Shown here piece after piece: positions 1 to 64,000 of a stretch of DNA of 64,000 nucleotides (its first letter is position 1; each line of letters opens with the position of its first letter). The DNA comes from a virus. The stretch spans positions 1-64,000 of the IMG/VR virus record IMGVR_UViG_3300032820_000001; one strand, written 5' to 3'. A program made the translations under genes and the position numbers. The notes beneath the pieces were generated by a model, which was given only the letters and a program-made list of their open reading frames with translations, was not told the DNA's origin and ran no database searches.

Positions 1-868
1 TCATCCCCGTCGGTGACGCAATTTCCATTCGCCACGAGTCTTCGTTACCCTCAACCGCCACAGGTAATATATGATTTACGGCAGGAACTTGTATATATTC
101 CAGCAACGAAACTTCCACCTTAAATTCGCCAGCCCCTGGCTCACCAGTAACGGGCTTGAGTCGGGTGGCACCATAAAAAACAACAATGTCAGTTGCGCCG
201 GATGAGAAGTCTGCTACTGTTGCATTTCCTGTCACTCCACGATCAGCTTGATATGTGTGGCTTTCGTTGGTGAGGACGGTGGTGAGTGCAGACCGCCCGG
301 TAGCTCCTTGTTCTATTCTTACAATTGTAATTTGATCATAGAGCTGAGATCCCTCATCATCTATTGTTGCAATGATAGAAAGAAATTTCCTTTCCGAGTT
401 TGCATTAAACTGAGCTGCGGTGATGGTTACTTCGTCCGGGCTTTCTTGGGTGACAGGAACAGTGAAGGTCGCATCTGTCGAACTCCAAACCACTTGTGCC
501 CCTGGAACATTTTGGATGTTGGCTTTAATTGTGACGGTCTGACCACTCGGATCAGACTGCCCGTTTTCTTTATAACTAAAAAAGATCTTATCAGTAGAGA
601 GTGTAAGGAGCTTTGCAGCTTCTATTTCAGCCAGCGCCTCTGCGGATACATTGGTTAGGCCCGAACCGTCCCCTTTAATTTTAGCCGCTTCGATTTCTCC
701 GGTACGTTGGTTGATGGTGGCAACCTTCTTATTTTTGTTATTTCCAATTTTTAATTTATGGTCATCACCATCATCAACTTCAAGAGTATATACCTGGGAT
801 GAGCTGCCACCGCCGTCGATATATATCTTATTAACAACGAGTTCTGGTATCCGTGTCTTTTTTGCCAT
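1..868 (-). CDS. Tail-fibre-like structural protein, N-terminal part (runs off the window)
   Basis: This open frame starts at the ATG at 868 and stays open to base 1, so 289 codons of a longer gene are visible. It begins MAKKTRIPELVVNKIYIDGG and carries a GDGSGLTNVS stretch near residue 75. That word is common in phage tail-fibre and tail-adhesin proteins, where it joins a short N-terminal attachment segment to a beta-rich shaft. The following residues are Ser/Thr/Val-rich, as expected for stacked beta domains. It is the last gene in the transcription direction. The family is inferred from composition and the one motif; the receptor-binding end is outside the window. Confidence 0.75.
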   Translation of the reverse strand, partial: MAKKTRIPELVVNKIYIDGGGSSSQVYTLEVDDGDDHKLKIGNNKNKKVATINQRTGEIEAAKIKGDGSGLTNVSAEALAEIEAAKLLTLSTDKIFFSYKENGQSDPSGQTVTIKANIQNVPGAQVVWSSTDATFTVPVTQESPDEVTITAAQFNANSERKFLSIIATIDDEGSQLYDQITIVRIEQGATGRSALTTVLTNESHTYQADRGVTGNATVADFSSGATDIVVFYGATRLKPVTGEPGAGEFKVEVSLLEYIQVPAVNHILPVAVEGNEDSWRMEIASPTGM

Positions 869-883
869 AACTTTAATTAGTTT

Positions 884-1102
884 TTAATTGAAATTGGGAT
901 GCCTTATTTCCCAAGTTCCCATTACTTGTGTCCTTCCGCTAATCCAAACGTCGTTTTGCCAGTGAACAATGACCTCTTCTTTTTCAAGAAGCTCAACAAC
1001 AATTCCAATCCCGGCTTGGATCTCAAAGTCAGGTTGGCCGTTGTCAAGTTCCACCATGTCGCCGATGGAAAATTTTTTATAGTGGTCAACGGTTTGGTGC
1101 AT
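884..1102 (-). CDS. GDLV-family small protein
   Basis: The 72-residue product has GDMV at residues 14-17, a GIGIVVEL strand at 31-38 and VIVHW at 44-48. These match the first three strands of the small barrel family that recurs through this window. The usual closing L-E-x-V is replaced by WEIRHPNFN. The gene sits 15 bases upstream of the tail-fibre-like gene. No clear ribosome binding site precedes the ATG. Function is unknown; an SH3/KOW-like fold is inferred from the strand pattern. Confidence 0.7.
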   Translation of the reverse strand: MHQTVDHYKKFSIGDMVELDNGQPDFEIQAGIGIVVELLEKEEVIVHWQNDVWISGRTQVMGTWEIRHPNFN

Positions 1103-1200
1103 ACATATAATTACAACGCGGGGGCAAGACCGGAATTTTTTTTATCAACGCATCGATGCATTAAGCCATCGATTATTTCTTCGGAATTTTTTTATGCTAT

Positions 1201-1776
1201 TTAAAGACCTAGAACGGTGATTTCCCCAAACACGGGTGTATCATCTTCCAGAACTTTCTTTACTTCAATCATCACAGCGGCATATGGCTGTGCGCCAAAA
1301 GTCTCCGCAGAACGGTAGGCCCACTTGTCTCGGTACTCATCAAGAAAGACGGGCAAGTGATAATCGCACCAGTAGAACATATCCTCTTCATCTTGGAATA
1401 CGCAAATTGCATGGGCGCTTGTATCGCCATTATCTCTTTCCATGGAGTAAAAACAAAACCATGCTCGTTCTGCTAATTTATTTTTTAGCAAAGCAACACA
1501 CCAGTAGATCGCATGATCATCACAATCCCCAAAAGGTGCCCTATCCTCTATATTCTTGGCTAACCTGCTTGGGTGTGCAAGATAGTCTAGCTTGCCATTT
1601 AAGGGGTCTTTCTTATATCGCTTGCCCCAACCCATGTCGTTGGCAATTTCAACAGAATTTCGGTAGTACCTCACGCGCTTAGAAGGGATTTTTGTGAACC
1701 TCATGGTGATTGTATACCACAACACGCTAAGGAAAACAAAGTACCGGCAGTAAAGGCGGGTGAGGCCAAACCTCAT
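1201..1776 (-). CDS. Transglutaminase-like cysteine protease-fold protein with N-terminal hydrophobic segment
   Basis: The 191-residue product contains GDCDDHA near residue 84, SAHAICVF near 121 and WCDYH near 137. This gives the Cys-His-Asp order of transglutaminase-like (bacterial protease-type) proteins, and the C-D-C-D-D-H form is typical of phage and bacterial members. Before it lies a hydrophobic stretch (FVFLSVLWYTI) that could anchor the protein in the membrane. I start at the ATG at 1776, five bases after the stop of the upstream gene; a longer frame to 1860 would run through that gene. The substrate is unknown. A role in cleaving or modifying host protein or peptidoglycan is inference. 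Confidence 0.72.
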   Translation of the reverse strand: MRFGLTRLYCRYFVFLSVLWYTITMRFTKIPSKRVRYYRNSVEIANDMGWGKRYKKDPLNGKLDYLAHPSRLAKNIEDRAPFGDCDDHAIYWCVALLKNKLAERAWFCFYSMERDNGDTSAHAICVFQDEEDMFYWCDYHLPVFLDEYRDKWAYRSAETFGAQPYAAVMIEVKKVLEDDTPVFGEITVLGL

Positions 1777-1780
1777 GAGT

Positions 1781-1987
1781 TTAATTTGTTGGCTTGATAA
1801 CTTCAACTTCATCGCAGATCTTTTCAACAGCATTAACAGAGTTGTTATAAACACTGCCATCGCAATACGTCTTCACCTGCCACTCGTTATGAGAGAAGAA
1901 TGGATCAGATACAACGATGCCGAGCTTCCGGTCATCAGAATATCCGTAGGAGATGATCTCTCCTTTTTGAAATTTAATATTAGACAT
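1781..1987 (-). CDS. GDLV-family small protein (KGEII variant)
   Basis: The 68-residue product has KGEIISYG at residues 8-15, LGIVVSD from 23 and a WQVKTYCDGS turn from 37, ending in DEVEVI. The strand order and spacing match the GDLV family although the signature reads G-E-I-I. It lies directly upstream of the transglutaminase-like gene and downstream of a 129-residue hypothetical. Confidence 0.72.
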   Translation of the reverse strand: MSNIKFQKGEIISYGYSDDRKLGIVVSDPFFSHNEWQVKTYCDGSVYNNSVNAVEKICDEVEVIKPTN

Positions 1988-1999
1988 GAATTATTCCTT

Positions 2000-2389
2000 T
2001 CATTTTAATTCGATTAATAGAGAAGTTTGAACAACATACTCATATAAAGAAGCCATTTGTAAAAAACTATCCGTTATTTCGCCTTCTAAGTAGCTACGAA
2101 TATGATATTTAGAGGCCAAATAACGGGAATGTTGATTATTAAATTGGATTTTGAAATCAATTTCAGGATCTTTTGATAGAATTAAAGTAAAAAGCACCTC
2201 GTCGCGGGGGTTTCTAGTAAATTCTTTAACGAGATATATATTTTGGAATCGCAAACTGCTGTGCGTTTGCCTTATTTTCCACTCCCCAAACAAATTGCGT
2301 TCGCTTGGCAAGTATCGTTGAACCTTGAGGGCCTGCTCGAACCACTCGTCTTGATATTTAAAAACATTTGAATCCATATAATATATCAT
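2000..2389 (-). CDS. Hypothetical protein
   Basis: This 129-residue protein matches no family I recognise. It is rich in aromatic and charged residues, has no membrane segment, and has a FTLILSKDPEIDFKIQF stretch that suggests beta strands followed by a helical C-terminus. I chose the ATG at 2389 because a GGAAG sequence lies 9 bases before it; an ATG four codons later is possible. It is flanked on both sides by GDLV-family genes. Confidence 0.6.
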   Translation of the reverse strand: MIYYMDSNVFKYQDEWFEQALKVQRYLPSERNLFGEWKIRQTHSSLRFQNIYLVKEFTRNPRDEVLFTLILSKDPEIDFKIQFNNQHSRYLASKYHIRSYLEGEITDSFLQMASLYEYVVQTSLLIELK

Positions 2390-2405
2390 ACACTAGAACT
2401 TCCGA

Positions 2406-2606
2406 TTATTTAAGTCTCACTAAGTAGTAATACAAAGTATCAAACTCCTGAACGGAGCCATCGGAAGTTAAAACTTTTACAAATATCTCATATGGACAAC
2501 ACCCCATGTATATTCCAGTGGCAACGATGCGCTCCTTATAATGTGCATGCACATTAATCAGATCACCGTAGGCAAAATTTTCTAAGTCTTCGCGCTCATC
2601 ATACAA
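2406..2606 (-). CDS. GDLV-family small protein (TTG start)
   Basis: The 66-residue product has YGDLINV at 13-19, TGIYMG at 30-35 and VKVLTSDGS at 43-51, closing in YYLVRL. The only in-frame start that covers the family motif is a TTG at 2606. A GGGGGA ribosome binding site lies 9 bases upstream, but an out-of-frame ATG at 2611 sits nearer to it, so initiation may be weak or regulated. Confidence 0.65.
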   Translation of the reverse strand: MYDEREDLENFAYGDLINVHAHYKERIVATGIYMGCCPYEIFVKVLTSDGSVQEFDTLYYYLVRLK

Positions 2607-2633
2607 AACATGGTGTCCCCCTGAGATATATAA

Positions 2634-2909
2634 CTATACCTTTAGCTTCATAACGAACGAGTCGTGGATCAATTTCTTTTCTCCCTCGATATATATCCAG
2701 AAATATGTTTCTTCACTTGCAACACCATCGTAGTCTCTAGTACGCGCAGCGTCTTCTTTATCGAGCTCGCCGCAATATATGCCAATTCTATCGTGAAATT
2801 GAAATTTGGTGACGGGCATCATTGGCATCTTTGTTAGATACTGCATATATGCTTCGTCCCATATGCGAATTAGGTCGCCAATTTCGAATTCGTCATCAAT
2901 CTTCGGCAT
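2634..2909 (-). CDS. GDLV-family small protein
   Basis: The 91-residue product has IGDLIRIW from residue 10 and RIGIYCGE near 41, with a longer than usual acidic loop (DKEDAARTRDYDG) before the third strand FWIYIEGE. An AAAGGTGAAAG leader precedes the ATG. Its start overlaps the end of a 49-residue lysine-rich gene by 14 bases. Function unknown. Confidence 0.72.
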   Translation of the reverse strand: MPKIDDEFEIGDLIRIWDEAYMQYLTKMPMMPVTKFQFHDRIGIYCGELDKEDAARTRDYDGVASEETYFWIYIEGEKKLIHDSFVMKLKV

Positions 2910-3045
2910 CTTTCACCTTTTCACGACAAATGTTTTTGCTCTTTTCTTTCTTTTTGTCTTTAAAGGCTTGGTTTTTGTGATCGTTTAGCTTTGGAACCAG
3001 CGGATTCCTTGGCAAGCGGTCTTGTTCTTTCTTTTTCTTAGTCAT
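2896..3045 (-). CDS. Small lysine-rich protein, 49 residues
   Basis: This short frame starts at an ATG two bases after the iscA-like stop and ends inside the next gene. The product (MTKKKKEQDRLPRNP at the start) is about one third Lys/Arg, has one Cys near residue 40 and no hydrophobic segment. The position in a tightly coupled string supports translation. A nucleic-acid or nucleoid-binding role would fit the charge but is not shown. Confidence 0.55.
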   Translation of the reverse strand: MTKKKKEQDRLPRNPLVPKLNDHKNQAFKDKKKEKSKNICREKVKDAED

Positions 3046-3046
3046 T

Positions 3047-3385
3047 TTAATATCCAAACGAGCTTCCACACCCGCAGTGTCGTTTAGCTGCTGGGTTTAT
3101 AAACTTAAAGCCTGACGACATTAGGTTGCTACCATAATCGAGCGTTGTGCCCTCAAGAACGGTTGCGCTGTGGCCATCGATAACGATTATTAGGCCATCG
3201 ATCTCAACCGCCCAATCTTCGTCATAAGCGTCGGTGTCGAAGTCCAATTTATATTGAAGTCCTGAGCAGCCTCCACCTTGCAATGCTATTCGTAGATAAG
3301 ATTTGTCGTCTTCAATTGCTTCCTTTGCTTTTTCTACAGCAATGTCAGTTATTATTAGTGGAAAGTCTTCTACCGATACATTCAT
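3047..3385 (-). CDS. iscA: A-type Fe-S carrier protein (IscA/ErpA/HesB family)
   Basis: The 112-residue product is full length for the family and keeps all three cluster-binding cysteines: Cys40 in GGGCSGLQY and Cys104/Cys106 in the C-terminal HCGCGSSF. A-type carriers take [2Fe-2S] or [4Fe-4S] clusters from a scaffold and pass them to client enzymes. The gene overlaps the iscU stop by four bases (ATGA), so the two are translationally coupled like a miniature isc operon. No cysteine desulfurase is visible, so sulfur must come from the host. The client protein is unknown; a phage Fe-S enzyme outside the window or a host protein are both possible. Confidence 0.93.
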   Translation of the reverse strand: MNVSVEDFPLIITDIAVEKAKEAIEDDKSYLRIALQGGGCSGLQYKLDFDTDAYDEDWAVEIDGLIIVIDGHSATVLEGTTLDYGSNLMSSGFKFINPAAKRHCGCGSSFGY

Positions 3386-3765
3386 TGGCTCTTTTTGTTC
3401 CTGTAATTTTCAATTGCCTGCTTAATTGCATCTTCGGCCAAGACCGAGCAATGAATTTTAACTGGTGGAAGCGACAATTCTTCTGCCACATCACCGTTTG
3501 AGATTTTTTCTGCTTCTTCTAGGTTCTTTCCCTTCACCCATTCCGTAACCAAGGAGGATGAAGCAATTGCAGAGCCGCAACCAAACGTCTTGAACTTGGC
3601 ATCTTCGATGATGCCATCGTCATTGACCTTAATTTGCAGCTTCATTACGTCACCACACGCCGGTGCGCCAACAAGCGCAGTGCCAACTGATGGATCTTCC
3701 TTATCTAGCGACCCCACGTTCCTTGGATTTTCGAAATGATCGATTACTTTTTTACTATATGCCAT
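3382..3765 (-). CDS. iscU: Fe-S cluster scaffold protein IscU
   Basis: The 127-residue product matches IscU over its whole length. Cys37 (PACGD, with Asp39), Cys63 (GCGSA) and Cys106 (IHCSVLAEDA) are the three cluster ligands, and LPPVK at 99-103 is the motif read by the HscA/HscB chaperone pair in bacteria. It should assemble [2Fe-2S] clusters with the host IscS and chaperones. The intact chaperone motif suggests that it plugs into the host pathway and is not a degenerate relic. It is followed by iscA and preceded by a GDLV-family gene that overlaps it by 11 bases. Confidence 0.95.
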   Translation of the reverse strand: MAYSKKVIDHFENPRNVGSLDKEDPSVGTALVGAPACGDVMKLQIKVNDDGIIEDAKFKTFGCGSAIASSSLVTEWVKGKNLEEAEKISNGDVAEELSLPPVKIHCSVLAEDAIKQAIENYRNKKSQ

Positions 3766-3973
3766 TTTCCTTCCCTAATTTCTTTACTTTGTTCTCCCTG
3801 TACCAAAAATTTCCCGGCATGTCGCCTTCCATGGATGGTTTAATCTTATACCAAGTGCTTCCATCGAAACCTTTGGAGTCGTTTAGCTCCAAAACAGTGC
3901 CCTGAAACGCATCTAGTTCCGTGTTGAGGTGAACTTCTACCAAATCGCCAACCAAAATATTTTTATTTGTCAT
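3755..3973 (-). CDS. GDLV-family small protein
   Basis: The 72-residue product has VGDLVEV from residue 8, QGTVLEL near 24 and WYKIKPS in the third strand. It overlaps the start of iscU by 11 bases, so it heads the Fe-S pair. It is the downstream end of a run of GDLV and micro-protein genes that begins near 5.9 kb. Confidence 0.75.
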   Translation of the reverse strand: MTNKNILVGDLVEVHLNTELDAFQGTVLELNDSKGFDGSTWYKIKPSMEGDMPGNFWYRENKVKKLGKENGI

Positions 3974-3976
3974 TTT

Positions 3977-4276
3977 TTATACCTTTTCAAGCTCATCCGC
4001 AAAAAGTTTGAGTGGTGCCTCGCCATTGATTGCCACATAATACAATATGCCGTCGTTTTCTCTACCACTCATCCCTCTTGGATAATTTGTTTCATGCGTT
4101 TTCGTTACAATTCCATGTTGGCCCAAGTGTTTTTCGTCTAAGAACAACGCTCTTTCATTAATTCGCACCAAATCACCAACATTAAATTCCTGTAAATTTT
4201 CCTCGGCGGTTTTTGGAGGGGTTGGCCGTAACCCTATTTTTTTATTTTCACTATTTTCCTGATTCTTCAATTTCAT
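3977..4276 (-). CDS. GDLV-family protein with N-terminal tail
   Basis: The 99-residue product carries a 30-residue Lys/Asn/Pro-rich tail before NVGDLVRI, then HGIVTKT and the closing DELEKV. I start at the ATG at 4276, which has AAGG six bases upstream; a TTG two codons earlier is less likely. The basic tail followed by a barrel could contact nucleic acid, but that is inference from charge. Confidence 0.72.
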   Translation of the reverse strand: MKLKNQENSENKKIGLRPTPPKTAEENLQEFNVGDLVRINERALFLDEKHLGQHGIVTKTHETNYPRGMSGRENDGILYYVAINGEAPLKLFADELEKV

Positions 4277-4493
4277 TATCAACCTTTTCCAAACAAAAAT
4301 TCATCATGTTTCTTTTCTTTCCGCTAGAAAGAAGCACCATGCAAGAGGTGCCATAGTCTTCCCTACTAATTACGAGGCCAAGCATGCCTCCATATTCTCT
4401 TTCAAAATCTTTTACTTTAACTAAATCACCTTTTTTTAAAACATAGAATGGCCTTAGCTTATAATCTTCAAGCAGATTTTTTTTCTTGCTCAT
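4251..4493 (-). CDS. GDLV-family small protein
   Basis: The 80-residue product has KKGDLVKV near residue 22, LGLVISRE near 39, a MVLLSSGKKRN turn and a closing LEKV. It overlaps the next gene by 26 bases and the preceding coiled-coil gene by 26 bases, which is unusually tight. Start is the ATG at 4493. Confidence 0.72.
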   Translation of the reverse strand: MSKKKNLLEDYKLRPFYVLKKGDLVKVKDFEREYGGMLGLVISREDYGTSCMVLLSSGKKRNMMNFCLEKVDNEIEESGK

Positions 4494-4644
4494 ATTCAAG
4501 CATCCTTATGTCACCTTCAACGTCCGAGATTTGGTCTTCAAGATCACTTAGGCGCATTGAAAGCCTTCTGTATTCTGCGAGTAGGCCATCACGCCTATCT
4601 TGAAGACCCTTAATTCTTGCCGCGTTTTCTAGTTTCTTGTCCAT
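4468..4644 (-). CDS. Small coiled-coil protein, 58 residues
   Basis: The frame from the ATG at 4644 encodes a highly charged helix-forming protein with heptad-like spacing (RRLSMRLSDLEDQISDVEGD near the middle). It overlaps the membrane micro-protein upstream by 35 bases and the GDLV gene downstream by 26. It probably forms a parallel or antiparallel coiled coil. No family is recognised. Confidence 0.6.
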   Translation of the reverse strand: MDKKLENAARIKGLQDRRDGLLAEYRRLSMRLSDLEDQISDVEGDIRMLEYEQEKKSA

Positions 4645-4759
4645 TGCCCTTCCTTTTATCTAAGTAGTACACAAGATCAACACAAAGCTTTACCATATAC
4701 AGAAATCCTACTGATAAGCAAGCCATAAATGCTAAAGTCTCAAATATATTATACATCAT
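4610..4759 (-). CDS. Single-span membrane micro-protein, 49 residues
   Basis: The frame starts with two ATG codons at 4759 and encodes one hydrophobic helix (FETLAFMACLSVGFLYMV) followed by a short strongly basic tail (DKRKGNGQETRKRGKN). This predicts an inner-membrane protein with the basic end in the cytoplasm. Its ATGA start overlaps the stop of the 30-residue gene upstream. Phage proteins of this size are often host-takeover or superinfection factors, but nothing here proves it. Confidence 0.55.
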   Translation of the reverse strand: MMYNIFETLAFMACLSVGFLYMVKLCVDLVYYLDKRKGNGQETRKRGKN

Positions 4760-4848
4760 TTTTTCATTTCCTTCAAGATCTTTTTAGCTGTTTGCAAAAT
4801 AATTAGAAAGGCTGCAATTGTCACAGCAATAGATCTTAGTATTTTCAT
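4756..4848 (-). CDS. Membrane micro-protein, 30 residues
   Basis: The ATG at 4848 opens a 30-codon frame with one hydrophobic helix (SIAVTIAAFLIILQTA) and a basic C-terminus. It overlaps both neighbours by four bases with stop-start contacts, so it lies in one translation relay. It is too small for family assignment. Confidence 0.5.
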   Translation of the reverse strand: MKILRSIAVTIAAFLIILQTAKKILKEMKK

Positions 4849-5015
4849 TTTATTTTCTCAAGCCAATTAAAATATATCCACGGACTAACAATTTTCCACC
4901 TTGCCCAATAGACCTTTGCGCCTTTGGGTTTCTCCTTCATCTTTATCACGATACCTATACCACGTTCTTTGAGGTTTAAGTCCCCATCAAATTTTACCAA
5001 GTCACCTACTTTCAT
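4845..5015 (-). CDS. GDLV-family small protein, 56 residues
   Basis: This compact copy shows the minimal family plan: VGDLVKF at residues 3-9, GIGIVIKM in the second strand, AKVYWARW in the third and WLEKIK at the end. Its stop overlaps the next ATG, and its own ATG overlaps the stop of the previous GDLV gene by four bases. The turn lacks the usual D-G. Confidence 0.72.
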   Translation of the reverse strand: MKVGDLVKFDGDLNLKERGIGIVIKMKEKPKGAKVYWARWKIVSPWIYFNWLEKIK

Positions 5016-5212
5016 GATACCACCTCAAGCCTTTTCTTTCTGAACGCCACTGTATCACCATCGCTCCACAAAACATGAACGTACCATGATTCTGACAAAG
5101 GTCTATATATTTGCGCCATGCTTTCCCCGGAAGGCACAACTATGCCAACCATCCGACCGCTGCCCTTTGACAGATCGGCTCCTTCAAATTTTACCAAGTC
5201 ACCGATTTCCAT
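5012..5212 (-). CDS. GDLV-family small protein
   Basis: The 66-residue product is close to the family consensus: IGDLVKF at 3-9, MVGIVVP near 21, VHVLWSDGD near 45 and RLEVV at the end. It lies in the first tandem run and overlaps the preceding copy by 14 bases. Confidence 0.78.
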   Translation of the reverse strand: MEIGDLVKFEGADLSKGSGRMVGIVVPSGESMAQIYRPLSESWYVHVLWSDGDTVAFRKKRLEVVS

Positions 5213-5381
5213 TTACCACCTCAAGTTTGCTTCTCCCACACCAAGTTTTCTCGCCATCGTTCCACAACACAAGAACGGTTCCACACCACCCCTGCTGTAA
5301 GTGAGCTGGGCGCGTTAGCACAATGCCAACCATTTCTATTTCTTGATGCCCTGAGAATTTTACTAAATCACCGTGTTTCAC
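5199..5381 (-). CDS. GDLV-family small protein
   Basis: The 60-residue product has HGDLVKFSG from residue 3, MVGIVLTR near 17, VLVLWNDGEK near 36 and KLEVV near the end. It is one of the most regular members and is similar in layout to the copy just downstream, which suggests tandem duplication followed by divergence. Confidence 0.78.
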   Translation of the reverse strand: MKHGDLVKFSGHQEIEMVGIVLTRPAHLQQGWCGTVLVLWNDGEKTWCGRSKLEVVNGNR

Positions 5382-5571
5382 TCATCACCTTCAAGTCATA
5401 ATCCCATACGTTGCTGCCGACAGTGCCATCTGTCCACCACACCTTGAATACATCGTTGTGCATTGCTCGTGGTTCGTCTACCTTCTCTATAATGATGCCC
5501 ATCATATTATACTTGTTCATGTACTGTGCGCTTTGGCTCAAGCAAACTAAATCACCTTTTTTCATAGTCAC
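5368..5571 (-). CDS. GDLV-family small protein
   Basis: The product has KKGDLVCL, MMGIIIEK, VWWTDGT and a closing DLKVM. Two starts are possible: a GTG at 5571 with AAGGAG six bases upstream, used here, or an ATG two codons later. It overlaps the next copy by 14 bases. Confidence 0.75.
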   Translation of the reverse strand: MTMKKGDLVCLSQSAQYMNKYNMMGIIIEKVDEPRAMHNDVFKVWWTDGTVGSNVWDYDLKVMSETR

Positions 5572-5707
5572 ACCAATCTCCTTTAAAGACCCAACGCTTG
5601 TTGCCTGTCCTGCTGCTCACACACAGTGCGTGATGGAAGTAGGTATCGATTACAAGCCACAACGTATTGTCCATTCTTCTTTCAATTAAATCACCGATTT
5701 TCATCAT
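5552..5707 (-). CDS. GDLV-family small protein, 51 residues
   Basis: The product starts MMKIGDLIERRM and continues with WLVIDTYF, a CVSSRTGNKRW strand-turn and DWCDYEKR. It lacks the clear G-I-V but keeps size and order, so it is a divergent or shortened copy. GGAAG five bases before the first ATG supports this start. It is the upstream end of the first tandem run. Confidence 0.65.
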   Translation of the reverse strand: MMKIGDLIERRMDNTLWLVIDTYFHHALCVSSRTGNKRWVFKGDWCDYEKR

Positions 5708-5869
5708 CTAATCTTCCTTCGAGATCATCTTTTGAATTTGTTCCACCTGTGTCTTGATTGCCTCAAGGTTGTGGTGGTCTGTTGGTACATCGTCGTACAT
5801 ATGCTCGTCCAAAGACTGCATAATAATTTCTAGGATTTTATTGACGGTTTCTATTTTTTCTTCTTTCAT
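5708..5869 (-). CDS. Hypothetical helical protein, 53 residues
   Basis: The frame from the ATG at 5869 gives an acidic protein likely to form two helices (KIETVNKILEIIMQSLDEHM and LEAIKTQVEQIQKMI). It is the first gene after a non-coding stretch and so probably the first in its transcript. No family is recognised. Confidence 0.55.
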   Translation of the reverse strand: MKEEKIETVNKILEIIMQSLDEHMYDDVPTDHHNLEAIKTQVEQIQKMISKED

Positions 5870-6016
5870 AATCTAACCTTTTTTTTCTATGGATTTTTTT
5901 GGGGGTGTATCGCGTGAATGTACTTAGTTTGAAAACCACCCCCCTAGATAGTACCTACTTTCCGGCCCGGTAGGGGGGAGGGGGGGGTGCCCCCCTGCCT
6001 ACCCCTGGCAAGCCCT
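5870..6016. terminator. Non-coding G-rich stretch with a strong hairpin
   Basis: The 147 bases between two genes hold no frame. At 5969-6003 an inverted repeat can form a 7-bp GC stem (AGGGGGG with CCCCCCT, loop GGTG) extended by 6 more pairs (GGTAGG with CCTACC) across a small bulge. On the minus strand it follows the stop at 6017, which suits a transcription stop or pause, but no T-run follows. The other strand has runs of 6 and 8 G that could form a G-quadruplex. A promoter for the downstream run should lie here but I cannot point to one. Confidence 0.45.
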
Positions 6017-6295
6017 CTATTGATTAAACGCTCTGTCTAGTATCTGTGCAACGTAGTGGGCTGTATCCTCATCCACGTCGTCATTAAGCATATAGTCTGC
6101 GCTATCAATGACTGCCCTTGGTATGTCTTGGCCAAGGCCATTGTCTAGGCTGGTATGGCTAAGGACTGCACAGGTTCCTGCTACTGAGTAATCACTGGTG
6201 ATGGTTACGGTGTTGTCTAGCTTGTCGTAGTCCATAGTCCACATGATGTTGTTACTGTCTACTACTGTCTTGTTTGTATATCTGATAGTGGTCAT
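6017..6295 (-). CDS. Hypothetical protein
   Basis: The 92-residue acidic protein begins with a Thr/Val/Asn-rich half likely to be beta strands (TVTITSDYSV) and ends in a helix (TAHYVAQILDRAFNQ). No membrane or metal motif is seen. AAGG lies nine bases before the ATG. It is the last gene before the G-rich hairpin. Confidence 0.6.
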   Translation of the reverse strand: MTTIRYTNKTVVDSNNIMWTMDYDKLDNTVTITSDYSVAGTCAVLSHTSLDNGLGQDIPRAVIDSADYMLNDDVDEDTAHYVAQILDRAFNQ

Positions 6296-6341
6296 TGGTT
6301 TTTACCTTTTTATTTTTATGTTCCCGCGAAATGCGGTGGGG

Positions 6342-6491
6342 TTAGAATATTGTTGTGACAATTGCAATGCAATCGCTTAACGAATAGCTTGACTCGATGT
6401 AACACTCCAGCATTAGCTCGTGTTTGTATCCGAGTCGTTGGTGGGCAGCCGCGAGGATAATGAAGATGCCCATCAAGATCAATCGACGCAT
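6342..6491 (-). CDS. Small exported or membrane protein, 49 residues
   Basis: The ATG at 6491 overlaps the end of the upstream gene by 13 bases. The product starts MRRLILMGIFIILAAAHQRL, which looks like a signal peptide or an N-terminal membrane anchor, and continues with two Cys (near residues 30 and 41) in a short Ser-rich tail. A longer frame in another phase covers the same bases but has poor composition. Confidence 0.5.
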   Translation of the reverse strand: MRRLILMGIFIILAAAHQRLGYKHELMLECYIESSYSLSDCIAIVTTIF

Positions 6492-6730
6492 GGCATATCA
6501 AGTCCATGAGGGATGCGAGGGGTTGGCCAAGGTGTGACTTCACAAGTCTCCACGTTGCGGTGCATCTTACCATCCCAACCTCGGATGGTGCAGAGGTAGC
6601 CATCGTTCTCGATGATGATGCCATCAACCTCTACGCGGGCAAAGTCAATGCGACCTTTCTTGTCGCGGAACTTTTCAAGCTGCGTGAACGTGACGCCTTT
6701 ACCTACAATTGATTGAGTGAATTTACGCAT
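6479..6730 (-). CDS. Hypothetical protein
   Basis: The 83-residue protein has a basic N-terminal half and a strand-turn pattern (RVEVDGIIIEN, YLCTIRGWDGKMHRN) that recalls a small barrel, ending in a Pro/Cys-rich tail. AAGGAG stands five bases before the ATG. It has no GDLV signature, so I do not place it in that family. Confidence 0.6.
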   Translation of the reverse strand: MRKFTQSIVGKGVTFTQLEKFRDKKGRIDFARVEVDGIIIENDGYLCTIRGWDGKMHRNVETCEVTPWPTPRIPHGLDMPCVD

Positions 6731-6739
6731 GTGTTCTCC

Positions 6740-6832
6740 TTAAAGAAAGTAGTGGCCAATGACGATGCCGAGAATGAACCAGCATGTTAAGTCTGCGATG
6801 TGTGCGATGACAAGTCTTTTGTTGTATTCCAT
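6740..6832 (-). CDS. Membrane micro-protein, 30 residues
   Basis: The start codon overlaps the stop of the metallopeptidase gene (TAATG). The product has a short polar N-terminus and one hydrophobic helix (LTCWFILGIVIGHYFL) reaching the C-terminus. It is comparable in size to the micro-proteins at 4756-4848 and 13101-13175. Confidence 0.45.
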   Translation of the reverse strand: MEYNKRLVIAHIADLTCWFILGIVIGHYFL

Positions 6833-7263
6833 TATGCTAATCTCCTAACGTATGTCATCACCCAACGTGATGCATAATTATAATAATCTTCTTGGTTAAG
6901 GTCGAGGTCTAGCCTCTCAGATAGCGCAAAGCCGCGCCTCCATGCATCCCACTCTTCGATGATGGTTTCCACCTTAAAGAGATTCCGCCGTTTGTTAATC
7001 TTCGCTTCCTTGAAACGATGCTTGTGGAGGGTAGGGAAATTGTTCTTGTAGCTTTGCTTACTCTGAAAGGCCAGCGCGTGGCCGCACTCGTGGAGTAAGG
7101 AATAAATTTGATGCTTCTTCTGTCTGAGTTTCTTATCATAAACGACGTGCCTTTCATCGTGGTAGTAAGCATCAACACCATAACCTGTGCAGACTTCAAG
7201 GCGTTTCTTAATTGCCCATGCGTCTAGCTTACTGAGATTAATATTAAATTGTTTATCATTCAT
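6832..7263 (-). CDS. Zinc metallopeptidase-like protein (HExxH)
   Basis: The 143-residue protein has LLHECGHALAF with His58, Glu59 and His62 as the HExxH zinc site and E103-E104 (IIEEWDAWRRG), about 42 residues later, as a likely third ligand. This matches small gluzincin-like or ImmA/IrrE-like peptidases. Arg/Lys-rich surroundings suggest a soluble cytoplasmic protein. Start is the ATG at 7263, which overlaps the upstream stop by 8 bases. The target is unknown; cleavage of a host regulator is one inference. Confidence 0.72.
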   Translation of the reverse strand: MNDKQFNINLSKLDAWAIKKRLEVCTGYGVDAYYHDERHVVYDKKLRQKKHQIYSLLHECGHALAFQSKQSYKNNFPTLHKHRFKEAKINKRRNLFKVETIIEEWDAWRRGFALSERLDLDLNQEDYYNYASRWVMTYVRRLA

Positions 7264-7459
7264 AATTTGATTCCCGCGCCATTGGCAAAAGTGGTTGACC
7301 GGAGTGTGCATCGTAGATCACCATCGTTAACGATTGGGAGCGCATGCGGTAATCTTTCGCATCCAGTGCGCTGTCGAGATCTTCGTATATGCCTACGACG
7401 AATTGCCCATCACTGGTAATACTACGCAATTCATATCTTCCGATAAGTTCTGATTTCAT
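7256..7459 (-). CDS. Hypothetical protein
   Basis: This 67-residue protein starts as a likely beta hairpin (GRYELRSITSDGQFVVGIYE) and has a short helix with DLDSALDAKDYRMR. The layout resembles small phage proteins that alternate a strand pair with a helix. It overlaps both neighbours by a few bases. No family assigned. Confidence 0.6.
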   Translation of the reverse strand: MKSELIGRYELRSITSDGQFVVGIYEDLDSALDAKDYRMRSQSLTMVIYDAHSGQPLLPMARESNYE

Positions 7460-7710
7460 TATTGAGCCACCTTATCCTGAGCATAGGGTGAATACCATGG
7501 GATCACAGCAAAATACTCAGGGTTCTCTTTGCGGGTGATGGTGTCATAACCCATGTGACGTGCATGCGCCTCGGCATCGCGGGGATGCTTAAAGGCCAAA
7601 GTCTTTGCACCTTCAAACTCACCTTTGAAAGTCATGGTTGCGCTACCGCTTAACTCTACTTCGATGTGAACGATTGGGGTATTTATTTCTTGCGTGTTTT
7701 CTAATGGCAT
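7459..7710 (-). CDS. Hypothetical protein
   Basis: The 83-residue protein has a beta-rich N-terminal half (VHIEVELSGSATMTFKG) and a helix beginning HPRDAEAHARHMGYD, a strand-strand-helix plan also seen in the gene just downstream. AAAGGAGG precedes the ATG at good distance, so expression should be efficient. It shares one base with its downstream neighbour. Confidence 0.6.
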   Translation of the reverse strand: MPLENTQEINTPIVHIEVELSGSATMTFKGEFEGAKTLAFKHPRDAEAHARHMGYDTITRKENPEYFAVIPWYSPYAQDKVAQ

Positions 7711-7722
7711 AATTGCCTCCTT

Positions 7723-8070
7723 TTAGTTAAGTTTATAAACTGCAGAGATTGCGCCGTTAAGCTGTTCTACATAATAATCATCGGGCAGCATGTCAGACAC
7801 TTCAAACCATGCATCGATCAAGGTGCCGTTGTTTGCGCCGGGGATGCCATGCTCATGGTTAATGATGGTTGCCGAAGTTGGCGACCATTCACCTGCATCT
7901 TCTTCTGGAGTGTAAATCGATTCACACAGTATTTGTTCGCCACTGCTACCATAAACATGGTTGCGGCTCGGCTCGTTAAAATCAAGGAAACCCAAAGAGT
8001 CACCAAAGATGCGTTTCACGGCGGCTTGGGTTTGTTCTTTAATTTCTTCGTTAGTATATTGTTTGGTCAT
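7723..8070 (-). CDS. Hypothetical protein
   Basis: The 115-residue acidic protein starts with a helix (NEEIKEQTQAAVKRIFGD) and has a central Ser/Gly/Pro-rich region with single His and Cys residues and no metal-site pattern. It belongs to a run of four genes that probably share the promoter at 8.8 kb. Confidence 0.58.
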   Translation of the reverse strand: MTKQYTNEEIKEQTQAAVKRIFGDSLGFLDFNEPSRNHVYGSSGEQILCESIYTPEEDAGEWSPTSATIINHEHGIPGANNGTLIDAWFEVSDMLPDDYYVEQLNGAISAVYKLN

Positions 8071-8080
8071 TATCGTACCT

Positions 8081-8416
8081 CTATCTGTATTTGTATGCGG
8101 TTGGCATGGAAAGATTATCGGGGGATGTTAAAATTATTTTTCGATTCCCGCTGCCGTCAATGTCATAAATCACTCGAACGTTTTCAGTTGCAATTTGCAA
8201 ATAACTGGCAACATGCGTAACTTGGCAATAGCCCCGCTTTGCATTGAGTTTAAGCCTCTTTTCATCGCCGGGTGAAAGCTGCAATGGTTTGCGTCCTCTT
8301 GTCTTGGGAGGTGGCTTACCTGCCACTTCATGAACGACTTTTTCAAAATCTTCTTCTGACATTGCGCGGCGGGACAATTTAAGCAATGTGGCCAACCTCT
8401 TCTGTTCTTTGGTCAT
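8081..8416 (-). CDS. Hypothetical basic protein, possible DNA-binding protein
   Basis: The 111-residue protein has a helical, basic N-terminal half and a proline/arginine linker (KPPPKTRGRKPLQLSPGD), which resembles an AT-hook-like GRKP stretch, followed by a predicted helix-turn-helix-like region (RGYCQVTHVASYLQIATENV) and a strand pair. A transcription or DNA-binding role is inferred from charge and that region; I do not recognise the family. Confidence 0.55.
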   Translation of the reverse strand: MTKEQKRLATLLKLSRRAMSEEDFEKVVHEVAGKPPPKTRGRKPLQLSPGDEKRLKLNAKRGYCQVTHVASYLQIATENVRVIYDIDGSGNRKIILTSPDNLSMPTAYKYR

Positions 8417-8754
8417 TATCGCACTTCTTCTTTCACTTCAAGGGTGTTGTATTCATAATCGCCTTCGCGGGTATAAAAATAATAATCACCTTCAACCTTG
8501 CCATGGCAAAGAATGCGGTTGGGCTGTGTTGGTGAGTGTGTATAGGGTTTAGGAATATCGGTTTCTTTAACCATCTTGGCTAGATCACCAATTGAATGCC
8601 CTGCCTCAGTATAAGAGTCTTCGAGGTAGGTCATGGCCAATTCCATAATTTGATCTTTGGTGAGAACTTCTTCAACCATGAATTGAGCTACGGCTTGGCG
8701 CACCTTGTCGTGGTTAATGGAGGTGTTTGGAATGTTTAAATAGGTTGTGGTCAT
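8416..8754 (-). CDS. Hypothetical protein, first gene of its transcript
   Basis: The 112-residue acidic protein is mainly helical at its N-terminus (DKVRQAVAQFMVEEVLTKDQ) and ends in a strand pair (GDYYFYTREGDYEY). AAAGGA stands 5 bases before the ATG. It is the gene closest to the promoter at 8809-8836 and shares one base with the next gene. Part of it (IMELAMTYLEDSY) resembles the protein at 16441-16707 (VEIAITYLMEDYK), so the two may be distant paralogues. Confidence 0.6.
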   Translation of the reverse strand: MTTTYLNIPNTSINHDKVRQAVAQFMVEEVLTKDQIMELAMTYLEDSYTEAGHSIGDLAKMVKETDIPKPYTHSPTQPNRILCHGKVEGDYYFYTREGDYEYNTLEVKEEVR

Positions 8755-8808
8755 GGCGTTCCTTTGAGTTAAAGAGGATTTTTTTCATTCTCCTCACTTT
8801 GCCTTACC

Positions 8809-8836
8809 ACTATACCACACTGGCAGATCATTACAA
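8809..8836 (-). promoter_or_regulatory. Sigma70-like promoter, extended -10
   Basis: On the minus strand TTGTAA (8831-8836) and TATAGT (8809-8814) are separated by 16 bases. TGG directly before the -10 box makes an extended -10. Transcription should start near 8802 and feed the gene at 8416-8754. The spacer begins with CCACA next to the -10 box, like several other promoters in this window. Confidence 0.65.
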
Positions 8837-9194
8837 GGGTTTTTATTCCTTTAAAACCGCGCACTTACGCAGAAAGCGACAATTGAATTAATCCGGTGGG
8901 TTGCGTAGGATTGCTGGACTTGCATAGATCCGCTTGGGAAGTGATCCCTATCGGGGTGTCGCGTTTCGGGGGCGAAAAGGGTAACAAAGTCGGGGGGTTA
9001 GCAGGGCGTATCGTAGTGGCGCAGCCTGTAAGGTGGGGTAAATAAAGCGGTTTTTCCTTGACACGTCTACTTAGCTAATGTACTAAGGCCAACCCCATTA
9101 ATGCACCTTTTACCACCTAACACCACTTAGATCCACTCAGCCCCTCACGTTATCCTTTAAATAAATTGCAAATAACCCTAGCCCATTAGCTGCA
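8837..9194. other. Non-coding region, possible origin or control region
   Basis: No frame of useful length occurs on either strand. The stretch has G-rich blocks on the plus strand, an AT-rich segment (about 9150-9175), a TACTTAGCTAA word at 9068-9078 and an ATTGCTGGACTT word at 8910-8921. Both words recur in the same order in the non-coding region at 19.7-19.85 kb. On the plus strand TTGACA (9059-9064) is followed 17 bases later by TACTAA, a possible weak promoter with no gene behind it. Confidence 0.5.
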
Positions 9195-9208
9195 TTAGCT
9201 GATTAGCT
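9185..9208. repeat. Three ATTAGCT direct repeats
   Basis: ATTAGCT occurs at 9185-9191, 9194-9200 and 9202-9208, with a related TTAGCTAA at 9071-9078. The cluster lies beside an AT-rich stretch and overlaps the stop of the next gene. The arrangement resembles short iterons of a replication origin, but three copies of a 7-mer is weak evidence. Confidence 0.4.
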
Positions 9209-9470
9209 CCATATAGTCATGGCTAACCCACTCCAACTTTCTCTTTTCTCCCAATACCATCACATGATAGGGAGCATAATTTACGTCATTCCAGTAGCGT
9301 GTGCCTGAGTCATCATCATAAACAGTATCCGCTAACTCATACGCTTCATGCCATGGTATCGTGCGACCTACTACTATCCCATACTCTTGTGTGTGTGAAT
9401 AATCTTTAGCATACTTGTCCTGAATCCTTACTAAGTCTCCTACCTCATATACTACTCTTTCTTCTTTCAT
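9195..9470 (-). CDS. GDLV-family protein
   Basis: The 91-residue product has VGDLVRIQD near residue 10, YGIVVGRT near 30, a long acidic loop with TVYDDDSGT, and HVMVLGEKRKLEW before a final YMELIS. The loop between strands two and three is the longest variable part, as in other family members. It is the last gene before the 8.8-9.2 kb non-coding region. Confidence 0.75.
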   Translation of the reverse strand: MKEERVVYEVGDLVRIQDKYAKDYSHTQEYGIVVGRTIPWHEAYELADTVYDDDSGTRYWNDVNYAPYHVMVLGEKRKLEWVSHDYMELIS

Positions 9471-9474
9471 CGTT

Positions 9475-9717
9475 TTAGAATATCTTTTTTATTACCCGCA
9501 AAATCATTCCGCAAAGGCCAGTGGGTTCATCTTTCTCGTAATCCAAGTGGGATAGCAATTGCATATCTTCATCATAAAACTTCATGTAATATTGTCCGAT
9601 TAGTTGTTCGCGGTGATCCATGTATCTCTCATAGGAGATTTCTCCCCTTCTAAACCAGAACTCATAGTATGCAATTTCTGCATTGAGTTCTTCCATCTTA
9701 CTTTTGGTTAGGGGCAT
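9475..9717 (-). CDS. Hypothetical protein
   Basis: The 80-residue protein is mainly helical, rich in Tyr, Glu and Met (EELNAEIAYYEFWFRRGEIS), with an amphipathic C-terminal helix (GLCGMILRVIKKIF) that could touch a membrane. The start overlaps the upstream gene by 20 bases. No family assigned. Confidence 0.58.
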   Translation of the reverse strand: MPLTKSKMEELNAEIAYYEFWFRRGEISYERYMDHREQLIGQYYMKFYDEDMQLLSHLDYEKDEPTGLCGMILRVIKKIF

Positions 9718-9931
9718 CTTGCTGCTCTAGCAATTCTGCATGGAGTTCGCGGCACTTGTCCTTCCATGCTAACATCTGCACATAGACTTGAACCCACTGC
9801 CTGTTCTCAAAAGCATTGCGGTCACTCCCTGGCTCAAGGCCCATAGCAACTCGCTTCTTTCTGGGCACACCACCGTATCGAGCAAGGTAGTCCTTCTCTA
9901 CTTCATTGGCTATGTCATTCCAAGTCTTCAT
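9698..9931 (-). CDS. Hypothetical protein
   Basis: The 77-residue product is helical with aromatic positions (MKTWNDIANEVEKDYLARYG, then WVQVYVQMLAWKDKC) and a basic patch RKKRVAMG. It is in a string of small genes without recognisable families; 20 bases overlap with the next gene suggests coupled translation. Confidence 0.57.
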   Translation of the reverse strand: MKTWNDIANEVEKDYLARYGGVPRKKRVAMGLEPGSDRNAFENRQWVQVYVQMLAWKDKCRELHAELLEQQDAPNQK

Positions 9932-9933
9932 TT

Positions 9934-10116
9934 TTATTCCGATGGCCTCTTACCACGTCTGCCTGTAGGTCGTGAAGTATTATCTGGCTCATAAGGCACA
10001 GTCTCATGCACCACATATTTCTCTGGATTCTCTTTGTTGTCTCTTACAAAGTCCTCAATCATTCGTTTCCTGATTTGACTATCGTGCGGGATGTTATCTT
10101 TTTTGGTTGATGACAT
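9934..10116 (-). CDS. Hypothetical charged protein, 60 residues
   Basis: I start at the ATG at 10116 because AAAGGAG is six bases upstream; a longer frame to 10158 would overlap the previous gene without a binding site. The product is hydrophilic, with a basic, proline- and glycine-rich tail (RPTGRRGKRPSE) that looks disordered. Confidence 0.57.
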   Translation of the reverse strand: MSSTKKDNIPHDSQIRKRMIEDFVRDNKENPEKYVVHETVPYEPDNTSRPTGRRGKRPSE

Positions 10117-10127
10117 AATTTTCTCCT

Positions 10128-10385
10128 TTAATCTTTCGGTTGTTCTGCTGCGCGGCACATGACAAAATCACTTGCAAGGTATCTCTCCACAAAGCCGCCA
10201 GTTCTTCCATTGCGTGACCACAAGCTCTCTTGCACCACCGCAATTTCATAAAATACAAATTGACCTTCTTGGCCTGTGCCAAGATAGACACCAACAACAG
10301 AAGGGCTATCGATGTGGGCCTCATATAAGCTGTAAAGCTTTACCAAATCACCCTTCTTTATCTCTCGTTCGTTTTCTTCGGTCAC
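10128..10385 (-). CDS. GDLV-family protein
   Basis: The 85-residue product has KKGDLVKLYS near residue 10, VGVYLGTG near 30 and FYEIAVVQ in the third strand, then a C-terminal extension with two family-unlike segments (GGFVERYLASDFVMCRAAEQ). It is followed by a 60-residue charged protein. Confidence 0.72.
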   Translation of the reverse strand: MTEENEREIKKGDLVKLYSLYEAHIDSPSVVGVYLGTGQEGQFVFYEIAVVQESLWSRNGRTGGFVERYLASDFVMCRAAEQPKD

Positions 10386-10388
10386 TCA

Positions 10389-10742
10389 TTAAGTTTCCTT
10401 TTCTTTTTCATCCCTGCATTTACTAACTAGGCGTTCTTGGATCCAAATTACTTTTGTCTTTTCGTTGTTACGCTTAATAAAATGTTTGCGGCCTTGGCCA
10501 TATATCTTTGCTTGGACGTATATTTCCATCTCTATCTCTCCCTCATATTGCTTCTTTAATTCGACCACATCCAAAACGCGGGCCTTAAATCCATCGCCTG
10601 TCCAATGGTGGGCAATATGGTTGGGGGCTTCCTCATCTTCTCGCAACAAGTTATCTATCCCTCCTGACACAAACGTGTAGCAGTAGTGCATGGGCTGCAC
10701 CTTTACAATATCACCTTTCTTTATCTCTGTAAAAGAATTCAT
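10389..10742 (-). CDS. GDLV-family protein, long variant
   Basis: The 117-residue product has KKGDIVKVQPM near residue 8 and a long insertion (residues about 20-55) before ARVLDVVEL and IYVQAKIYGQGRKHF. The C-terminus is very basic and then acidic (CRDEKEKET). Neither candidate ATG (10742 or 10757) has a good ribosome binding site; I take the one nearer the motif. The start overlaps the exported protein gene by 32 bases. Confidence 0.65.
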   Translation of the reverse strand: MNSFTEIKKGDIVKVQPMHYCYTFVSGGIDNLLREDEEAPNHIAHHWTGDGFKARVLDVVELKKQYEGEIEMEIYVQAKIYGQGRKHFIKRNNEKTKVIWIQERLVSKCRDEKEKET

Positions 10743-10980
10743 AATCCATTCTGTCATGATCGCTAAGGCACTCCATACTGCTTAGTGACCAATCCTTTTC
10801 CTCTGGTACAGCGCATGTTGTGGCCAAGCAATACAAATCTTCATATCCTTTGTCTGCCCCAATTAAAATCCATGTGCAACACACTTGTTCGCCATCAATC
10901 CAACATTCTTGCGGATCTTCTTGCCTCATTGTGGTGAATAAGAGCGACATTAGGTAAACAAATATGAATATAGCCTTCAT
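10711..10980 (-). CDS. Exported cysteine-rich protein (CCTW type)
   Basis: The 89-residue product starts with a typical signal peptide (MKAIFIFVYLMSLLF). The mature part has seven Cys, including a QVCCTW motif near residue 34 followed by YCLATTC. The lipoprotein at 23613-23873 carries a similar GDCCTW and YCSYY spacing, so the two look like one family. The cysteines point to disulfides in the periplasm or outside. Role unknown; exclusion of other phages or a surface change are possible. Confidence 0.65.
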   Translation of the reverse strand: MKAIFIFVYLMSLLFTTMRQEDPQECWIDGEQVCCTWILIGADKGYEDLYCLATTCAVPEEKDWSLSSMECLSDHDRMDYEFFYRDKER

Positions 10981-11012
10981 TGGTAAAAAAAAATTCCGTC
11001 GAAGTCGGGCCT

Positions 11013-11282
11013 CTAAGCCCCTGAATCCTCTATCCTCCCCGCGATGTCGTACTCCATTACCGTGATTCGGCGTTCGCTTACTTGATGGGAAAAGGGGTCG
11101 TACTTGTGGAGTGGTCGCTTCATGGGGTCATAGTGAACACGCACACGATAGCGTGGCACAAAGTGGTCTATCGGCGGAAACACTTCCAATATTGTTCCGT
11201 AAACTCGGTCATCATCGTTTTCGGGTGCGACACCGAAACGGGCCAACTCTACCAGATCGCCCTGCTCATACATCAACTTCAT
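11013..11282 (-). CDS. GDLV-family protein
   Basis: The 89-residue product has QGDLVELARFG from residue 7, YGTILEVFPP near 28 and YRVRVHYDP near 44. The closing part is longer than usual and ends DIAGRIEDSGA. It has four bases of overlap with the next upstream gene. A nine-T run lies just downstream at 10984-10992 (minus strand), a possible transcription stop. Confidence 0.72.
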   Translation of the reverse strand: MKLMYEQGDLVELARFGVAPENDDDRVYGTILEVFPPIDHFVPRYRVRVHYDPMKRPLHKYDPFSHQVSERRITVMEYDIAGRIEDSGA

Positions 11283-11512
11283 TTAGATTCTTCTTTCTTT
11301 TCTTTTGATGCCCCAAGCAATTTATATTCAATCTTCTTCATGATGCGGCTACACGCATCCATCACACTTTTGGCACTGGACTTTCTCTTATCTTCTTCCG
11401 TCAACTTAACGTAAGTCACCTTCACATCGTGCAGCAATTCATATACTAAGGTCATATCCTCTACCGAGAGCCATAAACTTAAATTGTTGCTTTTATTTTT
11501 CTTGTCTGCCAT
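11279..11512 (-). CDS. Hypothetical protein
   Basis: The 77-residue product is helical (SVEDMTLVYELLHDVKVTYV) with Lys-rich ends (ADKKNKSNN and GASKEKKEESK). It resembles small phage accessory proteins in size and composition but I cannot name a family. It is coupled to the GDLV gene downstream by an ATGA overlap. Confidence 0.58.
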   Translation of the reverse strand: MADKKNKSNNLSLWLSVEDMTLVYELLHDVKVTYVKLTEEDKRKSSAKSVMDACSRIMKKIEYKLLGASKEKKEESK

Positions 11513-11520
11513 GAATTTCC

Positions 11521-11853
11521 CTAGTTAATATAAGTATAGTGTTCTGACATTCTCTTTGCTCTTTCCTCAAATGCAAAGAGAGTAAAATAAGCCATTTCTT
11601 GGTTAGCATCTAACTTGCTTCCCATCATCTCACGGTTGAAAGCATGGGCGGCATTGATATAATCGCCAATTGTAATTGTACTAAAGTCTCTAAAAACGGA
11701 TGCGGTAAGTTTTTCTTCTTGTTCTCTCATCAAGTCTTCCTCTGCTTTCTCTTTGCCTTCTTCGGGGGAGCGAACAGCATACTCTTCGCTCTTTATGTCA
11801 AACATTTCCAGAATATCTGCGATATTCGGTATGGGTTTTTTACTTTTTGTCAT
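11521..11853 (-). CDS. Hypothetical acidic helical protein
   Basis: The 110-residue protein starts with a proline-containing basic segment (TKSKKPIPNIADILEMFDI), then a long charged helix (EEGKEKAEEDLMREQEEK) and a second helical domain with aromatic residues (QEMAYFTLFAFEERAKRM). A coiled-coil interaction is likely. No family assigned. Confidence 0.58.
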   Translation of the reverse strand: MTKSKKPIPNIADILEMFDIKSEEYAVRSPEEGKEKAEEDLMREQEEKLTASVFRDFSTITIGDYINAAHAFNREMMGSKLDANQEMAYFTLFAFEERAKRMSEHYTYIN

Positions 11854-11868
11854 CTTCTTTCTCTCCTC

Positions 11869-11961
11869 TCAGAGTGGAACGTTAGTCAAAATAAATACAA
11901 GGAGCTCAAATCCTGCAATGAGCAGGATAATATACATAAAAACTCCAGCGTAGCCTTCCAC
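11869..11961 (-). CDS. Possible membrane micro-protein, 22-30 residues
   Basis: Between two genes a short frame encodes one hydrophobic helix (MYIILLIAGFELLVFILTNV). It can start at a GTG at 11961 (30 residues) or the ATG at 11937 (22 residues). No good ribosome binding site is seen for either. I list it because similar single-helix micro-proteins recur in gaps elsewhere in this window. Confidence 0.35.
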   Translation of the reverse strand: MEGYAGVFMYIILLIAGFELLVFILTNVPL

Positions 11962-11976
11962 ATATATAAGTATCTC

Positions 11977-12288
11977 TTAGGATACAATTCGGCACTGATA
12001 TTCTACATACGACTTGCCATACCAGTCAGCCCCCAAGTGAGTGGATAATTTGTAGGGGGTTTTCTTACGCCTGTCGCCCACCTCAAGAACAAGGCCGTAG
12101 CCATCCATCGGCCACTCATGGTCAATCACCAAGTCACCCACTTTGGGGATGGTACGGTGGGATGCAAGCTCGGCCTGCAATTTCTCAAGCTGTTGAAGAT
12201 CACCTGTCGTGACCCCAACGCGGGTGTGAAACTGAGCCATCCTAATCGTGCGCGTCAAGTCATAGTATTCATTGTGCGTCAGTGCCAT
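11977..12288 (-). CDS. GDLV-family protein with helical N-terminal domain
   Basis: The 103-residue product joins an N-terminal helical domain (residues 1-48, RTIRMAQFHTRV and LQQLEKLQAELAS) to a complete family barrel: VGDLVIDHEW, GYGLVLEVG and VEYQCRIVS. I start at the ATG at 12288, four bases after GGAG. It shows that the barrel can be fused to other modules, as at 25833-26444. Confidence 0.7.
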   Translation of the reverse strand: MALTHNEYYDLTRTIRMAQFHTRVGVTTGDLQQLEKLQAELASHRTIPKVGDLVIDHEWPMDGYGLVLEVGDRRKKTPYKLSTHLGADWYGKSYVEYQCRIVS

Positions 12289-12556
12289 TGCGCTCCTCCG
12301 CTTCTGCTTGCATATCTTCGATGGTTCTTCGCAGGGTATCAAGCTCACCTTGGGCGAGTGCGGCATACCTTCGAGCCACCTCATTCGCTGATTCCTTGCC
12401 ATAGTAGTTGCCTACGAATGAGAGTAAGAAAGAAACGTCAACATCATAATCGACAATCTGCTCCATGAATTGGCTGTTCTGGCCGTTAGTAAAACTCTCA
12501 TAAATTGTATCACATCGGGTGTGATGCTTCTGTGCTGCTTCAAGAGGGGTACTCAT
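12269..12556 (-). CDS. Hypothetical helical protein
   Basis: The 95-residue protein is helical and acidic, with an Ala/Glu-rich C-terminal helix (ALAQGELDTLRRTIEDMQAE) typical of a coiled coil. I use the ATG at 12556, nine bases after GGAG; a start five codons earlier is possible. It overlaps the GDLV fusion gene by 20 bases. Confidence 0.58.
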   Translation of the reverse strand: MSTPLEAAQKHHTRCDTIYESFTNGQNSQFMEQIVDYDVDVSFLLSFVGNYYGKESANEVARRYAALAQGELDTLRRTIEDMQAEAEERNGTDAQ

Positions 12557-12557
12557 T

Positions 12558-12767
12558 TTATTCTTCTCCATAGATTTCGTCTTCGGTTTGAAATTCTTTC
12601 ATTTCTACTTCCATGTCTTCCAAAAAAGCGGGTTGGTGTGAGGCAAGTATATGGATGTTCTCTCGCACCTCTGCTTCGGCTTCTTCTTGGCTGTTCGCCC
12701 AGACTTCTTCATAGCTGCTGGTGCGTTCCACCAGTGACCATTCAACTGTGTATTTTCCGTATGTCAT
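12558..12767 (-). CDS. Hypothetical protein
   Basis: The 69-residue acidic protein begins with a strand pair (GKYTVEWSLVERTSSYEEVW) and a helix NSQEEAEAEVREN, a plan common in small phage proteins of the type 'strand, strand, helix with AxxA'. One base is shared with the upstream gene. No named family. Confidence 0.58.
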   Translation of the reverse strand: MTYGKYTVEWSLVERTSSYEEVWANSQEEAEAEVRENIHILASHQPAFLEDMEVEMKEFQTEDEIYGEE

Positions 12768-13114
12768 TAGTAAATTTCTCCTTCGTATTCCAAGGTGTCG
12801 CTCAAAGAGTCGGACGCTTCATCGGGCACAAAGATTGTTGTGCGCGTTGTCTCCTTCTCCAAATCGATTGGGGCCACATCACAATCAGAGATGCAATAGC
12901 CAGTAAGGTCAGTCGCCTTATCTATGGCAGCACTAATCAATTCTTCCTGAGTTCCATCATGGAGAACAGGCACCACTAGCTTGCGTGGCAAACTATGGGG
13001 GATATAGCTATATCCATCCGTATCAATATCTACATCCCAAGCGATTGACTTCAATACAATCTCGATCATCTTAGGCTTTGGCATATCATAGGGGTTAATT
13101 TTAGTCACGGTCAT
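12767..13114 (-). CDS. Hypothetical protein
   Basis: The 115-residue acidic protein has alternating strands and one helix (DGTQEELISAAIDKATDLTG) and three acidic clusters near the C-terminus. The ATG at 13114 has GGAG only one base upstream, so a GTG two codons later may be the true start. It follows the micro-protein at 13101-13175 and probably uses the promoter at 13195-13223. Confidence 0.58.
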   Translation of the reverse strand: MTVTKINPYDMPKPKMIEIVLKSIAWDVDIDTDGYSYIPHSLPRKLVVPVLHDGTQEELISAAIDKATDLTGYCISDCDVAPIDLEKETTRTTIFVPDEASDSLSDTLEYEGEIY

Positions 13115-13175
13115 ACTCCTTGGTCTGGCACAAACAAATATAAAAAATACCAAATAAAACTAATAATTCAAACAC
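13101..13175 (-). CDS. Membrane micro-protein, 24 residues
   Basis: A GTG at 13175 with AAGGAG six bases upstream opens a 24-codon frame encoding one hydrophobic helix (FELLVLFGIFYICLCQ) and a short charged tail. An ATG in frame seven codons earlier lacks such a site. It is the first frame after the promoter at 13195-13223, which supports expression, but the size leaves doubt. Confidence 0.45.
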   Translation of the reverse strand: MFELLVLFGIFYICLCQTKEYDRD

Positions 13176-13194
13176 TTTTATCTCCTTCAAAATC

Positions 13195-13223
13195 ATTTTA
13201 ACACACATCTTGACTTTTGTCAA
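13195..13223 (-). promoter_or_regulatory. Sigma70 promoter inside the end of a GDLV gene
   Basis: TTGACA (13218-13223) and TAAAAT (13195-13200) are 17 bases apart on the minus strand. The -35 lies in the last codons of the GDLV gene at 13198-13443. The segment CTTGACAAAAGTCAAG is an inverted repeat centred on the -35, a possible operator. Expected start of transcription is near 13188. Confidence 0.65.
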
Positions 13224-13443
13224 GCACTTCTTCTACTTCCCACTCATAGACAACACTAGATTCGTTTAAACTGTTTTGCCACATCACCTCAACGCCCATG
13301 GCACCATCACCATACACACTCACATCTTTCCGCAATACAATACCAATCCAAGTCTCTTCTCCACACTCATAGAAATTTGATCCATTCACCACAGACTCCT
13401 CAAACAATTCGGCCTTAAACCTTACCAAGTCTCCTACTTTCAT
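13198..13443 (-). CDS. GDLV-family protein, end of the second tandem run
   Basis: The 81-residue product has VGDLVRFKAEL from residue 3, WIGIVLRKD near 32, VEVMWQN near 50 and VEEVLDK near the end. It is the last of eight family genes that follow each other without interruption, and its start overlaps the previous stop by four bases. Its tail contains the -35 box of a promoter. Confidence 0.78.
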   Translation of the reverse strand: MKVGDLVRFKAELFEESVVNGSNFYECGEETWIGIVLRKDVSVYGDGAMGVEVMWQNSLNESSVVYEWEVEEVLDKSQDVC

Positions 13444-13667
13444 GACACCACCTGATACTGGTCGTTACTCGGCGCGAGAATATAATGAAGATAGCCTTTT
13501 TTAAGACACCTCGCAACTGCATCAACGCGCTGTCGGTCATCCTTAAAGTTTTGTGGGAATGGAAGGTGATCGTCGGTTGGGTGAACCTGTGTTACAAGGA
13601 ACACTTCTCCAAAGCCCCATTCGCCTAGCTTAGTTCTCTTAACCAAGTCTCCTACTTTAAAATTCAT
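13440..13667 (-). CDS. GDLV-family protein
   Basis: The 75-residue product has KVGDLVKRTKLG near residue 4 and FLVTQVHP in place of G-I-V, then a helix-like insertion (DDRQRVDAVARCLKKG) and HYILAPSNDQYQVVS. It is a divergent member of the run. Start is the ATG at 13667, one base after the previous stop. Confidence 0.7.
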   Translation of the reverse strand: MNFKVGDLVKRTKLGEWGFGEVFLVTQVHPTDDHLPFPQNFKDDRQRVDAVARCLKKGYLHYILAPSNDQYQVVS

Positions 13668-13668
13668 C

Positions 13669-13866
13669 TTAATCACTTATCCTTTCCAGTGCTGTTCTCG
13701 AATGAAAGGTTTTGCACTGGGGAGGGTTATAGGGGAGCCACACCACCTGAACAAAGGACGCTGCTTCGGGATCGTCGGCCACAACTATACCAATCTCTTC
13801 TCGGTAGTTGGGCAACGGGCTCTCTCGCCAATGGTAATGCTTTACCAGATCTCCGATCTTAACCAT
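13669..13866 (-). CDS. GDLV-family protein
   Basis: The 65-residue product has IGDLVKHYHW from residue 4, EIGIVVADD near 24, FVQVVWLPY near 38 and ALERISD at the end. His/Trp residues in the loop after strand one are unusual in the family and could bind a ligand, which is inference. Confidence 0.78.
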   Translation of the reverse strand: MVKIGDLVKHYHWRESPLPNYREEIGIVVADDPEAASFVQVVWLPYNPPQCKTFHSRTALERISD

Positions 13867-14062
13867 TTACTTTCTCCAAGCGGCGCAGTGGATGCCACAG
13901 GGGGGGACTTAATGGCGCATCGCTCCACTTAACACACACCCCCATAACCCCAACTCCATATCCATCTTTGCTTTCTATTATCTTTATCACCACACCCAAC
14001 GCCTGTTCATGAGCGCGAACATAGGTCTGGGTGTCCCTTACTAAGTCTCCAACTTTAATCAT
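13859..14062 (-). CDS. GDLV-family protein
   Basis: The 67-residue product has VGDLVRDTQTY from residue 4, LGVVIKI near 22, VCVKWSDAP near 42 and RLEKVNG at the end. It is a near-consensus member in the second run and overlaps the next copy by eight bases. Confidence 0.78.
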   Translation of the reverse strand: MIKVGDLVRDTQTYVRAHEQALGVVIKIIESKDGYGVGVMGVCVKWSDAPLSPPLWHPLRRLEKVNG

Positions 14063-14063
14063 A

Positions 14064-14441
14064 TTATTTCGTCCGAATGGAAGGAAAGCTGTCTAGCAAA
14101 TCGGTTATATCTGGGAGGTTTCCACACTCAAGGGGGCTCCGCTCTTTTTCTATCTCTGAGGTGAGGTGCTTCCGGTGGGAAGCCGCCTTCAAGTCGCTGC
14201 GATAGAAGGAGCCGTAACCTGCATTAAACTTACCATAGTGGTATTGGCCTCTTCGCGCTCTGGGGCCGTGATCATTGATCCACTTAACTCTATAAGTGGG
14301 GCCGAGCCCATAAGGACTGCTCTTGTTAATTTCCATTACAAGTCCAATAATATTTCCCTTGCGCCAATCTTCATAGTAGCGCCAAGCAATTTGAAGGTTG
14401 ACCCCCTTCGCAGATAATGTTACTAAATCTCCAACGTTCAT
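14064..14441 (-). CDS. GDLV-family protein with C-terminal extension
   Basis: The 125-residue product has VGDLVTLSAKG from residue 3, IIGLVMEIN near 30 and YRVKWINDHG near 45, then a positively charged region (ARRGQYHYGKFNAGYG) and a 40-residue C-terminal extension ending in DITDLLDSFPSIRTK. Start is the ATG at 14441, whose ATGA overlaps the upstream stop. It is the longest copy in the run. Confidence 0.72.
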   Translation of the reverse strand: MNVGDLVTLSAKGVNLQIAWRYYEDWRKGNIIGLVMEINKSSPYGLGPTYRVKWINDHGPRARRGQYHYGKFNAGYGSFYRSDLKAASHRKHLTSEIEKERSPLECGNLPDITDLLDSFPSIRTK

Positions 14442-14659
14442 TTTACCACCTCCAGGTGCTTCCACATTGTTTTATCCAAGAGCCGGGGCTCTGAAGATCC
14501 GATGGGGAGTATTTTTAAATTGGTGACGGTATAAGTGTTCATGCCATCGCCTTCATCATCAAATAGGATCTCCTCCTCACCCAAATAAAGTGCTACGGTA
14601 TCATTCAAAGGGTAGCCCCCATAAACATAATCAATCTTCACTAAATCTCCTACTTTCAT
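14438..14659 (-). CDS. GDLV-family protein
   Basis: The 73-residue product has VGDLVKIDYVYG from residue 3, VALYLGEEE in the second strand, a YTVTNLKIL third strand and HLEVVK at the end. The G-I-V is replaced by A-L-Y. Both ends touch neighbours through four-base ATGA overlaps. Confidence 0.75.
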   Translation of the reverse strand: MKVGDLVKIDYVYGGYPLNDTVALYLGEEEILFDDEGDGMNTYTVTNLKILPIGSSEPRLLDKTMWKHLEVVK

Positions 14660-14823
14660 GCCACCACCTCGTACCACTTTTGGGCTACTCGTTCTTCAAT
14701 CCACAATCTGTTTCCGGTCGTGCAATTCAAAATAAAAATATCTCCCTCATGAATATCCACTACTAGCCATGGATCGCTCCTTCCTCCAAATACTTTCTGA
14801 ATTACTAAATCGCCCAATTTCAT
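14656..14823 (-). CDS. GDLV-family protein, 55 residues
   Basis: The product has LGDLVIQKVFG from residue 3, PWLVVDIHEG, FILNCTTGNRLW and WYEVVA. It is one of the shortest copies. Start is the ATG at 14823, which overlaps the upstream stop by four bases; a longer frame to 14898 would run through the upstream gene and is rejected. Confidence 0.75.
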   Translation of the reverse strand: MKLGDLVIQKVFGGRSDPWLVVDIHEGDIFILNCTTGNRLWIEERVAQKWYEVVA

Positions 14824-15008
14824 GACAATTTCTCCAGGGAAGATCGAGCTAACCGATAAGTGTAGCCTCCCAAGAGGACTACAGGATCTCCAGGGCAAGA
14901 GCGACCACCATGGTCAAAGCGAATGAGCAAACCCACCGTTTCTTTATCCAAAGTGGTGGCACCTTTTGTCACTACTAAATCTCCAATCTTAATCACTTTA
15001 TCTTCCAT
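14820..15008 (-). CDS. GDLV-family protein, head of the second tandem run
   Basis: The 62-residue product has IGDLVVTKGA from residue 8, VGLLIRFDHG near 25, PVVLLGGYTYR and SLEKLS. It is the first of eight family genes read one after another. Its start lies inside the end of the upstream helical gene by 16 bases. Confidence 0.76.
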   Translation of the reverse strand: MEDKVIKIGDLVVTKGATTLDKETVGLLIRFDHGGRSCPGDPVVLLGGYTYRLARSSLEKLS

Positions 15009-15193
15009 TTGTTCGTCGTTTCATCTAGGGTGCCCCGGTCTGCCACATGCTCTGCAAGGCTCACAATGAGCCTGAGAGCATCCAGCTCCTTCTCTGGTAG
15101 CAGCCCATTAGCGGTGTCTATGAGGCCCTTAGCAGTCTCCACAGCGTCCTCTAACTCCCATTGGGAGTAGATCTCCCACTCCAGAAAGGTCAT
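14993..15193 (-). CDS. Hypothetical helical protein
   Basis: The 66-residue protein forms probably three helices (WELEDAVETAKGLIDTANG, EKELDALRLIVSLAEHV). Start is the ATG at 15193, which overlaps the upstream stop (ATGA) and has GGGGG five bases before it. No family is recognised. Confidence 0.58.
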   Translation of the reverse strand: MTFLEWEIYSQWELEDAVETAKGLIDTANGLLPEKELDALRLIVSLAEHVADRGTLDETTNKWKIK

Positions 15194-15552
15194 TGTGACC
15201 CCCATCGGTTGACGTCTGTGATGTCCCAATCGGACTTCTTGGTGATGCCTCGAACGTGCTTATTACGCACGAAGAAGCGCCGAGGGATGTTTGGCTTGCC
15301 CTTGGTGGGCACAAAATGGCATGCATTTTGAGGCACAAGTATCACGGTGCCCTTGAGGTAGGCAGCAAAACTGTTGCCGTCCACCACCTCCGCGATGATA
15401 TAGGGATCAATCTCTCTGCCCCCCACCTGCCTCAAAGAATTAACTCCTGGCAGGGTGTGGAGTTTGATACACTCGATAGAATTATTATCGGGTCGCATGT
15501 CTTCCATGATCTCTTCAATCATTTCAGGGCTAATGTAATCTTCTGCTCTCAT
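15190..15552 (-). CDS. Hypothetical protein
   Basis: The 120-residue protein starts with an acidic helical tail (SPEMIEEIMEDMRPDN) and continues with a beta-rich part (IIAEVVDGNSFAAYLKGTVI, then a basic RRFFVRNKHVRG). The strand pattern recalls a barrel but the family signature is missing. No function assigned. Confidence 0.58.
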   Translation of the reverse strand: MRAEDYISPEMIEEIMEDMRPDNNSIECIKLHTLPGVNSLRQVGGREIDPYIIAEVVDGNSFAAYLKGTVILVPQNACHFVPTKGKPNIPRRFFVRNKHVRGITKKSDWDITDVNRWGSQ

Positions 15553-15555
15553 ATT

Positions 15556-15699
15556 TTACTCTCTTTCATACCCGTCAAACCAGCCATCACCGGAGGTGCT
15601 AGGATCGTTGCAGTGTGCTTGTGCTTGCTCAAGGGTTAAGCCCCAATTAATAACATGGTTATCACCTTTAAATCTAAATCTAATAATCTTATAAGTCAT
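15556..15699 (-). CDS. Conserved phage protein with GLTLEQAQAHC motif, 47 residues
   Basis: The product reads MTYKIIRFRFKGDNHVI, then GLTLEQAQAHCNDPSTSGDG and WFDGYERE. Small proteins with this strand pair, a short helix with LTLEEAQxHC, and a C-terminal WFDG(Y) are familiar from many phage and some bacterial genomes, always without a known role. Start is the ATG at 15699; the longer frame to 15762 would overlap the upstream gene. Confidence 0.68.
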   Translation of the reverse strand: MTYKIIRFRFKGDNHVINWGLTLEQAQAHCNDPSTSGDGWFDGYERE

Positions 15700-15922
15700 C
15701 TTCTGGTTCTCCTTCTTCTGTGTCATCCCAATCGGTTGTGTAGATGCGCTCTTCACGCTCATCCTCCAGTTCTTGGATCACATCATTGTTAAAGTATTCT
15801 CTAACCGCTTCATAGACGCCAGTAACGTGCGTAACCAAAAAGTCACTCCCCTCCACATGGCAGATCTCTCGCAATTTGGCATCATACATTTCATCGGTTA
15901 TCCAATCATATTCATGCGTCAT
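15689..15922 (-). CDS. Hypothetical acidic phage protein
   Basis: The 77-residue protein (MTHEYDWITDEMYD at the start) has a helix-rich middle with GVYEAVREYFNND and a very acidic tail (EEGEPEDDL). The sequence resembles widespread small phage proteins of unknown role that carry an EhyNNxV-like C-terminal helix. It overlaps the next two genes by about 10 bases each. Confidence 0.6.
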   Translation of the reverse strand: MTHEYDWITDEMYDAKLREICHVEGSDFLVTHVTGVYEAVREYFNNDVIQELEDEREERIYTTDWDDTEEGEPEDDL

Positions 15923-16100
15923 TGGGAACGCTCCTCTCAATATAGCCAGCCTCCAGTAGAGCCTGTGCGTGTCGCTGATACGATCCTTGCAGACTATAGA
16001 TTATGCGGGTGTCTAGGAGGGTTTGAAAGAAGTCTATGACTTCCTCATCATCCATATCCCCTTGCTCGTAGGCCATAATTTGATTTACAACATCTTTCAT
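15912..16100 (-). CDS. Conserved small phage protein (YEQGxxDDE / LQGxYxR type)
   Basis: The 62-residue product has AYEQGDMDDEEVIDFFQTL followed by a SLQGSYQRHA stretch and ALLEAGYI. This pattern is common in phage accessory regions and in some mobile elements, as a short helical protein without known function. Its presence next to other such proteins marks this segment as a typical phage early-gene field. Confidence 0.68.
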   Translation of the reverse strand: MKDVVNQIMAYEQGDMDDEEVIDFFQTLLDTRIIYSLQGSYQRHAQALLEAGYIERSVPNDA

Positions 16101-16441
16101 TATATCACCTCATGCGTGAATGCTTGGTTGGTGGGTTTGATAGGCTGTTGCCCATCTGCGTAGGCCCGAAGGTTAATCTCACTGGTATAAACCACCTCAA
16201 GGCGATCATACTTATCATTACCGATGCGTTCATGCACTAGCCCCTTAAAATAATTGACGTGCTGGGAGGTGGTGTTGCTATACTTCTTATCAGTGATGAT
16301 AAGATGACTGAAAAGATAATCATGCACCATCACTGGAGTATCATACGAAAAGAATATACTAATGGTTTCGTTCTTGTCCTGCGTTCGCTTGGGTTGGTAA
16401 TGTAAGACGGTTTTGTTGTTACCTAAATTTTCTAATCTCAT
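16100..16441 (-). CDS. Conserved phage protein with TDKKYSNTTSQH motif
   Basis: The 113-residue product contains IFFSYDTPVMVHD and ITDKKYSNTTSQHVNYF near its middle, a combination seen in many phage and plasmid small proteins of unknown role. The first half is beta-rich. It shares one base with each neighbour. Confidence 0.66.
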   Translation of the reverse strand: MRLENLGNNKTVLHYQPKRTQDKNETISIFFSYDTPVMVHDYLFSHLIITDKKYSNTTSQHVNYFKGLVHERIGNDKYDRLEVVYTSEINLRAYADGQQPIKPTNQAFTHEVI

Positions 16442-16707
16442 TATTTCTTCTCCTGTGTGTGGGTGTCAATGGGTTGGAGGTTATCAATCAAGGATTCCAA
16501 TCCTTCTGGGGTTTCATCTTCTTCTAACAGATCATCATGCATGCCATGCTCTTGGATTTCTCCTATTAATTCTTCGGTGGTATAAGTTTTGTAGTCCTCC
16601 ATTAAGTAGGTTATGGCTATCTCCACCAGCGTATCCAAATCCATACCATCCACCAATCGCGTGGCGTATTCTTCTGCGCTTTCTTTGAGGCTAAATTTCA
16701 ATTTCAT
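16441..16707 (-). CDS. Hypothetical acidic helical protein
   Basis: The 88-residue protein is helical with an acidic middle (DDLLEEDETPEGLESLIDNL) and the segment LVEIAITYLMEDYKTYT. That segment resembles part of the product at 8416-8754 (LAMTYLEDSYTE). Distant paralogy is possible. No function assigned. Confidence 0.58.
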   Translation of the reverse strand: MKLKFSLKESAEEYATRLVDGMDLDTLVEIAITYLMEDYKTYTTEELIGEIQEHGMHDDLLEEDETPEGLESLIDNLQPIDTHTQEKK

Positions 16708-16718
16708 CTTGTTGCTTC

Positions 16719-16868
16719 CTAACCTAAAATAGTGTCTTGGTATGCTCTTGCTTCTTCAATCGTATCGAAAGTTTCATACACCCCTTTGGGCAAATCTATA
16801 TCCTCATAATGATCTTCATCTTCATCGATCTCTTCAATGTACGTCCATATTTTATAATGTTTTGCCAT
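16719..16868 (-). CDS. Small phage protein of YKIWxxIEEIDE type, 49 residues
   Basis: The product starts MAKHYKIWTYIEEIDEDEDH and contains LPKGVYETFDTIEEARAYQ. Proteins of this plan, a strand pair with acidic spacer and a helix with FxTxEEAxAF, are frequent in phages and plasmids and have no known function. The frame is bounded by a good ATG at 16868 and a TAG. Confidence 0.62.
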   Translation of the reverse strand: MAKHYKIWTYIEEIDEDEDHYEDIDLPKGVYETFDTIEEARAYQDTILG

Positions 16869-16879
16869 GGTATCTCCTT

Positions 16880-17107
16880 CTAATCGTTGTAACAGGCTTG
16901 GTCAAAGGGGCCTTGGTAAAGCACCTCAGTGCGCTGTACCACATCATCACGAGCCACCCTAGCAGTCTCTAAGACGCTTTCGCGTTGGGTGTCATCCAAC
17001 TCCCCTAGCTGAGAGAGGAAGGACAGCAGAGCCATGTCTGGGCAGTGTAGGCGGGATGCCATGAGGATTTTGCTAGTGAGTTGAGCGATTGTTTGGTCTT
17101 GGGTCAT
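16880..17107 (-). CDS. Hypothetical helical protein
   Basis: The 75-residue protein is almost entirely helical (TIAQLTSKILMASRLHC and SVLETARVARDDVVQRTEVL). No membrane segment or motif is present. It is one of a group of small genes at 15.0-19.6 kb that probably share one transcript. Confidence 0.57.
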   Translation of the reverse strand: MTQDQTIAQLTSKILMASRLHCPDMALLSFLSQLGELDDTQRESVLETARVARDDVVQRTEVLYQGPFDQACYND

Positions 17108-17115
17108 ATTATCTC

Positions 17116-17319
17116 CTATGATAATTTAGTGAGTGAGTCTGAGAGAAACCATTCATTCATATTAATGGTAGTGCCATTGTTGAGCCAGAACACCTGAACG
17201 TGAGTGTGAGGGCTTTTATTAACAACCTTCTTTACAATCCCTTGAAGAATGGGATACCCAAACACTTCTTGGTTGTGCGAAAGACCGTCGTGCGTAACTA
17301 AATCGCCAATTGCTAACAT
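17116..17319 (-). CDS. GDLV-family protein
   Basis: The 67-residue product has IGDLVTHDGL near residue 4, LQGIVKKV near 24, VQVFWLNNG near 41 and SLTKLS at the end. It is an isolated copy away from the tandem runs. Start is the ATG at 17319, immediately after the upstream stop. Confidence 0.75.
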   Translation of the reverse strand: MLAIGDLVTHDGLSHNQEVFGYPILQGIVKKVVNKSPHTHVQVFWLNNGTTINMNEWFLSDSLTKLS

Positions 17320-17320
17320 G

Positions 17321-17485
17321 CTATTTCTTCTCCTGATCATTTTTAGTTTTAATATATTCAATGGCCTTGACTTCAAGGGCATCAATATCTTCATCTTCAT
17401 CATACATTAAATCAAATGCGCCTATCCAACCTAAATCTTCTGCGAGTTCAAGGATCTCGCCTACTCCCATGTTATCAAAATCCAT
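17321..17485 (-). CDS. Hypothetical acidic protein, 54 residues
   Basis: The product (MDFDNMGVGEILELAEDLGW at the start) is acidic and helical with a C-terminal charged tail. I start at the ATG at 17485 because AAGGAA lies six bases upstream and because the longer frame runs through the upstream gene. Confidence 0.58.
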   Translation of the reverse strand: MDFDNMGVGEILELAEDLGWIGAFDLMYDEDEDIDALEVKAIEYIKTKNDQEKK

Positions 17486-17486
17486 T

Positions 17487-17825
17487 TTAAATTCCTTCAA
17501 TGGTAACGTTAATTTCTTTTCTAAATCCCCAAGGGTTGTCCCACCAAGCACCTTCATCACCGCTAGACTCGTCCGATGGGTATTCGGGGCATGCTTCGAT
17601 GACAATATAATCCTCAATATCTTGGGGTGCCAAATCAGAATAGAGTTTGTCTATCTCTTTGTCATAATTCCGATACCACTTAATATCCTCAAAGATAAAT
17701 GCAATCCCTTCTGGTTCTGGTGCTGCCAATCGTGCATCATGCTGCAGAAAGTGGCGGCTTTCATCTGAGAGTTTCTTATAAATTTCACTCTTCATACAAA
17801 CAACAATATCGCTTCGGGTTCCCAT
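17487..17825 (-). CDS. Conserved phage protein (MGTRSDI type)
   Basis: The 112-residue product starts MGTRSDIVVCMKSEIYKKLS and has a middle with IAFIFEDIKWYRNYDKEID. Proteins beginning MGTRSxI are recurring in phage genomes and are annotated as hypothetical. Start is the ATG at 17825, just after the upstream stop. Predicted alpha/beta fold without catalytic signature. Confidence 0.66.
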   Translation of the reverse strand: MGTRSDIVVCMKSEIYKKLSDESRHFLQHDARLAAPEPEGIAFIFEDIKWYRNYDKEIDKLYSDLAPQDIEDYIVIEACPEYPSDESSGDEGAWWDNPWGFRKEINVTIEGI

Positions 17826-17826
17826 A

Positions 17827-18036
17827 TTATTCTTCTCCTTCAAAAACTTCATCTTGACATTCTTTACACAGGCCAGAAATTTCATATTCCTTGGCGTATG
17901 TTTCCGTGGGAAGGTTGGTAACAACCTCTTTACAGGACACGCAAGTTTCATCCAAGATGGATTGCTCACGGTCATAGCCGAACACCTCTGTGAGATGACG
18001 GTTGATGCGGGGGGCTTTAATAGTTGGAATGAGCAT
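17827..18036 (-). CDS. Small zinc-ribbon protein (CxxC...CxxC)
   Basis: The 69-residue product has Cys32-Cys35 (TCVSC) and Cys57-Cys60 (LCKEC), spaced like a zinc ribbon. It begins with PRINRHLTEVFGYDRE, a start shared by small phage zinc-ribbon proteins that I have seen annotated as hypothetical. It may be a nucleic-acid or protein adaptor; no partner can be named from the context. Confidence 0.68.
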   Translation of the reverse strand: MLIPTIKAPRINRHLTEVFGYDREQSILDETCVSCKEVVTNLPTETYAKEYEISGLCKECQDEVFEGEE

Positions 18037-18223
18037 TGGGGATTCCTTTCTGGACTTGCTTGAGGGCTTCTTTGGCGGATTTTAAATCGGGGTAATGTTC
18101 TGCTATTCGGCGTTGTAAATCTTCCACCTGAACGTCCTGTGAGGGGTTAGTGGGGCGAGTATAATACCCGCACCCAAATTCATAACGGGCTAAATCTTTA
18201 ATCACTTGATGATACTTTTCCAT
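18017..18223 (-). CDS. Hypothetical protein
   Basis: The 68-residue protein starts MEKYHQVIKDLARYEFG and has a helical C-terminal half (QVEDLQRRIAEHYPDLKSA). Start is the ATG at 18223; a longer frame to 18370 overlaps the upstream gene. It overlaps the zinc-ribbon gene by 20 bases. Confidence 0.57.
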   Translation of the reverse strand: MEKYHQVIKDLARYEFGCGYYTRPTNPSQDVQVEDLQRRIAEHYPDLKSAKEALKQVQKGIPNAHSNY

Positions 18224-18224
18224 T

Positions 18225-18461
18225 TTATTCTCCTTTTCCCGCCAAGAAATCACCGTAACGGATATGGCTACGGTGGCGATAATCCATCTTAAAGCCATAG
18301 TCCAATGCTTCGCGTACCGTTCTAAACATTTTCCTCTCAACGGCTCCGGTGGTGCTACGGTACAGCCCAACCTCCTTTACATCACCATCCAAATCAGTGG
18401 TTGTCCACGTTGCGAAGATGCCATTGCCTCCCATGGGGCCTTTCCAGTCGTTTGGGTTCAT
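18225..18461 (-). CDS. Hypothetical protein
   Basis: The 78-residue product (MNPNDWKGPMGGNGIFATW) is Gly/Asp/Arg-rich, with a strand pair around FATWTTTDLDGDVKEVGLY and a helix containing FRTVREALDYG. It could be a small beta-hairpin/helix protein. Start is the ATG at 18461, one base after the upstream stop. Confidence 0.58.
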   Translation of the reverse strand: MNPNDWKGPMGGNGIFATWTTTDLDGDVKEVGLYRSTTGAVERKMFRTVREALDYGFKMDYRHRSHIRYGDFLAGKGE

Positions 18462-18462
18462 A

Positions 18463-18795
18463 TTAATCAACGTTCCTTTCGGCCTTAACAGCCTCTACAT
18501 GCTTACAGGTTCGACGATAGGCAAAGCCAGTGCATTCGCAATTGGTTTTACCATCAGTCCAGACTTCTACTTTATACTCGTTGCCCTTGGAGCCTTTCAC
18601 GGTTGTCCTATGACATCGATTAATCTCTGGATCAATTAATGCCCCTTCCTTCTTCCAATCATCCACCCAATCAAGGTCGCTCAGTTGGGTGTCAGCGGGT
18701 ACTTCGAGCCACTCGCCTCCCGCGCATGCGTACCATTTATCGCTTACGGGCGATTGAAACACAGTTGGATTCATTGGGCCTGAAATCTTAATCAT
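18463..18795 (-). CDS. SWIM-type zinc-finger protein
   Basis: The 110-residue product has Cys86, Cys88, Cys97 and His99 in the order C-x-C-x8-C-x-H (NCECTGFAYRRTCKH), after a strand pair YKVEVWTDGKT. That is the SWIM zinc-finger plan, used for DNA or protein binding in transposases, helicases and ubiquitin ligases. The N-terminal half is unassigned. As an isolated finger in a phage it could bind DNA or a host protein; this is inference. Confidence 0.78.
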   Translation of the reverse strand: MIKISGPMNPTVFQSPVSDKWYACAGGEWLEVPADTQLSDLDWVDDWKKEGALIDPEINRCHRTTVKGSKGNEYKVEVWTDGKTNCECTGFAYRRTCKHVEAVKAERNVD

Positions 18796-19074
18796 TTATT
18801 CTTCCTCTACTTCTTCAATTTCGTTTAGCGGTATCCAGCCCATCCAACGTGGGACGAAACGCCAATTTGGATCATTCTCACCCTCTGGCGTTACAAACTT
18901 GGTATCTTCTTCCAGCGATTGCATGGAAATGCACTCTTTACCTCGCAACTCACCAAACTTAAAAATGGTGGTTACGGGCTCGTTGGTTTCCTCCATTCGG
19001 GCTCCCACTACCAAGGTATGCTCTCGGAAGCGGTTTTTGGTTCGCTTGCTTGCGTTCGCTTTGGCTTTAAACAT
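18796..19074 (-). CDS. Hypothetical protein
   Basis: The 92-residue protein has a basic start (MFKAKANASKRTKNRFREHT), a beta-rich middle and an acidic end (WIPLNEIEEVEEE). It directly precedes the SWIM gene, with adjacent stop and start. No motif assigned. Confidence 0.57.
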   Translation of the reverse strand: MFKAKANASKRTKNRFREHTLVVGARMEETNEPVTTIFKFGELRGKECISMQSLEEDTKFVTPEGENDPNWRFVPRWMGWIPLNEIEEVEEE

Positions 19075-19273
19075 TAACAATATCCTTTGACTTAAAAAGT
19101 TTTGAGGGACACTCGGACAAATCGAGGGTTTGAATTCTAGGCTTGGTTACACCATGCGCAATCACTAGGTTGTTAGCCACAACAATGGCCTCTTTGCCAG
19201 ATTTCGCCTTAGTGTAAAGGACTTCTTCTTCGGTCTTTCCGGGTGGGATTCCCCAAATTACAAATTCTTTCAT
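19067..19273 (-). CDS. Hypothetical protein
   Basis: The 68-residue protein has alternating strands and a helix: MKEFVIWGIPPGKTEEEVL, KSGKEAIVVANNLV, then VTKPRIQTLDLSE. The alpha/beta plan resembles small phage proteins of unknown role. It overlaps the next gene by 8 bases and shares one base with the upstream one. Confidence 0.58.
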   Translation of the reverse strand: MKEFVIWGIPPGKTEEEVLYTKAKSGKEAIVVANNLVIAHGVTKPRIQTLDLSECPSKLFKSKDIVNV

Positions 19274-19608
19274 TATTCACCTGCCTTTTCTTGCTCAACA
19301 GCCATCGCAGCGGCTTGTTTCAGGACACACACAAAACCTGCTTGTGTTGGAAAATCCCCAACCGATTCCCACTCTGCTCTTGTGGGCATGTGATTATTGT
19401 ATGCCAATCTATCCCACTTCTTGAGAGCGATGTGATTGAAGTGCCCGTCATTCCGGGGGCTCATCAGAGCTTCCATGCCAAAATAGCCCTTCACAATTTC
19501 CACGAGCCCTTGCTTTACCAGTTGTCGGTAATACTGCTCATGGGTACAGGCGTTGTTTTGAATGTAGTCTTTGCGGGTGTAGAAAAATGGGGTTGCTGGA
19601 TGCGTCAT
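19273..19608 (-). CDS. Hypothetical protein, first gene of a long transcript
   Basis: The 111-residue product (MTHPATPFFYTRKDYIQNN) has a helical N-terminal part that looks like a short winged-helix (YYRQLVKQGLVEIVKGYFG), then an Ala-rich C-terminus. GAAAGG precedes the ATG at 19608 by nine bases, and the promoter at 19643-19670 is 35 bases upstream. An early regulatory role is possible from position and the helix pattern but unproven. Confidence 0.6.
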   Translation of the reverse strand: MTHPATPFFYTRKDYIQNNACTHEQYYRQLVKQGLVEIVKGYFGMEALMSPRNDGHFNHIALKKWDRLAYNNHMPTRAEWESVGDFPTQAGFVCVLKQAAAMAVEQEKAGE

Positions 19609-19642
19609 AATTTTGAGCCTTTCTCGATTTTTAAGATGTCCC

Positions 19643-19670
19643 ATCATACCATACTGGCCAAGAAGATCAA
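19643..19670 (-). promoter_or_regulatory. Sigma70-like promoter, extended -10
   Basis: TTGATC (19665-19670) and TATGAT (19643-19648) are 16 bases apart on the minus strand, with TGG directly before the -10. The arrangement copies that of the promoter at 8809-8836, including a conserved TACTGGC-like spacer. It should drive the small-gene field from 19.6 kb down to about 9.2 kb. Confidence 0.65.
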
Positions 19671-19858
19671 GGCTTTTCCACCTTCATTTCTCCTTAAAAG
19701 CCGGGGCTTTAGGGAGAAAACGACATTGCTGGACTTAGGCCCATTGACTGGACTTGGCTCAATTTGCGGGTAGTTGGGGGGATCTCCTAGATCCATCGGC
19801 ATGGCGCACCTCAAAGAAAAAGTGTAGTAAAAACAGTTACTTAGCTAACCCCTTGATT
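19671..19858. other. Non-coding region with hairpin and repeat words
   Basis: No frame of use occurs. At 19690-19717 CTCCTTAAAAGCC faces GGGGCTTTAGGGAG, a nearly perfect stem that may stop transcription from the genes upstream. The word ATTGCTGGACTT (19725-19736), a second CTGGACTT 11 bases further on, and TACTTAGCTAA (19838-19848) are shared with the region at 8.9-9.1 kb, in the same order. Confidence 0.5.
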
Positions 19859-20233
19859 TTAAAGGACATTTAGAGATCCTTTTTTCTTCTTAAACTCCCT
19901 GAGTTTGATCGTGTCGCTTTCCTTTGCATGGGGTAGGATGGAGTCAACCATCGGCTCGTAGAGGCTCACCACGATCCCTCGTAGGTGCTGGGGGCTCACA
20001 GGTTCGCTTCTGTAGGTCACAGGAAGAGTCTCTAGTGTCTCCCTTATGTGGCGTGAGATGTTGCGTGTGCGCGTCTTGTGGCGCTTCCTCAGATACACAA
20101 TTTCCTTCCTGAGATGATCGACTATCAGGACAGGGAGTCCAAAAGAAAACAAAATGGCCTTGGATGCTGTACGAATCCCGGCCACATCAAAGACTACAAG
20201 AGTCTTGTTTTTTTCTCGGTTGATAACTCTCAA
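19859..20233 (-). CDS. Hypothetical protein (TTG start)
   Basis: The 124-residue product is basic, with hydrophobic strands LVVFDVAG and FGLPVLIVDHL and an arginine-rich helix (RKRHKTRTRNISRHIRETLE). A TTG at 20233 lies six bases after AAAGGA and overlaps the upstream stop (TTGA), so I take it as start. The ATG-started longer frame would run through the signal-peptide gene. Function unknown; the Rossmann-like strands are only a hint. Confidence 0.55.
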   Translation of the reverse strand: MRVINREKNKTLVVFDVAGIRTASKAILFSFGLPVLIVDHLRKEIVYLRKRHKTRTRNISRHIRETLETLPVTYRSEPVSPQHLRGIVVSLYEPMVDSILPHAKESDTIKLREFKKKKGSLNVL

Positions 20234-20517
20234 AGTTTTTCCTTTTTTGCCCTCTTTCCTACGGGGCAAATTTCGTAGGTGCCACTCCCGAACGCGGTGA
20301 GGACAAATCGAATGCTCTTGACTTTCACCAGCACCTTGCGTTCCCACAAATCCACATCTTCCACCACCGCAATTCGGCAATGGAACGCATGAACAAAGGC
20401 ATCTATCTCTTTCTCTACATCCTTTAAGGTCTTGTGTCCACGCGCTAGGGCTGGAGCAATGAATAGGAGGGATGCACAAATGACACCACAGGCAAAGCTT
20501 TTAATATGGGGAATCAT
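20230..20517 (-). CDS. Small exported protein
   Basis: The 95-residue product begins MIPHIKSFACGVICASLLF and continues IAPALA with a signal-peptidase-like A-x-A end near residue 25. The mature part has two Cys, acidic and basic strands (WERKVLVKVKSIRFVL) and a lysine-rich tail. An ATG two codons earlier (20523) is possible. It lies just downstream of the VWA gene. Function unknown. Confidence 0.6.
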   Translation of the reverse strand: MIPHIKSFACGVICASLLFIAPALARGHKTLKDVEKEIDAFVHAFHCRIAVVEDVDLWERKVLVKVKSIRFVLTAFGSGTYEICPVGKRAKKEKL

Positions 20518-21688
20518 AACCAATACCCACCACCCTTTCGTTAGTATCGAAGTAGGGGCTCTTAGCGCAAGAGGGAGTAGTCATCCACATGCGCTGGCAC
20601 TTGCTGGGCTTGGGCTTAGGTGCATACATATCTGTCAACACAATATGACCATCAAACCCCTTGTCATTCACATACGCAGTGGGTGCGTCAAAACAGGTGC
20701 CACCAGTAAGGACTCTCTTATATGTTATCTTTTTCCCCTTTGTCCAGACAAAAACATTTTCCTCACTCACGTCTGTATCAAAGGGGATGACCGTGAAGGA
20801 TGCAATTTCTGCCAGCTTATTCAACTCAGCAAAGAATGCTGCCAGCATGTCATCCCCAACACTCCCACTCTGATCGATGCTAATAGCGATGTGTGCCTGT
20901 CTCCTAGTCTTTCGGCCTGGATGCAGGTAGGGGTATCGGCGGTTGATGCGCTTCACTGTGCTGCTCTTGTTGGCTTTCTGAGAGGTCTTAATAAAATATC
21001 TCAGTAGCTTCTTCCAATCCACCACCGTGTCGACCTTAGCCATGATGTCCTTCTTAATGCTTTCGGGAACGGTGCCCCAGCTTCCAGACGAAGCTGCTTC
21101 TTGGGCTGCTTCCTTGACAATCTTTTTCAATCTCTCCTTGGCAATTTCAGATGCGGCTCCCTGATCCTCGCCCCAGCCTTGGTGATCATCGAATTCTTGA
21201 ATATCACCCAAACTCTTTTGACCGTCCTTACCTTCTTTGCCGCCTTTCTGTTCTTCTTCTTGCCGTTTCTTCAAAGCCTCATGATATTGCTCGGCAGATA
21301 AGCCGGGGGGAAGATCCTCAAAATCACCTTCGCCGGGGATAAGTGCGCCTTCGGGTAAATTCTTGAGGTGGCTATTGATAGCCAGATCGGTGGCAAAGTT
21401 CCATAGCATGGTCACTTCCTTGCCAGGAAGTCTGCCAGTTACATGCTCGAAGATGATATGATAAAACTCATGCTTCAAAACATCTGACATTTCATCATCG
21501 CACAGCTTACCAAAGTAATCAGGATTGTAGAGCAACGTGAAATACCCATCGGGGTCTAAGCGAACGGCTGCAGTCGGCAAAGCCTTGGACTCAACCTTAT
21601 CAATTCGACGGCTCAATGCCGCGAAGAAAGGTTCGCCCATCAAAAGTCGAGCAGTATGTCGATTTAAGTCAAATTTCTTTTTTGACAT
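20501..21688 (-). CDS. VWA-like protein with N-terminal metallopeptidase-like domain (DUF2201 type)
   Basis: The 395-residue product starts with a domain carrying LKHEFYHIIFEH (His73, Glu74, His77) as in the putative metallopeptidase domain that precedes VWA domains in this family. After a charged linker (about 130-190) the C-terminal part has ISIDQSGSVGDD near residue 268, the D-x-S-G-S metal site of a VWA domain. Such proteins pair with MoxR-type AAA ATPases, as here with the gene 9 bases upstream. The pair is known to act as a chaperone-like or metal-insertion unit in bacteria; the phage target is unknown. Confidence 0.88.
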   Translation of the reverse strand: MSKKKFDLNRHTARLLMGEPFFAALSRRIDKVESKALPTAAVRLDPDGYFTLLYNPDYFGKLCDDEMSDVLKHEFYHIIFEHVTGRLPGKEVTMLWNFATDLAINSHLKNLPEGALIPGEGDFEDLPPGLSAEQYHEALKKRQEEEQKGGKEGKDGQKSLGDIQEFDDHQGWGEDQGAASEIAKERLKKIVKEAAQEAASSGSWGTVPESIKKDIMAKVDTVVDWKKLLRYFIKTSQKANKSSTVKRINRRYPYLHPGRKTRRQAHIAISIDQSGSVGDDMLAAFFAELNKLAEIASFTVIPFDTDVSEENVFVWTKGKKITYKRVLTGGTCFDAPTAYVNDKGFDGHIVLTDMYAPKPKPSKCQRMWMTTPSCAKSPYFDTNERVVGIGYDSPY

Positions 21689-21697
21689 GATGTGCCC

Positions 21698-22786
21698 CTA
21701 ATCGTTGTCGGTATTTGTGTCGGAATCTTCCACGCTCGTCAGCATACCTACCAAATCCTCTTTAATGAGGGGATGCAGATTGATCGTGTTCTGAATATCT
21801 CCGCCAGATGAAGTCAGGGAGTACCACAGCTTCATGGCTACCTCAGACGGCAGCGTCTTAAAGTAAGCGGCCAAATTCTTCAATTGCTTTTTGGTGAGCT
21901 TCTCTTTAAATGTATCGCTAGCTTCCATCTTCTCCACAAGAGCAGAATGATCGTTGATGCCAAACTTCGCGGTGGCATCAATATCGCCCTTGTCAAGAAT
22001 ATCTTCAACCGTTACAATCTTACGATAATTCTTAATGAAGTCCCCCAAAGAAACGGCAGCTTCAAACCCTACAAAAGCAGCGGTCAAACTAAAAACTGCC
22101 CTAGACTTGGGTTTCTTGAAAAGGTCTGCTTGGGTCATTGTCTGACTTAGACGATCCCATGACCTGCGTGAAGGGTAAATTTTGTTAGGCTCAAAATCAT
22201 CTAGGTGTTCCAGATGGTTGCGATTCTGGTTAATAAAATCCCAGATGAGTTCATCCGTATTATCTTTGGCCCAATCCAGCCAATCCTCAACCGTAGGTTC
22301 TACATCAAAGGTAGCCCAACGATCCAGTTCAGCAGGATCCATTTCACCCACTTGATATTGGGCACCGTGATCCCCACCATTGATAGCCGCGCAGATAACG
22401 GTATCTTCGTGGAGGTGCCAGCCAGCCAGCTTGCGTGAATCGGTGAGTTCAAAGATCCCTTGACGCACTTCGATGGTTGCGCGATCAATTTCGTCAAAGA
22501 AAAGCACAACTGGCTCAGTACATGCTTGCACGAGCCAGTCGAAAGGTCTAAATTTTGAGGCTTGCTCACCGTTAATGTTCATACCATCGGGCGAAGGAAC
22601 ACCCAGCAGATCACCTTCGGTCATCTGTGAGGCTCGGCGCTCTACAACGGGCATTCGCATGGAGCTTGCCACTTGATACACAACTTGGGATTTCCCCACA
22701 CCATGCCTCCCGCGCAACAACACAGGGAATTTAGAATTAAGAATGAGGGGTGCGGTTTTATTAAAGGTCTTGAAATCTACTGCCAT
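21698..22786 (-). CDS. MoxR-family AAA+ ATPase
   Basis: The 362-residue protein has a Walker A at GRHGVGKSQ (26-34), a Walker B at VVLFFDEIDRAT near 92 and a sensor-like segment VICAAINGG near 130, in the usual AAA+ order for MoxR proteins. It sits directly before the VWA gene and probably works with it to remodel or mature protein complexes. GGGAG stands seven bases before the ATG at 22786 and a strong promoter lies 40 bases upstream. Confidence 0.9.
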   Translation of the reverse strand: MAVDFKTFNKTAPLILNSKFPVLLRGRHGVGKSQVVYQVASSMRMPVVERRASQMTEGDLLGVPSPDGMNINGEQASKFRPFDWLVQACTEPVVLFFDEIDRATIEVRQGIFELTDSRKLAGWHLHEDTVICAAINGGDHGAQYQVGEMDPAELDRWATFDVEPTVEDWLDWAKDNTDELIWDFINQNRNHLEHLDDFEPNKIYPSRRSWDRLSQTMTQADLFKKPKSRAVFSLTAAFVGFEAAVSLGDFIKNYRKIVTVEDILDKGDIDATAKFGINDHSALVEKMEASDTFKEKLTKKQLKNLAAYFKTLPSEVAMKLWYSLTSSGGDIQNTINLHPLIKEDLVGMLTSVEDSDTNTDND

Positions 22787-22833
22787 TTAAGGACTCCCAG
22801 GTGTAAGTGATTGAATTTACTAATGTGATCCCT

Positions 22834-22862
22834 ATTATACCGCATATTTAAAATCCTGTCAA
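22834..22862 (-). promoter_or_regulatory. Consensus sigma70 promoter for the MoxR/VWA genes
   Basis: TTGACA (22857-22862) and TATAAT (22834-22839) are 17 bases apart, a perfect match to the bacterial housekeeping consensus. Transcription would begin near 22827, leaving a 40-base leader before the moxR-like ATG. The -35 lies within the end of a small gene. Confidence 0.82.
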
Positions 22863-23003
22863 GTCCTTTTTAGCGAAAAAAGTTTCTCCTTTCTTTTTAA
22901 GGGCTTGCGCCGTTTCCTCCGTTTTTATCAACATTATCACATAGATAGCAATTGTGGTATCTATTACAGATCTAAATAGTCTCTTTTTGGGTAGTTTGGT
23001 CAT
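22848..23003 (-). CDS. Small membrane protein, 51 residues
   Basis: The ATG at 23003 opens a frame with a basic start (MTKLPKKRLFRSVI), a hydrophobic helix (TTIAIYVIMLI) and a basic tail (ALKKKGETFFAKKD). Its last codons overlap the -35 box of the moxR-like promoter. One membrane span with both ends basic is predicted. Family not recognised. Confidence 0.5.
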   Translation of the reverse strand: MTKLPKKRLFRSVIDTTIAIYVIMLIKTEETAQALKKKGETFFAKKDLTGF

Positions 23004-23007
23004 ATTT

Positions 23008-23190
23008 TCACTTACTTTCTATCAGATTTTCTTCTTTCACATCAAATAAGGTGTGAGTGCCATCACGCCAACGTACCAAATATACGTTATCCGATGCTGG
23101 GGAATCGACGTGGTGGATGATGCTGGCGTACTCTGGTTTCTTTTCGCCAATATCAACCTTAATTGTGGTGCCGACAGATAATTTCTTCAT
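23008..23190 (-). CDS. GDLV-like protein (GTTIKV variant)
   Basis: The 60-residue product has SVGTTIKVDIG near residue 5, ASIIHHVDS in the second strand, VYLVRWRDGTHT near 38 and a closing ENLIESK. The third strand with R-W-R-D-G-T fits the family although G-D-L-V is altered to G-T-T-I. AGGA six bases before the ATG at 23190 supports this start. Confidence 0.6.
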   Translation of the reverse strand: MKKLSVGTTIKVDIGEKKPEYASIIHHVDSPASDNVYLVRWRDGTHTLFDVKEENLIESK

Positions 23191-23225
23191 GCTGAATCCT
23201 GGTCGCTTACGCGATCTTCTTTGTC

Positions 23226-23600
23226 TCATCCCAACAACCGTTGTCGTATAGTAGCTAGTTCTGTGGGGGTGAAAGAGCGATTCTTTTTTACGCAGGAAAG
23301 AAATTTCGCTACCTCTAAGAGATCTTCTTCGGAGACTGCAAAATTACCTTCTCGATCCCCCTCCTGCACCACCTTGCACCCCATCGTTGTCAGCTTTCTT
23401 TTGAGGAATGTATATTTTTTTGATGTGTCTCTCGATACAGATACTCCCACGAGCCCGTCACCTAAATCGTAGAGGTGATCATGAGGGTTAACCCTCTTGC
23501 GAGTGGGCGACGTGGGTTCACCAGCCGCGTTTGACTTGTAGCGCAAATTGTATCTCTCGCATATCTCTCTGAATCTTCTTGTTTCTTTGTGTGTGGCCAT
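23226..23600 (-). CDS. Hypothetical basic protein
   Basis: The 124-residue protein is rich in Lys/Arg and Thr, with a possible HTH-like segment (RRFREICERYNLRY) at the start, strands LYDLGDGLVGVSVS and helix SEEDLLEVAKFLSCV. It might bind DNA or RNA. No family assigned. Confidence 0.57.
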   Translation of the reverse strand: MATHKETRRFREICERYNLRYKSNAAGEPTSPTRKRVNPHDHLYDLGDGLVGVSVSRDTSKKYTFLKRKLTTMGCKVVQEGDREGNFAVSEEDLLEVAKFLSCVKKNRSFTPTELATIRQRLLG

Positions 23601-23612
23601 TAGCTTTTCCCT

Positions 23613-23873
23613 TCATGAGCAATTTGTGTATTGAAGTCGCCAATCACATTCGTGGCTTCCGTAGTAAGAACAGTAATCATAACGACAGTCTTCTCCGTCT
23701 TCATCGACTTCCCAAGTGCAGCAGTCACCATAGGAGGTGGACTCGCACAGAGTAGGTTCAGCGGCAATGGGATATTCGTGGGAACAGTGGCGAGGGTCTT
23801 CATCCTCTGCGGGTGAAGGAACTGGTGGCATGCCACAGCCTACCACGAAAAGGAATACCAATAACTTTTTCAT
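23613..23873 (-). CDS. Small lipoprotein, cysteine-rich (CCTW type)
   Basis: The 86-residue product begins MKKLLVFLFVVGCGMPP, a signal peptide with VVGC as lipobox, so Cys13 should carry the lipid. The mature part has nine further Cys with GDCCTW and DYCSYYGSHEC spacing, similar to the exported protein at 10711-10980. It should be anchored in the outer or inner membrane. Phage lipoproteins often block receptors or superinfection; that is inference. Confidence 0.75.
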   Translation of the reverse strand: MKKLLVFLFVVGCGMPPVPSPAEDEDPRHCSHEYPIAAEPTLCESTSYGDCCTWEVDEDGEDCRYDYCSYYGSHECDWRLQYTNCS

Positions 23874-24184
23874 TAGATAACCTCTTCAAGAACCCAGTTG
23901 TCCTCAAAAGCACCACGCTGAACCGCTTTGGCCTCTCGGACAATTTCTAAGTCCTGTCGCGTGAAGCCCATGTTCTCTGCTAATGCGAATACAACTTCCT
24001 GTACGTCAGCTAATTCTTCAATGGAGGGCTCCTTTAAAAACTCATCGGTTTCCTCAACGAGCTTCTTTCTGAGATAGTTTCCCTTTTCAAAGCCAACTCC
24101 CACTTGACGCACAGTATATTTCTTTCCCTTCGCCTCAAGAATGTCAGGGATGCGGTCTCTTACCAGCTTGTTATAAACTGTCAT
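23873..24184 (-). CDS. MazG-like NTP pyrophosphohydrolase fold protein
   Basis: The 103-residue product begins VYNKLVRDRIPDILEAKGKK and has a helical KLVEETDEFLKEPSIEELAD segment (about 45-65) with the E-E-x-x-E and E-x-x-D metal-binding acids of the all-alpha pyrophosphatases (MazG/phosphoribosyl-ATP type). It may remove aberrant or signal nucleotides such as ppGpp-like or non-canonical dNTPs. It shares one base with the outer-membrane gene. Confidence 0.78.
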   Translation of the reverse strand: MTVYNKLVRDRIPDILEAKGKKYTVRQVGVGFEKGNYLRKKLVEETDEFLKEPSIEELADVQEVVFALAENMGFTRQDLEIVREAKAVQRGAFEDNWVLEEVI

Positions 24185-24699
24185 TAGTCACCCCAGCGAT
24201 ACATCAAGGCGAAGTTCGGGATGGGTGTGATGCCAAATCCGTCGGTGCCATAACGCGCAGTGAGGGGAAGCTCAAAGCGAACCACCATGTTATCCCAAAA
24301 GAATACTTGGAGGCCAACGCCTGGGCCAGAGGCTAAATTGAAATCATCTTCGACCACCTCGGTGCAATTCTCTCCCTGTGGGTTTTCACTCCAATCACAC
24401 TCCTCGTAAGTATTTTTGGACATCATCCCGGCCAAGCCGAAACTGCCATAGATACCAACGCGACCGTTTTGGTGGAAGGTGTAGCGATAGTTAATACCAC
24501 CAGCAACGAGGCCGCCGTCATCGCTCCAGTAGGGAAGGCCCGTAACTTGAACCCCATGACCATTCTCAAAGTCGAGAGCATACGAAAGGCCGATGCCATA
24601 CGTTGAACCTGCGGCAAAGCCTAGCGAGTTCTTGGTAGCATCTGCCGTCGATGGCAGCATCATAAACGCTGCGAACGTTAATCCTAATAATTTATTCAT
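24184..24699 (-). CDS. Outer-membrane beta-barrel protein
   Basis: The 171-residue product starts with a clear signal peptide (MNKLLGLTFAAFMMLPSTAD) and continues in alternating polar/hydrophobic strands with aromatic ends and Gly-rich turns (IGLSYALDFENG, GINYRYTFHQNG, VVRFELPLTARYG). That is the pattern of a small 8-stranded outer-membrane barrel. The last residues are LMYRWGD, so the usual terminal Phe is missing. It was probably taken from a host. A role in superinfection exclusion or changing the surface is plausible. Confidence 0.75.
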   Translation of the reverse strand: MNKLLGLTFAAFMMLPSTADATKNSLGFAAGSTYGIGLSYALDFENGHGVQVTGLPYWSDDGGLVAGGINYRYTFHQNGRVGIYGSFGLAGMMSKNTYEECDWSENPQGENCTEVVEDDFNLASGPGVGLQVFFWDNMVVRFELPLTARYGTDGFGITPIPNFALMYRWGD

Positions 24700-24826
24700 T
24701 TGTTTCTCCTTCTTTTCTTGCGCGGATTTTATCTCTAGCAAATAGAACGGTAAATACACCACCGAACACCACCACAAAATTGACGGCAGTTACAACTAAT
24801 AACATTTTTATAAATTCATAACTCAT
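24692..24826 (-). CDS. Single-span membrane protein, 44 residues
   Basis: The ATG at 24826 opens a frame with one strong hydrophobic helix (MLLVVTAVNFVVVFGGVFTV) and a basic cytoplasmic tail (RDKIRARKEGETNE). The stop overlaps the start of the outer-membrane barrel gene (ATGAATAA). It may help insert or pair with the barrel, but only position suggests this. Confidence 0.55.
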   Translation of the reverse strand: MSYEFIKMLLVVTAVNFVVVFGGVFTVLFARDKIRARKEGETNE

Positions 24827-25221
24827 TCTTCCTCTCCTTCTTTCATGTGCTTCTGCATATCCTCGATACACTCGTCACTTAGGGTCAACCACAGCTTCTT
24901 GTAATGGATGATTTCATAACACTCGCTCAAAAGAGCTTGTTTTTCTTTGACAAGATCCTCTTGCCTTTTCAATTGCTCCCGTAAAAGGGAGAGCTGAGTG
25001 AGCAGGCTTTCATATTCTGCTCTGTAAAATGAAGTATTATCTTCCATATTCTCCTCCTTGTCACAACAAAAGTTGCTAATAATCTCAGGATAGCAACTCA
25101 TGCAGCTATTAGGAGCTACTTCCTCTTTGATGGCTGCGATAAATTCCTGTCTGGTCTCGCAGCCATCACAAATCTGATTTATTTGTTTGTCGGTGAGACC
25201 ATTACAAAGACAAACAATCAT
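24823..25221 (-). CDS. Bfd-like [2Fe-2S] domain protein with coiled-coil tail
   Basis: The 132-residue product starts MIVCLCNGLTDKQINQI with Cys4-x-Cys6 and has Cys40-x-x-Cys43 (NSCMSCYPEI), the spacing of the bacterioferritin-associated ferredoxin (Bfd) domain, about 55 residues. Two more Cys pairs (18/21 and 52/53) are unusual. After it comes a 70-residue coiled coil (ESLLTQLSLLREQLKRQEDL). With the IscU and IscA genes this makes three Fe-S proteins in the window. A role in iron release, Fe-S transfer or redox sensing is inference. Confidence 0.75.
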   Translation of the reverse strand: MIVCLCNGLTDKQINQICDGCETRQEFIAAIKEEVAPNSCMSCYPEIISNFCCDKEENMEDNTSFYRAEYESLLTQLSLLREQLKRQEDLVKEKQALLSECYEIIHYKKLWLTLSDECIEDMQKHMKEGEEE

Positions 25222-25235
25222 ACGTTTCGTCCTCT

Positions 25236-25430
25236 CTATTTAATATCAGCGGGGTTGCGCTTTTTGGCCCACTCTTGAGCGTTGGGGCTTAATTCCCAGA
25301 GGGTTTTCTTGGCCACTGTGTACATCTCTCGATGATATAATTTAGAGTCCTCCGATCTGGATGTCTCCAGACTCTTTAGGTGGTGAGCTATCATTTTATT
25401 AAAAAGTTCACATTCTTCTTTGGTGGTCAT
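25236..25430 (-). CDS. Hypothetical helical protein
   Basis: The 64-residue protein is helical and hydrophilic (ECELFNKMIAHHLKSLETSR, EMYTVAKKTLWEL). It shares one base with the GDLV gene upstream and ends 14 bases before the Bfd-like gene. No family assigned. Confidence 0.57.
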   Translation of the reverse strand: MTTKEECELFNKMIAHHLKSLETSRSEDSKLYHREMYTVAKKTLWELSPNAQEWAKKRNPADIK

Positions 25431-25642
25431 TATGCAATTTTTTCCTTATACCAATAATGATCGAACAACATAGGTGTGCCATTATAGACAACAAGATCCT
25501 GCTTCTCCATGAACGCCTGGGGATTTTCTCTTACTCCCACAAATATCCCATAGCACCAATCGATGCTATCAGGATCGACGGCCCAGGGCTCGTTCATGCC
25601 GCACATGCGAACCAGATCTCCTATTTCCAAAAAACCGTTCAC
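25430..25642 (-). CDS. GDLV-family protein (GTG start)
   Basis: The 70-residue product has EIGDLVRMCGM near residue 6, YGIFVGVR near 31 and a LVVYNGTPMLF third strand, ending WYKEKIA. No ATG lies before the motif, so the GTG at 25642 is the likely start, with AAGG ten bases upstream. An isolated copy. Confidence 0.7.
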   Translation of the reverse strand: MNGFLEIGDLVRMCGMNEPWAVDPDSIDWCYGIFVGVRENPQAFMEKQDLVVYNGTPMLFDHYWYKEKIA

Positions 25643-25654
25643 TTTTTACATGCC

Positions 25655-25789
25655 TTACTGCAGGATGCCCATGAAACGAAGCGTCAAGACAACTACAGCT
25701 GTCTTAAAAGCAATATCGGCACCCTTATTCAAGGTAGCCATGCCAGCATCACGAAATGCGGCCATGTTTTCTTTACTTAGAGCTTTCAT
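25655..25789 (-). CDS. Small membrane-associated protein, 44 residues
   Basis: The ATG at 25789 has AAAGGAG six bases upstream and lies 12 bases after the predicted transcription start of the promoter at 25808-25836. The product (MKALSKENMAAFRDAGMATL) ends with a hydrophobic helix (AFKTAVVVLTLRFMGIL). It resembles short holin-like or capsid-accessory peptides in size only. Confidence 0.58.
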   Translation of the reverse strand: MKALSKENMAAFRDAGMATLNKGADIAFKTAVVVLTLRFMGILQ

Positions 25790-25807
25790 AATTTTCTCCT
25801 TTGTCCT

Positions 25808-25836
25808 ATAATATCACACATAATTGTGCGTGTCAA
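25808..25836 (-). promoter_or_regulatory. Sigma70 promoter with palindromic spacer
   Basis: TTGACA (25831-25836) and TATTAT (25808-25813) are 17 bases apart. The spacer carries CACATAATTGTG, whose arms CACA and TGTG are inverted repeats, a possible operator. It overlaps the last codon of the gene at 25833-26444 and drives the 44-residue gene. Confidence 0.75.
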
Positions 25837-26444
25837 GCCTTATTTTTAAAAGCCTTGACGTGTCTCTCTTGGCAATCAACCACTGAGGTTGAGCCAAAAG
25901 GTAACAAGCGGTATACCTTTGCTCCTTGAGCGTGGGTTGCAATGGTGGGAACTTTATTTTCCACCACCACACATAATTTCTTTCGCATGAACGCGAGGTT
26001 ATAGGGAAGGGTTCGGGCATCGCGTACCTGCACAATATCCCCCTTCTGATAGAGGGGTTCCCGATTATATTCTTTCCATACCTTGGTGGTAAATTTGTTC
26101 TCGCACATTGCTCTGAATTGGTTGCGCGTTGGGATATAGTCAGGGAGGGTGAGGATAAGTTGGGCTATGTCACTAAAGTAAGGGGGGTTCGCCAAATAGT
26201 AACGCGCACAGACGAGAGCCCTTTCTTTGTGCAGGCGCGGGTATTCTTCGGCCCACAATGCCACATCTCGTTTGCCCTCTGGAGAATTTAAATACTCTAT
26301 CTTCTCGAACGCCTTGACTTGTTTCTCCGATAGCTTCCCGGTTTTCTCAAACCAACTTTGAAGGGATTTCAAAAAGGGAATATCTTTAGCATCTTCTTGG
26401 TTTTCTTTGGACTCAATGAGTTGGTCTATCCTATTTTTTTCCAT
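25833..26444 (-). CDS. Two-part protein: helical domain fused to a GDLV-family barrel
   Basis: The 203-residue product has an N-terminal helical domain of about 130 residues (FLKSLQSWFEKTGKLSEKQ, IAQLILTLPDYIPTRNQFRA) and then a C-terminal barrel with YQKGDIVQVRDAR, KLCVVVENK, KVYRLLPFGST and RHVKAFKNK. This is one of the copies where the family domain is joined to another module. AGAAGGAGAA precedes the ATG at 26444. Confidence 0.68.
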   Translation of the reverse strand: MEKNRIDQLIESKENQEDAKDIPFLKSLQSWFEKTGKLSEKQVKAFEKIEYLNSPEGKRDVALWAEEYPRLHKERALVCARYYLANPPYFSDIAQLILTLPDYIPTRNQFRAMCENKFTTKVWKEYNREPLYQKGDIVQVRDARTLPYNLAFMRKKLCVVVENKVPTIATHAQGAKVYRLLPFGSTSVVDCQERHVKAFKNKA

Positions 26445-26697
26445 TTGAGGTTCTCCTTCTGTTATAGGCTTTAATAAGGGCATCAATTACTTCTAATTCT
26501 GCTTGTTTCATTAACTCATTCATTATCTTTTCTGGCCCGATGTCATATTGGCTTTCAATTTTGGCACTCTCTGAGGCCATAGCGATGTAACTAAAGAGGG
26601 ATTCAAATATGGCACTTTCCAGTATTATCAAGCCGTTACGCGGTGGTGAGAGCCAGTGGCCCGGTTCGTGGGCTATTTTTTCTACATTGATCCTCAT
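26431..26697 (-). CDS. Hypothetical protein with start codon inside a promoter
   Basis: The 88-residue product (MRINVEKIAHEPGHWLSP) has a helical C-terminal half (SAIFESLFSYIAMASESAKI) and an Arg/Lys-rich tail. Its ATG at 26697 forms TATAATG with the -10 box of the promoter at 26696-26724 and no ribosome binding site precedes it, so its translation must depend on readthrough or on a start I cannot see. Confidence 0.5.
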   Translation of the reverse strand: MRINVEKIAHEPGHWLSPPRNGLIILESAIFESLFSYIAMASESAKIESQYDIGPEKIMNELMKQAELEVIDALIKAYNRRRTSNGKK

Positions 26698-26724
26698 TAT
26701 ATGATCTTTATTAATTTTTGTCAA
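26696..26724 (-). promoter_or_regulatory. Consensus sigma70 promoter overlapping a start codon
   Basis: TTGACA (26719-26724) and TATAAT (26696-26701) are 17 bases apart on the minus strand. The -10 overlaps the ATG of the gene at 26431-26697. Transcription would begin near 26689 and so skip that start codon, which suggests that it mainly serves genes from 26444 downwards. Confidence 0.72.
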
Positions 26725-26942
26725 GTGTTTTCTTCTCCCGGTAGCTTGACGAGGGAGCCAACCACCTCCCAGGTGATAAACGTGCTTTTTTCGGAGCCGG
26801 GATCTGACACCCAAAAGACCCGATAAGCAGAGCGATCCCTGCTATGGGCTTGAGGGGTGGCTTTTTCAATGATTACTCCCAGTTTTGTGTTCTTATTCCA
26901 GGGTTTACACCCAGCGACAAGTTCGCCCATCTCAAATTGCAT
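26721..26942 (-). CDS. GDLV-family protein (GELV variant)
   Basis: The 73-residue product has MGELVAGCKPW near residue 5, LGVIIEKA near 21, YRVFWVSDPGS near 40 and GSLVKLPG near the end. The family order is complete although D is replaced by E. Its tail contains the -35 box of a promoter. Confidence 0.7.
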   Translation of the reverse strand: MQFEMGELVAGCKPWNKNTKLGVIIEKATPQAHSRDRSAYRVFWVSDPGSEKSTFITWEVVGSLVKLPGEENT

Positions 26943-26950
26943 GATCTTTC

Positions 26951-27250
26951 CTATTCGCTTACTTCCCAATTTGCCTCGATACCACGAGGAGAAACAATCA
27001 CCAGCACGTCGCCAAGTCTTTCTTTAACTTCGGCGGAAACCTTTAAGATCGTTTGCTGGTTGCGGTTCTTCATATCTAAGAAATATTTAGTTTCCCCCAT
27101 GTCAGCTGCGCCATATACGTTAGCGATAAATTCTTCTACAATAAGATCCCAAGCACCATCGACCTGATCGGTGGCTCCCCTTGCGGCTCTCTGCTTTTCT
27201 TTGGCCACAGATGTTTTCTCATGAAGGTCAGTCTTCGTACTCATTGTCAT
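26951..27250 (-). CDS. Hypothetical protein
   Basis: The 99-residue protein starts with a basic disordered segment (STKTDLHEKTSVAKEKQRAA) and then has an alpha/beta part (AWDLIVEEFIANVYGAADMG, VLVIVSPRGIEANWE). GGAG four bases upstream supports the ATG at 27250. The repeated acidic/aromatic pattern does not point to a known family. Confidence 0.57.
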   Translation of the reverse strand: MTMSTKTDLHEKTSVAKEKQRAARGATDQVDGAWDLIVEEFIANVYGAADMGETKYFLDMKNRNQQTILKVSAEVKERLGDVLVIVSPRGIEANWEVSE

Positions 27251-27279
27251 GGTTCTCCATTCATTTATGTTCATAATCT

Positions 27280-27558
27280 CTAAGCTTTCTTTTTGTTGCT
27301 GCGTTTCTTCTTGGCAGCAGGCTTGGAAGGCTTTGCAGCCAATAGCTGATCAATTTTACTTTTAAGTTCTTCGTTCTCTTTCTTTATTTCTTCCATCACA
27401 TCAGCAAATTTAGAATTCTCATCCTTTAGTTGTGCGATGTCCTCTTCTAGCTTCGCAACGTGTGGCCTAAGCGTGTCACTTGGGGGCCTTTGTTTTTGTT
27501 TTTGAGTGCCTTCTGCGGCCAAGGCAGCGTTTACTCCTGCAACAAGATTTTTCTGCAT
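27280..27558 (-). CDS. Coiled-coil protein with basic tail
   Basis: The 92-residue protein has a central coiled coil with heptads (HVAKLEEDIAQLKDEN, MEEIKKENEELKSKIDQLL) and a C-terminal AKPSKPAAKKKRSNKKKA tail that is strongly basic and disordered. Such tails bind nucleic acid or the acidic membrane surface. No family is named. Confidence 0.6.
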   Translation of the reverse strand: MQKNLVAGVNAALAAEGTQKQKQRPPSDTLRPHVAKLEEDIAQLKDENSKFADVMEEIKKENEELKSKIDQLLAAKPSKPAAKKKRSNKKKA

Positions 27559-27570
27559 TTTCTCATCTCC

Positions 27571-28203
27571 TTATAAGTCCATACTTTCCAGGACTTCGTT
27601 AGTGTCTGTGATGAATTTCGTGTGCATCGTACTCCACCCTTTAAACTTTGGACCCTCGTGATCAGGATCGCCATGCTTACCAAAGTTCGCTGCATAGATG
27701 GCAACATGCACAAGTTCATGGACAAAGGATGTTTTATACAGTCGGGGGTGGGTGCCTTTGCCAATCCAAACAAAAATATATTTCCCGCCATTACCAGTGA
27801 GTCCATTGATCACAGTGGAATTGGGGCGAAACTCGCCGTCAATACTGTATACTCTCGACATCCTCCGCTGCCATGTCCCATATTCAATATGCAAATTGTT
27901 TAGAGCCTGCAGCATTCTTCCGTCGTCATCTCGAAATTTGTTCACCCACTCTACATAAAAAACATGAAGAGCCAGCGAAGTGTGAGAAGGGTAAAAATAG
28001 TCACAATCATCAGTCTCCTGATAGGTAAATTGATATCCCGGAACGCGGGCAAGCTTTTCTGCGGGTACCGACGAGCATGTCTTGTTCGTTATTTGTTTGT
28101 GGAACAGTCCGGCTGGTTCCCAAAGCGAACCTATCTCTGTGCTACTGGCGGGTATGGCCAGCGGGAAACACACAAGAATTAACATCATGCCAAACTTTCT
28201 CAT
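27571..28203 (-). CDS. Secreted zinc metalloprotease-like protein
   Basis: The 210-residue product begins with a signal peptide (MRKFGMMLILVCFPLAIPAS). HELVH at residues 162-166 (FVHELVHVAIYAA) is the catalytic zinc site, with His177 or His182 in GKHGDPDHEG as a third ligand, as in metzincin-like or other small metalloproteases. Two Cys near 43 and 67 may form a disulfide. A phage protease exported to the periplasm or outside may cleave a surface protein. The family cannot be fixed by eye. Confidence 0.72.
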   Translation of the reverse strand: MRKFGMMLILVCFPLAIPASSTEIGSLWEPAGLFHKQITNKTCSSVPAEKLARVPGYQFTYQETDDCDYFYPSHTSLALHVFYVEWVNKFRDDDGRMLQALNNLHIEYGTWQRRMSRVYSIDGEFRPNSTVINGLTGNGGKYIFVWIGKGTHPRLYKTSFVHELVHVAIYAANFGKHGDPDHEGPKFKGWSTMHTKFITDTNEVLESMDL

Positions 28204-28218
28204 AATAGTAATTATGCT

Positions 28219-28455
28219 CTACAAGTCCAAAAAGAACAGAATTGCGAAACCCGCATAGAGAGCTGCGAAAATAGCCTCCTTACTGTCCTCAAACACCACC
28301 ATTGCAATCGTTTTTAATCCACACATGGTGAACATCGCAACAGCAAAGAGGGTTTTATCTCCAGTGAAAAAAGCAAGGAGGATTGCTATAAGCGCCATCA
28401 ACTGAAGGGCATTCATTTGCTTTCTGTCTATACCTAATTTATTTTCTTTTTCCAT
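28219..28455 (-). CDS. Multi-span membrane protein
   Basis: The 78-residue product has a hydrophilic start (MEKENKLGIDRKQMN) and two or three hydrophobic segments (ALQLMALIAILLAFF, TLFAVAMFTMCGLKTIAMVV, AIFAALYAGFAILFFLDL). It might be a holin-like protein, but the lysis genes are 8 kb away. It follows the secreted metalloprotease gene upstream in sequence and shares a transcript with it. Confidence 0.62.
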   Translation of the reverse strand: MEKENKLGIDRKQMNALQLMALIAILLAFFTGDKTLFAVAMFTMCGLKTIAMVVFEDSKEAIFAALYAGFAILFFLDL

Positions 28456-28786
28456 TTTTCTTTCCTAACGAAGAGATCACTTTGACCTCGGTGGGATATA
28501 CCCATATAAAAGAATAACTCAATTTATCCATTTTGTAAAGATCAAAGTTCTCGTTTTCTTGTGCAGTTCTTGACCAGAGTACCAAAATCATTGGAGCGTC
28601 CGGTAGTGCGGTGGATATTTTCCAATACTCATCATCATCATAGAAATTTCTAATGGCACTGTCTAAGTCGGCAATATCATCCATGTCGCCCTTTGTGTCC
28701 ATAACGAGGCCAACACCAAGAATGAGGTCGCCTTCGTCGCCATCAAAACACACTAAATCTCCCACCTGAATGTCTTTCCTTTCCAT
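28439..28786 (-). CDS. GDLV-family protein, extended
   Basis: The 115-residue product has QVGDLVCFDGDEG near residue 6, GVGLVMDTKG in the second strand, a long acidic loop, MILVLWSRT in the third strand and FIWVYPTEVKV near the end. Start is the ATG at 28786; a TTG nine codons earlier is less likely. It is an acidic, long-loop member. Confidence 0.68.
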   Translation of the reverse strand: MERKDIQVGDLVCFDGDEGDLILGVGLVMDTKGDMDDIADLDSAIRNFYDDDEYWKISTALPDAPMILVLWSRTAQENENFDLYKMDKLSYSFIWVYPTEVKVISSLGKKNGKRK

Positions 28787-28835
28787 ACCAGTAAATAGCT
28801 CAGGGTATTTCAAAGGTTTAATTTATTTAATGTAG

Positions 28836-30764
28836 CTAGAAACACACATCTTCGAAAATGCCTTGCAAAATTTGAGTGTACCGAGCGCCAGAAGCTGGGT
28901 CGATACTAATAAGTCTGTCGGGATCATTCCCACACGCTGGCCCCCATGAGCTTAGATAATTGGCGGCATCAATAAAAAATATCTCCACTGAATCACCGGG
29001 TTCGCAGCCTGCTATTTGGCAGATGGAGGCTAATGGGGCGATATCAGAAGGTGTGTTGTAATTCCCCCCCATACTTTGAGGGCCTTCATCGCTGATACTA
29101 ATTACATAAGGGAAGGCATCGCTTCTCCAAGGGATGCCGATGGGGTTCACTGGGTCAACCGTCGCCAGAACCACGTCAGTCGTAGGTTCAGCCCCTCCAC
29201 CATTACACTCAAGACCTCCCAAGAGAGCTTGAAAAGATGCGGCATCTATCATCATGGTGGGTGTGAGCAGTTCGGGCATCGCATATTGATGTCGCATGGG
29301 ATGAACCACCAATCCAAAGCGATGCTCCGAATCTTGGAAGTCAGCTACATAAGCAGTGATACCCTCGTAGAGTGCTTGGATGTATGGGCACATCGAACCT
29401 GAGATGTCTATAATAAATAACATATCAACCTTGTCGTGAGCGTTTAGGTCTTCGTCTATTTCTCCGTCACAATCGTTGTCGAGCATATCACAAATTTCTT
29501 CGGTCGGCTCTATCTCACCTACACACTCGCCCCACTCGCCAACTTCACAAGTGGTGGTGCCAAGCATACATTCGCCTACCCCATGAAGGCTGGGGTTGTT
29601 GCCGCACATGGCCACAATCATATCGATGGTTCCGTCGCAATCGTTATCCCAGTTGTCACAGATCTCTGGCTCAATACCTTGGTAGATGCATGGCCCCCAG
29701 ACTCCGAACATATCGCAAACCTGAATGCCGTAGCCACAGTTCAGGAGGTTGCCGTCCGAATCGTAGATGTTCTCGCGGCAGACTTGAGTGTCGTCCATCA
29801 CGCATAAACATCCCTCATCGACGACGCCATCGCAATCATTATCGATGTAATCACATAGTTCAACTTGCGGCTCAGGGGCGTTGCAATTAACCCAGCTGCC
29901 ACCTTGACACATTTCTACACCAACGCCACAGATTGTCTCACATGGCTGGTAAATATTCTCATCGACGATACCATTACAATTGTCATCGAGGTCATTGCAG
30001 ACTTCATTCTCAGGCATCACCGCGTCAAAACATTTGATGTCCCCTCCCACACAGTAGTTCATTCCATAGGAGCAGAGGCCGCGATCATTATAGCCGCACA
30101 CTCTTTGGTGGAGGGTTTGCAGCTCCACTGGATCTTCGTCGATAAGGCCATCACAATCATTATCATAACCATCGCAGGACTCTGGCTCGTCGAGGATTTG
30201 ACCTTGGCAATTTGTCATGGCTCCATGGATGCACTCCATAATTCCCATCTTACATTGGGTGGTGGCAGAAAAAATGACATCATCCGAGCCCGTCCAACAA
30301 TCCACAGCATCTATATCATCTATCTTGCCGTCACAATTGTTATCAATGCCATCGCAAATTTCGGTATGGTCAGGATATATTTCTGGATTGGTGTCGTCAC
30401 AGTCACCAGGATTGAGGCACGAACTAAGGGAGTTCACACCATCTTCATCGGCATCCCAAGACAGGTCATTATCAATAAGACCGTCGCAATCGTCGTCCTT
30501 GTCATTACACTCTTCGAGGATTGGTTGTGTATATCCCTCGCAGATTATATTTAAGTCTTCGTCGCAAGTGGTGCGACCAAGCGAACACTCCCCCATCACA
30601 GGGTAAAATTTAAGCTCACTCTTTCCCACTCGCACAAAGCCATCACTGTCAACGGCGCAGTCTTGCGGCGGCGGGCATACTTTACTTAATTTTTCTTCGC
30701 AGCTCTCACACCCGGCGAAGGGTAAAATAACGAGTAAGAGCCCTATAAAAGCTTTTCTAGTCAT
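28836..30764 (-). CDS. Surface lipoprotein with seven MopE-type repeats and a VWA domain
   Basis: The 642-residue product starts with a lipoprotein signal peptide (MTRKAFIGLLLVILPFAGC; lipid on Cys19). Residues about 60-440 hold seven copies of a motif like E-x-C-D-x-x-D-N-D-C-D-G-x-x-D-E (for example EICDGIDNNCDGKIDD), the metal-binding pattern of MopE-like proteins. Cysteines and acidic loops suggest Ca2+ or Cu binding. From about 445 a VWA domain follows with DISGSM (about 451) as metal site. Such proteins are typical of myxobacteria and other predatory or surface-rich bacteria, not phages. Promoter and ATG are spaced for a leaderless message. Confidence 0.85.
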   Translation of the reverse strand: MTRKAFIGLLLVILPFAGCESCEEKLSKVCPPPQDCAVDSDGFVRVGKSELKFYPVMGECSLGRTTCDEDLNIICEGYTQPILEECNDKDDDCDGLIDNDLSWDADEDGVNSLSSCLNPGDCDDTNPEIYPDHTEICDGIDNNCDGKIDDIDAVDCWTGSDDVIFSATTQCKMGIMECIHGAMTNCQGQILDEPESCDGYDNDCDGLIDEDPVELQTLHQRVCGYNDRGLCSYGMNYCVGGDIKCFDAVMPENEVCNDLDDNCNGIVDENIYQPCETICGVGVEMCQGGSWVNCNAPEPQVELCDYIDNDCDGVVDEGCLCVMDDTQVCRENIYDSDGNLLNCGYGIQVCDMFGVWGPCIYQGIEPEICDNWDNDCDGTIDMIVAMCGNNPSLHGVGECMLGTTTCEVGEWGECVGEIEPTEEICDMLDNDCDGEIDEDLNAHDKVDMLFIIDISGSMCPYIQALYEGITAYVADFQDSEHRFGLVVHPMRHQYAMPELLTPTMMIDAASFQALLGGLECNGGGAEPTTDVVLATVDPVNPIGIPWRSDAFPYVISISDEGPQSMGGNYNTPSDIAPLASICQIAGCEPGDSVEIFFIDAANYLSSWGPACGNDPDRLISIDPASGARYTQILQGIFEDVCF

Positions 30765-30771
30765 ATATGTA

Positions 30772-30800
30772 ATTATATCATAATCTGAAAGATCTTGCAA
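30772..30800 (-). promoter_or_regulatory. Sigma70 promoter giving a leaderless mRNA
   Basis: TTGCAA (30795-30800) and TATAAT (30772-30777) are 17 bases apart. Only seven bases separate the -10 box from the ATG at 30764, so transcription should begin at or one base before the start codon. There is no ribosome binding site. Confidence 0.75.
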
Positions 30801-30808
30801 CCATTTTA

Positions 30809-31102
30809 TTAAATTTTCTCGTCGGTGCCGGGGGAGACCATCTTCCCCTTAACTGCGGCAATAATATCGCGGGACATCCCTTCAATTTTATGCTTGGATT
30901 TCTCAATACTTTCAATGGTACATCCAGTATCGACGAGCTTCTGATACATTATATTTTCCGCTAGGTTAAGGCCGAGGAAGAAGGCAACCATGCGGAACGG
31001 ATCATCAATCCTGCCAGACTTTATGGCGTTTTCGAGGATGTCCGAATATGCTTTGTATGCCTCCTCCAGCAACGCATCTTTCTCAAACTTTTTTTCAAAC
31101 AT
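30809..31102 (-). CDS. Hypothetical helical protein
   Basis: The 97-residue protein (MFEKKFEKDALLEEAYKAYS) is helical, with an aromatic middle (FRMVAFFLGLNLAENIMYQK) and a charged end. Start is the ATG at 31102, four bases after GGAG. It is near the lipoprotein gene but reads as a cytoplasmic protein. No family assigned. Confidence 0.58.
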   Translation of the reverse strand: MFEKKFEKDALLEEAYKAYSDILENAIKSGRIDDPFRMVAFFLGLNLAENIMYQKLVDTGCTIESIEKSKHKIEGMSRDIIAAVKGKMVSPGTDEKI

Positions 31103-31286
31103 CTTCTTCTCCGCGTCCAAAAGTTGCTAAAACATCTGGCGGTAGGATGGCCTCGGCAATTCGGCAAATGGTTTTATGAGAAGCCTCAATGAAGGATTCT
31201 CCCAACGAATCGCAATAGTGGCACGAAAAGGGTTTATCACCTCGACAAATTGAACACTTGACTTTAATATACAGTTTGTTTTCCAT
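31095..31286 (-). CDS. Zinc-finger protein of DnaJ CxxCxG type
   Basis: The 63-residue product has Cys11-Cys14 (CSICRG) and Cys22-Cys25 (SCHYCDSLG), a spacing similar to one half of the DnaJ zinc domain. It is followed by a helix with a hydrophobic face (HKTICRIAEAILPPDVLATFG). It overlaps the next gene by 8 bases. It may bind zinc as a protein adaptor; no function is proven. Confidence 0.6.
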   Translation of the reverse strand: MENKLYIKVKCSICRGDKPFSCHYCDSLGESFIEASHKTICRIAEAILPPDVLATFGRGEEDV

Positions 31287-31328
31287 ACCTTATAGGTAAT
31301 TAGAAATGAAAGTGACGTAAGGAAAAAA

Positions 31329-31685
31329 TCATTTTTCAATGTACTTCTGAATACTGGATACCATCAGACTTTTCCACACCGCTTCGTCGATGTCGATATG
31401 AAGGGCGTGAGCTACGTCCCGGCCAACATCCCAGGCCAAGACCTCTTCGATCACGCGGGTGGTGTGAGTCTCCTCATCAACGAAAAAGTCGCAAAAGTAA
31501 TGACCTATCTCATGAAGAATTGTATAAACGATCTCTTTCTTGGGCTGTTGACGCGAAACGATAATACGGTCGTCGATGAAGTCAATATAATTCTCATCGG
31601 CATCGGTGTACACCAGACTAATGTTGTTTTCTTCTAAAAACTTTCTTATTTTCTGAATGTCGTCGTCTTTTTCTTCCGTGGTCAA
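31329..31685 (-). CDS. ImmA/IrrE-type metallopeptidase-like protein
   Basis: The 118-residue product has TILHEIGHYFCDF with His58, Glu59 and His62, followed by VIEEVLAWDVG with Glu80/Glu81 as the third metal ligand, as in ImmA/IrrE-type peptidases that cut repressor proteins. The N-terminal half gives strands and a helix. No repressor gene is nearby, so the target may be host-encoded. Confidence 0.78.
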   Translation of the reverse strand: MTTEEKDDDIQKIRKFLEENNISLVYTDADENYIDFIDDRIIVSRQQPKKEIVYTILHEIGHYFCDFFVDEETHTTRVIEEVLAWDVGRDVAHALHIDIDEAVWKSLMVSSIQKYIEK

Positions 31686-32082
31686 AGTTAATTCCCTCTC
31701 CCCAGAAGTTCTCGTTCTTCTGCTCGTCGGTAACTAGCAAGAGTTCCATAAAAGGATTTCCGTTTCCTGGACTTTCTTTGAGTTTATAATCATAAAGTTC
31801 CAGATTACCATAGAGGGGTTGAGTAAGTTTTCTCTCAAATTTTTTACGAGGTGGTGGCGTATTAAGATAATTGATGCAAGCCTGCACAAACTCTTGCTCG
31901 CCCAGCTGTTGTGCATGAATTCTGTGATCTATATCAATATAGCACCCCACAAGCCATCGAGTTGTGCCAAACCCCTCCACACTAAACACTGAGTGTAGGT
32001 ATCTTCCAAGTTTTTTGTCTGGGGAGCTGGACAAGTTAAAAGAATTCTTTGGAATTTCCCTTAATTTGCATTGGAGAATCAT
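31618..32082 (-). CDS. Hypothetical protein
   Basis: The 154-residue protein (MILQCKLREIPKNSFN) has a beta-rich first half (GRYLHSVFSVEGFGTTRWLV) and a basic C-terminus (DHGRKRRRHSENKKVFRRKQ) that shares 68 bases with the start of the ImmA-like gene. The basic tail may bind nucleic acid. Start is the ATG at 32082, two bases after the stop of the upstream gene. Confidence 0.6.
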   Translation of the reverse strand: MILQCKLREIPKNSFNLSSSPDKKLGRYLHSVFSVEGFGTTRWLVGCYIDIDHRIHAQQLGEQEFVQACINYLNTPPPRKKFERKLTQPLYGNLELYDYKLKESPGNGNPFMELLLVTDEQKNENFWGEGINFDHGRKRRRHSENKKVFRRKQH

Positions 32083-32083
32083 T

Positions 32084-32464
32084 TCAATCCTCTTCTTTCT
32101 TCTTGTTGGTGGTTTTCTTTTTGGTGGTCTTCTTCTTTTTCTTCTTCGGTGTTTCCTCCGGTGCCGGAGCTTCTTGAGGAGGGGTATGCTCTTGAAGAAT
32201 TTTAATGTATCCAATCATAATTTCAATACAATCCTCCACACGGAGGGCTGTTTTACTTATGAGGGTCTTAAGTTCCACGAGAGATTTTGTTCCCTCCACG
32301 GGTTTATCAATAACCTCATTTCCGGCATCGCGGGACAACTTTGCGATGCCCCCGAATGAATTAGCAAGCTCATTTAATAAAATTTTAACTCGGTCAGGCA
32401 CCTCTACCAAATCTACGCTATAAGTAATAGAAACGCGGCTGGGAATTTCATTTTCGTCGCTCAT
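32084..32464 (-). CDS. Hypothetical protein with Lys-rich tail
   Basis: The 126-residue product has a beta-rich start (SRVSITYSVDLVEVPDRV), helical middle parts and a tail of prolines and about 20 lysines (TPKKKKKKTTKKKTTNKKKE). The tail is disordered and likely binds nucleic acid or membrane. It is the first small gene after the membrane-anchored gene near GroEL. No family assigned. Confidence 0.58.
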   Translation of the reverse strand: MSDENEIPSRVSITYSVDLVEVPDRVKILLNELANSFGGIAKLSRDAGNEVIDKPVEGTKSLVELKTLISKTALRVEDCIEIMIGYIKILQEHTPPQEAPAPEETPKKKKKKTTKKKTTNKKKEED

Positions 32465-32472
32465 AAATACTC

Positions 32473-32757
32473 CTATTGCAATAAACTCTCGACGCCCGAC
32501 TTAATAAAGGAAGCTAACATCCCAACTGTGACTGTCATCAACATCCACATCATTCGAGAGGCACTTTTCTTCCACTGTTCCAAGTCGCGGATACGAGCAT
32601 AAATTCCCTCATCGGGTGCGTAGAGAGATTTCTCTACCTTGTTGATAATGTTAGCAACTTCCTCTTGCTTCTCCTTTAAATCATCCATCTTTACAGATAG
32701 AATGTCAAGGGATGCTTTAACTTCAGTAGCTAACAATTGATATTGATTGTCGTCCAT
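32473..32757 (-). CDS. Coiled-coil membrane protein (XhlA-like or hemolysin-like)
   Basis: The 94-residue product has a coiled coil (ILSVKMDDLKEKQEEVANII) followed by the segment ARIRDLEQWKKSASRMMWML and a hydrophobic C-terminal helix (MTVTVGMLASFI). The 'xRIRxLEQWKK + TM' arrangement occurs in small phage membrane proteins of the XhlA/holin-accessory type near endolysins, and the amidase gene lies 3 kb upstream. The lysis role is inferred. Confidence 0.6.
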   Translation of the reverse strand: MDDNQYQLLATEVKASLDILSVKMDDLKEKQEEVANIINKVEKSLYAPDEGIYARIRDLEQWKKSASRMMWMLMTVTVGMLASFIKSGVESLLQ

Positions 32758-32798
32758 AAAATTTCACTCCTTATTCACAAGAATAAGTAGTCTCTTTG

Positions 32799-34382
32799 TT
32801 AAGCTTCGCTCTCAACAATTGCAAAGTCGGCAGTTAATAAAACAGAAGATGCGGATGCTGCGTTTCGCAGGGCACTCTTTGTTACCTTGGCTGGATCTAG
32901 CACACCAGCTTTAATCAAGTCTTCAAACTTGCCAGTGGCCACGTTGTATCCACGAGTATCTGAGGAGAATGATTGTACTTTGGCCAGCACCACATCTGGA
33001 GATTGGCCTGCGTTTCTTACCATCGTCTTCAGTGGTTCTTCAATTGCTTTCTTTACAATCTCTGCACCAAGACGCTGATCTTCGTTCAGCAATTTCCCCT
33101 TGAGGTTCTTCAGGACTTCAGTAGAGTTGACGAGGGCGGTGCCCCCACCTGGGACTATCCCTTCCATTTGGGCGGAGTCTACAGCCGATAAAGCATCTTC
33201 TATGCGGTGTTTTTTCTCAATCATTTCGACTTCTGTGGCACCACCGACATTAATAATGGCAATACCGCTGGATAGTCTTGTAATTCTTTCTTGTATTTTT
33301 TCACACTCCCGCAAATCTTCAGCAGAAGCTAGCTCCGCCTTCAAGAGCTCAATGCGTTTATCAATTTCTGCTTGATCTCCCAAGCCGCCGACAATTGTGG
33401 TGTTATACTTGGTGGCCTCGATGGTCTTGGCTCGGCCCAAGTGTTCCAGCTTGGCTTCTTGTAGGCGCATGCCGCTTTCGCGGGAGATGTATGTGGCTCC
33501 AACGGAGATGGCCAAGTCCTTCAGGATGTTGCGGCGTTCTTCTCCGTAGCGAGGAGCTTTGATTGCCGCCACCTTCATTGTTCCACGAACTGCGTTCATA
33601 ATGAGTGCGGCCAAAGCTTGGCCCTCAATATTCTCTGCAACAATTGTTAGAGGTCGGGTCTCCCTTGCGGCGACCTCAAGGATAGGAAAAATTTCCTCGA
33701 CGGTTTCAATTGTGGAGTCCGTCACCAGAATAAAAGCATCCTCTTGGTTAGACAAGCCTCGTCGCTCGTCGTTAACAAAAGCCGATGCACAAATGCCGCT
33801 GTCGAACCTGAACCCCTCCACTACGTCAAGGGTTGTCTCATGAGAGCGAGCCTCTTGGATGGTGATGGCTCCGTCTTTGCCCACCAAGTCTACAGCCTTC
33901 GCAACCAAAGCGCCGATGGTGGTATCACCATTAGCTGAGATGGTTGCAATGTTTTTGATGTCATCTTCGCTGGCAATTGGCTTGGCCATGTCGCTGACCG
34001 CTTCGACCACCTTGTCCACAGCCACATCGATACCGCGCTTGAGCTCGACAGGGTTTGACCCTGCTTTCAAATACTTCTGAGCATTTGTGAGGATGGCTCT
34101 CGCCAAGACAGTAGCGGTGGTTGTACCATCGCCAGCAATTGAATTCGTTTTCTCCGCCGACTGTTTAATAATCTGAGCAGCCGCGTTCTCGAAGGGATCA
34201 TCGAAGTGAACGAACTTGGCAACAGTGACCCCATCTTTTGTGATGATTGGATTGGCACCCTTCTGATGGAGGATTACATTTCTGCCTCCCGGCCCCAACG
34301 TAGATGCTACATTATCGGCAAGCTTATTGACGCCAGACAAGATCTTCTCGGCCAGCTCATTGCCGTTGTTATATTTTTTCAT
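32799..34382 (-). CDS. groL: Chaperonin GroEL
   Basis: The 527-residue product aligns end to end with GroEL. TLGPGGRNVIL (residues 28-38), DGVTVAKFV, the ATP-site GDGTTTATVLA near 85 (with the Asp that triggers hydrolysis) and GIVPGGGTAL near 400 are intact. The usual Gly-Gly-Met tail is missing; the end is FAIVESEA. It should form a tetradecameric ring folding phage structural proteins such as the capsid protein. Its partner is likely the GroES-like protein at 46107-46385, 12 kb away. GCGGGAG precedes the ATG and a promoter lies 34 bases upstream. Confidence 0.97.
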   Translation of the reverse strand: MKKYNNGNELAEKILSGVNKLADNVASTLGPGGRNVILHQKGANPIITKDGVTVAKFVHFDDPFENAAAQIIKQSAEKTNSIAGDGTTTATVLARAILTNAQKYLKAGSNPVELKRGIDVAVDKVVEAVSDMAKPIASEDDIKNIATISANGDTTIGALVAKAVDLVGKDGAITIQEARSHETTLDVVEGFRFDSGICASAFVNDERRGLSNQEDAFILVTDSTIETVEEIFPILEVAARETRPLTIVAENIEGQALAALIMNAVRGTMKVAAIKAPRYGEERRNILKDLAISVGATYISRESGMRLQEAKLEHLGRAKTIEATKYNTTIVGGLGDQAEIDKRIELLKAELASAEDLRECEKIQERITRLSSGIAIINVGGATEVEMIEKKHRIEDALSAVDSAQMEGIVPGGGTALVNSTEVLKNLKGKLLNEDQRLGAEIVKKAIEEPLKTMVRNAGQSPDVVLAKVQSFSSDTRGYNVATGKFEDLIKAGVLDPAKVTKSALRNAASASSVLLTADFAIVESEA

Positions 34383-34415
34383 TAAAACTCCCGCTAAAGT
34401 TAATACCTATATATA

Positions 34416-34443
34416 TTATAACCACTTTATGAAATTTGTAAAG
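34416..34443 (-). promoter_or_regulatory. Sigma70-like promoter for groEL
   Basis: TATAAT (34416-34421) and CTTACA (34438-34443) are 16 bases apart on the minus strand. CACTT and AAGTG form an inverted repeat that overlaps the -35 region, a possible operator or a weak transcription stop for the gene upstream. The leader to the groEL ATG is about 27 bases. Confidence 0.62.
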
Positions 34444-34448
34444 TGTTT

Positions 34449-35990
34449 TTATTGAGCATCGTCATCAACTAAAGCTTGGGTGGCAAGCTCATCGGCGTGA
34501 CCTTTGGTTTCCTTGGCGGATTCCACCGCTGCATCGGCGAACTTGGTGCGACGTGCTGCTGCGGTAGATAAAAAATATTCATTAACATTATCTGTGAGTG
34601 TTTTGAGGTTATCATACACCCCTTTGAGCTGCGTTTCAATCTTAACGGCGTAATTTTCCACAATCTGCTTGATAAATTCGGGACTTACATCGAGAACACC
34701 CGTGGCTTCATAATTTCCTTCCAAGCCTTTCATTTTAGATTGAGTGATGTGGAATTGAGTTCCCTCCTCTCCCTCCATGAGAACCCCCAATGGGCCTCTG
34801 GCTATGCGCTCCGTCAAGAAACACCTTTCTCTGGGCTCGCGGCTCTCCTGTACCAGTTCATCTTCAGGCTCCTCGGTGGGGAGTTCTGGCGCCTTGCCGC
34901 GTAAACCTGCGCCATGCTTCTTATAATACCCAATAGTATATCTTATAAGGCTGAAATAGTCTTGCGTATTATAGTTGGCTCTTTCAATTACGTCACGCAA
35001 CACTCCAATCGATTGGGGGACATCGAGATAAGTCTCTTTATCCCGCCAGTAGGCTGCGGCCTCTTTGCGCTTTATCCCCGCTTCCTTTAGCGCACTGATA
35101 AACAATTCGTCATTTAGAATTTCTTTATTAAGTCGCAACAATGCTTTGTTGTCTTTGTTTGTTTCCATGATGTTCATGAAGCTCGTGGAATCAATGGTAA
35201 ATTCATGAAACTCCAAAATGTCAGCCTTTTCAGACTTATCCTTAGCCACCACGACATATAATAAACTCTGGTCATCGCCTTCGGCCAACGTTCCCACAAG
35301 GTTGGCATAACTTCCCTTAATCTGGGTGCCGCCCTTGGTCAACAATTTTAAACTAATGGGATATCCTCCCACCATTTTACCCGTTTCCGGTTCCCTGGTT
35401 TGGATGGCCCGAAGATCGGTAATGTCGAGAGTTCCGCCTGCGCTTCGTTCCACTTCCTGACTTCCGTTAAGGAGTGCTGCCAAGAATCCTTCAAACACAA
35501 AGCCTGCGCTGGAAGCTGTGAAGTCTTTCACAACTGAAGATAAGGAGTCGAAGAATACGAGCGTTGATAGAATCTTTGCGGTTGATCGAACTTCTCGTCG
35601 ATTATAAGCAATGTTATTAATGTGATTGATCTTTCCCTTGAGGGTCTTACCGGGGAACTTAGAAAAGAATTTATAGACTTCACCGCGTGATGTGGAAGAG
35701 GGATCTCCCCATGCTTCGGTGGGAACAAGTTTGGGGATTGAAAAAGGAATTGCCTTCTCCTCCCCCTTCTTGGCCTTTACCATAGGTTTTTCTTTCTTGG
35801 CCTCCGCATGAATGCTTGGATTTTTGTCGGGGTCTTTTCCTTTAAAGCTGAGTTCATCGGTGTCATCACCATAAATTGAGACTCCCGATGTTTCGGCGCC
35901 GCCTCTGGTATAGGCTATTTGGCCCATTTTGGAGCCCATCTCCTGCAGGGCTTTCATTACTTCTTCTGCTAACCAGTCATTATATTTCAT
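34449..35990 (-). CDS. Virion-associated protein candidate with PD-(D/E)XK-like segment
   Basis: The 513-residue product has a Lys-rich charged linker (about 50-80), then a region AGFVFEGFLAALLNGSQEVE, DITDLRAIQTR and GYPISLKLLTKGGTQ (about residues 160-225) that follows the order E...D...(S)LK of PD-(D/E)XK nucleases. The C-terminal quarter has helices with LTDNVNEYFLSTAAARRT. Between the amidase and GroEL genes it may be a virion protein that cuts DNA. The nuclease reading is inference from spacing, not proven, as several needed residues are loosely placed. Confidence 0.55.
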   Translation of the reverse strand: MKYNDWLAEEVMKALQEMGSKMGQIAYTRGGAETSGVSIYGDDTDELSFKGKDPDKNPSIHAEAKKEKPMVKAKKGEEKAIPFSIPKLVPTEAWGDPSSTSRGEVYKFFSKFPGKTLKGKINHINNIAYNRREVRSTAKILSTLVFFDSLSSVVKDFTASSAGFVFEGFLAALLNGSQEVERSAGGTLDITDLRAIQTREPETGKMVGGYPISLKLLTKGGTQIKGSYANLVGTLAEGDDQSLLYVVVAKDKSEKADILEFHEFTIDSTSFMNIMETNKDNKALLRLNKEILNDELFISALKEAGIKRKEAAAYWRDKETYLDVPQSIGVLRDVIERANYNTQDYFSLIRYTIGYYKKHGAGLRGKAPELPTEEPEDELVQESREPRERCFLTERIARGPLGVLMEGEEGTQFHITQSKMKGLEGNYEATGVLDVSPEFIKQIVENYAVKIETQLKGVYDNLKTLTDNVNEYFLSTAAARRTKFADAAVESAKETKGHADELATQALVDDDAQ

Positions 35991-36861
35991 CTTTGATCTC
36001 CTTGATAACTTTTGCTAAATCCAGACACGCAGGATCAACTTTATTCTCCGTTACATGGTAGTGACATATCACCCCCTTAAACGCAGACGACTTAATTACG
36101 TTCTTAATTAGTTCGCCATTTTGGTTTGGGTATTCTAAAGGTACATTATAGAACTTGCACAGCGATTTTAATAGCTCTTTAAGGGCCTCGACCTGAACCT
36201 CGTAGAAATCCATGTGGGTCGGGAAAGGTTTTCCGTGTAGTGTGCTCTTGGGGAACATTGGTCGGGGCGGATCATATCTATCAATGTATTCTTTATAAAC
36301 AGCGTTGCTGATCTCAATGCCAATACTCTTAGAGTTGACGCCTCGTGCATGCCATGCAACATGGTTGGTGTCCATGAGCTGGTGGATGGTGCCGTCATTG
36401 TCGATGCAGAAGTGGGCAGAGAGCCCTCGTTGTCCCAAGATTTTTGCACACTGAGTTGAGCTTAAGCACCCATCCCAATGAACCACAATTTTGTCAATCG
36501 ATGACATGCGGTTGCCGCTGACAGACTTATATTGATTTGACTTGCACATCAGGGCTCCTGGGGATGTCCATAAAATGGTGTCTTCCCAATCAATTGTCAC
36601 CTCTACGTCATTACAAATTATCTTCTTGTCAATGTTGTCAATTTCAAATTGCTCTCTGGCGAGTTCCAACTCATCATCTGGCAGATCTGCAGTGGTGAAT
36701 ATCTCATTCCCATCCCGATCCACTCCAAGCCTTTGTTGGTTGAGTTTCTCCAGCTCCTCGTAGAATGGAGCAGAGGGAGTCATAATTTTTTCTCTTCTTC
36801 TCGTTTTTCTCCCGAAAATTAATCCCAGGATAGCTTCAAGGATTGTCATCAACAGCTTCAT
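35980..36861 (-). CDS. Endolysin: N-acetylmuramoyl-L-alanine amidase (Amidase_2 type)
   Basis: The 293-residue product has an N-terminal hydrophobic segment (MKLLMTILEAILGLIFGRK) and a C-terminal amidase domain from about residue 120: IVVHWDG (first zinc His), AHFCIDNDGTIHQL, HVAWHARGVN, SIGIEISN, and ICHYHVTENKVDP with further zinc ligands near 265. It should cut the amide bond between muramic acid and the peptide in the cell wall. The hydrophobic start could be a signal-anchor release sequence, which would export it without a holin. It overlaps the next gene upstream by 26 bases. Confidence 0.88.
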   Translation of the reverse strand: MKLLMTILEAILGLIFGRKTRRREKIMTPSAPFYEELEKLNQQRLGVDRDGNEIFTTADLPDDELELAREQFEIDNIDKKIICNDVEVTIDWEDTILWTSPGALMCKSNQYKSVSGNRMSSIDKIVVHWDGCLSSTQCAKILGQRGLSAHFCIDNDGTIHQLMDTNHVAWHARGVNSKSIGIEISNAVYKEYIDRYDPPRPMFPKSTLHGKPFPTHMDFYEVQVEALKELLKSLCKFYNVPLEYPNQNGELIKNVIKSSAFKGVICHYHVTENKVDPACLDLAKVIKEIKDEI

Positions 36862-37255
36862 GTTGTGTCTCCTCTGTTGACAAATTGTTGTATGCCGCGA
36901 GTTGGGCCATTGCGTCGTCCCAGTTTTCGATATTTAGGTAGGGTTTGTACACTTCGGGATAGGATTCAATAAATGTTTGAATGATTTGTTTTCTCCATTC
37001 CCGCAAGTCATGTTCATCCTCGTTGCGGAGAACTTTGATCTTCTGCTCATCTATCCCGGTAATCTCCATGGCCATGTAGCCAGCTTCCAAGCTCATGATC
37101 ATGCGTGTGTACATCTTCACCGTGAAGGTGAGGATCTCGTTCTCTACCACCTGTAAGAGATGGCTCTTCAATCCAAAGATAATTGCCAAGGCGCTATACA
37201 CCTTATGAAAAAAGATCCCTGCCAAAAACGCTATAACTATATATACCAATGTCAT
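36836..37255 (-). CDS. Membrane-anchored hypothetical protein
   Basis: The 139-residue product begins with one hydrophobic helix (TLVYIVIAFLAGIFFHKVY) and continues with an acidic, helical cytoplasmic or periplasmic domain (EILTFTVKMYTRMIMSLEAG, EWRKQIIQTFIESYPEV). It is next to the amidase gene and could be a spanin or holin partner, but no lipobox or spanin signature is seen. Promoter and leader lie just upstream. Confidence 0.6.
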   Translation of the reverse strand: MTLVYIVIAFLAGIFFHKVYSALAIIFGLKSHLLQVVENEILTFTVKMYTRMIMSLEAGYMAMEITGIDEQKIKVLRNEDEHDLREWRKQIIQTFIESYPEVYKPYLNIENWDDAMAQLAAYNNLSTEETQHEAVDDNP

Positions 37256-37272
37256 ATTTCACTCCATACAAA

Positions 37273-37317
37273 AAAACACTGCTCTGTCATTATACAACAT
37301 AGCAGTGTTTTTGTAAA
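37273..37317 (-). promoter_or_regulatory. Sigma70 promoter inside a perfect 11-bp inverted repeat
   Basis: TTTACA (37312-37317) and TATAAT (37289-37294) are 17 bases apart on the minus strand. AAAACACTGCT (37273-37283) and AGCAGTGTTTT (37301-37311) are a perfect inverted repeat around the -10 box, and a run of T follows on the minus strand. The same segment can thus end transcription of the gene upstream as an intrinsic terminator and start that of the gene downstream. Confidence 0.68.
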
Positions 37318-37334
37318 GTGTTTTCGAACAAGTA

Positions 37335-38162
37335 TTACTTATTCAAGCGGCTGATTACTTTAGAAGTAATTTCAGCAACTAAAGCGTCGACTGAGCTTTT
37401 CTTTTTCTTGGACTCATTCGTCCCCTCATAGTCTTCGCGGCTCTTGGACTGGTCGCCTTTTTTGGCTCCGCCTTCGGCAACCTTAGCTTCGGCCATTTCG
37501 ACTTCTTCTTCGTCGTCAATCATGACTTCTTCTTCGCCGCCGGCCATGGGCTCAGGTAAAGGCTCTTCCATTCCCGCTTCTTCTTCAGTGTCGCTCACCG
37601 TCACCATTTCGGTTCCAGTAGCTTGATTCAGAAGAGCTGCGAGGTCGTCAAGAATTGCTTTGGCGCGTGTGGCCAAGTCACCTTCGTCGGCGCCAGCTTC
37701 AGCGTCAGCAGCCATGTCTTCAATGTCGGCATCCATGGCAACTTCTTCGTCACCGCCTTCATAGTCGAGATGGCCAGGATCGGTTTCGGACTCATCGCCC
37801 TTGTTTCCGCCCCATTCTTCATCTTCTTCGTCATCTTCAGCGATGCGAAGGTTTTCATTTTTGGCGTCGGCTTCTTCAACCGCATCTTCGCCTTCATGAA
37901 CGCGATCAGTGAGGTTCATACCTCGTTCGGGGCCTTTTGCTGCGTTTTCAGTACGCTTGGCAGTACCACCTTCTTCAACGGTCTCTGCTTCTTCAACAGA
38001 GTCTGCTTCTTTAACAACCTCATCGCCTTCTTTCACTTCCTCTTCATTAACTTCTTCTTCGCTCACTTGTGATTCCAAGAAGGATTCTGAAAGTGGAGCG
38101 AGGTTAGCTAATCCCATGAAACGACGAACAGTTGATTCGTTTAAAAGTTTCTTGTTACTCAT
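37335..38162 (-). CDS. Acidic prohead-core or scaffold-like protein
   Basis: The 275-residue product is over one third Asp/Glu and carries long acidic runs (EVEMAEAKVAEGG, DDEEEVEMA). The start MSNKKLLNESTVRRFMGLAN, with L-L-x-E-S-x-x-R-R-F-M, is familiar from marine T4-like phage proteins annotated as head-core or virion proteins. The rest looks disordered, as in scaffold or internal core proteins. The sequence ends with a helix VDALVAEITSKVISRLNK. No capsid gene is in the window to confirm the link. Confidence 0.65.
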   Translation of the reverse strand: MSNKKLLNESTVRRFMGLANLAPLSESFLESQVSEEEVNEEEVKEGDEVVKEADSVEEAETVEEGGTAKRTENAAKGPERGMNLTDRVHEGEDAVEEADAKNENLRIAEDDEEDEEWGGNKGDESETDPGHLDYEGGDEEVAMDADIEDMAADAEAGADEGDLATRAKAILDDLAALLNQATGTEMVTVSDTEEEAGMEEPLPEPMAGGEEEVMIDDEEEVEMAEAKVAEGGAKKGDQSKSREDYEGTNESKKKKSSVDALVAEITSKVISRLNK

Positions 38163-38210
38163 AGTATACTATCTCCTCTTGATGTTTAAATCGATTTTTT
38201 CAAGATTTAC

Positions 38211-38260
38211 TCTGCAAACTGCAGAATAACTATTATAAATAGTGTGGGTCTTTGCAAAAA
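38211..38260 (-). promoter_or_regulatory. Possible promoter and leader hairpin before the acidic protein
   Basis: TATAAT at 38232-38237 has only a weak -35 (TTTTTG, 17 bases away, or TTTGCA at 15). Downstream, TCTGCA and TGCAGA (38211-38216, 38220-38225) form a 6-bp stem with a three-base loop in the leader. The stem may affect translation; evidence is modest. Confidence 0.42.
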
Positions 38261-38266
38261 CCCCTT

Positions 38267-38557
38267 TTATTTAGCCGAAAGCGGTTTTTCAATACGTTTC
38301 TTTAATTTTTGAACAGCGGCCTTTTCAATTTGACACACCCGAACAAAACTTATGCGAAGTCTTTCGCCAATTTCTCTGAGGGTGAGCCCTCCTTCGTGTT
38401 TATCCACAGCCACCAAAGTGCAATTAAGATCCTCTTCATAATCAATCCAGTGTTTACACTCCGAGTTAGGGCAAGAAACTTTGCTCCTTTTACACGCTGT
38501 CATACATCTTGGCTCAACGGTAGGGGCATCCAGAAACACATTAAGCAAATCAGACAT
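38267..38557 (-). CDS. Sigma70 region 4-like HTH protein with zinc-finger start
   Basis: The 96-residue product has Cys29-Cys34 (CPNSEC) plus Cys46 and Cys18/22, a cysteine cluster likely to bind zinc, and then a helix-turn-helix GLTLREIGERLRISFVRVCQ with following helix that matches sigma region 4.2. Similar small proteins occur in marine T4-like phages, where they are thought to redirect host RNA polymerase to -35 elements, or to bind the phage late promoters. Its gene follows the acidic core protein gene and precedes a gene of unknown function. Confidence 0.75.
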   Translation of the reverse strand: MSDLLNVFLDAPTVEPRCMTACKRSKVSCPNSECKHWIDYEEDLNCTLVAVDKHEGGLTLREIGERLRISFVRVCQIEKAAVQKLKKRIEKPLSAK

Positions 38558-38915
38558 CGTATTCCTCCAACTCAATCAAGTCGAAGATGTTCTCGATATC
38601 TTCTGGGGATAATGCAAACCGACGGTCTACATCGTCTGCCTCTTCTCGTTCTTTCCTTATCATTTTTCTATTCCTTTTATTATCAATTTGTTTAGTCTCT
38701 TTATATTCCTCGAAGAAAGCAGTGAGGTGCTTGTTGTCTCCGATGAAGCCGCCAACCAAGGCCCGAAAAAATTCTGTCTTGGTTAGTTTTTCATACTCCA
38801 GCTTCATGATGAGATTCACATACACGGTATCGGTGCTATCATAATAAAGTGTTGGGTACACCCGACGATTAAGTTGGCCATACTCTTCAATTTTTTCTCC
38901 CGGAATTTTAGACAT
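38550..38915 (-). CDS. Conserved hypothetical protein, partner of the sigma-like protein
   Basis: The 121-residue product has a helical middle EKLTKTEFFRALVGGFIGDN and a basic and then acidic end (ENIFDLIELEEYDV). The 'LxKxEFFRxxVxGFIxxD' stretch is familiar from marine T4-like phages, where it lies next to the small sigma-like gene. Here both overlap by 8 bases. A regulatory role is inferred from this neighbour. Confidence 0.6.
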   Translation of the reverse strand: MSKIPGEKIEEYGQLNRRVYPTLYYDSTDTVYVNLIMKLEYEKLTKTEFFRALVGGFIGDNKHLTAFFEEYKETKQIDNKRNRKMIRKEREEADDVDRRFALSPEDIENIFDLIELEEYDV

Positions 38916-39183
38916 TCGGTGTTGCCCGATCCCGAAGGCGCTGGTCGAAATCCTTCACCAATTCCTGGGCCTTTGACCAGCAGTCGGGACAGTACAAACG
39001 AACTGTTTCGGGGTCATGGCGCACGACCACGCTCCAGCTCATCACCTGTTCTCTATTCTGGCGGTCGAACGGCTCCTCGCATGCAAGGCACTCTTCAGGC
39101 AATTGATCGAAGAGACCCATTTTCTCCTCCACATCCTTTTGGATTTGCTTATGTTTCTTCTTGTTCTTTAATTTCCTAACCAT
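38908..39183 (-). CDS. Zinc-binding protein, conserved in marine T4-like phages
   Basis: The 91-residue protein has Cys32-Cys35 (ECLACEEPFD) and Cys65-Cys68 (LYCPDCWSKA) for one zinc, and the stretches KMGLFDQLPEECLACEE and VMSWSVVVRHDPETVRLYC that resemble a conserved cyanophage/pelagiphage protein. The start MVRKLKNKKKHKQIQKD is basic. It overlaps the previous gene by 8 bases. The function is unknown. Confidence 0.68.
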   Translation of the reverse strand: MVRKLKNKKKHKQIQKDVEEKMGLFDQLPEECLACEEPFDRQNREQVMSWSVVVRHDPETVRLYCPDCWSKAQELVKDFDQRLRDRATPNV

Positions 39184-39191
39184 ACTCACTC

Positions 39192-39668
39192 CTACATCGC
39201 CGTCAATAACGGTACGCCTGGGGCACCTGACTCTGAGGTTCCAAAAATAACAACAGCCGATGGGAAGGGAGCAGAATTTCTTCCGCCGCCGAACTTCAGG
39301 CGCCCTTTGATGAGCCTAATCTCATCGGCCTTCATCACATAGTCGTGCCAATAGCGCGTATCCGTTCGAGCCGGGATGAGCATCACAACGGTGGTGCCTT
39401 TGGCCTGGGCCGATTGGTATGCCTTCTTAACCCACAGGCCGATGGCTCGGCCATAAGGGGGGTTAACGAATGCGGTATGGCCTGACCAATCTTGGATGAG
39501 GCCATCATCTTCGGGGGTGAAATATTTTGAGCACACCGCGTTGTGGCTCTGGGCGCAGGGATCAAGATCAAAAGAAAATTCTTTGTCTAGCTCCTGAAAG
39601 AAACTGTGTGGTGTGGACCACTCCAAACTCTTGCTGCTAAACAGCGTTTCCATATCATGCTTTCTCAT
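39192..39668 (-). CDS. Phage N-6-adenine DNA methyltransferase (Dam-like)
   Basis: The 158-residue product has FDLDPCAQSHN near 33 and the catalytic NPPYG at 69-73, with 'TPxxFFxxLDxEFxFDLDxCA' typical of the DNA N-6-adenine-methyltransferases of phages. It binds S-adenosylmethionine and methylates adenine, likely to protect phage DNA from host enzymes or to mark it. I start at the ATG at 39668, six bases after AAGGAGG. It overlaps the dUTPase gene end. Confidence 0.85.
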   Translation of the reverse strand: MRKHDMETLFSSKSLEWSTPHSFFQELDKEFSFDLDPCAQSHNAVCSKYFTPEDDGLIQDWSGHTAFVNPPYGRAIGLWVKKAYQSAQAKGTTVVMLIPARTDTRYWHDYVMKADEIRLIKGRLKFGGGRNSAPFPSAVVIFGTSESGAPGVPLLTAM

Positions 39669-40215
39669 TTCGAGCCTCCTTGAGTTCATTATACTTCTTC
39701 TGCAGCAAATCCTTTTGCTCCTTCGCCGAGGTAGGCGTGTCTGTAGAGCCTAAAGATCCCGCGCCTCGGTCGCTAATTGTGATGGGATACCAATTATAAA
39801 GGTTGCCTGTATTAGTCTCCAACGCTCGAAAGTGAACCACTGGAACCATGACTGCTTGGGCAATCTTATCCTTTGGGATAATTGTCTGGGGCTTCTTGCC
39901 AATGTTGTGAAGGTTGACAAACACCTCTCCGTCGTACCCGCTGTCCACCACGCAAGCACCAACAATGAGGCTGCGCTTGGCTGCAATACTGGATCTGTTC
40001 TTGATCTCAATCATATATCCATGAGGTACACCAAACCGATAGCCTGTGGCCAGTAGCTTGCTCTCTCCTGGCTCAATGACAATCGAATCATTATCGGGGT
40101 GAGGAAGGAAGCCTTCCGGCTCTGGGTTGAAGTACAGGTCTAGTCCTGCGTCTGATGGGTTGGCCCTCTCTGGAGGGAAGGCACTCTCTCTAACTCTGCA
40201 AAATTCTAAAATCAT
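39655..40215 (-). CDS. dut: dUTP diphosphatase
   Basis: The 186-residue product holds the five dUTPase motifs: PSDAGLDLYF (20-29), IKNRSSIAAK (70-), VVDSGYDGEVFV (88-), the fourth segment with AVMVPVVHF, and RGAGSLGSTD (150-159) as the C-terminal P-loop-like motif. It hydrolyses dUTP to dUMP, which keeps uracil out of phage DNA and feeds thymidylate synthesis. A C-terminal tail of 25 residues (KEQKDLLQKKYNELKEARNE) is extra and coiled-coil-like. Confidence 0.95.
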   Translation of the reverse strand: MILEFCRVRESAFPPERANPSDAGLDLYFNPEPEGFLPHPDNDSIVIEPGESKLLATGYRFGVPHGYMIEIKNRSSIAAKRSLIVGACVVDSGYDGEVFVNLHNIGKKPQTIIPKDKIAQAVMVPVVHFRALETNTGNLYNWYPITISDRGAGSLGSTDTPTSAKEQKDLLQKKYNELKEARNEKA

Positions 40216-40224
40216 AATTTCTCC

Positions 40225-40461
40225 TTAGTTGATTTCTGTCTTCTCTAATTCCCGCAGCATCATCCAATTCAAAACATCGAATGGACCGCCGTAGGTAACG
40301 ATAACTTCATACTCGCTATCTTTATATTTCTCGTTCAATTCCTCACAGGCAGCATCGGTTTCTTCGGCTCCCCGAAGGGTACGGCGCTCCTCGATCTTGA
40401 GCTTCGTGTTGTGTATCACCACAACTGAATTAAATTTTCTTTTCTTTTTCTCTCCCGTCAT
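40225..40461 (-). CDS. Hypothetical basic protein
   Basis: The 78-residue protein has a basic start (TGEKKKRKFNSVVVIHNTKL), a helix (ETDAACEELNEKYKD) and a strand YEVIVTYGGP. It shares four bases with the polymerase gene and precedes the dUTPase gene, so it could be an accessory factor of the replication block. No family assigned. Confidence 0.57.
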   Translation of the reverse strand: MTGEKKKRKFNSVVVIHNTKLKIEERRTLRGAEETDAACEELNEKYKDSEYEVIVTYGGPFDVLNWMMLRELEKTEIN

Positions 40462-43400
40462 CCTAAAACCCTGAAGTTATGATATATGCTGCGTGTGGAG
40501 AATCCCCACTGCTCGCTGAAATCTAACTTCGCCATGTAAGGCCGGTTGATTTGAATTCTATCTCTATGCTCTTTAACTCCCCAGCACTTAATGTGTGTGA
40601 GGACACTGTTTTCATCCACCACCTCGATAACCCAATAGGTCTTGTCGTTCTTGGTCTTTCGTGCCGTCACTTTTCGTGGGACAAACCACACCAAGTTCAA
40701 GTCGGGGTCGTAGTCTGAAATTGCTGGTACGCAGTATTCCTTTAGCCTTTGTTGGATGGGCTCATCAACGACAAGATGAATTGGGAACACCCCAGTTAGG
40801 CTGGCCAGATATTCAATCTTCTCCTCGATGGCGAAGTCTCCCTCCGGTGCGTACATCTCAATATTATCCTCTAAGTCTTTCTCTTTCCGGGGGCGTTCGA
40901 CTGCCACCGCTGACCAGTAATGTTTGAGGCCAGTGAATCGATCATCCATCAGGCAATTCAATGCTTGGCTTCTCACCAAAACATCAAGAGCTTTCTTGTT
41001 GAGTTTGCTGTACACCATGTCCTCGTTGAAGAGAAAGTCCTCAATTTTGTGGAAGGGGCGGCCATTGAAGATTTGCTCAATTGCCGACTCACCAAGTCCC
41101 TTGATGGAGGTGAGGGGTTGAATGAGCGCGTGGCCATCATCCGATATTTCCCATACCCTTCCAGATGTGTTGACGTTTAACTTCTCAATGCCAAAGCCCA
41201 AACTCTTTGCGACATTGATTGCCGCCTCTTTTCGTCCTTCGGGCTCTTTGTCGAGAAATGCTGCCATCCATTCAACTGGATAATAGTTGAGCAGATGAGC
41301 ACACTGATAAGATAGCGTAGCATAAGAAACCGCATGTGATGCGTTGAAGCCATAGCCTGAGAAGAATTCCATCTTCTCCCACAATTCCATTGCTTGTTGC
41401 TCAGTAATTCCCTTGTCGACACATCCGTCGACAAACTTAAGTCGGATCTTTTCTAATTCTTTTGCGCCCTTGCCTGTTCCTTTTTTGGTTAAGAGCTTGC
41501 GAAGGGCATTCCCCTCGTCCAAAGATATATCACGACCAAGTTTGTGCGCCAACAAAGCCAGCTGCTCTTGGAAAATAATGAAGCCATAAGTTTCTTCAAG
41601 GCACTCTTTGATAACCGGATGGCCATATTCAATTTCTTCTGGATTCTTTATTGCCTTCGCATAACGTTTGGCAACACCTGCAGACAGAGGGCCCGGTCGA
41701 TAGATCGCAGTGATGGCTGACAGATCTGCAAGACTTGTGGGCTTCGTATCTTTGCAGAATTTTTGTGCCCCATCTTGAGTGAATTGAAAAACGCCAGCCC
41801 ACTTTCCTTTCTGGAATATGTTCTTCCATACTTTCTGATCATCAAAGTCAATTGTATCTGGGTGAAGGTGTTTCTCGTAATACGCTTTTACCTGCGCGAA
41901 AGTGGGTTCCGGTATATCATGCTTCCTTATTAGGATGTGACGTATCGCTCCCTCAATCATGCGAAGTGAAGCGAGTCCCAAGATATCAAACTTAATAAAA
42001 CCCATGGGCTCCAAGTGACGCACGTTCTGTCCCTCACTCCACGGTGTCTGCCGGACACCACCGGATGAGATGAGGGGCATGTGATGGTCGAGGTTCTCGC
42101 CCACCAAAATTCCACCAGCGTGGCGTGAACAGCTTCGCGTACTCCCAAAGATTCTCAACACATGCGTCTTTACTTGAGGGTATTTGTTCAAGAAAGCCTT
42201 GAGACTATCTGAATATTCTAATACCTCTTCAAAGGTTGGGGCGTATACACCTGCAGCAATTCCATTAGCTTCCTTCGCTCTGGGTGTTGCCTCGTGGATC
42301 ATTTTACTTGTAACCCCATTGGCCTCAGCGAAGTCGATGTTGTAAAATTTGGAGATGTCTTTGATGAGTGATCTCAATTGGAGAGTGTTCCAGTTAGAGA
42401 TGGGAACCACAACGTTGTCTCCCCACTCCTTAATGAACATATCTTTTAGTTCCATTGGATCGGCCACATCATAATCAATATCAGGGTAGTCTACTGTATC
42501 CTTCCGTAAGAATCTCTCGAACTGGAGGTTGTATTTGATGGGATCAATTTGCGTGATGTTAAGACAATAAGCAATGAGTGAGCCTGCGGCTGACCCTCGT
42601 CCTGCACCCACAAGCTGCGCCTCTTGTGCCTTGTCTGAAATAGCTCTCATAGTCAAAAAGTATTTACTAAAACCTCTGGAGCTGATAACATCAAACTCTT
42701 GTTCAATTCTCTCCTCGTAATTTTTCTTTCCGGTGAGGCCACGCTTTGCAAGACCATCGCGGGTGAAGCCCATCAAAGCGTCGTCTGCAGTCATACCTTC
42801 TGGTACAACGAAATCAGGAAGTCGCACCGTGTTGTCGGGAAAGAAAGACTCAATCTTTTCGTGGGCAATTTCATACGTGCGCTCGATGCTGTCCAAGATT
42901 AATTTCTCATCATACTCCACGCCTTTAGGAAATAGCGGTGTGTCTTTCTCTCGGTAAGACCAGTTGTCTGGCTGAGAGTATTTGCGATATGCTTCGAGCA
43001 TCTCGTCACCGTTCTTGGGGTAGAGTTCACACCGAGTCTCATCGATGGTGTCGGGCAACGTCGCTTCGGCGAGGCCCTTACGCAACCATCCCAGCTTTCG
43101 ATAGAGTTCCCGGTCTTTCCACGATTTCTTATCTGGGTAGTGACTATCTGAAGTCGAGACAAGTTGAATATCAAACTCGGCGCATACCTTAATAACAAAT
43201 TTATTAATAGCATGTTGATCGGGGATAGCGTTCCATTGTACTTCTCCGTAAAAATTATCTCCGAAGATTTCTTTGAAGCGGCTGGCGGTCTTACGCATAG
43301 CGGCGAAAACTGCATCTTCGCCCTCTCCTCGGTTGGCCCAATAATCACCGGCAAATACACCACCCATGCAGGCGCTTGCTACAATAATCCCTTCGCCATA

Positions 43401-43922
43401 TTTCTCCAACATTTCGAAGTCGATGCGAGGATAGCGATAGAAGTTTTTGGGAGTGTAAGATTCCGAAACCATCTTGAAAAGATTGTTCAGCCCCTTCTGA
43501 TTACGAACCAGCAGAATAAGATGACTACGCCGAGACAGAATATCTTTAACAGCACTTTTGCTTGCTGCTTCATCTTCGACTGTCGTTCCGGTAGCCTCTC
43601 CATCACTCTTGGCCCTCTTCTTATCTAGTTCGGCCAATTGCTTTTCTTCGCGCCACTCTGGTAAAGAGGGTACAAAATATGCTTCACACCCATAGATCGG
43701 CTTAAAATCCTTACCACTCGCCTGCATTTCCTTCGCGTGGAGTACCTGATACGCGAGGCCATTCATGTTCCCATGATCGGTGAGCGCCAATGCATCCATA
43801 CCATTTTGATAGGCTGAGTCCATGTGTTCTTGTGGATAACCAAGTGCATCGAATGGCGAACCTGCCACACTGTGGGCATGCAGCCCGACGTACTTTACTT
43901 TTGAATTTTCTCGTTCGGTCAT
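40458..43922 (-). CDS. dnaE: DNA polymerase III alpha subunit, DnaE type
   Basis: The 1154-residue product is as long as cellular DnaE. The PHP domain starts VGLHAHSVAGSPFDALGY and has ALTDHGNMNG and GCEAYFVP with the metal-binding His and Glu. Palm motifs are YPDIDYDVADP (near 480) and FIKFDILGLASLRM (near 645), with the catalytic aspartates. A C-terminal OB-like segment (VTARKTKNDKTYWVIEVVDE) is present. It synthesises DNA and has no visible partner clamp loader. DnaE polymerases are rare in T4-like phages, which normally carry a family B polymerase. It is translated from within the SH3-like gene cluster end at 43926. Confidence 0.95.
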   Translation of the reverse strand: MTERENSKVKYVGLHAHSVAGSPFDALGYPQEHMDSAYQNGMDALALTDHGNMNGLAYQVLHAKEMQASGKDFKPIYGCEAYFVPSLPEWREEKQLAELDKKRAKSDGEATGTTVEDEAASKSAVKDILSRRSHLILLVRNQKGLNNLFKMVSESYTPKNFYRYPRIDFEMLEKYGEGIIVASACMGGVFAGDYWANRGEGEDAVFAAMRKTASRFKEIFGDNFYGEVQWNAIPDQHAINKFVIKVCAEFDIQLVSTSDSHYPDKKSWKDRELYRKLGWLRKGLAEATLPDTIDETRCELYPKNGDEMLEAYRKYSQPDNWSYREKDTPLFPKGVEYDEKLILDSIERTYEIAHEKIESFFPDNTVRLPDFVVPEGMTADDALMGFTRDGLAKRGLTGKKNYEERIEQEFDVISSRGFSKYFLTMRAISDKAQEAQLVGAGRGSAAGSLIAYCLNITQIDPIKYNLQFERFLRKDTVDYPDIDYDVADPMELKDMFIKEWGDNVVVPISNWNTLQLRSLIKDISKFYNIDFAEANGVTSKMIHEATPRAKEANGIAAGVYAPTFEEVLEYSDSLKAFLNKYPQVKTHVLRIFGSTRSCSRHAGGILVGENLDHHMPLISSGGVRQTPWSEGQNVRHLEPMGFIKFDILGLASLRMIEGAIRHILIRKHDIPEPTFAQVKAYYEKHLHPDTIDFDDQKVWKNIFQKGKWAGVFQFTQDGAQKFCKDTKPTSLADLSAITAIYRPGPLSAGVAKRYAKAIKNPEEIEYGHPVIKECLEETYGFIIFQEQLALLAHKLGRDISLDEGNALRKLLTKKGTGKGAKELEKIRLKFVDGCVDKGITEQQAMELWEKMEFFSGYGFNASHAVSYATLSYQCAHLLNYYPVEWMAAFLDKEPEGRKEAAINVAKSLGFGIEKLNVNTSGRVWEISDDGHALIQPLTSIKGLGESAIEQIFNGRPFHKIEDFLFNEDMVYSKLNKKALDVLVRSQALNCLMDDRFTGLKHYWSAVAVERPRKEKDLEDNIEMYAPEGDFAIEEKIEYLASLTGVFPIHLVVDEPIQQRLKEYCVPAISDYDPDLNLVWFVPRKVTARKTKNDKTYWVIEVVDENSVLTHIKCWGVKEHRDRIQINRPYMAKLDFSEQWGFSTRSIYHNFRVLG

Positions 43923-43925
43923 AAT

Positions 43926-44159
43926 CTATCCTAGCTTCCTTAAGTGATAGTGTGCAATACTGAGGCGTTGGCCGCCTACATAAATCATAGCGGAATCCCA
44001 CAACTTATCAGCGCCTAATACAATTCCGATTTCTCGATCTGGTTGGCGTGAGTAATCCAGAGGAGTAACTATCTCCACTAAATCTCCACGCTCAAGTGTC
44101 AGCCCCGACCAGTCGGTAAGATCTTTGAGCCATTCGCTTTTGAAATGTGACAACTCCAT
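43926..44159 (-). CDS. GDLV-family protein in the replication block
   Basis: The 77-residue product has RGDLVEIVTPL near residue 24 after a helical start (MELSHFKSEWLKDLTDWSG), then EIGIVLGADK near 43, MIYVGGQRL and HLRKLG at the end. Its start shares 68 bases with the end of the gene upstream. It is the only family copy inside the replication genes and lies just before dnaE, so it could be linked to the polymerase. Confidence 0.7.
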   Translation of the reverse strand: MELSHFKSEWLKDLTDWSGLTLERGDLVEIVTPLDYSRQPDREIGIVLGADKLWDSAMIYVGGQRLSIAHYHLRKLG

Positions 44160-44988
44160 TCGCTGCTTCCTTGTGTTTCTCTACTTGGTCTTCTGAGCCA
44201 AGGTAGTTCTTATAATTTTCCCAAGTGTCAATCTGGTGATACCAAGGGACTGAAATTTGTTTCGGCTCATCCATTATAACAGATTTAAAAATCTCGTCAA
44301 GTCCTGTTTTGTATTTTCTTACTTCCCGCCGGGCATAGACAAACACATCGCGGTCGAAAGTGAAGGCGGTGTGCAACCCATCGGCCACTGACTTGTCGTC
44401 GTGGGTAATTATATAAGAGCTATCGGAGCGCAGCATGTGGCGCTTCGTTCGTAGAACATCCGCATCATAAATTCCGTAGGGGAAAGAAACAAAGTATTTA
44501 TCAGGGATCACCCACTTGGATACTCGGAAGGACATCCGAAAGGAGGTGATGGCTCCGACCAGTGCGCTCCAGCCCAAACTCTCTCTGCGCTCAAAGTCAA
44601 TTGGTTTGAGCTTCACATAGTAGATGGGGATGCGCCTAATGTGATCCTTCATCTTTGAGCGGGGGTTGCCAGCTATCCTGTCAATCTCAACGGGATCGAA
44701 GATCCAATCCCCCAAGCGATGGCGGATGAGCGGGGTGGTGCCTTCTTTGCATACAATCCAAATGGTGGAGACGCCAGCACAGGCACACTCGTACACCGCA
44801 TGCTCAACTGCTAGATAGTCCTGGCCGACAGGCATCAATGAATCGTGCCATGGCATGTTGAAGTCTAGCTTCGCGCCAGTGACAGGAACGACACCAGCAA
44901 GGTGAAAGTCGCCAACTGCATACTTTCCCTTCTTAGACTTCCGCTTGTCGCGAAGGATTCTGACTCCCTCTAATTTTTCCTCTTCCAT
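44092..44988 (-). CDS. Nucleotidyltransferase-like protein
   Basis: The 298-residue product starts with a basic region and then FHLAGVVPVTGAKLDF, PWHDSLMPVGQ and HAVYECACAGVSTIWIVCKE (about residues 28-85). This order of a phosphate-loop-like start, helix and strand recalls sugar-nucleotidyltransferases. T4-like marine phages often carry such a gene of unknown use. The C-terminal half has no clear motif. AGGAAG precedes the ATG and a strong promoter lies 26 bases ahead. Substrate unknown. Confidence 0.58.
   Translation of the reverse strand: MEEEKLEGVRILRDKRKSKKGKYAVGDFHLAGVVPVTGAKLDFNMPWHDSLMPVGQDYLAVEHAVYECACAGVSTIWIVCKEGTTPLIRHRLGDWIFDPVEIDRIAGNPRSKMKDHIRRIPIYYVKLKPIDFERRESLGWSALVGAITSFRMSFRVSKWVIPDKYFVSFPYGIYDADVLRTKRHMLRSDSSYIITHDDKSVADGLHTAFTFDRDVFVYARREVRKYKTGLDEIFKSVIMDEPKQISVPWYHQIDTWENYKNYLGSEDQVEKHKEAANGVVTFQKRMAQRSYRLVGADT
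44273..44300 (-). promoter_or_regulatory. Possible internal promoter within the nucleotidyltransferase-like gene
   Basis: TTGACG (44295-44300) and TATAAT (44273-44278) are 16 bases apart on the minus strand, with AGATTTTTAAATCT as a palindrome between them. It lies in coding sequence and would feed the GDLV gene and dnaE. Both may be chance; the spacing and the palindrome make it worth listing. Confidence 0.5.
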
Positions 44989-45785
44989 TTGGACTTCCTA
45001 AAAAATTGTTCTAGATATTTAGTATAACGCAATGGGTCATCATTGTCAAGATCATTTATGAATTTAATTGTATCTGTATCGTCATATTTGTTCTTGTGAA
45101 GAATGTGGGTTTCCCTGAGAATTGTTTCTATCTTCAGGGAAAGGTATGCTGGTTTGCCAGTGGTGGCTTGTGTACCATTCTTCGACCCTTTCATTCCTGC
45201 GTTCTTCATCATCTCCCTCGACTTCAGCAGAACATATGATTCCGAGTAATTGATATTTTTTAATTGGGGCGCCGTCATAATTGAGAGGGCACACGCATCT
45301 TTGCGAGTGTTCCGCTGGCCGGTGATGCGGAGGTTGGGGTAGAATAAAATCTTTTTCACGAAGTCGCTGTCCTCATCTTCAATGTAATCATACGGATGAT
45401 TCCCTCCACGATATACATTGATCCAATCCAACACCAAATATTCTTTCTTGGCCTCGTGGATCGGCGCGGGTAATCCCTCAACGCCCAGATCGTCGATGAG
45501 GTGCAGAGTATCATAAGAGAACGTCACCATCCTAGAATTTTTTGTGAAACACTTTATCTCTTGCGCCTCTTGGTCGACACGCATGGAGACAATTTTATCG
45601 GACATTGGGAGCTGGCCAGCGAGTGACAAGACAAACGACAAATGTTCCCACTTAGCGACGCAGTTAGAGCGAAAGAAGTGGGGTTGTTGGGGGATACATA
45701 GAACGGGATGCCCCGTAGCATACGCAAAAGAAAGGGCCTCTAACGAGCCCCCTACCACTATGTTTTTATATGTGAGGTTTTTCAA
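44970..45785 (-). CDS. FAD/NAD(P)-binding-like protein
   Basis: The 271-residue product starts with LTYKNIVVGGSLEALSFAYA, a Rossmann-type nucleotide-binding beginning (V-x-G-G-x-x-E-A), similar to conserved marine phage proteins of unknown role. Middle and end have helices and basic patches (KLFRKSKWKRKN-like end). It might be an oxidoreductase or a nucleotide-binding regulator. It overlaps the nucleotidyltransferase-like gene by 19 bases. Confidence 0.55.
   Translation of the reverse strand: MKNLTYKNIVVGGSLEALSFAYATGHPVLCIPQQPHFFRSNCVAKWEHLSFVLSLAGQLPMSDKIVSMRVDQEAQEIKCFTKNSRMVTFSYDTLHLIDDLGVEGLPAPIHEAKKEYLVLDWINVYRGGNHPYDYIEDEDSDFVKKILFYPNLRITGQRNTRKDACALSIMTAPQLKNINYSESYVLLKSREMMKNAGMKGSKNGTQATTGKPAYLSLKIETILRETHILHKNKYDDTDTIKFINDLDNDDPLRYTKYLEQFFRKSKWKRKN
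45021..45049 (-). promoter_or_regulatory. Sigma70 promoter in the end of a coding region
   Basis: TTGACA (45044-45049) and TATACT (45021-45026) are 17 bases apart on the minus strand, in the last codons of the gene at 44970-45785. Expected start is near 45014, 26 bases before the ATG of the nucleotidyltransferase-like gene, with AGGAAG in the leader. Confidence 0.7.
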
Positions 45786-46048
45786 AACAAACTCATCTTT
45801 CTGAGGAGTGGATCGATTAGCTCAAACAAAATTCTCCAGAACCCAACAAAGAAATTTATGCCCACATCAATTAAAGACCCGAAGGAATCTATCACTCCGG
45901 TGAGTGCGTTATAAATTAGATCAGTGGTGTTGGGGTTGAACCCGATCATGCAGAGAAGTACAGCTGGAAAACATATGGTTGCCAGGAATAGAAAGACCCT
46001 CCAAAGGCGAAAGGCCAGTGAGGAAATATTTCTCGATGTTGAACCCAT
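45782..46048 (-). CDS. Membrane protein
   Basis: The 88-residue product has two hydrophobic segments (VFLFLATICFPAVLLCMIGF and VIDSFGSLIDVGINFFVGFW). The start (MGSTSRNISSLAFRLWR) is basic, so it likely faces the cytoplasm. Start is the ATG at 46048; a longer frame to 46078 crosses the hairpin. It may be a holin-type or host-membrane factor, but no lysis gene is near. Confidence 0.58.
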   Translation of the reverse strand: MGSTSRNISSLAFRLWRVFLFLATICFPAVLLCMIGFNPNTTDLIYNALTGVIDSFGSLIDVGINFFVGFWRILFELIDPLLRKMSLF

Positions 46049-46076
46049 AGTCGGTCTAGCAAATCTCGCAAAACCC

Positions 46077-46095
46077 AATTCGTTTAGAACGAATT
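46077..46095 (-). terminator. Perfect 8-bp hairpin after the GroES-like gene
   Basis: AATTCGTT (46077-46084) and AACGAATT (46088-46095) form a perfect stem with a TAG loop, 12 bases after the GroES-like stop on the minus strand. GGGTTTTG follows. The weak T-run makes a transcription terminator only likely, or it may be an mRNA stability element. Confidence 0.5.
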
Positions 46096-46106
46096 CTCCT
46101 ACGCTA

Positions 46107-46385
46107 TTAGAGTTTTACTTCACACAACACATAATTTGCTTGAAGTAAATAGTGAGTAACTCCGTCAAGAGAAACTTCCCTCACCATATTCGGCTCTGCA
46201 ATCACCAGGGAGCCTTCGGAGATCTCGCTTTTAACGGACTCATGAACACTCAAGACCCTGGCAATTACATAATCTTTCTTCTTCTGGTAGTCGATTGGCA
46301 GGAGAACGTGGGGCCTCGATTCGGGCTCCTCATTCTCCTCCACCAACTCTACCAGAAGATGTTTGTTCTTGGGGAAAATTTTCAT
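46107..46385 (-). CDS. GroES/gp31-like co-chaperonin
   Basis: The 92-residue product has the GroES plan: MKIFPKNKHLLVELVEENEE at the start, a flexible Pro/Glu-rich mobile-loop-like region (EPESRPHVLLPIDYQ), ARVLSVHESVKS, GSLVIAEPN and TEYVLCEVKL-like end with YLLQANYVLCEV. Only the overall order supports this reading, as the family is divergent in phages. It would cap the phage GroEL. A four-base overlap-like contact with the next gene points to one transcript. Confidence 0.72.
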   Translation of the reverse strand: MKIFPKNKHLLVELVEENEEPESRPHVLLPIDYQKKKDYVIARVLSVHESVKSEISEGSLVIAEPNMVREVSLDGVTHYLLQANYVLCEVKL

Positions 46386-46654
46386 TAAACGCCCCGACCA
46401 ACAGTCTCGTAGAAGTCCATCAACTGATCTAAGTCCACATCGTCCTTGATCATCTTATAGGCTTTCATGGCCATCTTCACTTCTTCTTTACTGAGCCATC
46501 CGTTCTCAACGTAATTTTGCTTGAGAGCTTTCTTCTGCTCCTTGAAGGGCTCGATAGCTTCCTCGATGGTGGCCACCGACTTAATATAATCGACGATGCG
46601 ATCTTCCTTTTTAACTTCTGCTTCTTGGTTTGTATTATCAATAGCTAATTTCAT
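46385..46654 (-). CDS. Conserved hypothetical protein of T4-like marine phages
   Basis: The 89-residue helical product contains EQKKALKQNYVENGWLSKEE and MAMKAYKMIKDDVDLDQLMD. Such a pattern occurs in marine T4-like phages next to nucleotide and chaperonin genes. It has no catalytic motif. It overlaps the GroES-like gene by one base and is directly after the ribonucleotide reductase gene. Confidence 0.6.
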   Translation of the reverse strand: MKLAIDNTNQEAEVKKEDRIVDYIKSVATIEEAIEPFKEQKKALKQNYVENGWLSKEEVKMAMKAYKMIKDDVDLDQLMDFYETVGRGV

Positions 46655-46665
46655 TTCTTTCTCCT

Positions 46666-49086
46666 TTAGCCGCACTTAGCGAACCCACAATGGGTACAAG
46701 TGACACACCCGTCCTGATAGACCAGACCATCTGATCCGCAGCTTGGGCACATTTTATCTGTGGCTTTTTCGCCATCAGCAATGCATTTTTTCAACACCCT
46801 TGACACTACCTTGTTGAAGGATGTGAAGTCGGTATCTTGATCTTTCTGCATCTGCTCCACAACAAACTTCACGCTTGCACCGTGGCGCAGAGAGAGTGAG
46901 ATCATACGAGTCATAATCGCATTATTAGGATTATCAAACATACTCACGATATCGTTCACAACCATCTCGTCTTCCTCTGTTTCTCCCAAGACCAAATCAT
47001 AAATTGATCTGGTTGTCTTGCGAGGGTGTTTGGTTATTGTACCATAGTTATATTTTTTTGGCAAGGTAATTTTTGAGGAAAGACCTGCAAACAACTCATA
47101 AGGTTTTCCATCCAAAAGCCCCAAAAGAACAACCCAGCCCTCTCCCTGAATTGTGGGGCGGTGGATTTCACACTTCATAACTTCTGGTCGGCATGCGGCG
47201 TCTCTCTGCGGGAAGGAAGTATCCTCCTCTGATGCTGAGACCAGTACGCCAGTTCGTGAGCCATCAACGTAGACTGTAATTCCTTTGAGGCCGCGCTTCC
47301 AGCCCTCCTTGTATAGTTCACCCACCACTTTGGGCGGTGTTCCTTTTGGGAGGTTGATGGTTGAAGAGATGGCGTGGTCAATGTGCTTCTGGATGGTCTC
47401 TTGAATCTTAACTCGTCTCATCCAATCAATTTGATCTGACTCCACGAAGAAGGCTGGGAGCTTGCTGCCTCTCCCCTTACCGACAATACTCAAGTAGTCT
47501 TGAATGTTTTTATGAAACACCTTATATTCCTGCCATTTATCTCCCACATCGTCAACGAAATCTACTTTAGTTTTGGTGTCGTTGTGGCTAATCTTGCGGC
47601 GGCGTATATAAAAATTACGGAACACGGGCTCTAACCCAGAACTGGTCTGGCTCATAATGGAGACTGAGCCTGTGGGTGCATTCGTAAGGATGGAGATATT
47701 TCTCCTGCCATATTTTTTTATAAGCCTTCGAATGTTTTGGGGTAGCGATTTGATAAAGGCGTTGTTCTTCTCAGTTTCCCAATTAAAGTCAGGGAATGCG
47801 CCGCGCTCTTTTGCCAAGTTGCATGACTCGCGGTAAGCCTCAACCTTCAAAGTCTCATATATCTTGTCGATGATCTCAATGGCCTTGTCGCTATCATAAC
47901 GCAAGCGGAGGGAGGCAAGGGCATCTGCTAGGCCATGGGTTCCTAGTCCAGTTCGTCGCCCCCCTTCGGCTGCCTTACGGAGCTTCATCCACAATACCTG
48001 CTCATCGGAAGTATCGCACGACTCCATAATTGCCATAATCTTTTCTATCTCCAACTCCACCAGATCATCGGAGAGCCGCATGGCAGTCCGTACCGTGTTC
48101 CCAAAGTCATCGAAGTCAAAAGATGCTTGTTTCGTGAAGGGGTCACTCACAAAGTTTTTAAGGTTCACTGAAATCAGACGGCAGCTATCATAAGCGGAGA
48201 GGGGAATCTCAGCGCAAGGGTTGGTGCAGATGGTTTTGTAGGCATCATATTCGTGAGCTGGTAGGTTCTTCGTGATGTTATCCCACATCAAGATGCCGGG
48301 TTCTGCGGTAGCGGTGGCCGACTCTACAATTTTATCCCACAACTCTTTCGCCTTAATCTCTTTTGTTATTTTGGGAGCAAGAGAGCCCACAGGAAATTGT
48401 AACATAAAGGTCTCATCGTTTTCGACGGCCTCCATAAAGCTATCGCTTATCTTGACCGATACATTTGCGCCCGTTACCTTGGTTAAGTCGCGCTTCATTG
48501 TAACAAAGCTTTCGATGTCAGGGTGGCGAATGTCCATCGTGATCATCAACGCGCCACGTCTACCGTTCTGGCCGACCATACGGCACACATAAGAATAGAA
48601 GTCAGCAAAAGACCAAGCACCTGTGGTGGTTCCTGCACTGTTGCTAACAGGGGCGCCTTCGGGTCGGAGTTCTGATATGTCTAGGCCGACGCCACAACGA
48701 CGCTTAAAGAGGTTGGCAAGATCTTTGCCTGAGTCAATGATGGATGAGATGTTATCTAATGGCGAGTCCACCACCACGCAATTTGAAAGGGAGGCATTTA
48801 CAAAATTGTTGCCGATTCCGTACATGGGTGATCCCTGGGGGACGATCTTCTTGAAACCCTTGAGGTGATCGAAGATTTGTTTCTCTGAGAGTTTCTTCTT
48901 TCCGAACTTTTCTTCTATCCGAGCGAACTCTTTGGTGAGCCTAAGATGCATATCATTCGGATTCTTCTCATGAAATTCGCCCTCCTTGTCTCGAAGAGCG
49001 TACTTTGTAATAAATACATTGGTCGCTAGATCATCACCTTCAAAATATTCTTTTGTCTCTCTCGTCACGGTATCAACTTTTGGCAT
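46666..49086 (-). CDS. nrdJ: Class II (B12-dependent) ribonucleotide reductase
   Basis: The 806-residue product has the finger-loop site CTNPCAEIPL near residue 290 (catalytic Asn, Cys, Glu), SLSNCVVVD for one of the redox Cys, NAPTGSVSIMSQTSSGLEPV and a C-terminal zinc-ribbon tail (MCPSCGSDGLVYQ, TCTHCGFAKCG). That tail is typical of adenosylcobalamin-dependent NrdJ enzymes, which need neither oxygen nor a radical-generating small subunit. It makes deoxynucleotides for phage DNA. It requires vitamin B12 from the host or medium. The ATG at 49086 has GGAGG seven bases ahead. Confidence 0.95.
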   Translation of the reverse strand: MPKVDTVTRETKEYFEGDDLATNVFITKYALRDKEGEFHEKNPNDMHLRLTKEFARIEEKFGKKKLSEKQIFDHLKGFKKIVPQGSPMYGIGNNFVNASLSNCVVVDSPLDNISSIIDSGKDLANLFKRRCGVGLDISELRPEGAPVSNSAGTTTGAWSFADFYSYVCRMVGQNGRRGALMITMDIRHPDIESFVTMKRDLTKVTGANVSVKISDSFMEAVENDETFMLQFPVGSLAPKITKEIKAKELWDKIVESATATAEPGILMWDNITKNLPAHEYDAYKTICTNPCAEIPLSAYDSCRLISVNLKNFVSDPFTKQASFDFDDFGNTVRTAMRLSDDLVELEIEKIMAIMESCDTSDEQVLWMKLRKAAEGGRRTGLGTHGLADALASLRLRYDSDKAIEIIDKIYETLKVEAYRESCNLAKERGAFPDFNWETEKNNAFIKSLPQNIRRLIKKYGRRNISILTNAPTGSVSIMSQTSSGLEPVFRNFYIRRRKISHNDTKTKVDFVDDVGDKWQEYKVFHKNIQDYLSIVGKGRGSKLPAFFVESDQIDWMRRVKIQETIQKHIDHAISSTINLPKGTPPKVVGELYKEGWKRGLKGITVYVDGSRTGVLVSASEEDTSFPQRDAACRPEVMKCEIHRPTIQGEGWVVLLGLLDGKPYELFAGLSSKITLPKKYNYGTITKHPRKTTRSIYDLVLGETEEDEMVVNDIVSMFDNPNNAIMTRMISLSLRHGASVKFVVEQMQKDQDTDFTSFNKVVSRVLKKCIADGEKATDKMCPSCGSDGLVYQDGCVTCTHCGFAKCG

Positions 49087-49108
49087 ATCGGTTCCTCCCT
49101 TTCCCATC

Positions 49109-50485
49109 TTACACCCGTTTTTTGTCTTCTTTAAATTCTTTATACTTTTCTTGCAGTTTTTCTTTTTGTTCCTTCGCCGTCACCAGTGCAATGGACGACG
49201 GTGTGTCGCCCTGATATGGCAGAACCTTCAAGTCTATATTCTTTGTATTCATGTGCATCGGGTAAACCAGTCCGTCTGGGCCGTTGCGGTTCTTGGCCAC
49301 GAACATGCGAGCTGTGTTCGACACCTTGTCATCGATGGTTCGAGAGATGGAGCAGATAAAATCTGCAACGAAACATTTATTGAAAGCTTCGCTGATCGAC
49401 TCCATGGTAATCACTTCGGCGTTGAGGCCCGAACGGTTGGTTTGGGAGGCTGTCCACAAGGGGCATTCATACTCCTGGGCAATTCCTCTCAGTTCCTCGT
49501 AGATCGATTCCAACTCATTTCTCTTTTCTTTCTGGGCAGCTACAGGTCTGAGGAGGTCTCCATAGTCCATGATGATCATATCAATTGGAACCTCCCGCTT
49601 TCGCAATTTTTCGAGATGGGCTCTCAAGGTCTGTGTCGATGCCGACTTTGTTGGGTACTCTTTAATTATAAGTCCGCCGGACATATCTTTAATCTTTTCG
49701 TAAATTTCGTCTTTGAGACCATGCAGTGCGTTAAGGCCGAAGCCTGTGATACACGCATCATATCGATTGCCGATGACCGTATCCTGCAGTTCTAGCGTGT
49801 AGTGGATGACGTTGCGGCCCTGTTTGATGGCTTGCGCTCCGAGGTGAACGAGGGCCATGGATTTCCCGGCGCCTGTCGGTGCTACAACAACGCCAAGTTC
49901 GCCCTTCCCCAAGCCGCCATGGATGATGTTATCAATTTCCTTCCACCCAGTGGTAACGGGGTTCCGAGCTTTTAATTCAAAACGCTTCTCGAAATCTAAA
50001 ATGTAATCGTAACCAAAGTCAGTGTCGGTTCCAAGCTTCAAGGCGTCGTCAAGGGTGCTTTTGATCTTCTCAAAAGAATTATCTTTCAGTAACTCAACAC
50101 TCTTAAGCATCGCCTCTTTCAGCTTTTGCTTCTTGCAGAACTCCAGAGCATGTTCTTTGACATATGCTGCATCCTTCACATCCTCTTCGTTGGTTCGAAC
50201 TCTGGCGAAGAAATCTCTGACTTGTTTCTTTACAAGTTCGTTCTCATCTTCCAGTTCAGTTCGGAGGATGGTCTCTACAATAGATTTGGTTGGGTGCGTT
50301 CCGTACTTGGTTTTGTAGGTAAAAATTTTCTCATTAAAAATTTGGAGGTACTTGGTTTCAAAAAACCCTATATCCATCACTTCGCTGATCTGATCAGAAA
50401 ACTGGCGGTCTTCCAAAACAAGCCTTGTAAGCTTTTCCTGAAAGGACTTGCCATAGTGGGCAAAACTTGCTACTTCCTTTTGCAT
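49109..50485 (-). CDS. Replicative DNA helicase, DnaB/gp41-like
   Basis: The 458-residue protein has an N-terminal domain with helices (about 1-150) and a RecA-type ATPase core. Walker A is APTGAGKSMALVHL near 203, followed by Walker B-like MIIMDYGDLLRPVA and SQTNRSGLN near 350 (sensor or finger). It would unwind DNA at the fork as a hexamer, in the manner of T4 gp41. A loader such as gp59 or a primase is not seen here. Confidence 0.92.
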   Translation of the reverse strand: MQKEVASFAHYGKSFQEKLTRLVLEDRQFSDQISEVMDIGFFETKYLQIFNEKIFTYKTKYGTHPTKSIVETILRTELEDENELVKKQVRDFFARVRTNEEDVKDAAYVKEHALEFCKKQKLKEAMLKSVELLKDNSFEKIKSTLDDALKLGTDTDFGYDYILDFEKRFELKARNPVTTGWKEIDNIIHGGLGKGELGVVVAPTGAGKSMALVHLGAQAIKQGRNVIHYTLELQDTVIGNRYDACITGFGLNALHGLKDEIYEKIKDMSGGLIIKEYPTKSASTQTLRAHLEKLRKREVPIDMIIMDYGDLLRPVAAQKEKRNELESIYEELRGIAQEYECPLWTASQTNRSGLNAEVITMESISEAFNKCFVADFICSISRTIDDKVSNTARMFVAKNRNGPDGLVYPMHMNTKNIDLKVLPYQGDTPSSIALVTAKEQKEKLQEKYKEFKEDKKRV

Positions 50486-51469
50486 TTAACCCTCTACTGA
50501 GTATCGTTTCATGAGTGAATAAAGTGTATCCCAATTACCTGCGCCGAAGCCGTCCTTGATCATCATCGTCACAACCTCAGTCTTATTAAAAGACATATCC
50601 ATCTCCTCAATGGCGCTGCGGATATACGCAAGGCTCTGGAAGGGGATGTTGGGTGAAGATAATTGCATCATATTATAATTCGTCAGGACTAGATCTTTGC
50701 TCTCTAATATCTTATCATATATTTTTGGCTTGCCAAGGTTTTTCTCACATTCCTCGAAAACATCTTGGAGCATGTACTCTTTGTTCTCCTTCAGGAAAGG
50801 GAACCGCTTGGCCACAGTCTTGAGGCCGACGCCTTCCACCCCTTTCAGGTTGTCGGACTTATCTCCCTCAAGAGCACGAGCAATGACGAAATTTATTGGG
50901 TGAATATTGTAGGTCTCAAGGAGATCTTTTTCTCGAACGACCTCTTTCTTTCCTTTTTCCCTCGGACGCCAGATGACAGTCTTATTGGTATCGCCATCGG
51001 CACCAACGCATTGGTAAAAATCTTTGTCGCTAGAAAGGATGATCTTCAGCCAATCATCAAAGTTCCCCATCTGATTTACATAGGAGATGATGTCGTCTGC
51101 CTCACACCCATCAACTCGGATCTGATGGATAGGCATTGAATTTATATAGTCGATGGTTCGTTCATATTGCCAAGAACGGTTCGCCATCTCTTGTTCTTCG
51201 GTGAGAAGATCGCGGACCATTCGATTAAGCCGCACTGGTTTGCGGCCTGCTTTATACTCTTTGACAATTTTTCTTTTGCGGATGCTGCCACCTTCGCCAT
51301 CCCAGATAACAACAATCTTGTCGGGCTTGACTTCCCTCGCAACTTTCTGTAAAGACGCTAGGAAACCTTTGCAGCCACCAATGGGATCACCGTTGGTGGA
51401 GATGCTAGGGTTAGCATTATAATTCCTCATGTAGATGTTTAAACCATCTACAATCAATAATCTTTTCAT
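50486..51469 (-). CDS. 5'-3' exonuclease, T4 RNase H/FEN type
   Basis: The 327-residue product starts LLIVDGLNIYMRNY, with metal-binding Asp, and has KIVVIWDGEGG, VDGCEADDIISYVNQ near 115, LSSDKDFYQCVG near 142 and EGDKSDNLKGVEGVGLKT near 198. These are the acidic clusters of FEN-type exonucleases. It probably removes RNA primers. It lies next to helicase and RecA genes in the order usual for T4-like phages. Confidence 0.93.
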   Translation of the reverse strand: MKRLLIVDGLNIYMRNYNANPSISTNGDPIGGCKGFLASLQKVAREVKPDKIVVIWDGEGGSIRKRKIVKEYKAGRKPVRLNRMVRDLLTEEQEMANRSWQYERTIDYINSMPIHQIRVDGCEADDIISYVNQMGNFDDWLKIILSSDKDFYQCVGADGDTNKTVIWRPREKGKKEVVREKDLLETYNIHPINFVIARALEGDKSDNLKGVEGVGLKTVAKRFPFLKENKEYMLQDVFEECEKNLGKPKIYDKILESKDLVLTNYNMMQLSSPNIPFQSLAYIRSAIEEMDMSFNKTEVVTMMIKDGFGAGNWDTLYSLMKRYSVEG

Positions 51470-51480
51470 GTGGACCTCCT

Positions 51481-52617
51481 CTACTGTGCTTCGTCAGCAT
51501 CGAGGTCATAAAAATCAGAGGCAGTCCCGTCGCGGTTGGCGAACTTCAAGACAACTTCTTTTTCGAAGATGTCCATAGCGGTGGCGCGGAAGGTCTCATC
51601 CTGCATTTTATCGAGCCACATCTTTGACTGAAACTTTTCTTCTTTGCCATCTGAGTGGACAAGAGTGTACCACGCACCTGCGTTCTTAACTCGATCCGAT
51701 CCTTTGATGGCCTCGAAAATTCCTTCGTCATTCTGAATTCTTACTTCGTCTCCCCACAAAATCTTGAAGAAGCACTCACGGCCGTCAGAGCCAAAGCGAG
51801 ACTTTTTAATCTTTGCCTTTACTTCGGAGCCGATGCGAAAGCCATTCTCATCTAGAATATAAGATGCCTTGGACTTGCGGCCTGTGAGGTAGATACGCAG
51901 GGATGCTGCGTATTGCATGCTCTTTCCTCCGGGGGTGACAAACGGATCAATCATCGCTGAGACATGATCTCCGGGGCGGGGGATGTTTGTTTTTAATTGG
52001 TTCAACACCAGGAAGGTGCTGTTGGTCTCATTCAATGGGATGGTAAGCTTCTGCATCGCTTTGGAGAGGATACGAGCTTTAAGTGCCATTGTCTCTTGCG
52101 GATTGAACGTGCCTGAATTATCAGATTCCGTCGGCGTGTTTGCAAGACTATCCCATATAAATAAGACGTTTTCGTTTCCTTCGGTGAGGACTGTCTCGAT
52201 GGTCTCAAGCATGTTCTCGACGGAAGTAGGCGTAACTCTTAGGAAATTCTCTTCATCTACTCCCGCTTTTCTTAGGAACTCAAAGTCCATGGCAGCTTCC
52301 GAATCGAAGTAGATAACGCTGATTCCTTTAGTTGTGGCGTTGGCTGCAACCTGTGCAGCCATGTAAGACTTGCCGGATGCTTCAAGCCCAGCAATTTCTG
52401 TAATTCTGCCAACGGGAATGCCAGCCACTTTGCCTCGGCAAATGATGCCGTCCAGCCATGTGCAGCCCGTTGGGATCCAATCTGACACTTCGGAAGGGTT
52501 GGTGTCCGTCATCGTGTGGGCAACAGTCATACCCATCCTCTTGTTAAGAACCGTTGCGATTCCTTTGACGCCAAGTTTCCCCGGCTTTGATTTGATGTGT
52601 TTTAAATTTGTTGCCAC
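51481..52617 (-). CDS. uvsX: RecA/UvsX-type recombinase
   Basis: The 378-residue product has a Walker A at AGLEASGKSYMAAQ near residue 75, Walker B VLFIWDSLANTP near 150 and LNQLKTNIPRPGDH near 203, then a PGGKSMQYAASLRI stretch in the L2/ATP-site region. It forms filaments on ssDNA for strand exchange and recombination-dependent replication. It is similar to UvsX and to phage RecA-like proteins. The C-terminal part is acidic. Confidence 0.94.
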   Translation of the reverse strand: MATNLKHIKSKPGKLGVKGIATVLNKRMGMTVAHTMTDTNPSEVSDWIPTGCTWLDGIICRGKVAGIPVGRITEIAGLEASGKSYMAAQVAANATTKGISVIYFDSEAAMDFEFLRKAGVDEENFLRVTPTSVENMLETIETVLTEGNENVLFIWDSLANTPTESDNSGTFNPQETMALKARILSKAMQKLTIPLNETNSTFLVLNQLKTNIPRPGDHVSAMIDPFVTPGGKSMQYAASLRIYLTGRKSKASYILDENGFRIGSEVKAKIKKSRFGSDGRECFFKILWGDEVRIQNDEGIFEAIKGSDRVKNAGAWYTLVHSDGKEEKFQSKMWLDKMQDETFRATAMDIFEKEVVLKFANRDGTASDFYDLDADEAQ

Positions 52618-52640
52618 TGATTTACCTCATGTTTGAAAGA

Positions 52641-52716
<76 letters not shown>

Positions 52717-52719
52717 AAA

Positions 52720-52803
52720 AAAGGTGGGCAGTTCCCTTTGCCGACTTGCTGCCCGTCAAGTGCGTGAGGAATATGTACACGCGCCCGGTTGAGGCAAAGG
52801 GAA
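52720..52803 (-). ncRNA. Structured RNA candidate with pseudoknot
   Basis: Between the gp32-like stop (52812) and the tRNA the minus strand can form an 11-bp outer stem (52793-52803 with 52732-52742), two inner hairpins (GCGTG/CACGC at 52762-52782; ACTTG/CAAGT at 52744-52761), and a 6-bp pairing of the loop GGGCAG (52749-52754) with CTGCCC directly behind the outer stem (52726-52731). A T6 run follows the last pairing. An alternative is a terminator hairpin from GGGCAG and CTGCCC plus T-run. No family is known to me. Confidence 0.6.
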
Positions 52804-52811
52804 GAAATTAA

Positions 52812-53567
52812 TTAAGCATTCAATAAGTCATTAAATGACTTGTCAACACTTGACGCATTATCCTTCGAAGTATACTTCGCGGTTTCAGAAGAGTCTCCTT
52901 CCGCCGTTTCATCGGAGGTGAGATACTCATCCAAGAACCCCTGAACATCAGACGTACTCTTCTTCTCGAAAAGAGAATCGATATCTGGAATGCTGTCCAA
53001 GATTTCCTTGCAAGCTTCGGGTGTTGCTTCGACGCAAACCGTAGAGGTAGAGCGTTTTGGCGTCAACTTCGTCTGCGGGAATGATTGACCTGCGGCCTTA
53101 CCGTAGTGAAGGTCAAGGTCAGTTCCTGCTTCGATGTCAGTGATGTCGCCATACTCAGGGTTCAACACAAGGTTAAGCAAGGTTTCATAAGCCATCTTGC
53201 CATAGCCCCAAATTTTCACACCCAAGTTTTCTTCGCCACGAACCAATACGGGTGAGAAGAATCGCTGCCGAGCGGTAAGCTCTTTGGCCATCTTCACACT
53301 GTCGTCATCGCCTTCTTTATAAAGCTTTCGGGCGAAGTCACAAACTGGGCACTCATCGCCAAAGTTTTTCTTTGGACACAAGAAGCCAGAATTGCTGCCG
53401 ACATTGTAGTGGAAATGGTAATCCTTAAAGGGATCGCCGTCTTTGGTTGTTATAATGCGAATCGTTTGGTTCCCATCCGAAGGTCGCCAGAAGGCACTAG
53501 ACCCATTGCTTCCCTTGGATTGAAGTTTGGTCAAACGGTCTCGCATTTTGCTCATATCAATTGTCAT
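52812..53567 (-). CDS. Single-stranded DNA-binding protein, gp32-like
   Basis: The 251-residue product has a Ser/Trp-containing N-terminus, an aromatic-rich OB-like core (HFHYNVGSNSGFLCP) with a zinc site Cys-x7-Cys-x2-Cys (GFLCPKKNFGDECPVCD), RQRFFSPVLVRGEENLG, and an acidic C-terminal tail (TSDETAEGDSSETAKYTSKD) used by T4 gp32 for partner contacts. It covers ssDNA and ties recombinase to helicase. AGGAG lies 8 bases before the ATG at 53567. Confidence 0.9.
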   Translation of the reverse strand: MTIDMSKMRDRLTKLQSKGSNGSSAFWRPSDGNQTIRIITTKDGDPFKDYHFHYNVGSNSGFLCPKKNFGDECPVCDFARKLYKEGDDDSVKMAKELTARQRFFSPVLVRGEENLGVKIWGYGKMAYETLLNLVLNPEYGDITDIEAGTDLDLHYGKAAGQSFPQTKLTPKRSTSTVCVEATPEACKEILDSIPDIDSLFEKKSTSDVQGFLDEYLTSDETAEGDSSETAKYTSKDNASSVDKSFNDLLNA

Positions 53568-53588
53568 ATTTTTTTCTCCTGTTAAAGT

Positions 53589-53613
53589 CACTAGGGCAAA
53601 TCTCCCCTAAGTG
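53589..53613 (-). promoter_or_regulatory. Leader hairpin of the gp32-like gene
   Basis: CACTAGGG (53589-53596) pairs with CCCTA-GTG (53605-53613, one bulged A) in the 5' leader, just before the ribosome binding site. T4 gene 32 controls its own translation through a leader structure, so a similar role is possible here. Only the pairing is seen. Confidence 0.5.
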
Positions 53614-53625
53614 CTGGTTTTTATT

Positions 53626-53654
53626 ATTATACCACAGATCATCTGTGCTGTCAA
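53626..53654 (-). promoter_or_regulatory. Consensus sigma70 promoter with palindromic spacer (gene 32)
   Basis: TTGACA (53649-53654) and TATAAT (53626-53631) are 17 bases apart, and TGG precedes the -10. The spacer contains the perfect palindrome CACAGATCATCTGTG (53633-53647), an ideal site for a dimeric repressor lying between the two boxes. Confidence 0.85.
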
Positions 53655-53659
53655 GCACT

Positions 53660-54496
53660 TTAATCTCGCTTTTGTATCATCACTGAAGATTGTACACAAA
53701 AGACGTGTGGCTCCTCGTATGTGGTGGCGTACACCCTATATGAAGTTCGTTGTTCTCCCTCTCGGTGGGAGTCTATTTTCTCTTTCAGTTGTGAAAGTAA
53801 TTTATTATCATTCCTCAATTCATTCTCATTGATCCCGCAATAATACATACGCTCTCGAATATTATCTAAATCAAAAAAGTTCTTTTCATCTTTAGTATCT
53901 AAGGATACCATGCTGATGGTGGCGATTCGCGAGTAGTGAATTCCTTCAGAGTCCACGCTGAGAACAGGTTGCGAATGTTCGAAGTAATTTATGAGGTTTA
54001 GTGGGGAAACGATGTGCTGGTGAAAATTATCTTCGTAGCCAATGATCGGAACATCCCCCATCGCGGCCTGAATGTTTTCGGCACTAAAAAGCATAAGCTG
54101 GTGGATCACTCCAGACCGAGCATACTCCTGCAGAACATTGAAGACTAAATTCTCCTGAAGTTTTGATACTTCATTGAGAGAGGTTAGATCTGGCTGGATG
54201 TATACCACCGTACAGGCCCAAGGTCTTGTCTGTTCCAAAATCCTAAGAGTTGTCGCAGAAATAAGTTCTCCTCCGTTAACAAGAAAGATGCTCCTTCCCT
54301 TCAATTCCTTAAAAAAGTATTTCATGGAAGGGCAATTCTTCTCGTATTTTTCGGGGTGATCTTCTTTTTTGATCCCGCGAGTTCTCTTGGATTTTTCCAA
54401 ACCAACATTGATTTTGTAGACATCATAATTGTCGTGCTTGGCAAACTCATCTGCCAAGCGGCAACCCATGTCGCCTAGTCCAATAATGTTAATCAT
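53660..54496 (-). CDS. Rossmann/tubulin-like nucleotide-binding protein
   Basis: The 278-residue product begins INIIGLGDMGCRLADEFAKH, a G-x-G-x-x-G nucleotide-binding start, followed by SIFLVNGGELISATTLRILE and WACTVVYIQPDLTSLNE. Marine T4-like phages carry a relative that resembles tubulin/FtsZ GTPases in its N-terminal order; the glycine loop could also fit an NAD-binding fold. The C-terminal half has strands and a short helix. It may form filaments or act as a metabolic enzyme; not decided. Confidence 0.5.
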   Translation of the reverse strand: MINIIGLGDMGCRLADEFAKHDNYDVYKINVGLEKSKRTRGIKKEDHPEKYEKNCPSMKYFFKELKGRSIFLVNGGELISATTLRILEQTRPWACTVVYIQPDLTSLNEVSKLQENLVFNVLQEYARSGVIHQLMLFSAENIQAAMGDVPIIGYEDNFHQHIVSPLNLINYFEHSQPVLSVDSEGIHYSRIATISMVSLDTKDEKNFFDLDNIRERMYYCGINENELRNDNKLLSQLKEKIDSHREGEQRTSYRVYATTYEEPHVFCVQSSVMIQKRD

Positions 54497-54528
54497 GTGA
54501 TCTCCTTGGGTATAAGGTGCCCCTGCAC

Positions 54529-56217
54529 CTACATAACCTTCCGGGCAGCCACGGCCAAGTTTCTGGCATATCTCTGCTTTGCCTTTTTGAAGGCTCTTCG
54601 AAGATCATCATCGTGAGACATTTCCAGTTCCGTGAGAGCCAGTGCTGCCATGGTGATATGCACCGCTGACTTGACATCCTTCGAGGCTGTTTTGCTAAAA
54701 ATCGTCTGTGAGATAAAATCATTCTCTGAGTTATAAGTTATTTCAATGCGATCCGGTGCTTCGGCCGGGGTGTTTAGCTTAAAAATCAAATCGTCTGGAT
54801 CGGACTCGAACTCAAAAGATTTTGTCGCAATTGTCCACTCATAACCATAATCCGCACAAGACTTCGGCTTTCGGGGGGTCTTATCCTTTCCTCGGCCCTG
54901 TGGAGCAGGTCGTGTAGTCCTTCCACTTTCATCTATTTTCTTGCGCGTTTGAGGATCCAATGCAAATCTTTCGGAATTTTCAGACAATTTCGTATCAAGC
55001 TCCCTAATAAGATCAGCCTCTCGTTCGGCAGCTCTGATTCGGGCTCTCTTTCGAACGTGAGCCAATGGCAGCTTGCACAGATCCTTCAGGGCGCGAACAA
55101 GGGACTGGTCCATCTCTGGTCGAGCCTTTTGCACGTTGTAACTTACGAGGCTTGTTTTGTTGGGGATTAACAAGTCCACATAAAAGCCCGTAAAAACATC
55201 ATTTTTTCCCCACACTCCAAAAGTTTGGGGATCGTACATATTCATCAACCTGCGGTTTTTAAAAAGTCTAACCCCTTGGCCGCGTGTCTTTTGACCACCG
55301 GTTTTGCCACGGCCCGGTGGGCTGAAATAAGTGACCTTTACTCTAACTTGTTCCTCTCCCACCTTCAAAGTAATAAATTCGCCCTTTTTCCAAGTAGTTT
55401 CCTCATATCCTTCCGAAGCAGGGTTAAGATCCTGTAAAGTGACTGGTCTTACTTCTCTTGAGAAAGGTTCATTCTTCCCGTTATAATTTACAGTAAAAGT
55501 AAGATCGCCATGGCTGGCTGGCGTGGAGATCATCTTGGAAAAAATAGTACCCAATGGCGCAAAAAGTGATGTGGCCCAACTTTTGGCGTTACAAGACTTC
55601 TTAACTTTAGATAAATTTGAAATAGAGATGATGGTGCCTGTAAAAGTATCGACATTTCCGCCAGAAATACCGCCAAGAGCAACTATAATTTCCTCGGATA
55701 ATTGATTTGCTACTTCTGAATATTCGTTAGGCGGGGTTGCCCAAAATGCCAAGTCGTTGGCTTCGCGAAGTAGATCGCACGAAATATGACCAAGGACATA
55801 GCGGCCCTTTTGGGCACTCAAAACTGTCAAAGAATCTCCCAAACTGAGGGATGCGGCTTTCATGCCAAGTCCAAATTCTCCAAGAGCCTTTTCATTTCCA
55901 AAGTCCCTCTCTCGCTCTGTGCCGAGGCGCATTGCTTCGCAGAGTTCGCCCGAAGTCATCCCTGATCCGTTGTCTGCAATGGTGATAGTGGCGTCCTTGA
56001 GATACTTAGAGCCGTCTTGGGGGTGGATAGCAACCTCAATTACGGAAGCTCCTGCTTCGATTGCATTATCGCATATATCTGCAGTTGCCTCTTCGGGCTT
56101 GTATCCGATAGAAGCAATCGCAGTTTGGAGCGTGATTGGGTTATAAGCCTCTCTGCCGCTATATATTACAGCGTTGTTTGGCTTGTTTGATTTATTTGTA
56201 GGGGGTGTGTGTTGCAT
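54529..56217 (-). CDS. GHKL-type ATPase (MORC/Hsp90-like)
   Basis: The 562-residue product carries the GHKL ATP site: N-box ATADICDNAIEAGAS near 45, G1 box IADNGSGM near 78 and G2 box GEFGLGMKAASLSLGD near 110. A second (S5-like) domain follows with TGTIISISNLSK. Then come charged helices (RIRAAEREADLIRELDTKLS). No gyrase or MutL C-terminal domain is seen, so it is closer to MORC-like or Hsp90-like ATPases. It may act as DNA clamp or chaperone. Its gene lies between the tubulin-like and polymerase genes. Confidence 0.78.
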   Translation of the reverse strand: MQHTPPTNKSNKPNNAVIYSGREAYNPITLQTAIASIGYKPEEATADICDNAIEAGASVIEVAIHPQDGSKYLKDATITIADNGSGMTSGELCEAMRLGTERERDFGNEKALGEFGLGMKAASLSLGDSLTVLSAQKGRYVLGHISCDLLREANDLAFWATPPNEYSEVANQLSEEIIVALGGISGGNVDTFTGTIISISNLSKVKKSCNAKSWATSLFAPLGTIFSKMISTPASHGDLTFTVNYNGKNEPFSREVRPVTLQDLNPASEGYEETTWKKGEFITLKVGEEQVRVKVTYFSPPGRGKTGGQKTRGQGVRLFKNRRLMNMYDPQTFGVWGKNDVFTGFYVDLLIPNKTSLVSYNVQKARPEMDQSLVRALKDLCKLPLAHVRKRARIRAAEREADLIRELDTKLSENSERFALDPQTRKKIDESGRTTRPAPQGRGKDKTPRKPKSCADYGYEWTIATKSFEFESDPDDLIFKLNTPAEAPDRIEITYNSENDFISQTIFSKTASKDVKSAVHITMAALALTELEMSHDDDLRRAFKKAKQRYARNLAVAARKVM

Positions 56218-56241
56218 GATTTTCTACCTTCCTGTTCGCAG

Positions 56242-56257
56242 TGTGATGAATTTCACA
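56242..56257. promoter_or_regulatory. Palindrome equal to the CRP consensus
   Basis: The 16 bases TGTGATGAATTTCACA match the TGTGA-N6-TCACA consensus exactly and lie about 26-41 bases after the predicted start of transcription from the promoter at 56290-56318, so a bound dimer would repress the GHKL gene. A chance match is possible; the match is exact in both halves. Confidence 0.5.
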
Positions 56258-56289
56258 ATGCAGTGGTTATAATCAACTCAACTTGTATT

Positions 56290-56318
56290 ATTATACCACG
56301 GATCACTTTGCGTGTCAA
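56290..56318 (-). promoter_or_regulatory. Consensus sigma70 promoter for the GHKL ATPase gene
   Basis: TTGACA (56313-56318) and TATAAT (56290-56295) are 17 bases apart, again with TGG before the -10 and CCAC/CGTG arms in the spacer. The -35 overlaps the last codon of the polymerase gene. Transcription should start near 56283. Confidence 0.82.
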
Positions 56319-57523
56319 GCTTTTATTCTCTGCAGATCTCCAAAATTTTTCCCAACCGACAAGGAGGCCATAAATTTCCCCATCTTCGTATTGGAAAAAA
56401 TCTCCAAAATCTCTTTGATTTCATACCTTTCCTCGTCCAGCAAATCAATCACCACCGAATCGTGGAGACAAAATTTAATGAAACTTTTTTTATCTTTCAG
56501 TAGATCTCTTAGCGCCAGCATACGATCAAATACGAGATCAGCTGTTGTACTCTGAACCAGATAATTGAGTGCATGGTGATCGTCGGCCTCAAGTTTTCGG
56601 CCAAATGGTGTAGTCACGATCCCAGCTTTGGGATCATAAAACTTACTTAGAACCTTTTCTTTTTCGTACAGCCGCGAAAGTTCTTCGCCAATATCGGATG
56701 TCTTCGATCCATACAGCCACGATATTACGGACTTTTTCGCTTCTTCTCTTGATGTATTTAGAACGTCCGAGTTCCATTTGTGAATATCCTCTTCTGGTTG
56801 TTCCTTTCCTGCGAGGGCAAGAAGGGTGCGAAGTTCTGCAGCGTTATAATCCAATTCCACAATCCAGTCATTCGTTGGTTGTACTATGCAACGAAAATCC
56901 TTATCCAAATTAAGTATGGGGAAGGATCCCTTTTTCACCGAAAGTCTGCCTGTCTTTGTTTTGAAGGCATCATAAGATACAAAGTCTGCCTTGCGTCCTT
57001 GGTTTAGATCCCGAACAAAGTCCCTCGCTCTTTTGTTGTGAATTTTTCGTTGTAAGGGGGAGACATTGAGCTCTATTTTCTTGTCTTCTATCTCCAGCAG
57101 CATCTCGCTTAGGCTTCGCATGAAGTCATAATTTTGGGGTTTTTCTTGGGTGCTAAAAACATGTTTTATTATTTCTGTTTTGAGGTCACAATACCTCAAT
57201 AGATATTGTCTGGGGATCAAATCAAAGATGCAATTATCGAAGAGGTTTACTTTGGCCTCTTTGAATGAATTGCGATAAGCTTCCATTCTTTTCATTATTG
57301 CCGCCCACTCTTCCTTAATATGCGGGGGACACATCTCAGTGAGGTTCTTTCCTCCCGCATAAAAATATGCGAACTCTGCATCGGTGGCATCGATTGAGTG
57401 CAGCGATGGCGTTGGACGCCAAGTGTGGGTGAGGTCGCCTGGAATATTATCGAAGTGTAATTCGCCATCGCAGAACACACCAACGCACTCCTTCTTATCG
57501 TCAAGAGTGGCAAAATATGTCAT
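56315..57523 (-). CDS. Short family A DNA polymerase domain with altered motif C
   Basis: The 402-residue product has motif A VELDYNAAELRTLLALAG near residue 221, helix-O-like REEAKKSVISWLYGS near 260, a thumb-side DDHHALNYLVQSTTADLVFD and motif C CLHDSVVIDL near 352. Motif C reads H-D-S where most family A polymerases have H-D-E. No 3'-5' or 5'-3' exonuclease domain is joined to it. With DnaE it makes a second polymerase in the window. It could work on Okazaki fragments or repair, or the exonuclease may be separate. Confidence 0.8.
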   Translation of the reverse strand: MTYFATLDDKKECVGVFCDGELHFDNIPGDLTHTWRPTPSLHSIDATDAEFAYFYAGGKNLTEMCPPHIKEEWAAIMKRMEAYRNSFKEAKVNLFDNCIFDLIPRQYLLRYCDLKTEIIKHVFSTQEKPQNYDFMRSLSEMLLEIEDKKIELNVSPLQRKIHNKRARDFVRDLNQGRKADFVSYDAFKTKTGRLSVKKGSFPILNLDKDFRCIVQPTNDWIVELDYNAAELRTLLALAGKEQPEEDIHKWNSDVLNTSREEAKKSVISWLYGSKTSDIGEELSRLYEKEKVLSKFYDPKAGIVTTPFGRKLEADDHHALNYLVQSTTADLVFDRMLALRDLLKDKKSFIKFCLHDSVVIDLLDEERYEIKEILEIFSNTKMGKFMASLSVGKNFGDLQRIKA

Positions 57524-57535
57524 AAGTCCTCTTTT

Positions 57536-58729
57536 TTAAAAGCGAAAACGGGGGGATCTCTTGTTGGTGGAAACCGTTAAGGGATCAAACTTACTATTAA
57601 TATAACCTAATGCGCTCTCAATGTCAAGGTATTTGTTGAGGGAAATTGATTCTTTTACAATATCGTCAAATTGTTCCTGCGAGATTGCGGAGTTTATTTC
57701 CACTCCCTTGATGAAAGCATAAATGCGGAGCCACGTCGGGTACCCCATCATCGAAATCATTTCATCCAGGCTGTCAAAGTGGTTGGGATTGTAAACTTCG
57801 CGGGGCTTGAGGGAATAGGAGGTTTTGCCATTCGAGTGGCAGATGGTGGCAGTTGTGCTGCCCGGTGGGAAAATTTCATAATAAAGCATATTAATCATTT
57901 TCACAATTTCATAGAACTCTGCTTGCAGGGGGTTGAAATATAATTTGTTAAACATATCCTGAGAATTTAGGTATCCTCTCTTCTGCATATATTCTTTTGT
58001 TGCCTCCGAAGAAAGGTTGACCACAAATCGCCATGGCGCGTGGCGATCCAAAATGAATCCGTGGTTCTGGGCCAGTTGAAAGAAGTGGGAAAAGTTGGGG
58101 TCTTCAAAATATTGAGAGCAGCTAATATAATCATCTCCGTATTGTTCATTGTTGATATCGAATGCGAGACCAGTGGCGAAGATATCATTGTGGCTGGACA
58201 AAGTATATCTTCCGAATGTGAGTGGAAAGGTTGGATTAAGTTCTGTAGCAAATTCCAGGAAAACTAAGAGAAAGTCTCGAAAGCTTTTAATCTTATTAAA
58301 GCTTTGCGGAGAGTCTACTTTTCTCTCTTTAAATTTCTTTTTAACCTTGGCAAGATATGCAATGTATTCGCTCTTCCAAGTTGTGTCAGATCGCGATGTG
58401 AGGCCAAGGCCAGCGAAGGGGCCAGAAGAGCGCATGGCTCGGCTTTCAACTCGCTTAAGCAGTGCAGCTGAGAAATCTTCTAGGGCGTCTGCGACGAAAT
58501 CGAAAGTGTTGACCGTTCCTTGGAATGGCGTCATGAGGGACAGGTGTGGTACCGCAATTTTAAGATCCAAGTTCACCTTCCCATATAGAGTCTTCTTGCG
58601 AAGATCTATTAAAGACAGGTTAGGGTTATCATCTACGACGCCAGTTGCATATTTTTCATAGTGTTTCCTCTGAACATATGTATACTTAGCATTAAGTTGA
58701 TTGTTTCCTTTTGGTTTAATTTGGGGCAT
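57536..58729 (-). CDS. Virion structural protein candidate
   Basis: The 397-residue product is alpha/beta, aromatic- and Ser/Asn-rich, with long helices (FVADALEDFSAALLKRVESR, YEIVKMINMLYYEIFPPGS) and a C-terminus of NKRSPRFRF. Its position between the polymerase gene and the giant baseplate-like gene, and the absence of enzyme motifs, suggest a tail or head component. It overlaps the next gene by 14 bases. Confidence 0.58.
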   Translation of the reverse strand: MPQIKPKGNNQLNAKYTYVQRKHYEKYATGVVDDNPNLSLIDLRKKTLYGKVNLDLKIAVPHLSLMTPFQGTVNTFDFVADALEDFSAALLKRVESRAMRSSGPFAGLGLTSRSDTTWKSEYIAYLAKVKKKFKERKVDSPQSFNKIKSFRDFLLVFLEFATELNPTFPLTFGRYTLSSHNDIFATGLAFDINNEQYGDDYISCSQYFEDPNFSHFFQLAQNHGFILDRHAPWRFVVNLSSEATKEYMQKRGYLNSQDMFNKLYFNPLQAEFYEIVKMINMLYYEIFPPGSTTATICHSNGKTSYSLKPREVYNPNHFDSLDEMISMMGYPTWLRIYAFIKGVEINSAISQEQFDDIVKESISLNKYLDIESALGYINSKFDPLTVSTNKRSPRFRF

Positions 58730-61700
58730 CATCACACCTCAACTCTCCCGAATGTTTAAATGTACAATCAAGAGTTGTAGTCCATGAACCGTTTTCTACG
58801 CGGTTGGTGATATTAACTATAGTAAAATATCCAGGCAATCCCAGCTTAAGCAAATTTGCATGGGTGCCGTGGGATGTTGGTTTGATATATACTTCCTGTG
58901 TGGCGCAAAAGAATGGAGTTCCATATAAAGTTACAGTAGCATTGTAAATCCTTGGGATGGCCTTGGGGCCAGTCTTTATATCGAGCATTGCCTGCATCGT
59001 GTTGTAGGTTTCAAACTCGCTCCAAGTGACAGCATTCATCTTTATGTCCTTTACCACGCCTGCATCTTGGCCAGAGTGGAGATGATATATACCATCCCTG
59101 ACATCGCGGCGGTAATCTCTCGTGTTGTTGCCATAATAGCGGTTAATATTTGTTTCCTGTGCAAAAATAAACAGGTAGTCTTTCTGCGGTGCTGTATTAC
59201 TCTCTCGGTGATCTTCATTTTGAGTGAGGGGGAGGGACGCCTTTGTTGAAGACGCCTGTGGGTTTGCTAAATCCTCCACATATAACAATTCGCCACGTTT
59301 GCGTTTCGTGACGGGGCCATTCTCTTCAACGAAGCCAAACGCATCTGGCTTGGCAGCGTCTTCAGAAACATGAGCTGAATAAGCGGTGGTTATAATATTT
59401 TTGCGTTGGGCTGGTAACATCAAGTCTGGGCTTTGTTCCTCTAGGGCAGAGACAATAAGACTATTGATACTCTCAGAAATAAATCTTTTAAGGGGGTAGG
59501 TGAAGAGGCTTTTGTTGACCACCTTCTCACTCCACCAACGCTGAAATAGTCTAAATGAAATTGGGATGTCGGCAATGTTCACAACATGGCGGGTCAGCAA
59601 GTCGTTGCTGCAGGGCTCTTTCTCCTGAGTATACGCCTCTGTTTGGGTCGCGGGGTCGGCAACTGGTCCAGATAATTCAGTGGTAACGCTTGCTTCCTCA
59701 AATTTCGGCTTGGGGTCATAATATTTGATTTCAACGCCAGCTGCAAGTTCTTCCTCTTCGGTCTCAGGTAAGGGTTCTTCTGGGAGAAGGGCTGGCATAC
59801 CCTCAAGGCCCTCGGATTTCCAGTATTCTTTTTCTTCCTCGGATAATTCTGCTGTCGGCTTCTTTTCATTTTTGGTGTCGGCAACAACAAGGGCCTCACT
59901 TTCTGGATCTTTGCTTTTGCTCTTAGTTCCTTTATATTCGTGACACTCGGAAGCTGTGTTATATCTGTCCCTTAGAATAACCTGTCCAGTTCCCTCGTCA
60001 ACCCCCACGGTGGATTGGGGATTCTCATTAGGAGAAACGCCTCGGATGATTGTCATCGGACCCAAGACAGTTCTTAATTCAAGAGAGCTATCGTTATTAT
60101 CTGAAGTGAATTGCTCGTCAAGAACTACCTCTAGGAGATCCCCGTAAAAAAAATAAGGTATCTTGTATCCCTCTTTGCTAAAAAATGGACAACAATAATC
60201 AGCTGAACCGAAGGTTTTTTGGAAATCTATGTGTTGGGCTCCGCGAGTTACATCGCAAGGATTAACTTGTACCGCCTTAATACGGTTTTCTGTGATGAGT
60301 TTGTCAACCACCGTGGCGTAGAGGGCCTTCTTCTGTAATTTCGCGGTCATATATTTTTCAAACTCTTGTGCTGTCAGATCTGGCTTGGCTCTTGCGCTCA
60401 GATCTCGAATTCTTTTTGTAAGTGTGGGGAGGTCTTCACTCTCCAACCTCTCAGTATCAATCTCTCCCGGTTCGATTGTTTTATTGGCGTACTGTTGTGC
60501 TCTAGCTACTCTGGTTACGAGATCTTTATATGTTACGATATCAGCGGCGCGTTGGACCAAAAGCTGTTGGCGCTCTGCCATCATTTCTTTGGTAAGTTTG
60601 TCTGCCAAAATATTGGCTCGGCGCGGGTCGTTGGTGGTGGCATCAACTGAACTTTGGAAATCTAAGTCCACAAAAAGGCTCCCATCATCGTTTAGAGAGA
60701 TGGTGTGCAGGCTCGTCATCATCTTTAATTTAACTTTTAACTTTTCTACTCGGTCGGCCAGTTCCGAATGATCTCGCCAGATATCGCTTTTTCTATCAAT
60801 CGCGTATTCGACAACTACTTGGTTCTCAAGGTTGTGAGGTGAAAAAATTACGTTGCCGGCTGTTGCTTGCGACTTTATCTCCTCCGATGCTTCTCTGGGC
60901 CAGAAAATATCAGAGAAACTATAGGTGTGTCCAGCATCGTTAGTTCTCTCTTTCAAAAGCTCATCCACACTCTGGGCCCTTATTCTCATTTTGGTGCGAA
61001 CGTATCTCTTAGCCTCCTCCACGTTCAGGTTGCCTGAGATAACCCAATCAAAACTCATGAGGCCGACGCCCGTACTTGTCCCAAGGTTCGTTCCAGAAGT
61101 AAGGCCAGCTTCATCGGGGAATTGCTCAAATTCATATTCCGCCATTACAGTTTCTTTCTTTCCATCGCGGCCTTTTCTGTCGACAGGCTTGTACACTCTC
61201 ACTCTTGGGATCATTGCCGATAAATGAATTGGCTTTAAGTCCTCAAAGATATAAGACATGTCACTTCGTGAAGTAATTAAGTTTCCAAGATCTCGCATGT
61301 GCGCTCCATCTTTAAGATCCAAAGTGGCAAAGCGCCTGTACAGGTCGGAGCCTCTCTCTTTGCGCTCATCTTTGCCGTGTTGCATCACGTCAACTAGGTG
61401 CCATAAAAGAATCCCTTGCTCACTTAGAGTTCGTTGATTTTCGATGGAGTCATTCTGGGCCCTCACTCTGGCTTCTTGGGCCTCGGCGGATTGGGATTTG
61501 TCAGCGTCGTAACCCTCGTCGCTCTTACGCTTCCTTTCCGGGTCGATATAGTAGTCAAAGTAGAAGGCTCGTAAAAACTTTTGATCAGATTCGTTCTGAA
61601 CTCCTGTTGAATCCTCCACAGGGGTGGTATCTGAGGATATGAGATTTCCGGCGGAATTGGTAGCTACATTTTCTTGGACACTCTGGCCCGTCGTTTTATC

Positions 61701-62417
61701 TTCGAGATATTGAGTCTTATTCGCAGACTTTGCTAAGATTTCGGAAATTTTGTCAGCCACTACTTCGACGGGATCGGGATATTCCAGGGCGGAGGAGAAC
61801 ATTTGAGAATCTTTGGTTCGGTTAAAAGAGGAAATTTTAAAAAGAATATCCCAAGGGCGATTGGTGTTAGATATATAGTCCAGCTGTGGATCGGTAAACC
61901 TACTACCCCCAATAACCTCGTAGAAACCAGCGGGCCAGCGATTGTTGCCCTTCGATATGTTGCCCTCTTGGCCGGGGGGATTTTCATCTACAAGCTCTTC
62001 ACCCAGATAATAAAGGCGGATAGTGAAATAATCTTCGCCACGGCCACCTGACTTCGTAAAAGTAAAGGGAACTCGATAGCCAAAATCGAATTCGTGGCCC
62101 CCTGAAGTTATTCCTGGGCCCAAGAAGCCTCTATCGTTAAAGTCCGAGGGGAAGGGCCGTGGCCACGAAAGAGTCTCACCGGGCTGACGCCTGTTTGTTG
62201 GTGCAAAGTCATCCCAGAGGGGTCTGTCCACGCCAGGGAAAAGGTCTCGATTGGGGTACATTTTCGTTTTGTCCCAAAAAGCTTTTGCTGCGATTAGAAA
62301 TAGTGCTTGATTTGTATTGATCGCTGTGTTGCGCAACACATTTTTGCCATCATCCGCCAGCTTTCCTTTGAAAAGATTCTGTCGTAATTCTTTTTTAAGT
62401 TCGGGAGAGTAAGTCAT
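58716..62417 (-). CDS. Giant baseplate or tail structural protein
   Basis: The 1233-residue protein starts with a segment (LKKELRQNLFKGKLADDGKN) and has mixed alpha/beta blocks without enzyme motif, a Glu/Pro-rich disordered stretch (SEEEKEYWKSEGLEGMPALL) near 850 and a C-terminal beta-rich part ending with YITNR-like strands. It precedes the gp53-like and tube-like genes, so a baseplate wedge or central-baseplate role fits. The single gene is far longer than its T4 counterparts and may be a fusion of several. Confidence 0.6.
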   Translation of the reverse strand: MTYSPELKKELRQNLFKGKLADDGKNVLRNTAINTNQALFLIAAKAFWDKTKMYPNRDLFPGVDRPLWDDFAPTNRRQPGETLSWPRPFPSDFNDRGFLGPGITSGGHEFDFGYRVPFTFTKSGGRGEDYFTIRLYYLGEELVDENPPGQEGNISKGNNRWPAGFYEVIGGSRFTDPQLDYISNTNRPWDILFKISSFNRTKDSQMFSSALEYPDPVEVVADKISEILAKSANKTQYLEDKTTGQSVQENVATNSAGNLISSDTTPVEDSTGVQNESDQKFLRAFYFDYYIDPERKRKSDEGYDADKSQSAEAQEARVRAQNDSIENQRTLSEQGILLWHLVDVMQHGKDERKERGSDLYRRFATLDLKDGAHMRDLGNLITSRSDMSYIFEDLKPIHLSAMIPRVRVYKPVDRKGRDGKKETVMAEYEFEQFPDEAGLTSGTNLGTSTGVGLMSFDWVISGNLNVEEAKRYVRTKMRIRAQSVDELLKERTNDAGHTYSFSDIFWPREASEEIKSQATAGNVIFSPHNLENQVVVEYAIDRKSDIWRDHSELADRVEKLKVKLKMMTSLHTISLNDDGSLFVDLDFQSSVDATTNDPRRANILADKLTKEMMAERQQLLVQRAADIVTYKDLVTRVARAQQYANKTIEPGEIDTERLESEDLPTLTKRIRDLSARAKPDLTAQEFEKYMTAKLQKKALYATVVDKLITENRIKAVQVNPCDVTRGAQHIDFQKTFGSADYCCPFFSKEGYKIPYFFYGDLLEVVLDEQFTSDNNDSSLELRTVLGPMTIIRGVSPNENPQSTVGVDEGTGQVILRDRYNTASECHEYKGTKSKSKDPESEALVVADTKNEKKPTAELSEEEKEYWKSEGLEGMPALLPEEPLPETEEEELAAGVEIKYYDPKPKFEEASVTTELSGPVADPATQTEAYTQEKEPCSNDLLTRHVVNIADIPISFRLFQRWWSEKVVNKSLFTYPLKRFISESINSLIVSALEEQSPDLMLPAQRKNIITTAYSAHVSEDAAKPDAFGFVEENGPVTKRKRGELLYVEDLANPQASSTKASLPLTQNEDHRESNTAPQKDYLFIFAQETNINRYYGNNTRDYRRDVRDGIYHLHSGQDAGVVKDIKMNAVTWSEFETYNTMQAMLDIKTGPKAIPRIYNATVTLYGTPFFCATQEVYIKPTSHGTHANLLKLGLPGYFTIVNITNRVENGSWTTTLDCTFKHSGELRCDDAPN

Positions 62418-62427
62418 ATCTGTCTCC

Positions 62428-62769
62428 CTACATCCTTAACAGGCCATAGACCTTATCCAGTGGCTTGGGAATATAAAGGGCGTCTCCAACGGAAATGTGA
62501 CCTTCGGTGGGCTTGCCGTTATACCATGCAATGATCCACCACAACTCTGGTTTTCCGTAGTGTTCATCGGCCAATTTGTAGAGTCTGTCACCAGTTCCCC
62601 AAATGTGCATGATGTTGTTGAACGTTCCTACCTCTTCGATATCTGGTTGTCTTTTCCTGTTTGTTTTATACTGAATTAAACCCTGCGTAACACCGCGAGC
62701 TTTGCGGAGCTTGCGATATAACATTGAGTTATTAAATTTTGTTTGTGATGATTTATATCTGCCTGACAT
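62428..62769 (-). CDS. Baseplate wedge protein with LysM-like domain (gp53-like)
   Basis: The 113-residue product has a basic N-terminal part (SGRYKSSQTKFNNSMLYRKL) and a C-terminal LysM-like domain: GTGDRLYKLADEHYGKPELW, then IIAWYNGKPTE and VGDALYIPKPLDKV. T4 gp53, a baseplate wedge subunit, has a LysM-like domain of this kind. It lies between the giant gene and the tube-like gene, which fits. Confidence 0.78.
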   Translation of the reverse strand: MSGRYKSSQTKFNNSMLYRKLRKARGVTQGLIQYKTNRKRQPDIEEVGTFNNIMHIWGTGDRLYKLADEHYGKPELWWIIAWYNGKPTEGHISVGDALYIPKPLDKVYGLLRM

Positions 62770-63540
62770 CTATCGTCCTCCCTTCTTTTTTGGCTCGTCT
62801 GCGTTTCTGGGAAAGGATGGGCCTATGTCTTCGTTGCCGGCGTTGGTGAGGAACTTTCCTCTTTGGCCATCGCTCCAACCCAATGGGTGATCGTGAGCTA
62901 CATAAAATCCAAAAGCCAATTTAATGGTTTGGGGATATAAAATTCCTGGTGCTGGGTCAAAGAACCCCTGTTCAATGTCCGGGGAATATGTGAGACCGTC
63001 GATGGTTCCGATAAGGCCAGAAGCAATTCCGGAGCCTTGGGCATTATAGCGCGCACTCTGTATAAGGTTGCCAAATTTTAACCTGAAGAGTGGGGCACCC
63101 ATGATGGTTGATGCGTTGTTTTGTGTGGTGAGGCTCTTTTGGGTTGTGACATTTTTTTGGGCGGATTCTTGTTGCTTACCACCGGGGGCTGCAGGGATGG
63201 TTGAGGGCGTTTGATCATAAGATGGGTAAAGCATAGAAAGAAGCGTCGAGCAGTTCTTCAGATTGTGGTGAGCTTCTTCGATGCCGTCAGCGACGACATC
63301 CCAGCCCAACGATATAATTCGTTGAGTGCCCCTGAAACTTCTAATTGGATCCATTCGCCCGAAAGTTCTCTCGGTGTTCCACTCGGAGGAAAACTGATCT
63401 TCAAACTGAGTTATGAACGCTTTAAATTGTACTTCGGCTCCGGAGGGGATGTGTTGGATGTGAATATAATATTGACCATGATTGAAGATGGCCTTTTCTG
63501 TATCGTTTCCCACTTTTAAGATTGGTTTTTTGTCGGCCAT
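62770..63540 (-). CDS. Baseplate or tail-tube cap-like protein
   Basis: The 256-residue product has VQFKAFITQFEDQFSSEWNT and RTFGRMDPIRSFRGTQR with the strand FSLGWDVVADG-like ISLGWDVVADG. The 'FxAxxTxFxDxFxxxWxxExxYGRxDPI' pattern is shared by marine phage baseplate and tail-tube-related proteins. Its C-terminus has a Lys/Pro-rich tail (NADEPKKKGGR). It touches the gp53-like gene without overlap (stop at 62770, next start 62769). Confidence 0.68.
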   Translation of the reverse strand: MADKKPILKVGNDTEKAIFNHGQYYIHIQHIPSGAEVQFKAFITQFEDQFSSEWNTERTFGRMDPIRSFRGTQRIISLGWDVVADGIEEAHHNLKNCSTLLSMLYPSYDQTPSTIPAAPGGKQQESAQKNVTTQKSLTTQNNASTIMGAPLFRLKFGNLIQSARYNAQGSGIASGLIGTIDGLTYSPDIEQGFFDPAPGILYPQTIKLAFGFYVAHDHPLGWSDGQRGKFLTNAGNEDIGPSFPRNADEPKKKGGR

Positions 63541-63565
63541 TTTAAATTATTAACTCCTTTGTTGT

Positions 63566-64000
63566 TTAGTATGGTGAAAGTGAATCTTGAAGAATTGATA
63601 TCGGAGCTGGATTGCTTTGCGATGCAAATCCTTTTTTGTTAACTTCTGCTAAGTTGTTAACGGCTTGGGCAATTTGCATTCCATTCTCGGCTGTAATCTT
63701 GGCCAAAACTTGAGTGTCGCCATCCAAGTTGGTGCCGGTCATCTTATCAAGGTATGCCCCAAGCTTACCCATGTAGGCACCACCGTAAGCGGCGCCGGCT
63801 ACAGCGCCCGCAGGGGCAAGTACTGGGGCGGCGGCCATGGTGAGGCCGCCCGCAGCAAATCCTGCAGCGCCTCCGCCGATGCTGCCGATTGATTGAAGAG
63901 TCGCCTCCCACTTTCCAATCTTCCCCGTCACTAACTGTAGGCCACTTGCAGCAACAGTCACAGCGGCACCCACTGCTGGTAGGCGTTTAAGTGCCGCCAA
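63566..64000 (-). CDS. C-terminal part of a tail protein with Gly/Ala-rich core (runs off the window)
   Basis: Only the last 144 residues are visible; the frame continues past 64000 and the first codon shown is a TTG, not a proven start. It has a Gly/Ala-rich hydrophobic region (SIGGGAAGFAAGGLTMAAAP, LAPAGAVAGAAYGGAYMG) and a polar end. Such regions occur in tape-measure proteins that enter the host membrane during DNA injection, which fits the tail gene position. The identity stays open. Confidence 0.6.
   Translation of the reverse strand: MAALKRLPAVGAAVTVAASGLQLVTGKIGKWEATLQSIGSIGGGAAGFAAGGLTMAAAPVLAPAGAVAGAAYGGAYMGKLGAYLDKMTGTNLDGDTQVLAKITAENGMQIAQAVNNLAEVNKKGFASQSNPAPISILQDSLSPY

Follow-up and report, generated by a model that had tools for sequence, protein, structure and literature searches.

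The DNA analysed here is a stretch of 64,000 nucleotides (the window) that forms part of a 191-kb virus record (IMGVR_UViG_3300032820_000001, G000). Near the RNA element described below all genes lie on the minus strand, in the order gp32-like protein, element, tRNA-Gly, UvsX/RecA, 5'-3' exonuclease, and DnaB-like helicase. The surroundings of the element at this position, the gp32/tRNA-Gly spacer (site A), are as follows.

53626 to 53654, minus strand: promoter-like site TTGACA-17-TATAAT (12/12; consensus match only)
52812 to 53591, minus strand: gp32-like single-strand DNA-binding protein, upstream of the element (Pfam PF08804, E = 1e-14)
52641 to 52716, minus strand: tRNA-Gly (TCC), downstream of the element (ARAGORN and Rfam RF00005)
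51481 to 52617, minus strand: UvsX/RecA-like recombinase, downstream of the element (Pfam PF00154, E = 2e-33)

The 12/12 promoter-like site would drive gp32 and, through readthrough, the element. At site A no promoter is attached to the element itself, the best candidate by eye being TTGACA-17-TTGAAT inside gp32. The gp32 ORF is listed from a GTG at 53591, and an ATG at about 53567 behind AGGAGAAAAAAAT (MTIDMSKM...) looks like the true start. The gp32 leader behind the 12/12 promoter (53567-53626, minus strand) contains a hairpin, CACUUAGGG...CCCUAGUG, just before the ribosome-binding site (RBS), which could be the counterpart in this phage of the T4 gp32 translational operator.

The element starts about 9 nt past the gp32 stop codon and is composed of the following parts.

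52732 to 52803, minus strand: body of the element, enclosed by P1 (from the sequence and from pair changes among copies)
52803-52793 with 52742-52732, minus strand: outer stem P1, TTCCCTTTGCC with GGCAAAGGGAA, 11 bp, exact in the sequence
52784 to 52792, minus strand: junction TCAACCGGG, conserved
52782-52778 with 52766-52762 (hairpin 52762 to 52782), minus strand: HP1 stem GCGTG/CACGC, 5 bp
52777-52767, minus strand: HP1 loop TACATATTCCT, 11 nt, conserved
52761-52757 with 52748-52744 (hairpin 52744 to 52761), minus strand: P2 stem ACTTG/CAAGT, 5 bp
52756-52749, minus strand: P2 loop AC-GGGCAG, with GGGCAG at 52754-52749
52731-52726, minus strand: pseudoknot 3' strand CTGCCC, exact complement of GGGCAG in the P2 loop, 6 bp
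52717 to 52725, minus strand: 3' tail ACC-T6, a pyrimidine tract with T6 at 52722-52717, flush with tRNA-Gly
52787-52784 with 52760-52757, minus strand: CGGG with CUUG, a pairing that competes with P2 for CUUG

From its 5' part on, the RNA between the gp32 stop codon and the tRNA reads UUAAUUUC-UUCCCUUUGCC-UCAACCGGGC-GCGUG-UACAUAUUCCU-CACGC-ACUUG-AC-GGGCAG-CAAGU-C-GGCAAAGGGAA-CUGCCC-ACC-UUUUUU. P1 encloses both hairpins, HP1 and P2 (5 bp each), and the pseudoknot 3' strand abuts P1 with 0 nt between them. An earlier note on this DNA had described an 11-bp outer stem enclosing two hairpins, with the GGGCAG of the second loop exactly complementary to six bases directly behind the outer stem; both features are exactly present, on the gene (minus) strand. 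Because P2 and the pseudoknot helix together measure 11 bp, the same as P1 (10 bp in the shortened copy L009 described below), the two could lie side by side.

The nested part of the fold, with the pseudoknot left out, had a minimum free energy of -30.0 kcal/mol (z = -2.9). When the 99-nt stretch was dinucleotide-shuffled 20,000 times, a P1 of at least 8 bp combined with a pseudoknot of at least 6 bp arose in 4 shuffles and a P1 of at least 10 bp in 0. The element was the sole match to a P1/pseudoknot descriptor in the real 64-kb window, and 200 shuffles of the window (one strand each) gave 15 loose matches and three with P1 of at least 11 and P2 of at least 5 bp. A loose descriptor (P1 of at least 8, pseudoknot of at least 5 bp) is frequent by chance and thus unusable for finding relatives. 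The plus strand of the same stretch gave no match in the descriptor search and the G-U changes among copies fit the minus strand, which rules out a plus-strand RNA; the shuffles, together with the covariation described below, rule out a chance fold.

In searches with Rfam 15, the tRNA was the only match in the window, and searching with the element alone and with L009 yielded nothing but chance hits at E <= 10, far below gathering scores. BLAST against 50,697 records of cultured phages (E <= 1) and an exact-pattern search of GTDB prokaryotic genome contigs found no match. Patterns of conserved parts were also used. With TTTGCCTCN{5,35}GGGCAGCAAG, the matches beyond the known copies were chance matches except L091, which is the contig of L009; CTTGN{0,3}GGGCAGCAAGN{6,30}CTGCCC and CCTCNAYCGGG...TACNNANTCCTC gave chance matches only beyond the known copies; and CACTTGN{6,9}CAAGTYGGCA, aimed at covariation in the pseudoknot, gave no new copy among the 115 matches listed.

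We compared site A among 80 fetched viral loci with gp32 relatives. The element was found in the gp32-uvsX interval of L001 (identical), L002, and L004, and L009 carries a shortened copy that lacks HP1 and lies directly before tRNA-Gly, a small ORF separating it from gp32. In the relatives with 75-90% gp32 identity (L003, L006-L008, L012-L014), tRNA-Gly is in the same place and a plain GC hairpin with a T run replaces the element; L005, L010, and L011 have such a hairpin at site A with neither tRNA nor element. The slot terminators of the relatives with tRNA-Gly (L003, L006-L008, L012-L014) share with the element their position and a stem with a T run behind it that abuts the tRNA. Unlike the element, however, they are simple GC hairpins, in most of which the T run adjoins the stem, and lack P1, P2, the pseudoknot, and loop conservation. 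Between L004 and the window, identity was 0.64-0.80 at the 3' end of gp32 and 0.94-1.0 over the element and the tRNA start (around 52800-52900), and this step at the 5' edge of the element is likely a recombination border. As a separate observation, another intergenic motif, GCAGGGAGGCAUGGGAUACAGAUGCCUCAUUUU, a hairpin with a partly conserved loop, recurs after gp32 or other genes (L009:716-750, and similarly in L019 and L038) and is possibly another shared RNA element or a terminator family.

A core covariance model, for which HP1 was excised from the long copies, was run over 48 whole records and detected one more copy (E = 1e-4), L132 in G009, the 190-kb record to which L010 belongs; the gp32 spacer of L010 is free of the element. 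A pattern scan gave a second copy at the same new position (site B), L139 in record G048. A five-sequence model run over 50 records recovered the known copies only, one each in G000 (191 kb) and G009 (190 kb). Six copies were thus found in total, four at site A (one shortened) and two diverged ones at site B, with one copy per genome wherever a long record permits counting. The site B copies lie downstream of a DNA methyltransferase gene (with one ORF between in G048) and ahead of an RBS and small ORFs. They stand directly behind strong promoter-like sites, TTGACA-17-TAAAAT in L132 (11/12) and TTGACA-17-TATAAT in L139 (12/12), with transcription estimated to start 9-20 nt ahead of P1. No tRNA was found in L132, and sites A and B share no metabolic gene, which speaks against a metabolite-sensing riboswitch.

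The corresponding site in the window phage is free of the element.

13080 to 13223, minus strand: element-free site B, with a conserved promoter TTGACA-17-TAAAAT and small ORFs

Its sequence matches the G009 stretch behind the element at 89% identity. A like promoter and the same ORFs also occur without the element in G007, where a deletion has in addition removed the greater part of the ORF located after the element of G009. Thus, G000 has the element at A and lacks it at B, while the reverse holds for G009, a distribution that may reflect either a jump of the element or an ancestor with both sites filled and one loss per phage. Target-site duplications were not seen at A or B. Next to site B, the window contains tandem small ORFs (13198-15008, minus strand), nearly all with 'K(V/I)GDLV' near the start and apparently a paralogous family; similar ORFs lie near the element in G009 and G048.

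Covariation was examined in an alignment of five full-length copies (A4), a small sample of sequences related to one another, in which 97% of the cells of 27 pairs were paired. Four pairs had compensatory double changes, two in P1 and two in HP1. At the P1 pairs 18-79 and 19-78 of A4, L132 and L139 differ on both sides, U-A having become C-G, and the HP1 changes were C-G to U-A and G-C to A-U. P1 has in addition one G-C to G-U change in L002 and, by eye, a further U-A to C-G change in L009, which an aligner gap one column off kept out of the automatic tally. None of 500 shuffles had as many double-change cells or as high a covariation score as observed, and 39 of 500 reached the bare number of double-change pairs; when pairing partners were slid by 1-3 positions in either direction, only 34-53% of cells were paired. 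The G-U pairs fit the gene strand only. The compensating changes that the earlier note had proposed to look for were therefore present in P1 and HP1 and absent from the other helices, the P2 stem being identical in all six copies (conserved, without covariation) and the pseudoknot helix having no compensatory double change: its 3' strand is kept in 6/6 copies, with CTGCTC (one G-U for G-C) in L132 and L139. Support for the predicted pseudoknot comes instead from its exact complementarity, its fixed place behind P1, and the homology between the A and B copies, which starts at P1 (the 5' flanks are 20% identical) and extends past it through CUGCYC and the pyrimidine tail. Between the two sites, identity was 87% in the junction, 80% in the HP1 loop, and 64-70% in the P1 and HP1 stems. 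The junction and HP1 loop are thus better conserved than the stems, as in RNAs with recognised loops.

Taken together, the comparison delimits a discrete module, an RNA about 80 nt long in which P1-HP1-P2 is followed by the pseudoknot strand and a pyrimidine tail. It occurs at two intergenic sites in a small clade of gp32/UvsX phages, and its pair changes indicate that it is very probably a selected RNA structure on the gene strand. With no Rfam match and with covariation among homologues, its description as an undescribed structured RNA with a pseudoknot was upheld. An element linked to the tRNA or to gp32 is ruled out by L132 and L139 and by L003, L006-L008, and L012-L014.

One competing pairing was found within the conserved folds. 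The RNAalifold consensus, which is blind to pseudoknots, extended HP1 by CGGG-CUUG and opened P2; in L132 this extension gives HP1 ten continuous pairs. CUUG can therefore pair with either of two conserved partners, CGGG or CAAG, of which L009 retains only the P2 partner, and in these models the choice between them is the sole competition between conserved folds that we found.

The earlier note had proposed another competition, between the pseudoknot and a terminator hairpin ending in T6, as a switch that would govern whether transcription from gp32 reads through to tRNA-Gly and the recombinase gene. Because the terminator stem, GGGCAG/CTGCCC, consists of the same six base pairs as the pseudoknot, these are not alternative folds. 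T6 is indeed present, but it begins only after ACC, 3 nt behind the stem, whose loop is 17 nt. T-scores are computed by the usual measure with 0.9/0.6 decay. The score was 0.9 in the window, 0.9-1.2 in most copies, and 0.5-1.9 across all six, against mostly 2-4 for the slot terminators of relatives (with the exception of L006, 0.56). A pattern scanner for terminators did not list the element and listed another weak hairpin in L139. The tail is AHCTTTTTT in the window, L002, L004, and L139, and the T runs are broken or short in L132 (TCTCTCTC) and L009 (AAATTT). Judged from these sequences, the pyrimidine tract would be a poor intrinsic terminator. Since the module is mobile and its tract would terminate poorly, the proposed switch is unsupported: homologous copies occur at a locus without gp32, tRNA, or uvsX, and relatives with the same gp32-tRNA-uvsX order have ordinary hairpin terminators instead. 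The other proposal of the earlier note was a processed small RNA, which is kept here as one of the two main explanations; the protection of the 3' end of the gp32 message that the note assigned to it is not a general role, because two of the copies form 5' leaders and L009 has another gene between gp32 and the element.

Among known systems, the PeSLs of T4-type phages seem the nearest idea. They are composite motifs of promoter and terminator to which a role in modular shuffling has been ascribed (Arbiol 2010; Comeau 2014; as cited in PMC4503421). The element would resemble PeSLs as a small intergenic cassette with an early-type promoter and an RNA structure, found at different sites in related phages, and the identity of L004 with the window jumps at its 5' edge, consistent with recombination at that point. 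It differs in having the promoter before the structured RNA, in having no promoter attached at site A, in being a covarying pseudoknot with conserved loops rather than a plain stem-loop, and in its single copy per genome. The gene 32 translational operator of T4/T2 is likewise an RNA pseudoknot on the gp32 transcript; it sits on the 5' side, 67 nt ahead of the start codon, and gp32 binds it (PMC3014915). Unlike this operator, which belongs to the gp32 5' leader next to the RBS, the element of the window follows gp32 on its 3' side and in other phages is remote from that gene.

We regard the element as a mobile, once-per-genome RNA module that may serve as a leaky attenuator or 3'-end structure, and the mechanism that we tentatively favour is a cis-acting one. 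P1, HP1, and P2 would form during transcription, and CUGCYC, once emerged, would clamp onto the P2 loop to give a compact pseudoknot. This would pause the polymerase over the pyrimidine tract and provide a nuclease-resistant 3' structure, so that a fraction of transcripts would end or be cut at the element and less RNA would extend into the next gene. At site A the element would take the place of the plain terminator found between gp32 and tRNA-Gly in relatives, and at site B it would damp a strong promoter ahead of the small ORFs; the competition of CGGG and CAAG for CUUG may tune it. Such a role is consistent with the GC hairpin and T run in the site A slot of element-free relatives, with T6 in four of the copies, and with the promoter-like sites directly upstream at site B; a like promoter also occurs in element-free phages. 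The T run 3 nt off the stem, the low T-scores, and the broken or short tracts of L132 and L009 argue against it, and the conserved loops exceed what a terminator needs.

One copy per genome at a variable site points either to a cassette useful in several places or to a trans-acting RNA. The main rival explanation, which we consider rather doubtful, is accordingly a small RNA gene, in which the module itself is the product, released from its own promoter at site B or by cleavage or termination of the gp32 transcript at site A, and acts in trans, perhaps via the conserved loop of HP1, in which the sequence UCCUC might base-pair with ribosome-binding sites. A trans-acting RNA would be free to move whereas a cis element is tied to its gene, RNase P cleavage at tRNA-Gly would leave exactly a ...U6 3' end, and the site B promoter (with its start estimated close to P1), the pyrimidine tail, and the better conservation of the HP1 loop and junction than of the P1 and HP1 stems would all suit such an RNA. 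It is harder to reconcile with L132, where the tract UCUCUCUC is no terminator and an RBS and ORF follow right after, and with L009, from which HP1 is wholly missing. In its fuller form, a new family of mobile, pseudoknotted phage small RNAs, one per genome, acting on host or phage RNAs via the HP1 loop, this explanation seems unlikely. A specific version, with the HP1 loop as antisense of SD plus AUG (GAGGAAUAUGUAC), was rejected, the AUG complement not being preserved in L132 and L139.

Quite unlikely, too, is an RNA stability element, a nuclease-resistant knot that would shield gp32 mRNA at its 3' end (site A) and the leader transcript at its 5' end (site B). The compact P1/pseudoknot without a linker, close to the promoter start at site B and, at site A, some 9 nt past the stop codon, is what such a knot would look like; yet plain hairpins, as used by relatives, would suffice for this purpose, conserved loop sequences would be unnecessary, and the L009 copy is not adjacent to gp32. 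A processive antiterminator of the put/EAR type, acting on the polymerase from the nascent transcript, is improbable. HK022 put RNA, which is short, structured, and transcribed from immediately downstream of phage early promoters (PMC9378689), is the model for it, and the element likewise is a compact conserved RNA, has no dedicated gene, and lies right behind early-type promoters. This likeness is confined to position at site B: there is no sequence or family match to put RNA, Rfam gave no match to such families at E <= 10, and a conserved pyrimidine tail would be unexpected. A MITE-like mobile element at the DNA level, with P1 as terminal inverted repeats at its ends, would explain the different sites, but it is highly improbable given that HP1 covaries too, that the pseudoknot strand outside P1 is conserved, that G-U pairs fit one strand only, and that neither site has a visible target-site duplication.

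To our knowledge, few small RNAs and RNA switches have been mapped in uncultured phages, and the candidates mostly derive from a single sequence. The fold of the present element is backed by compensating changes, and neither Rfam nor the cultured-phage records gave a match to it. Because orthologous filled and empty sites exist for both positions, gain, loss, and the effect on neighbouring genes are directly comparable. Should the element act in trans, phage RNA genes would gain an unusual, mobile example.
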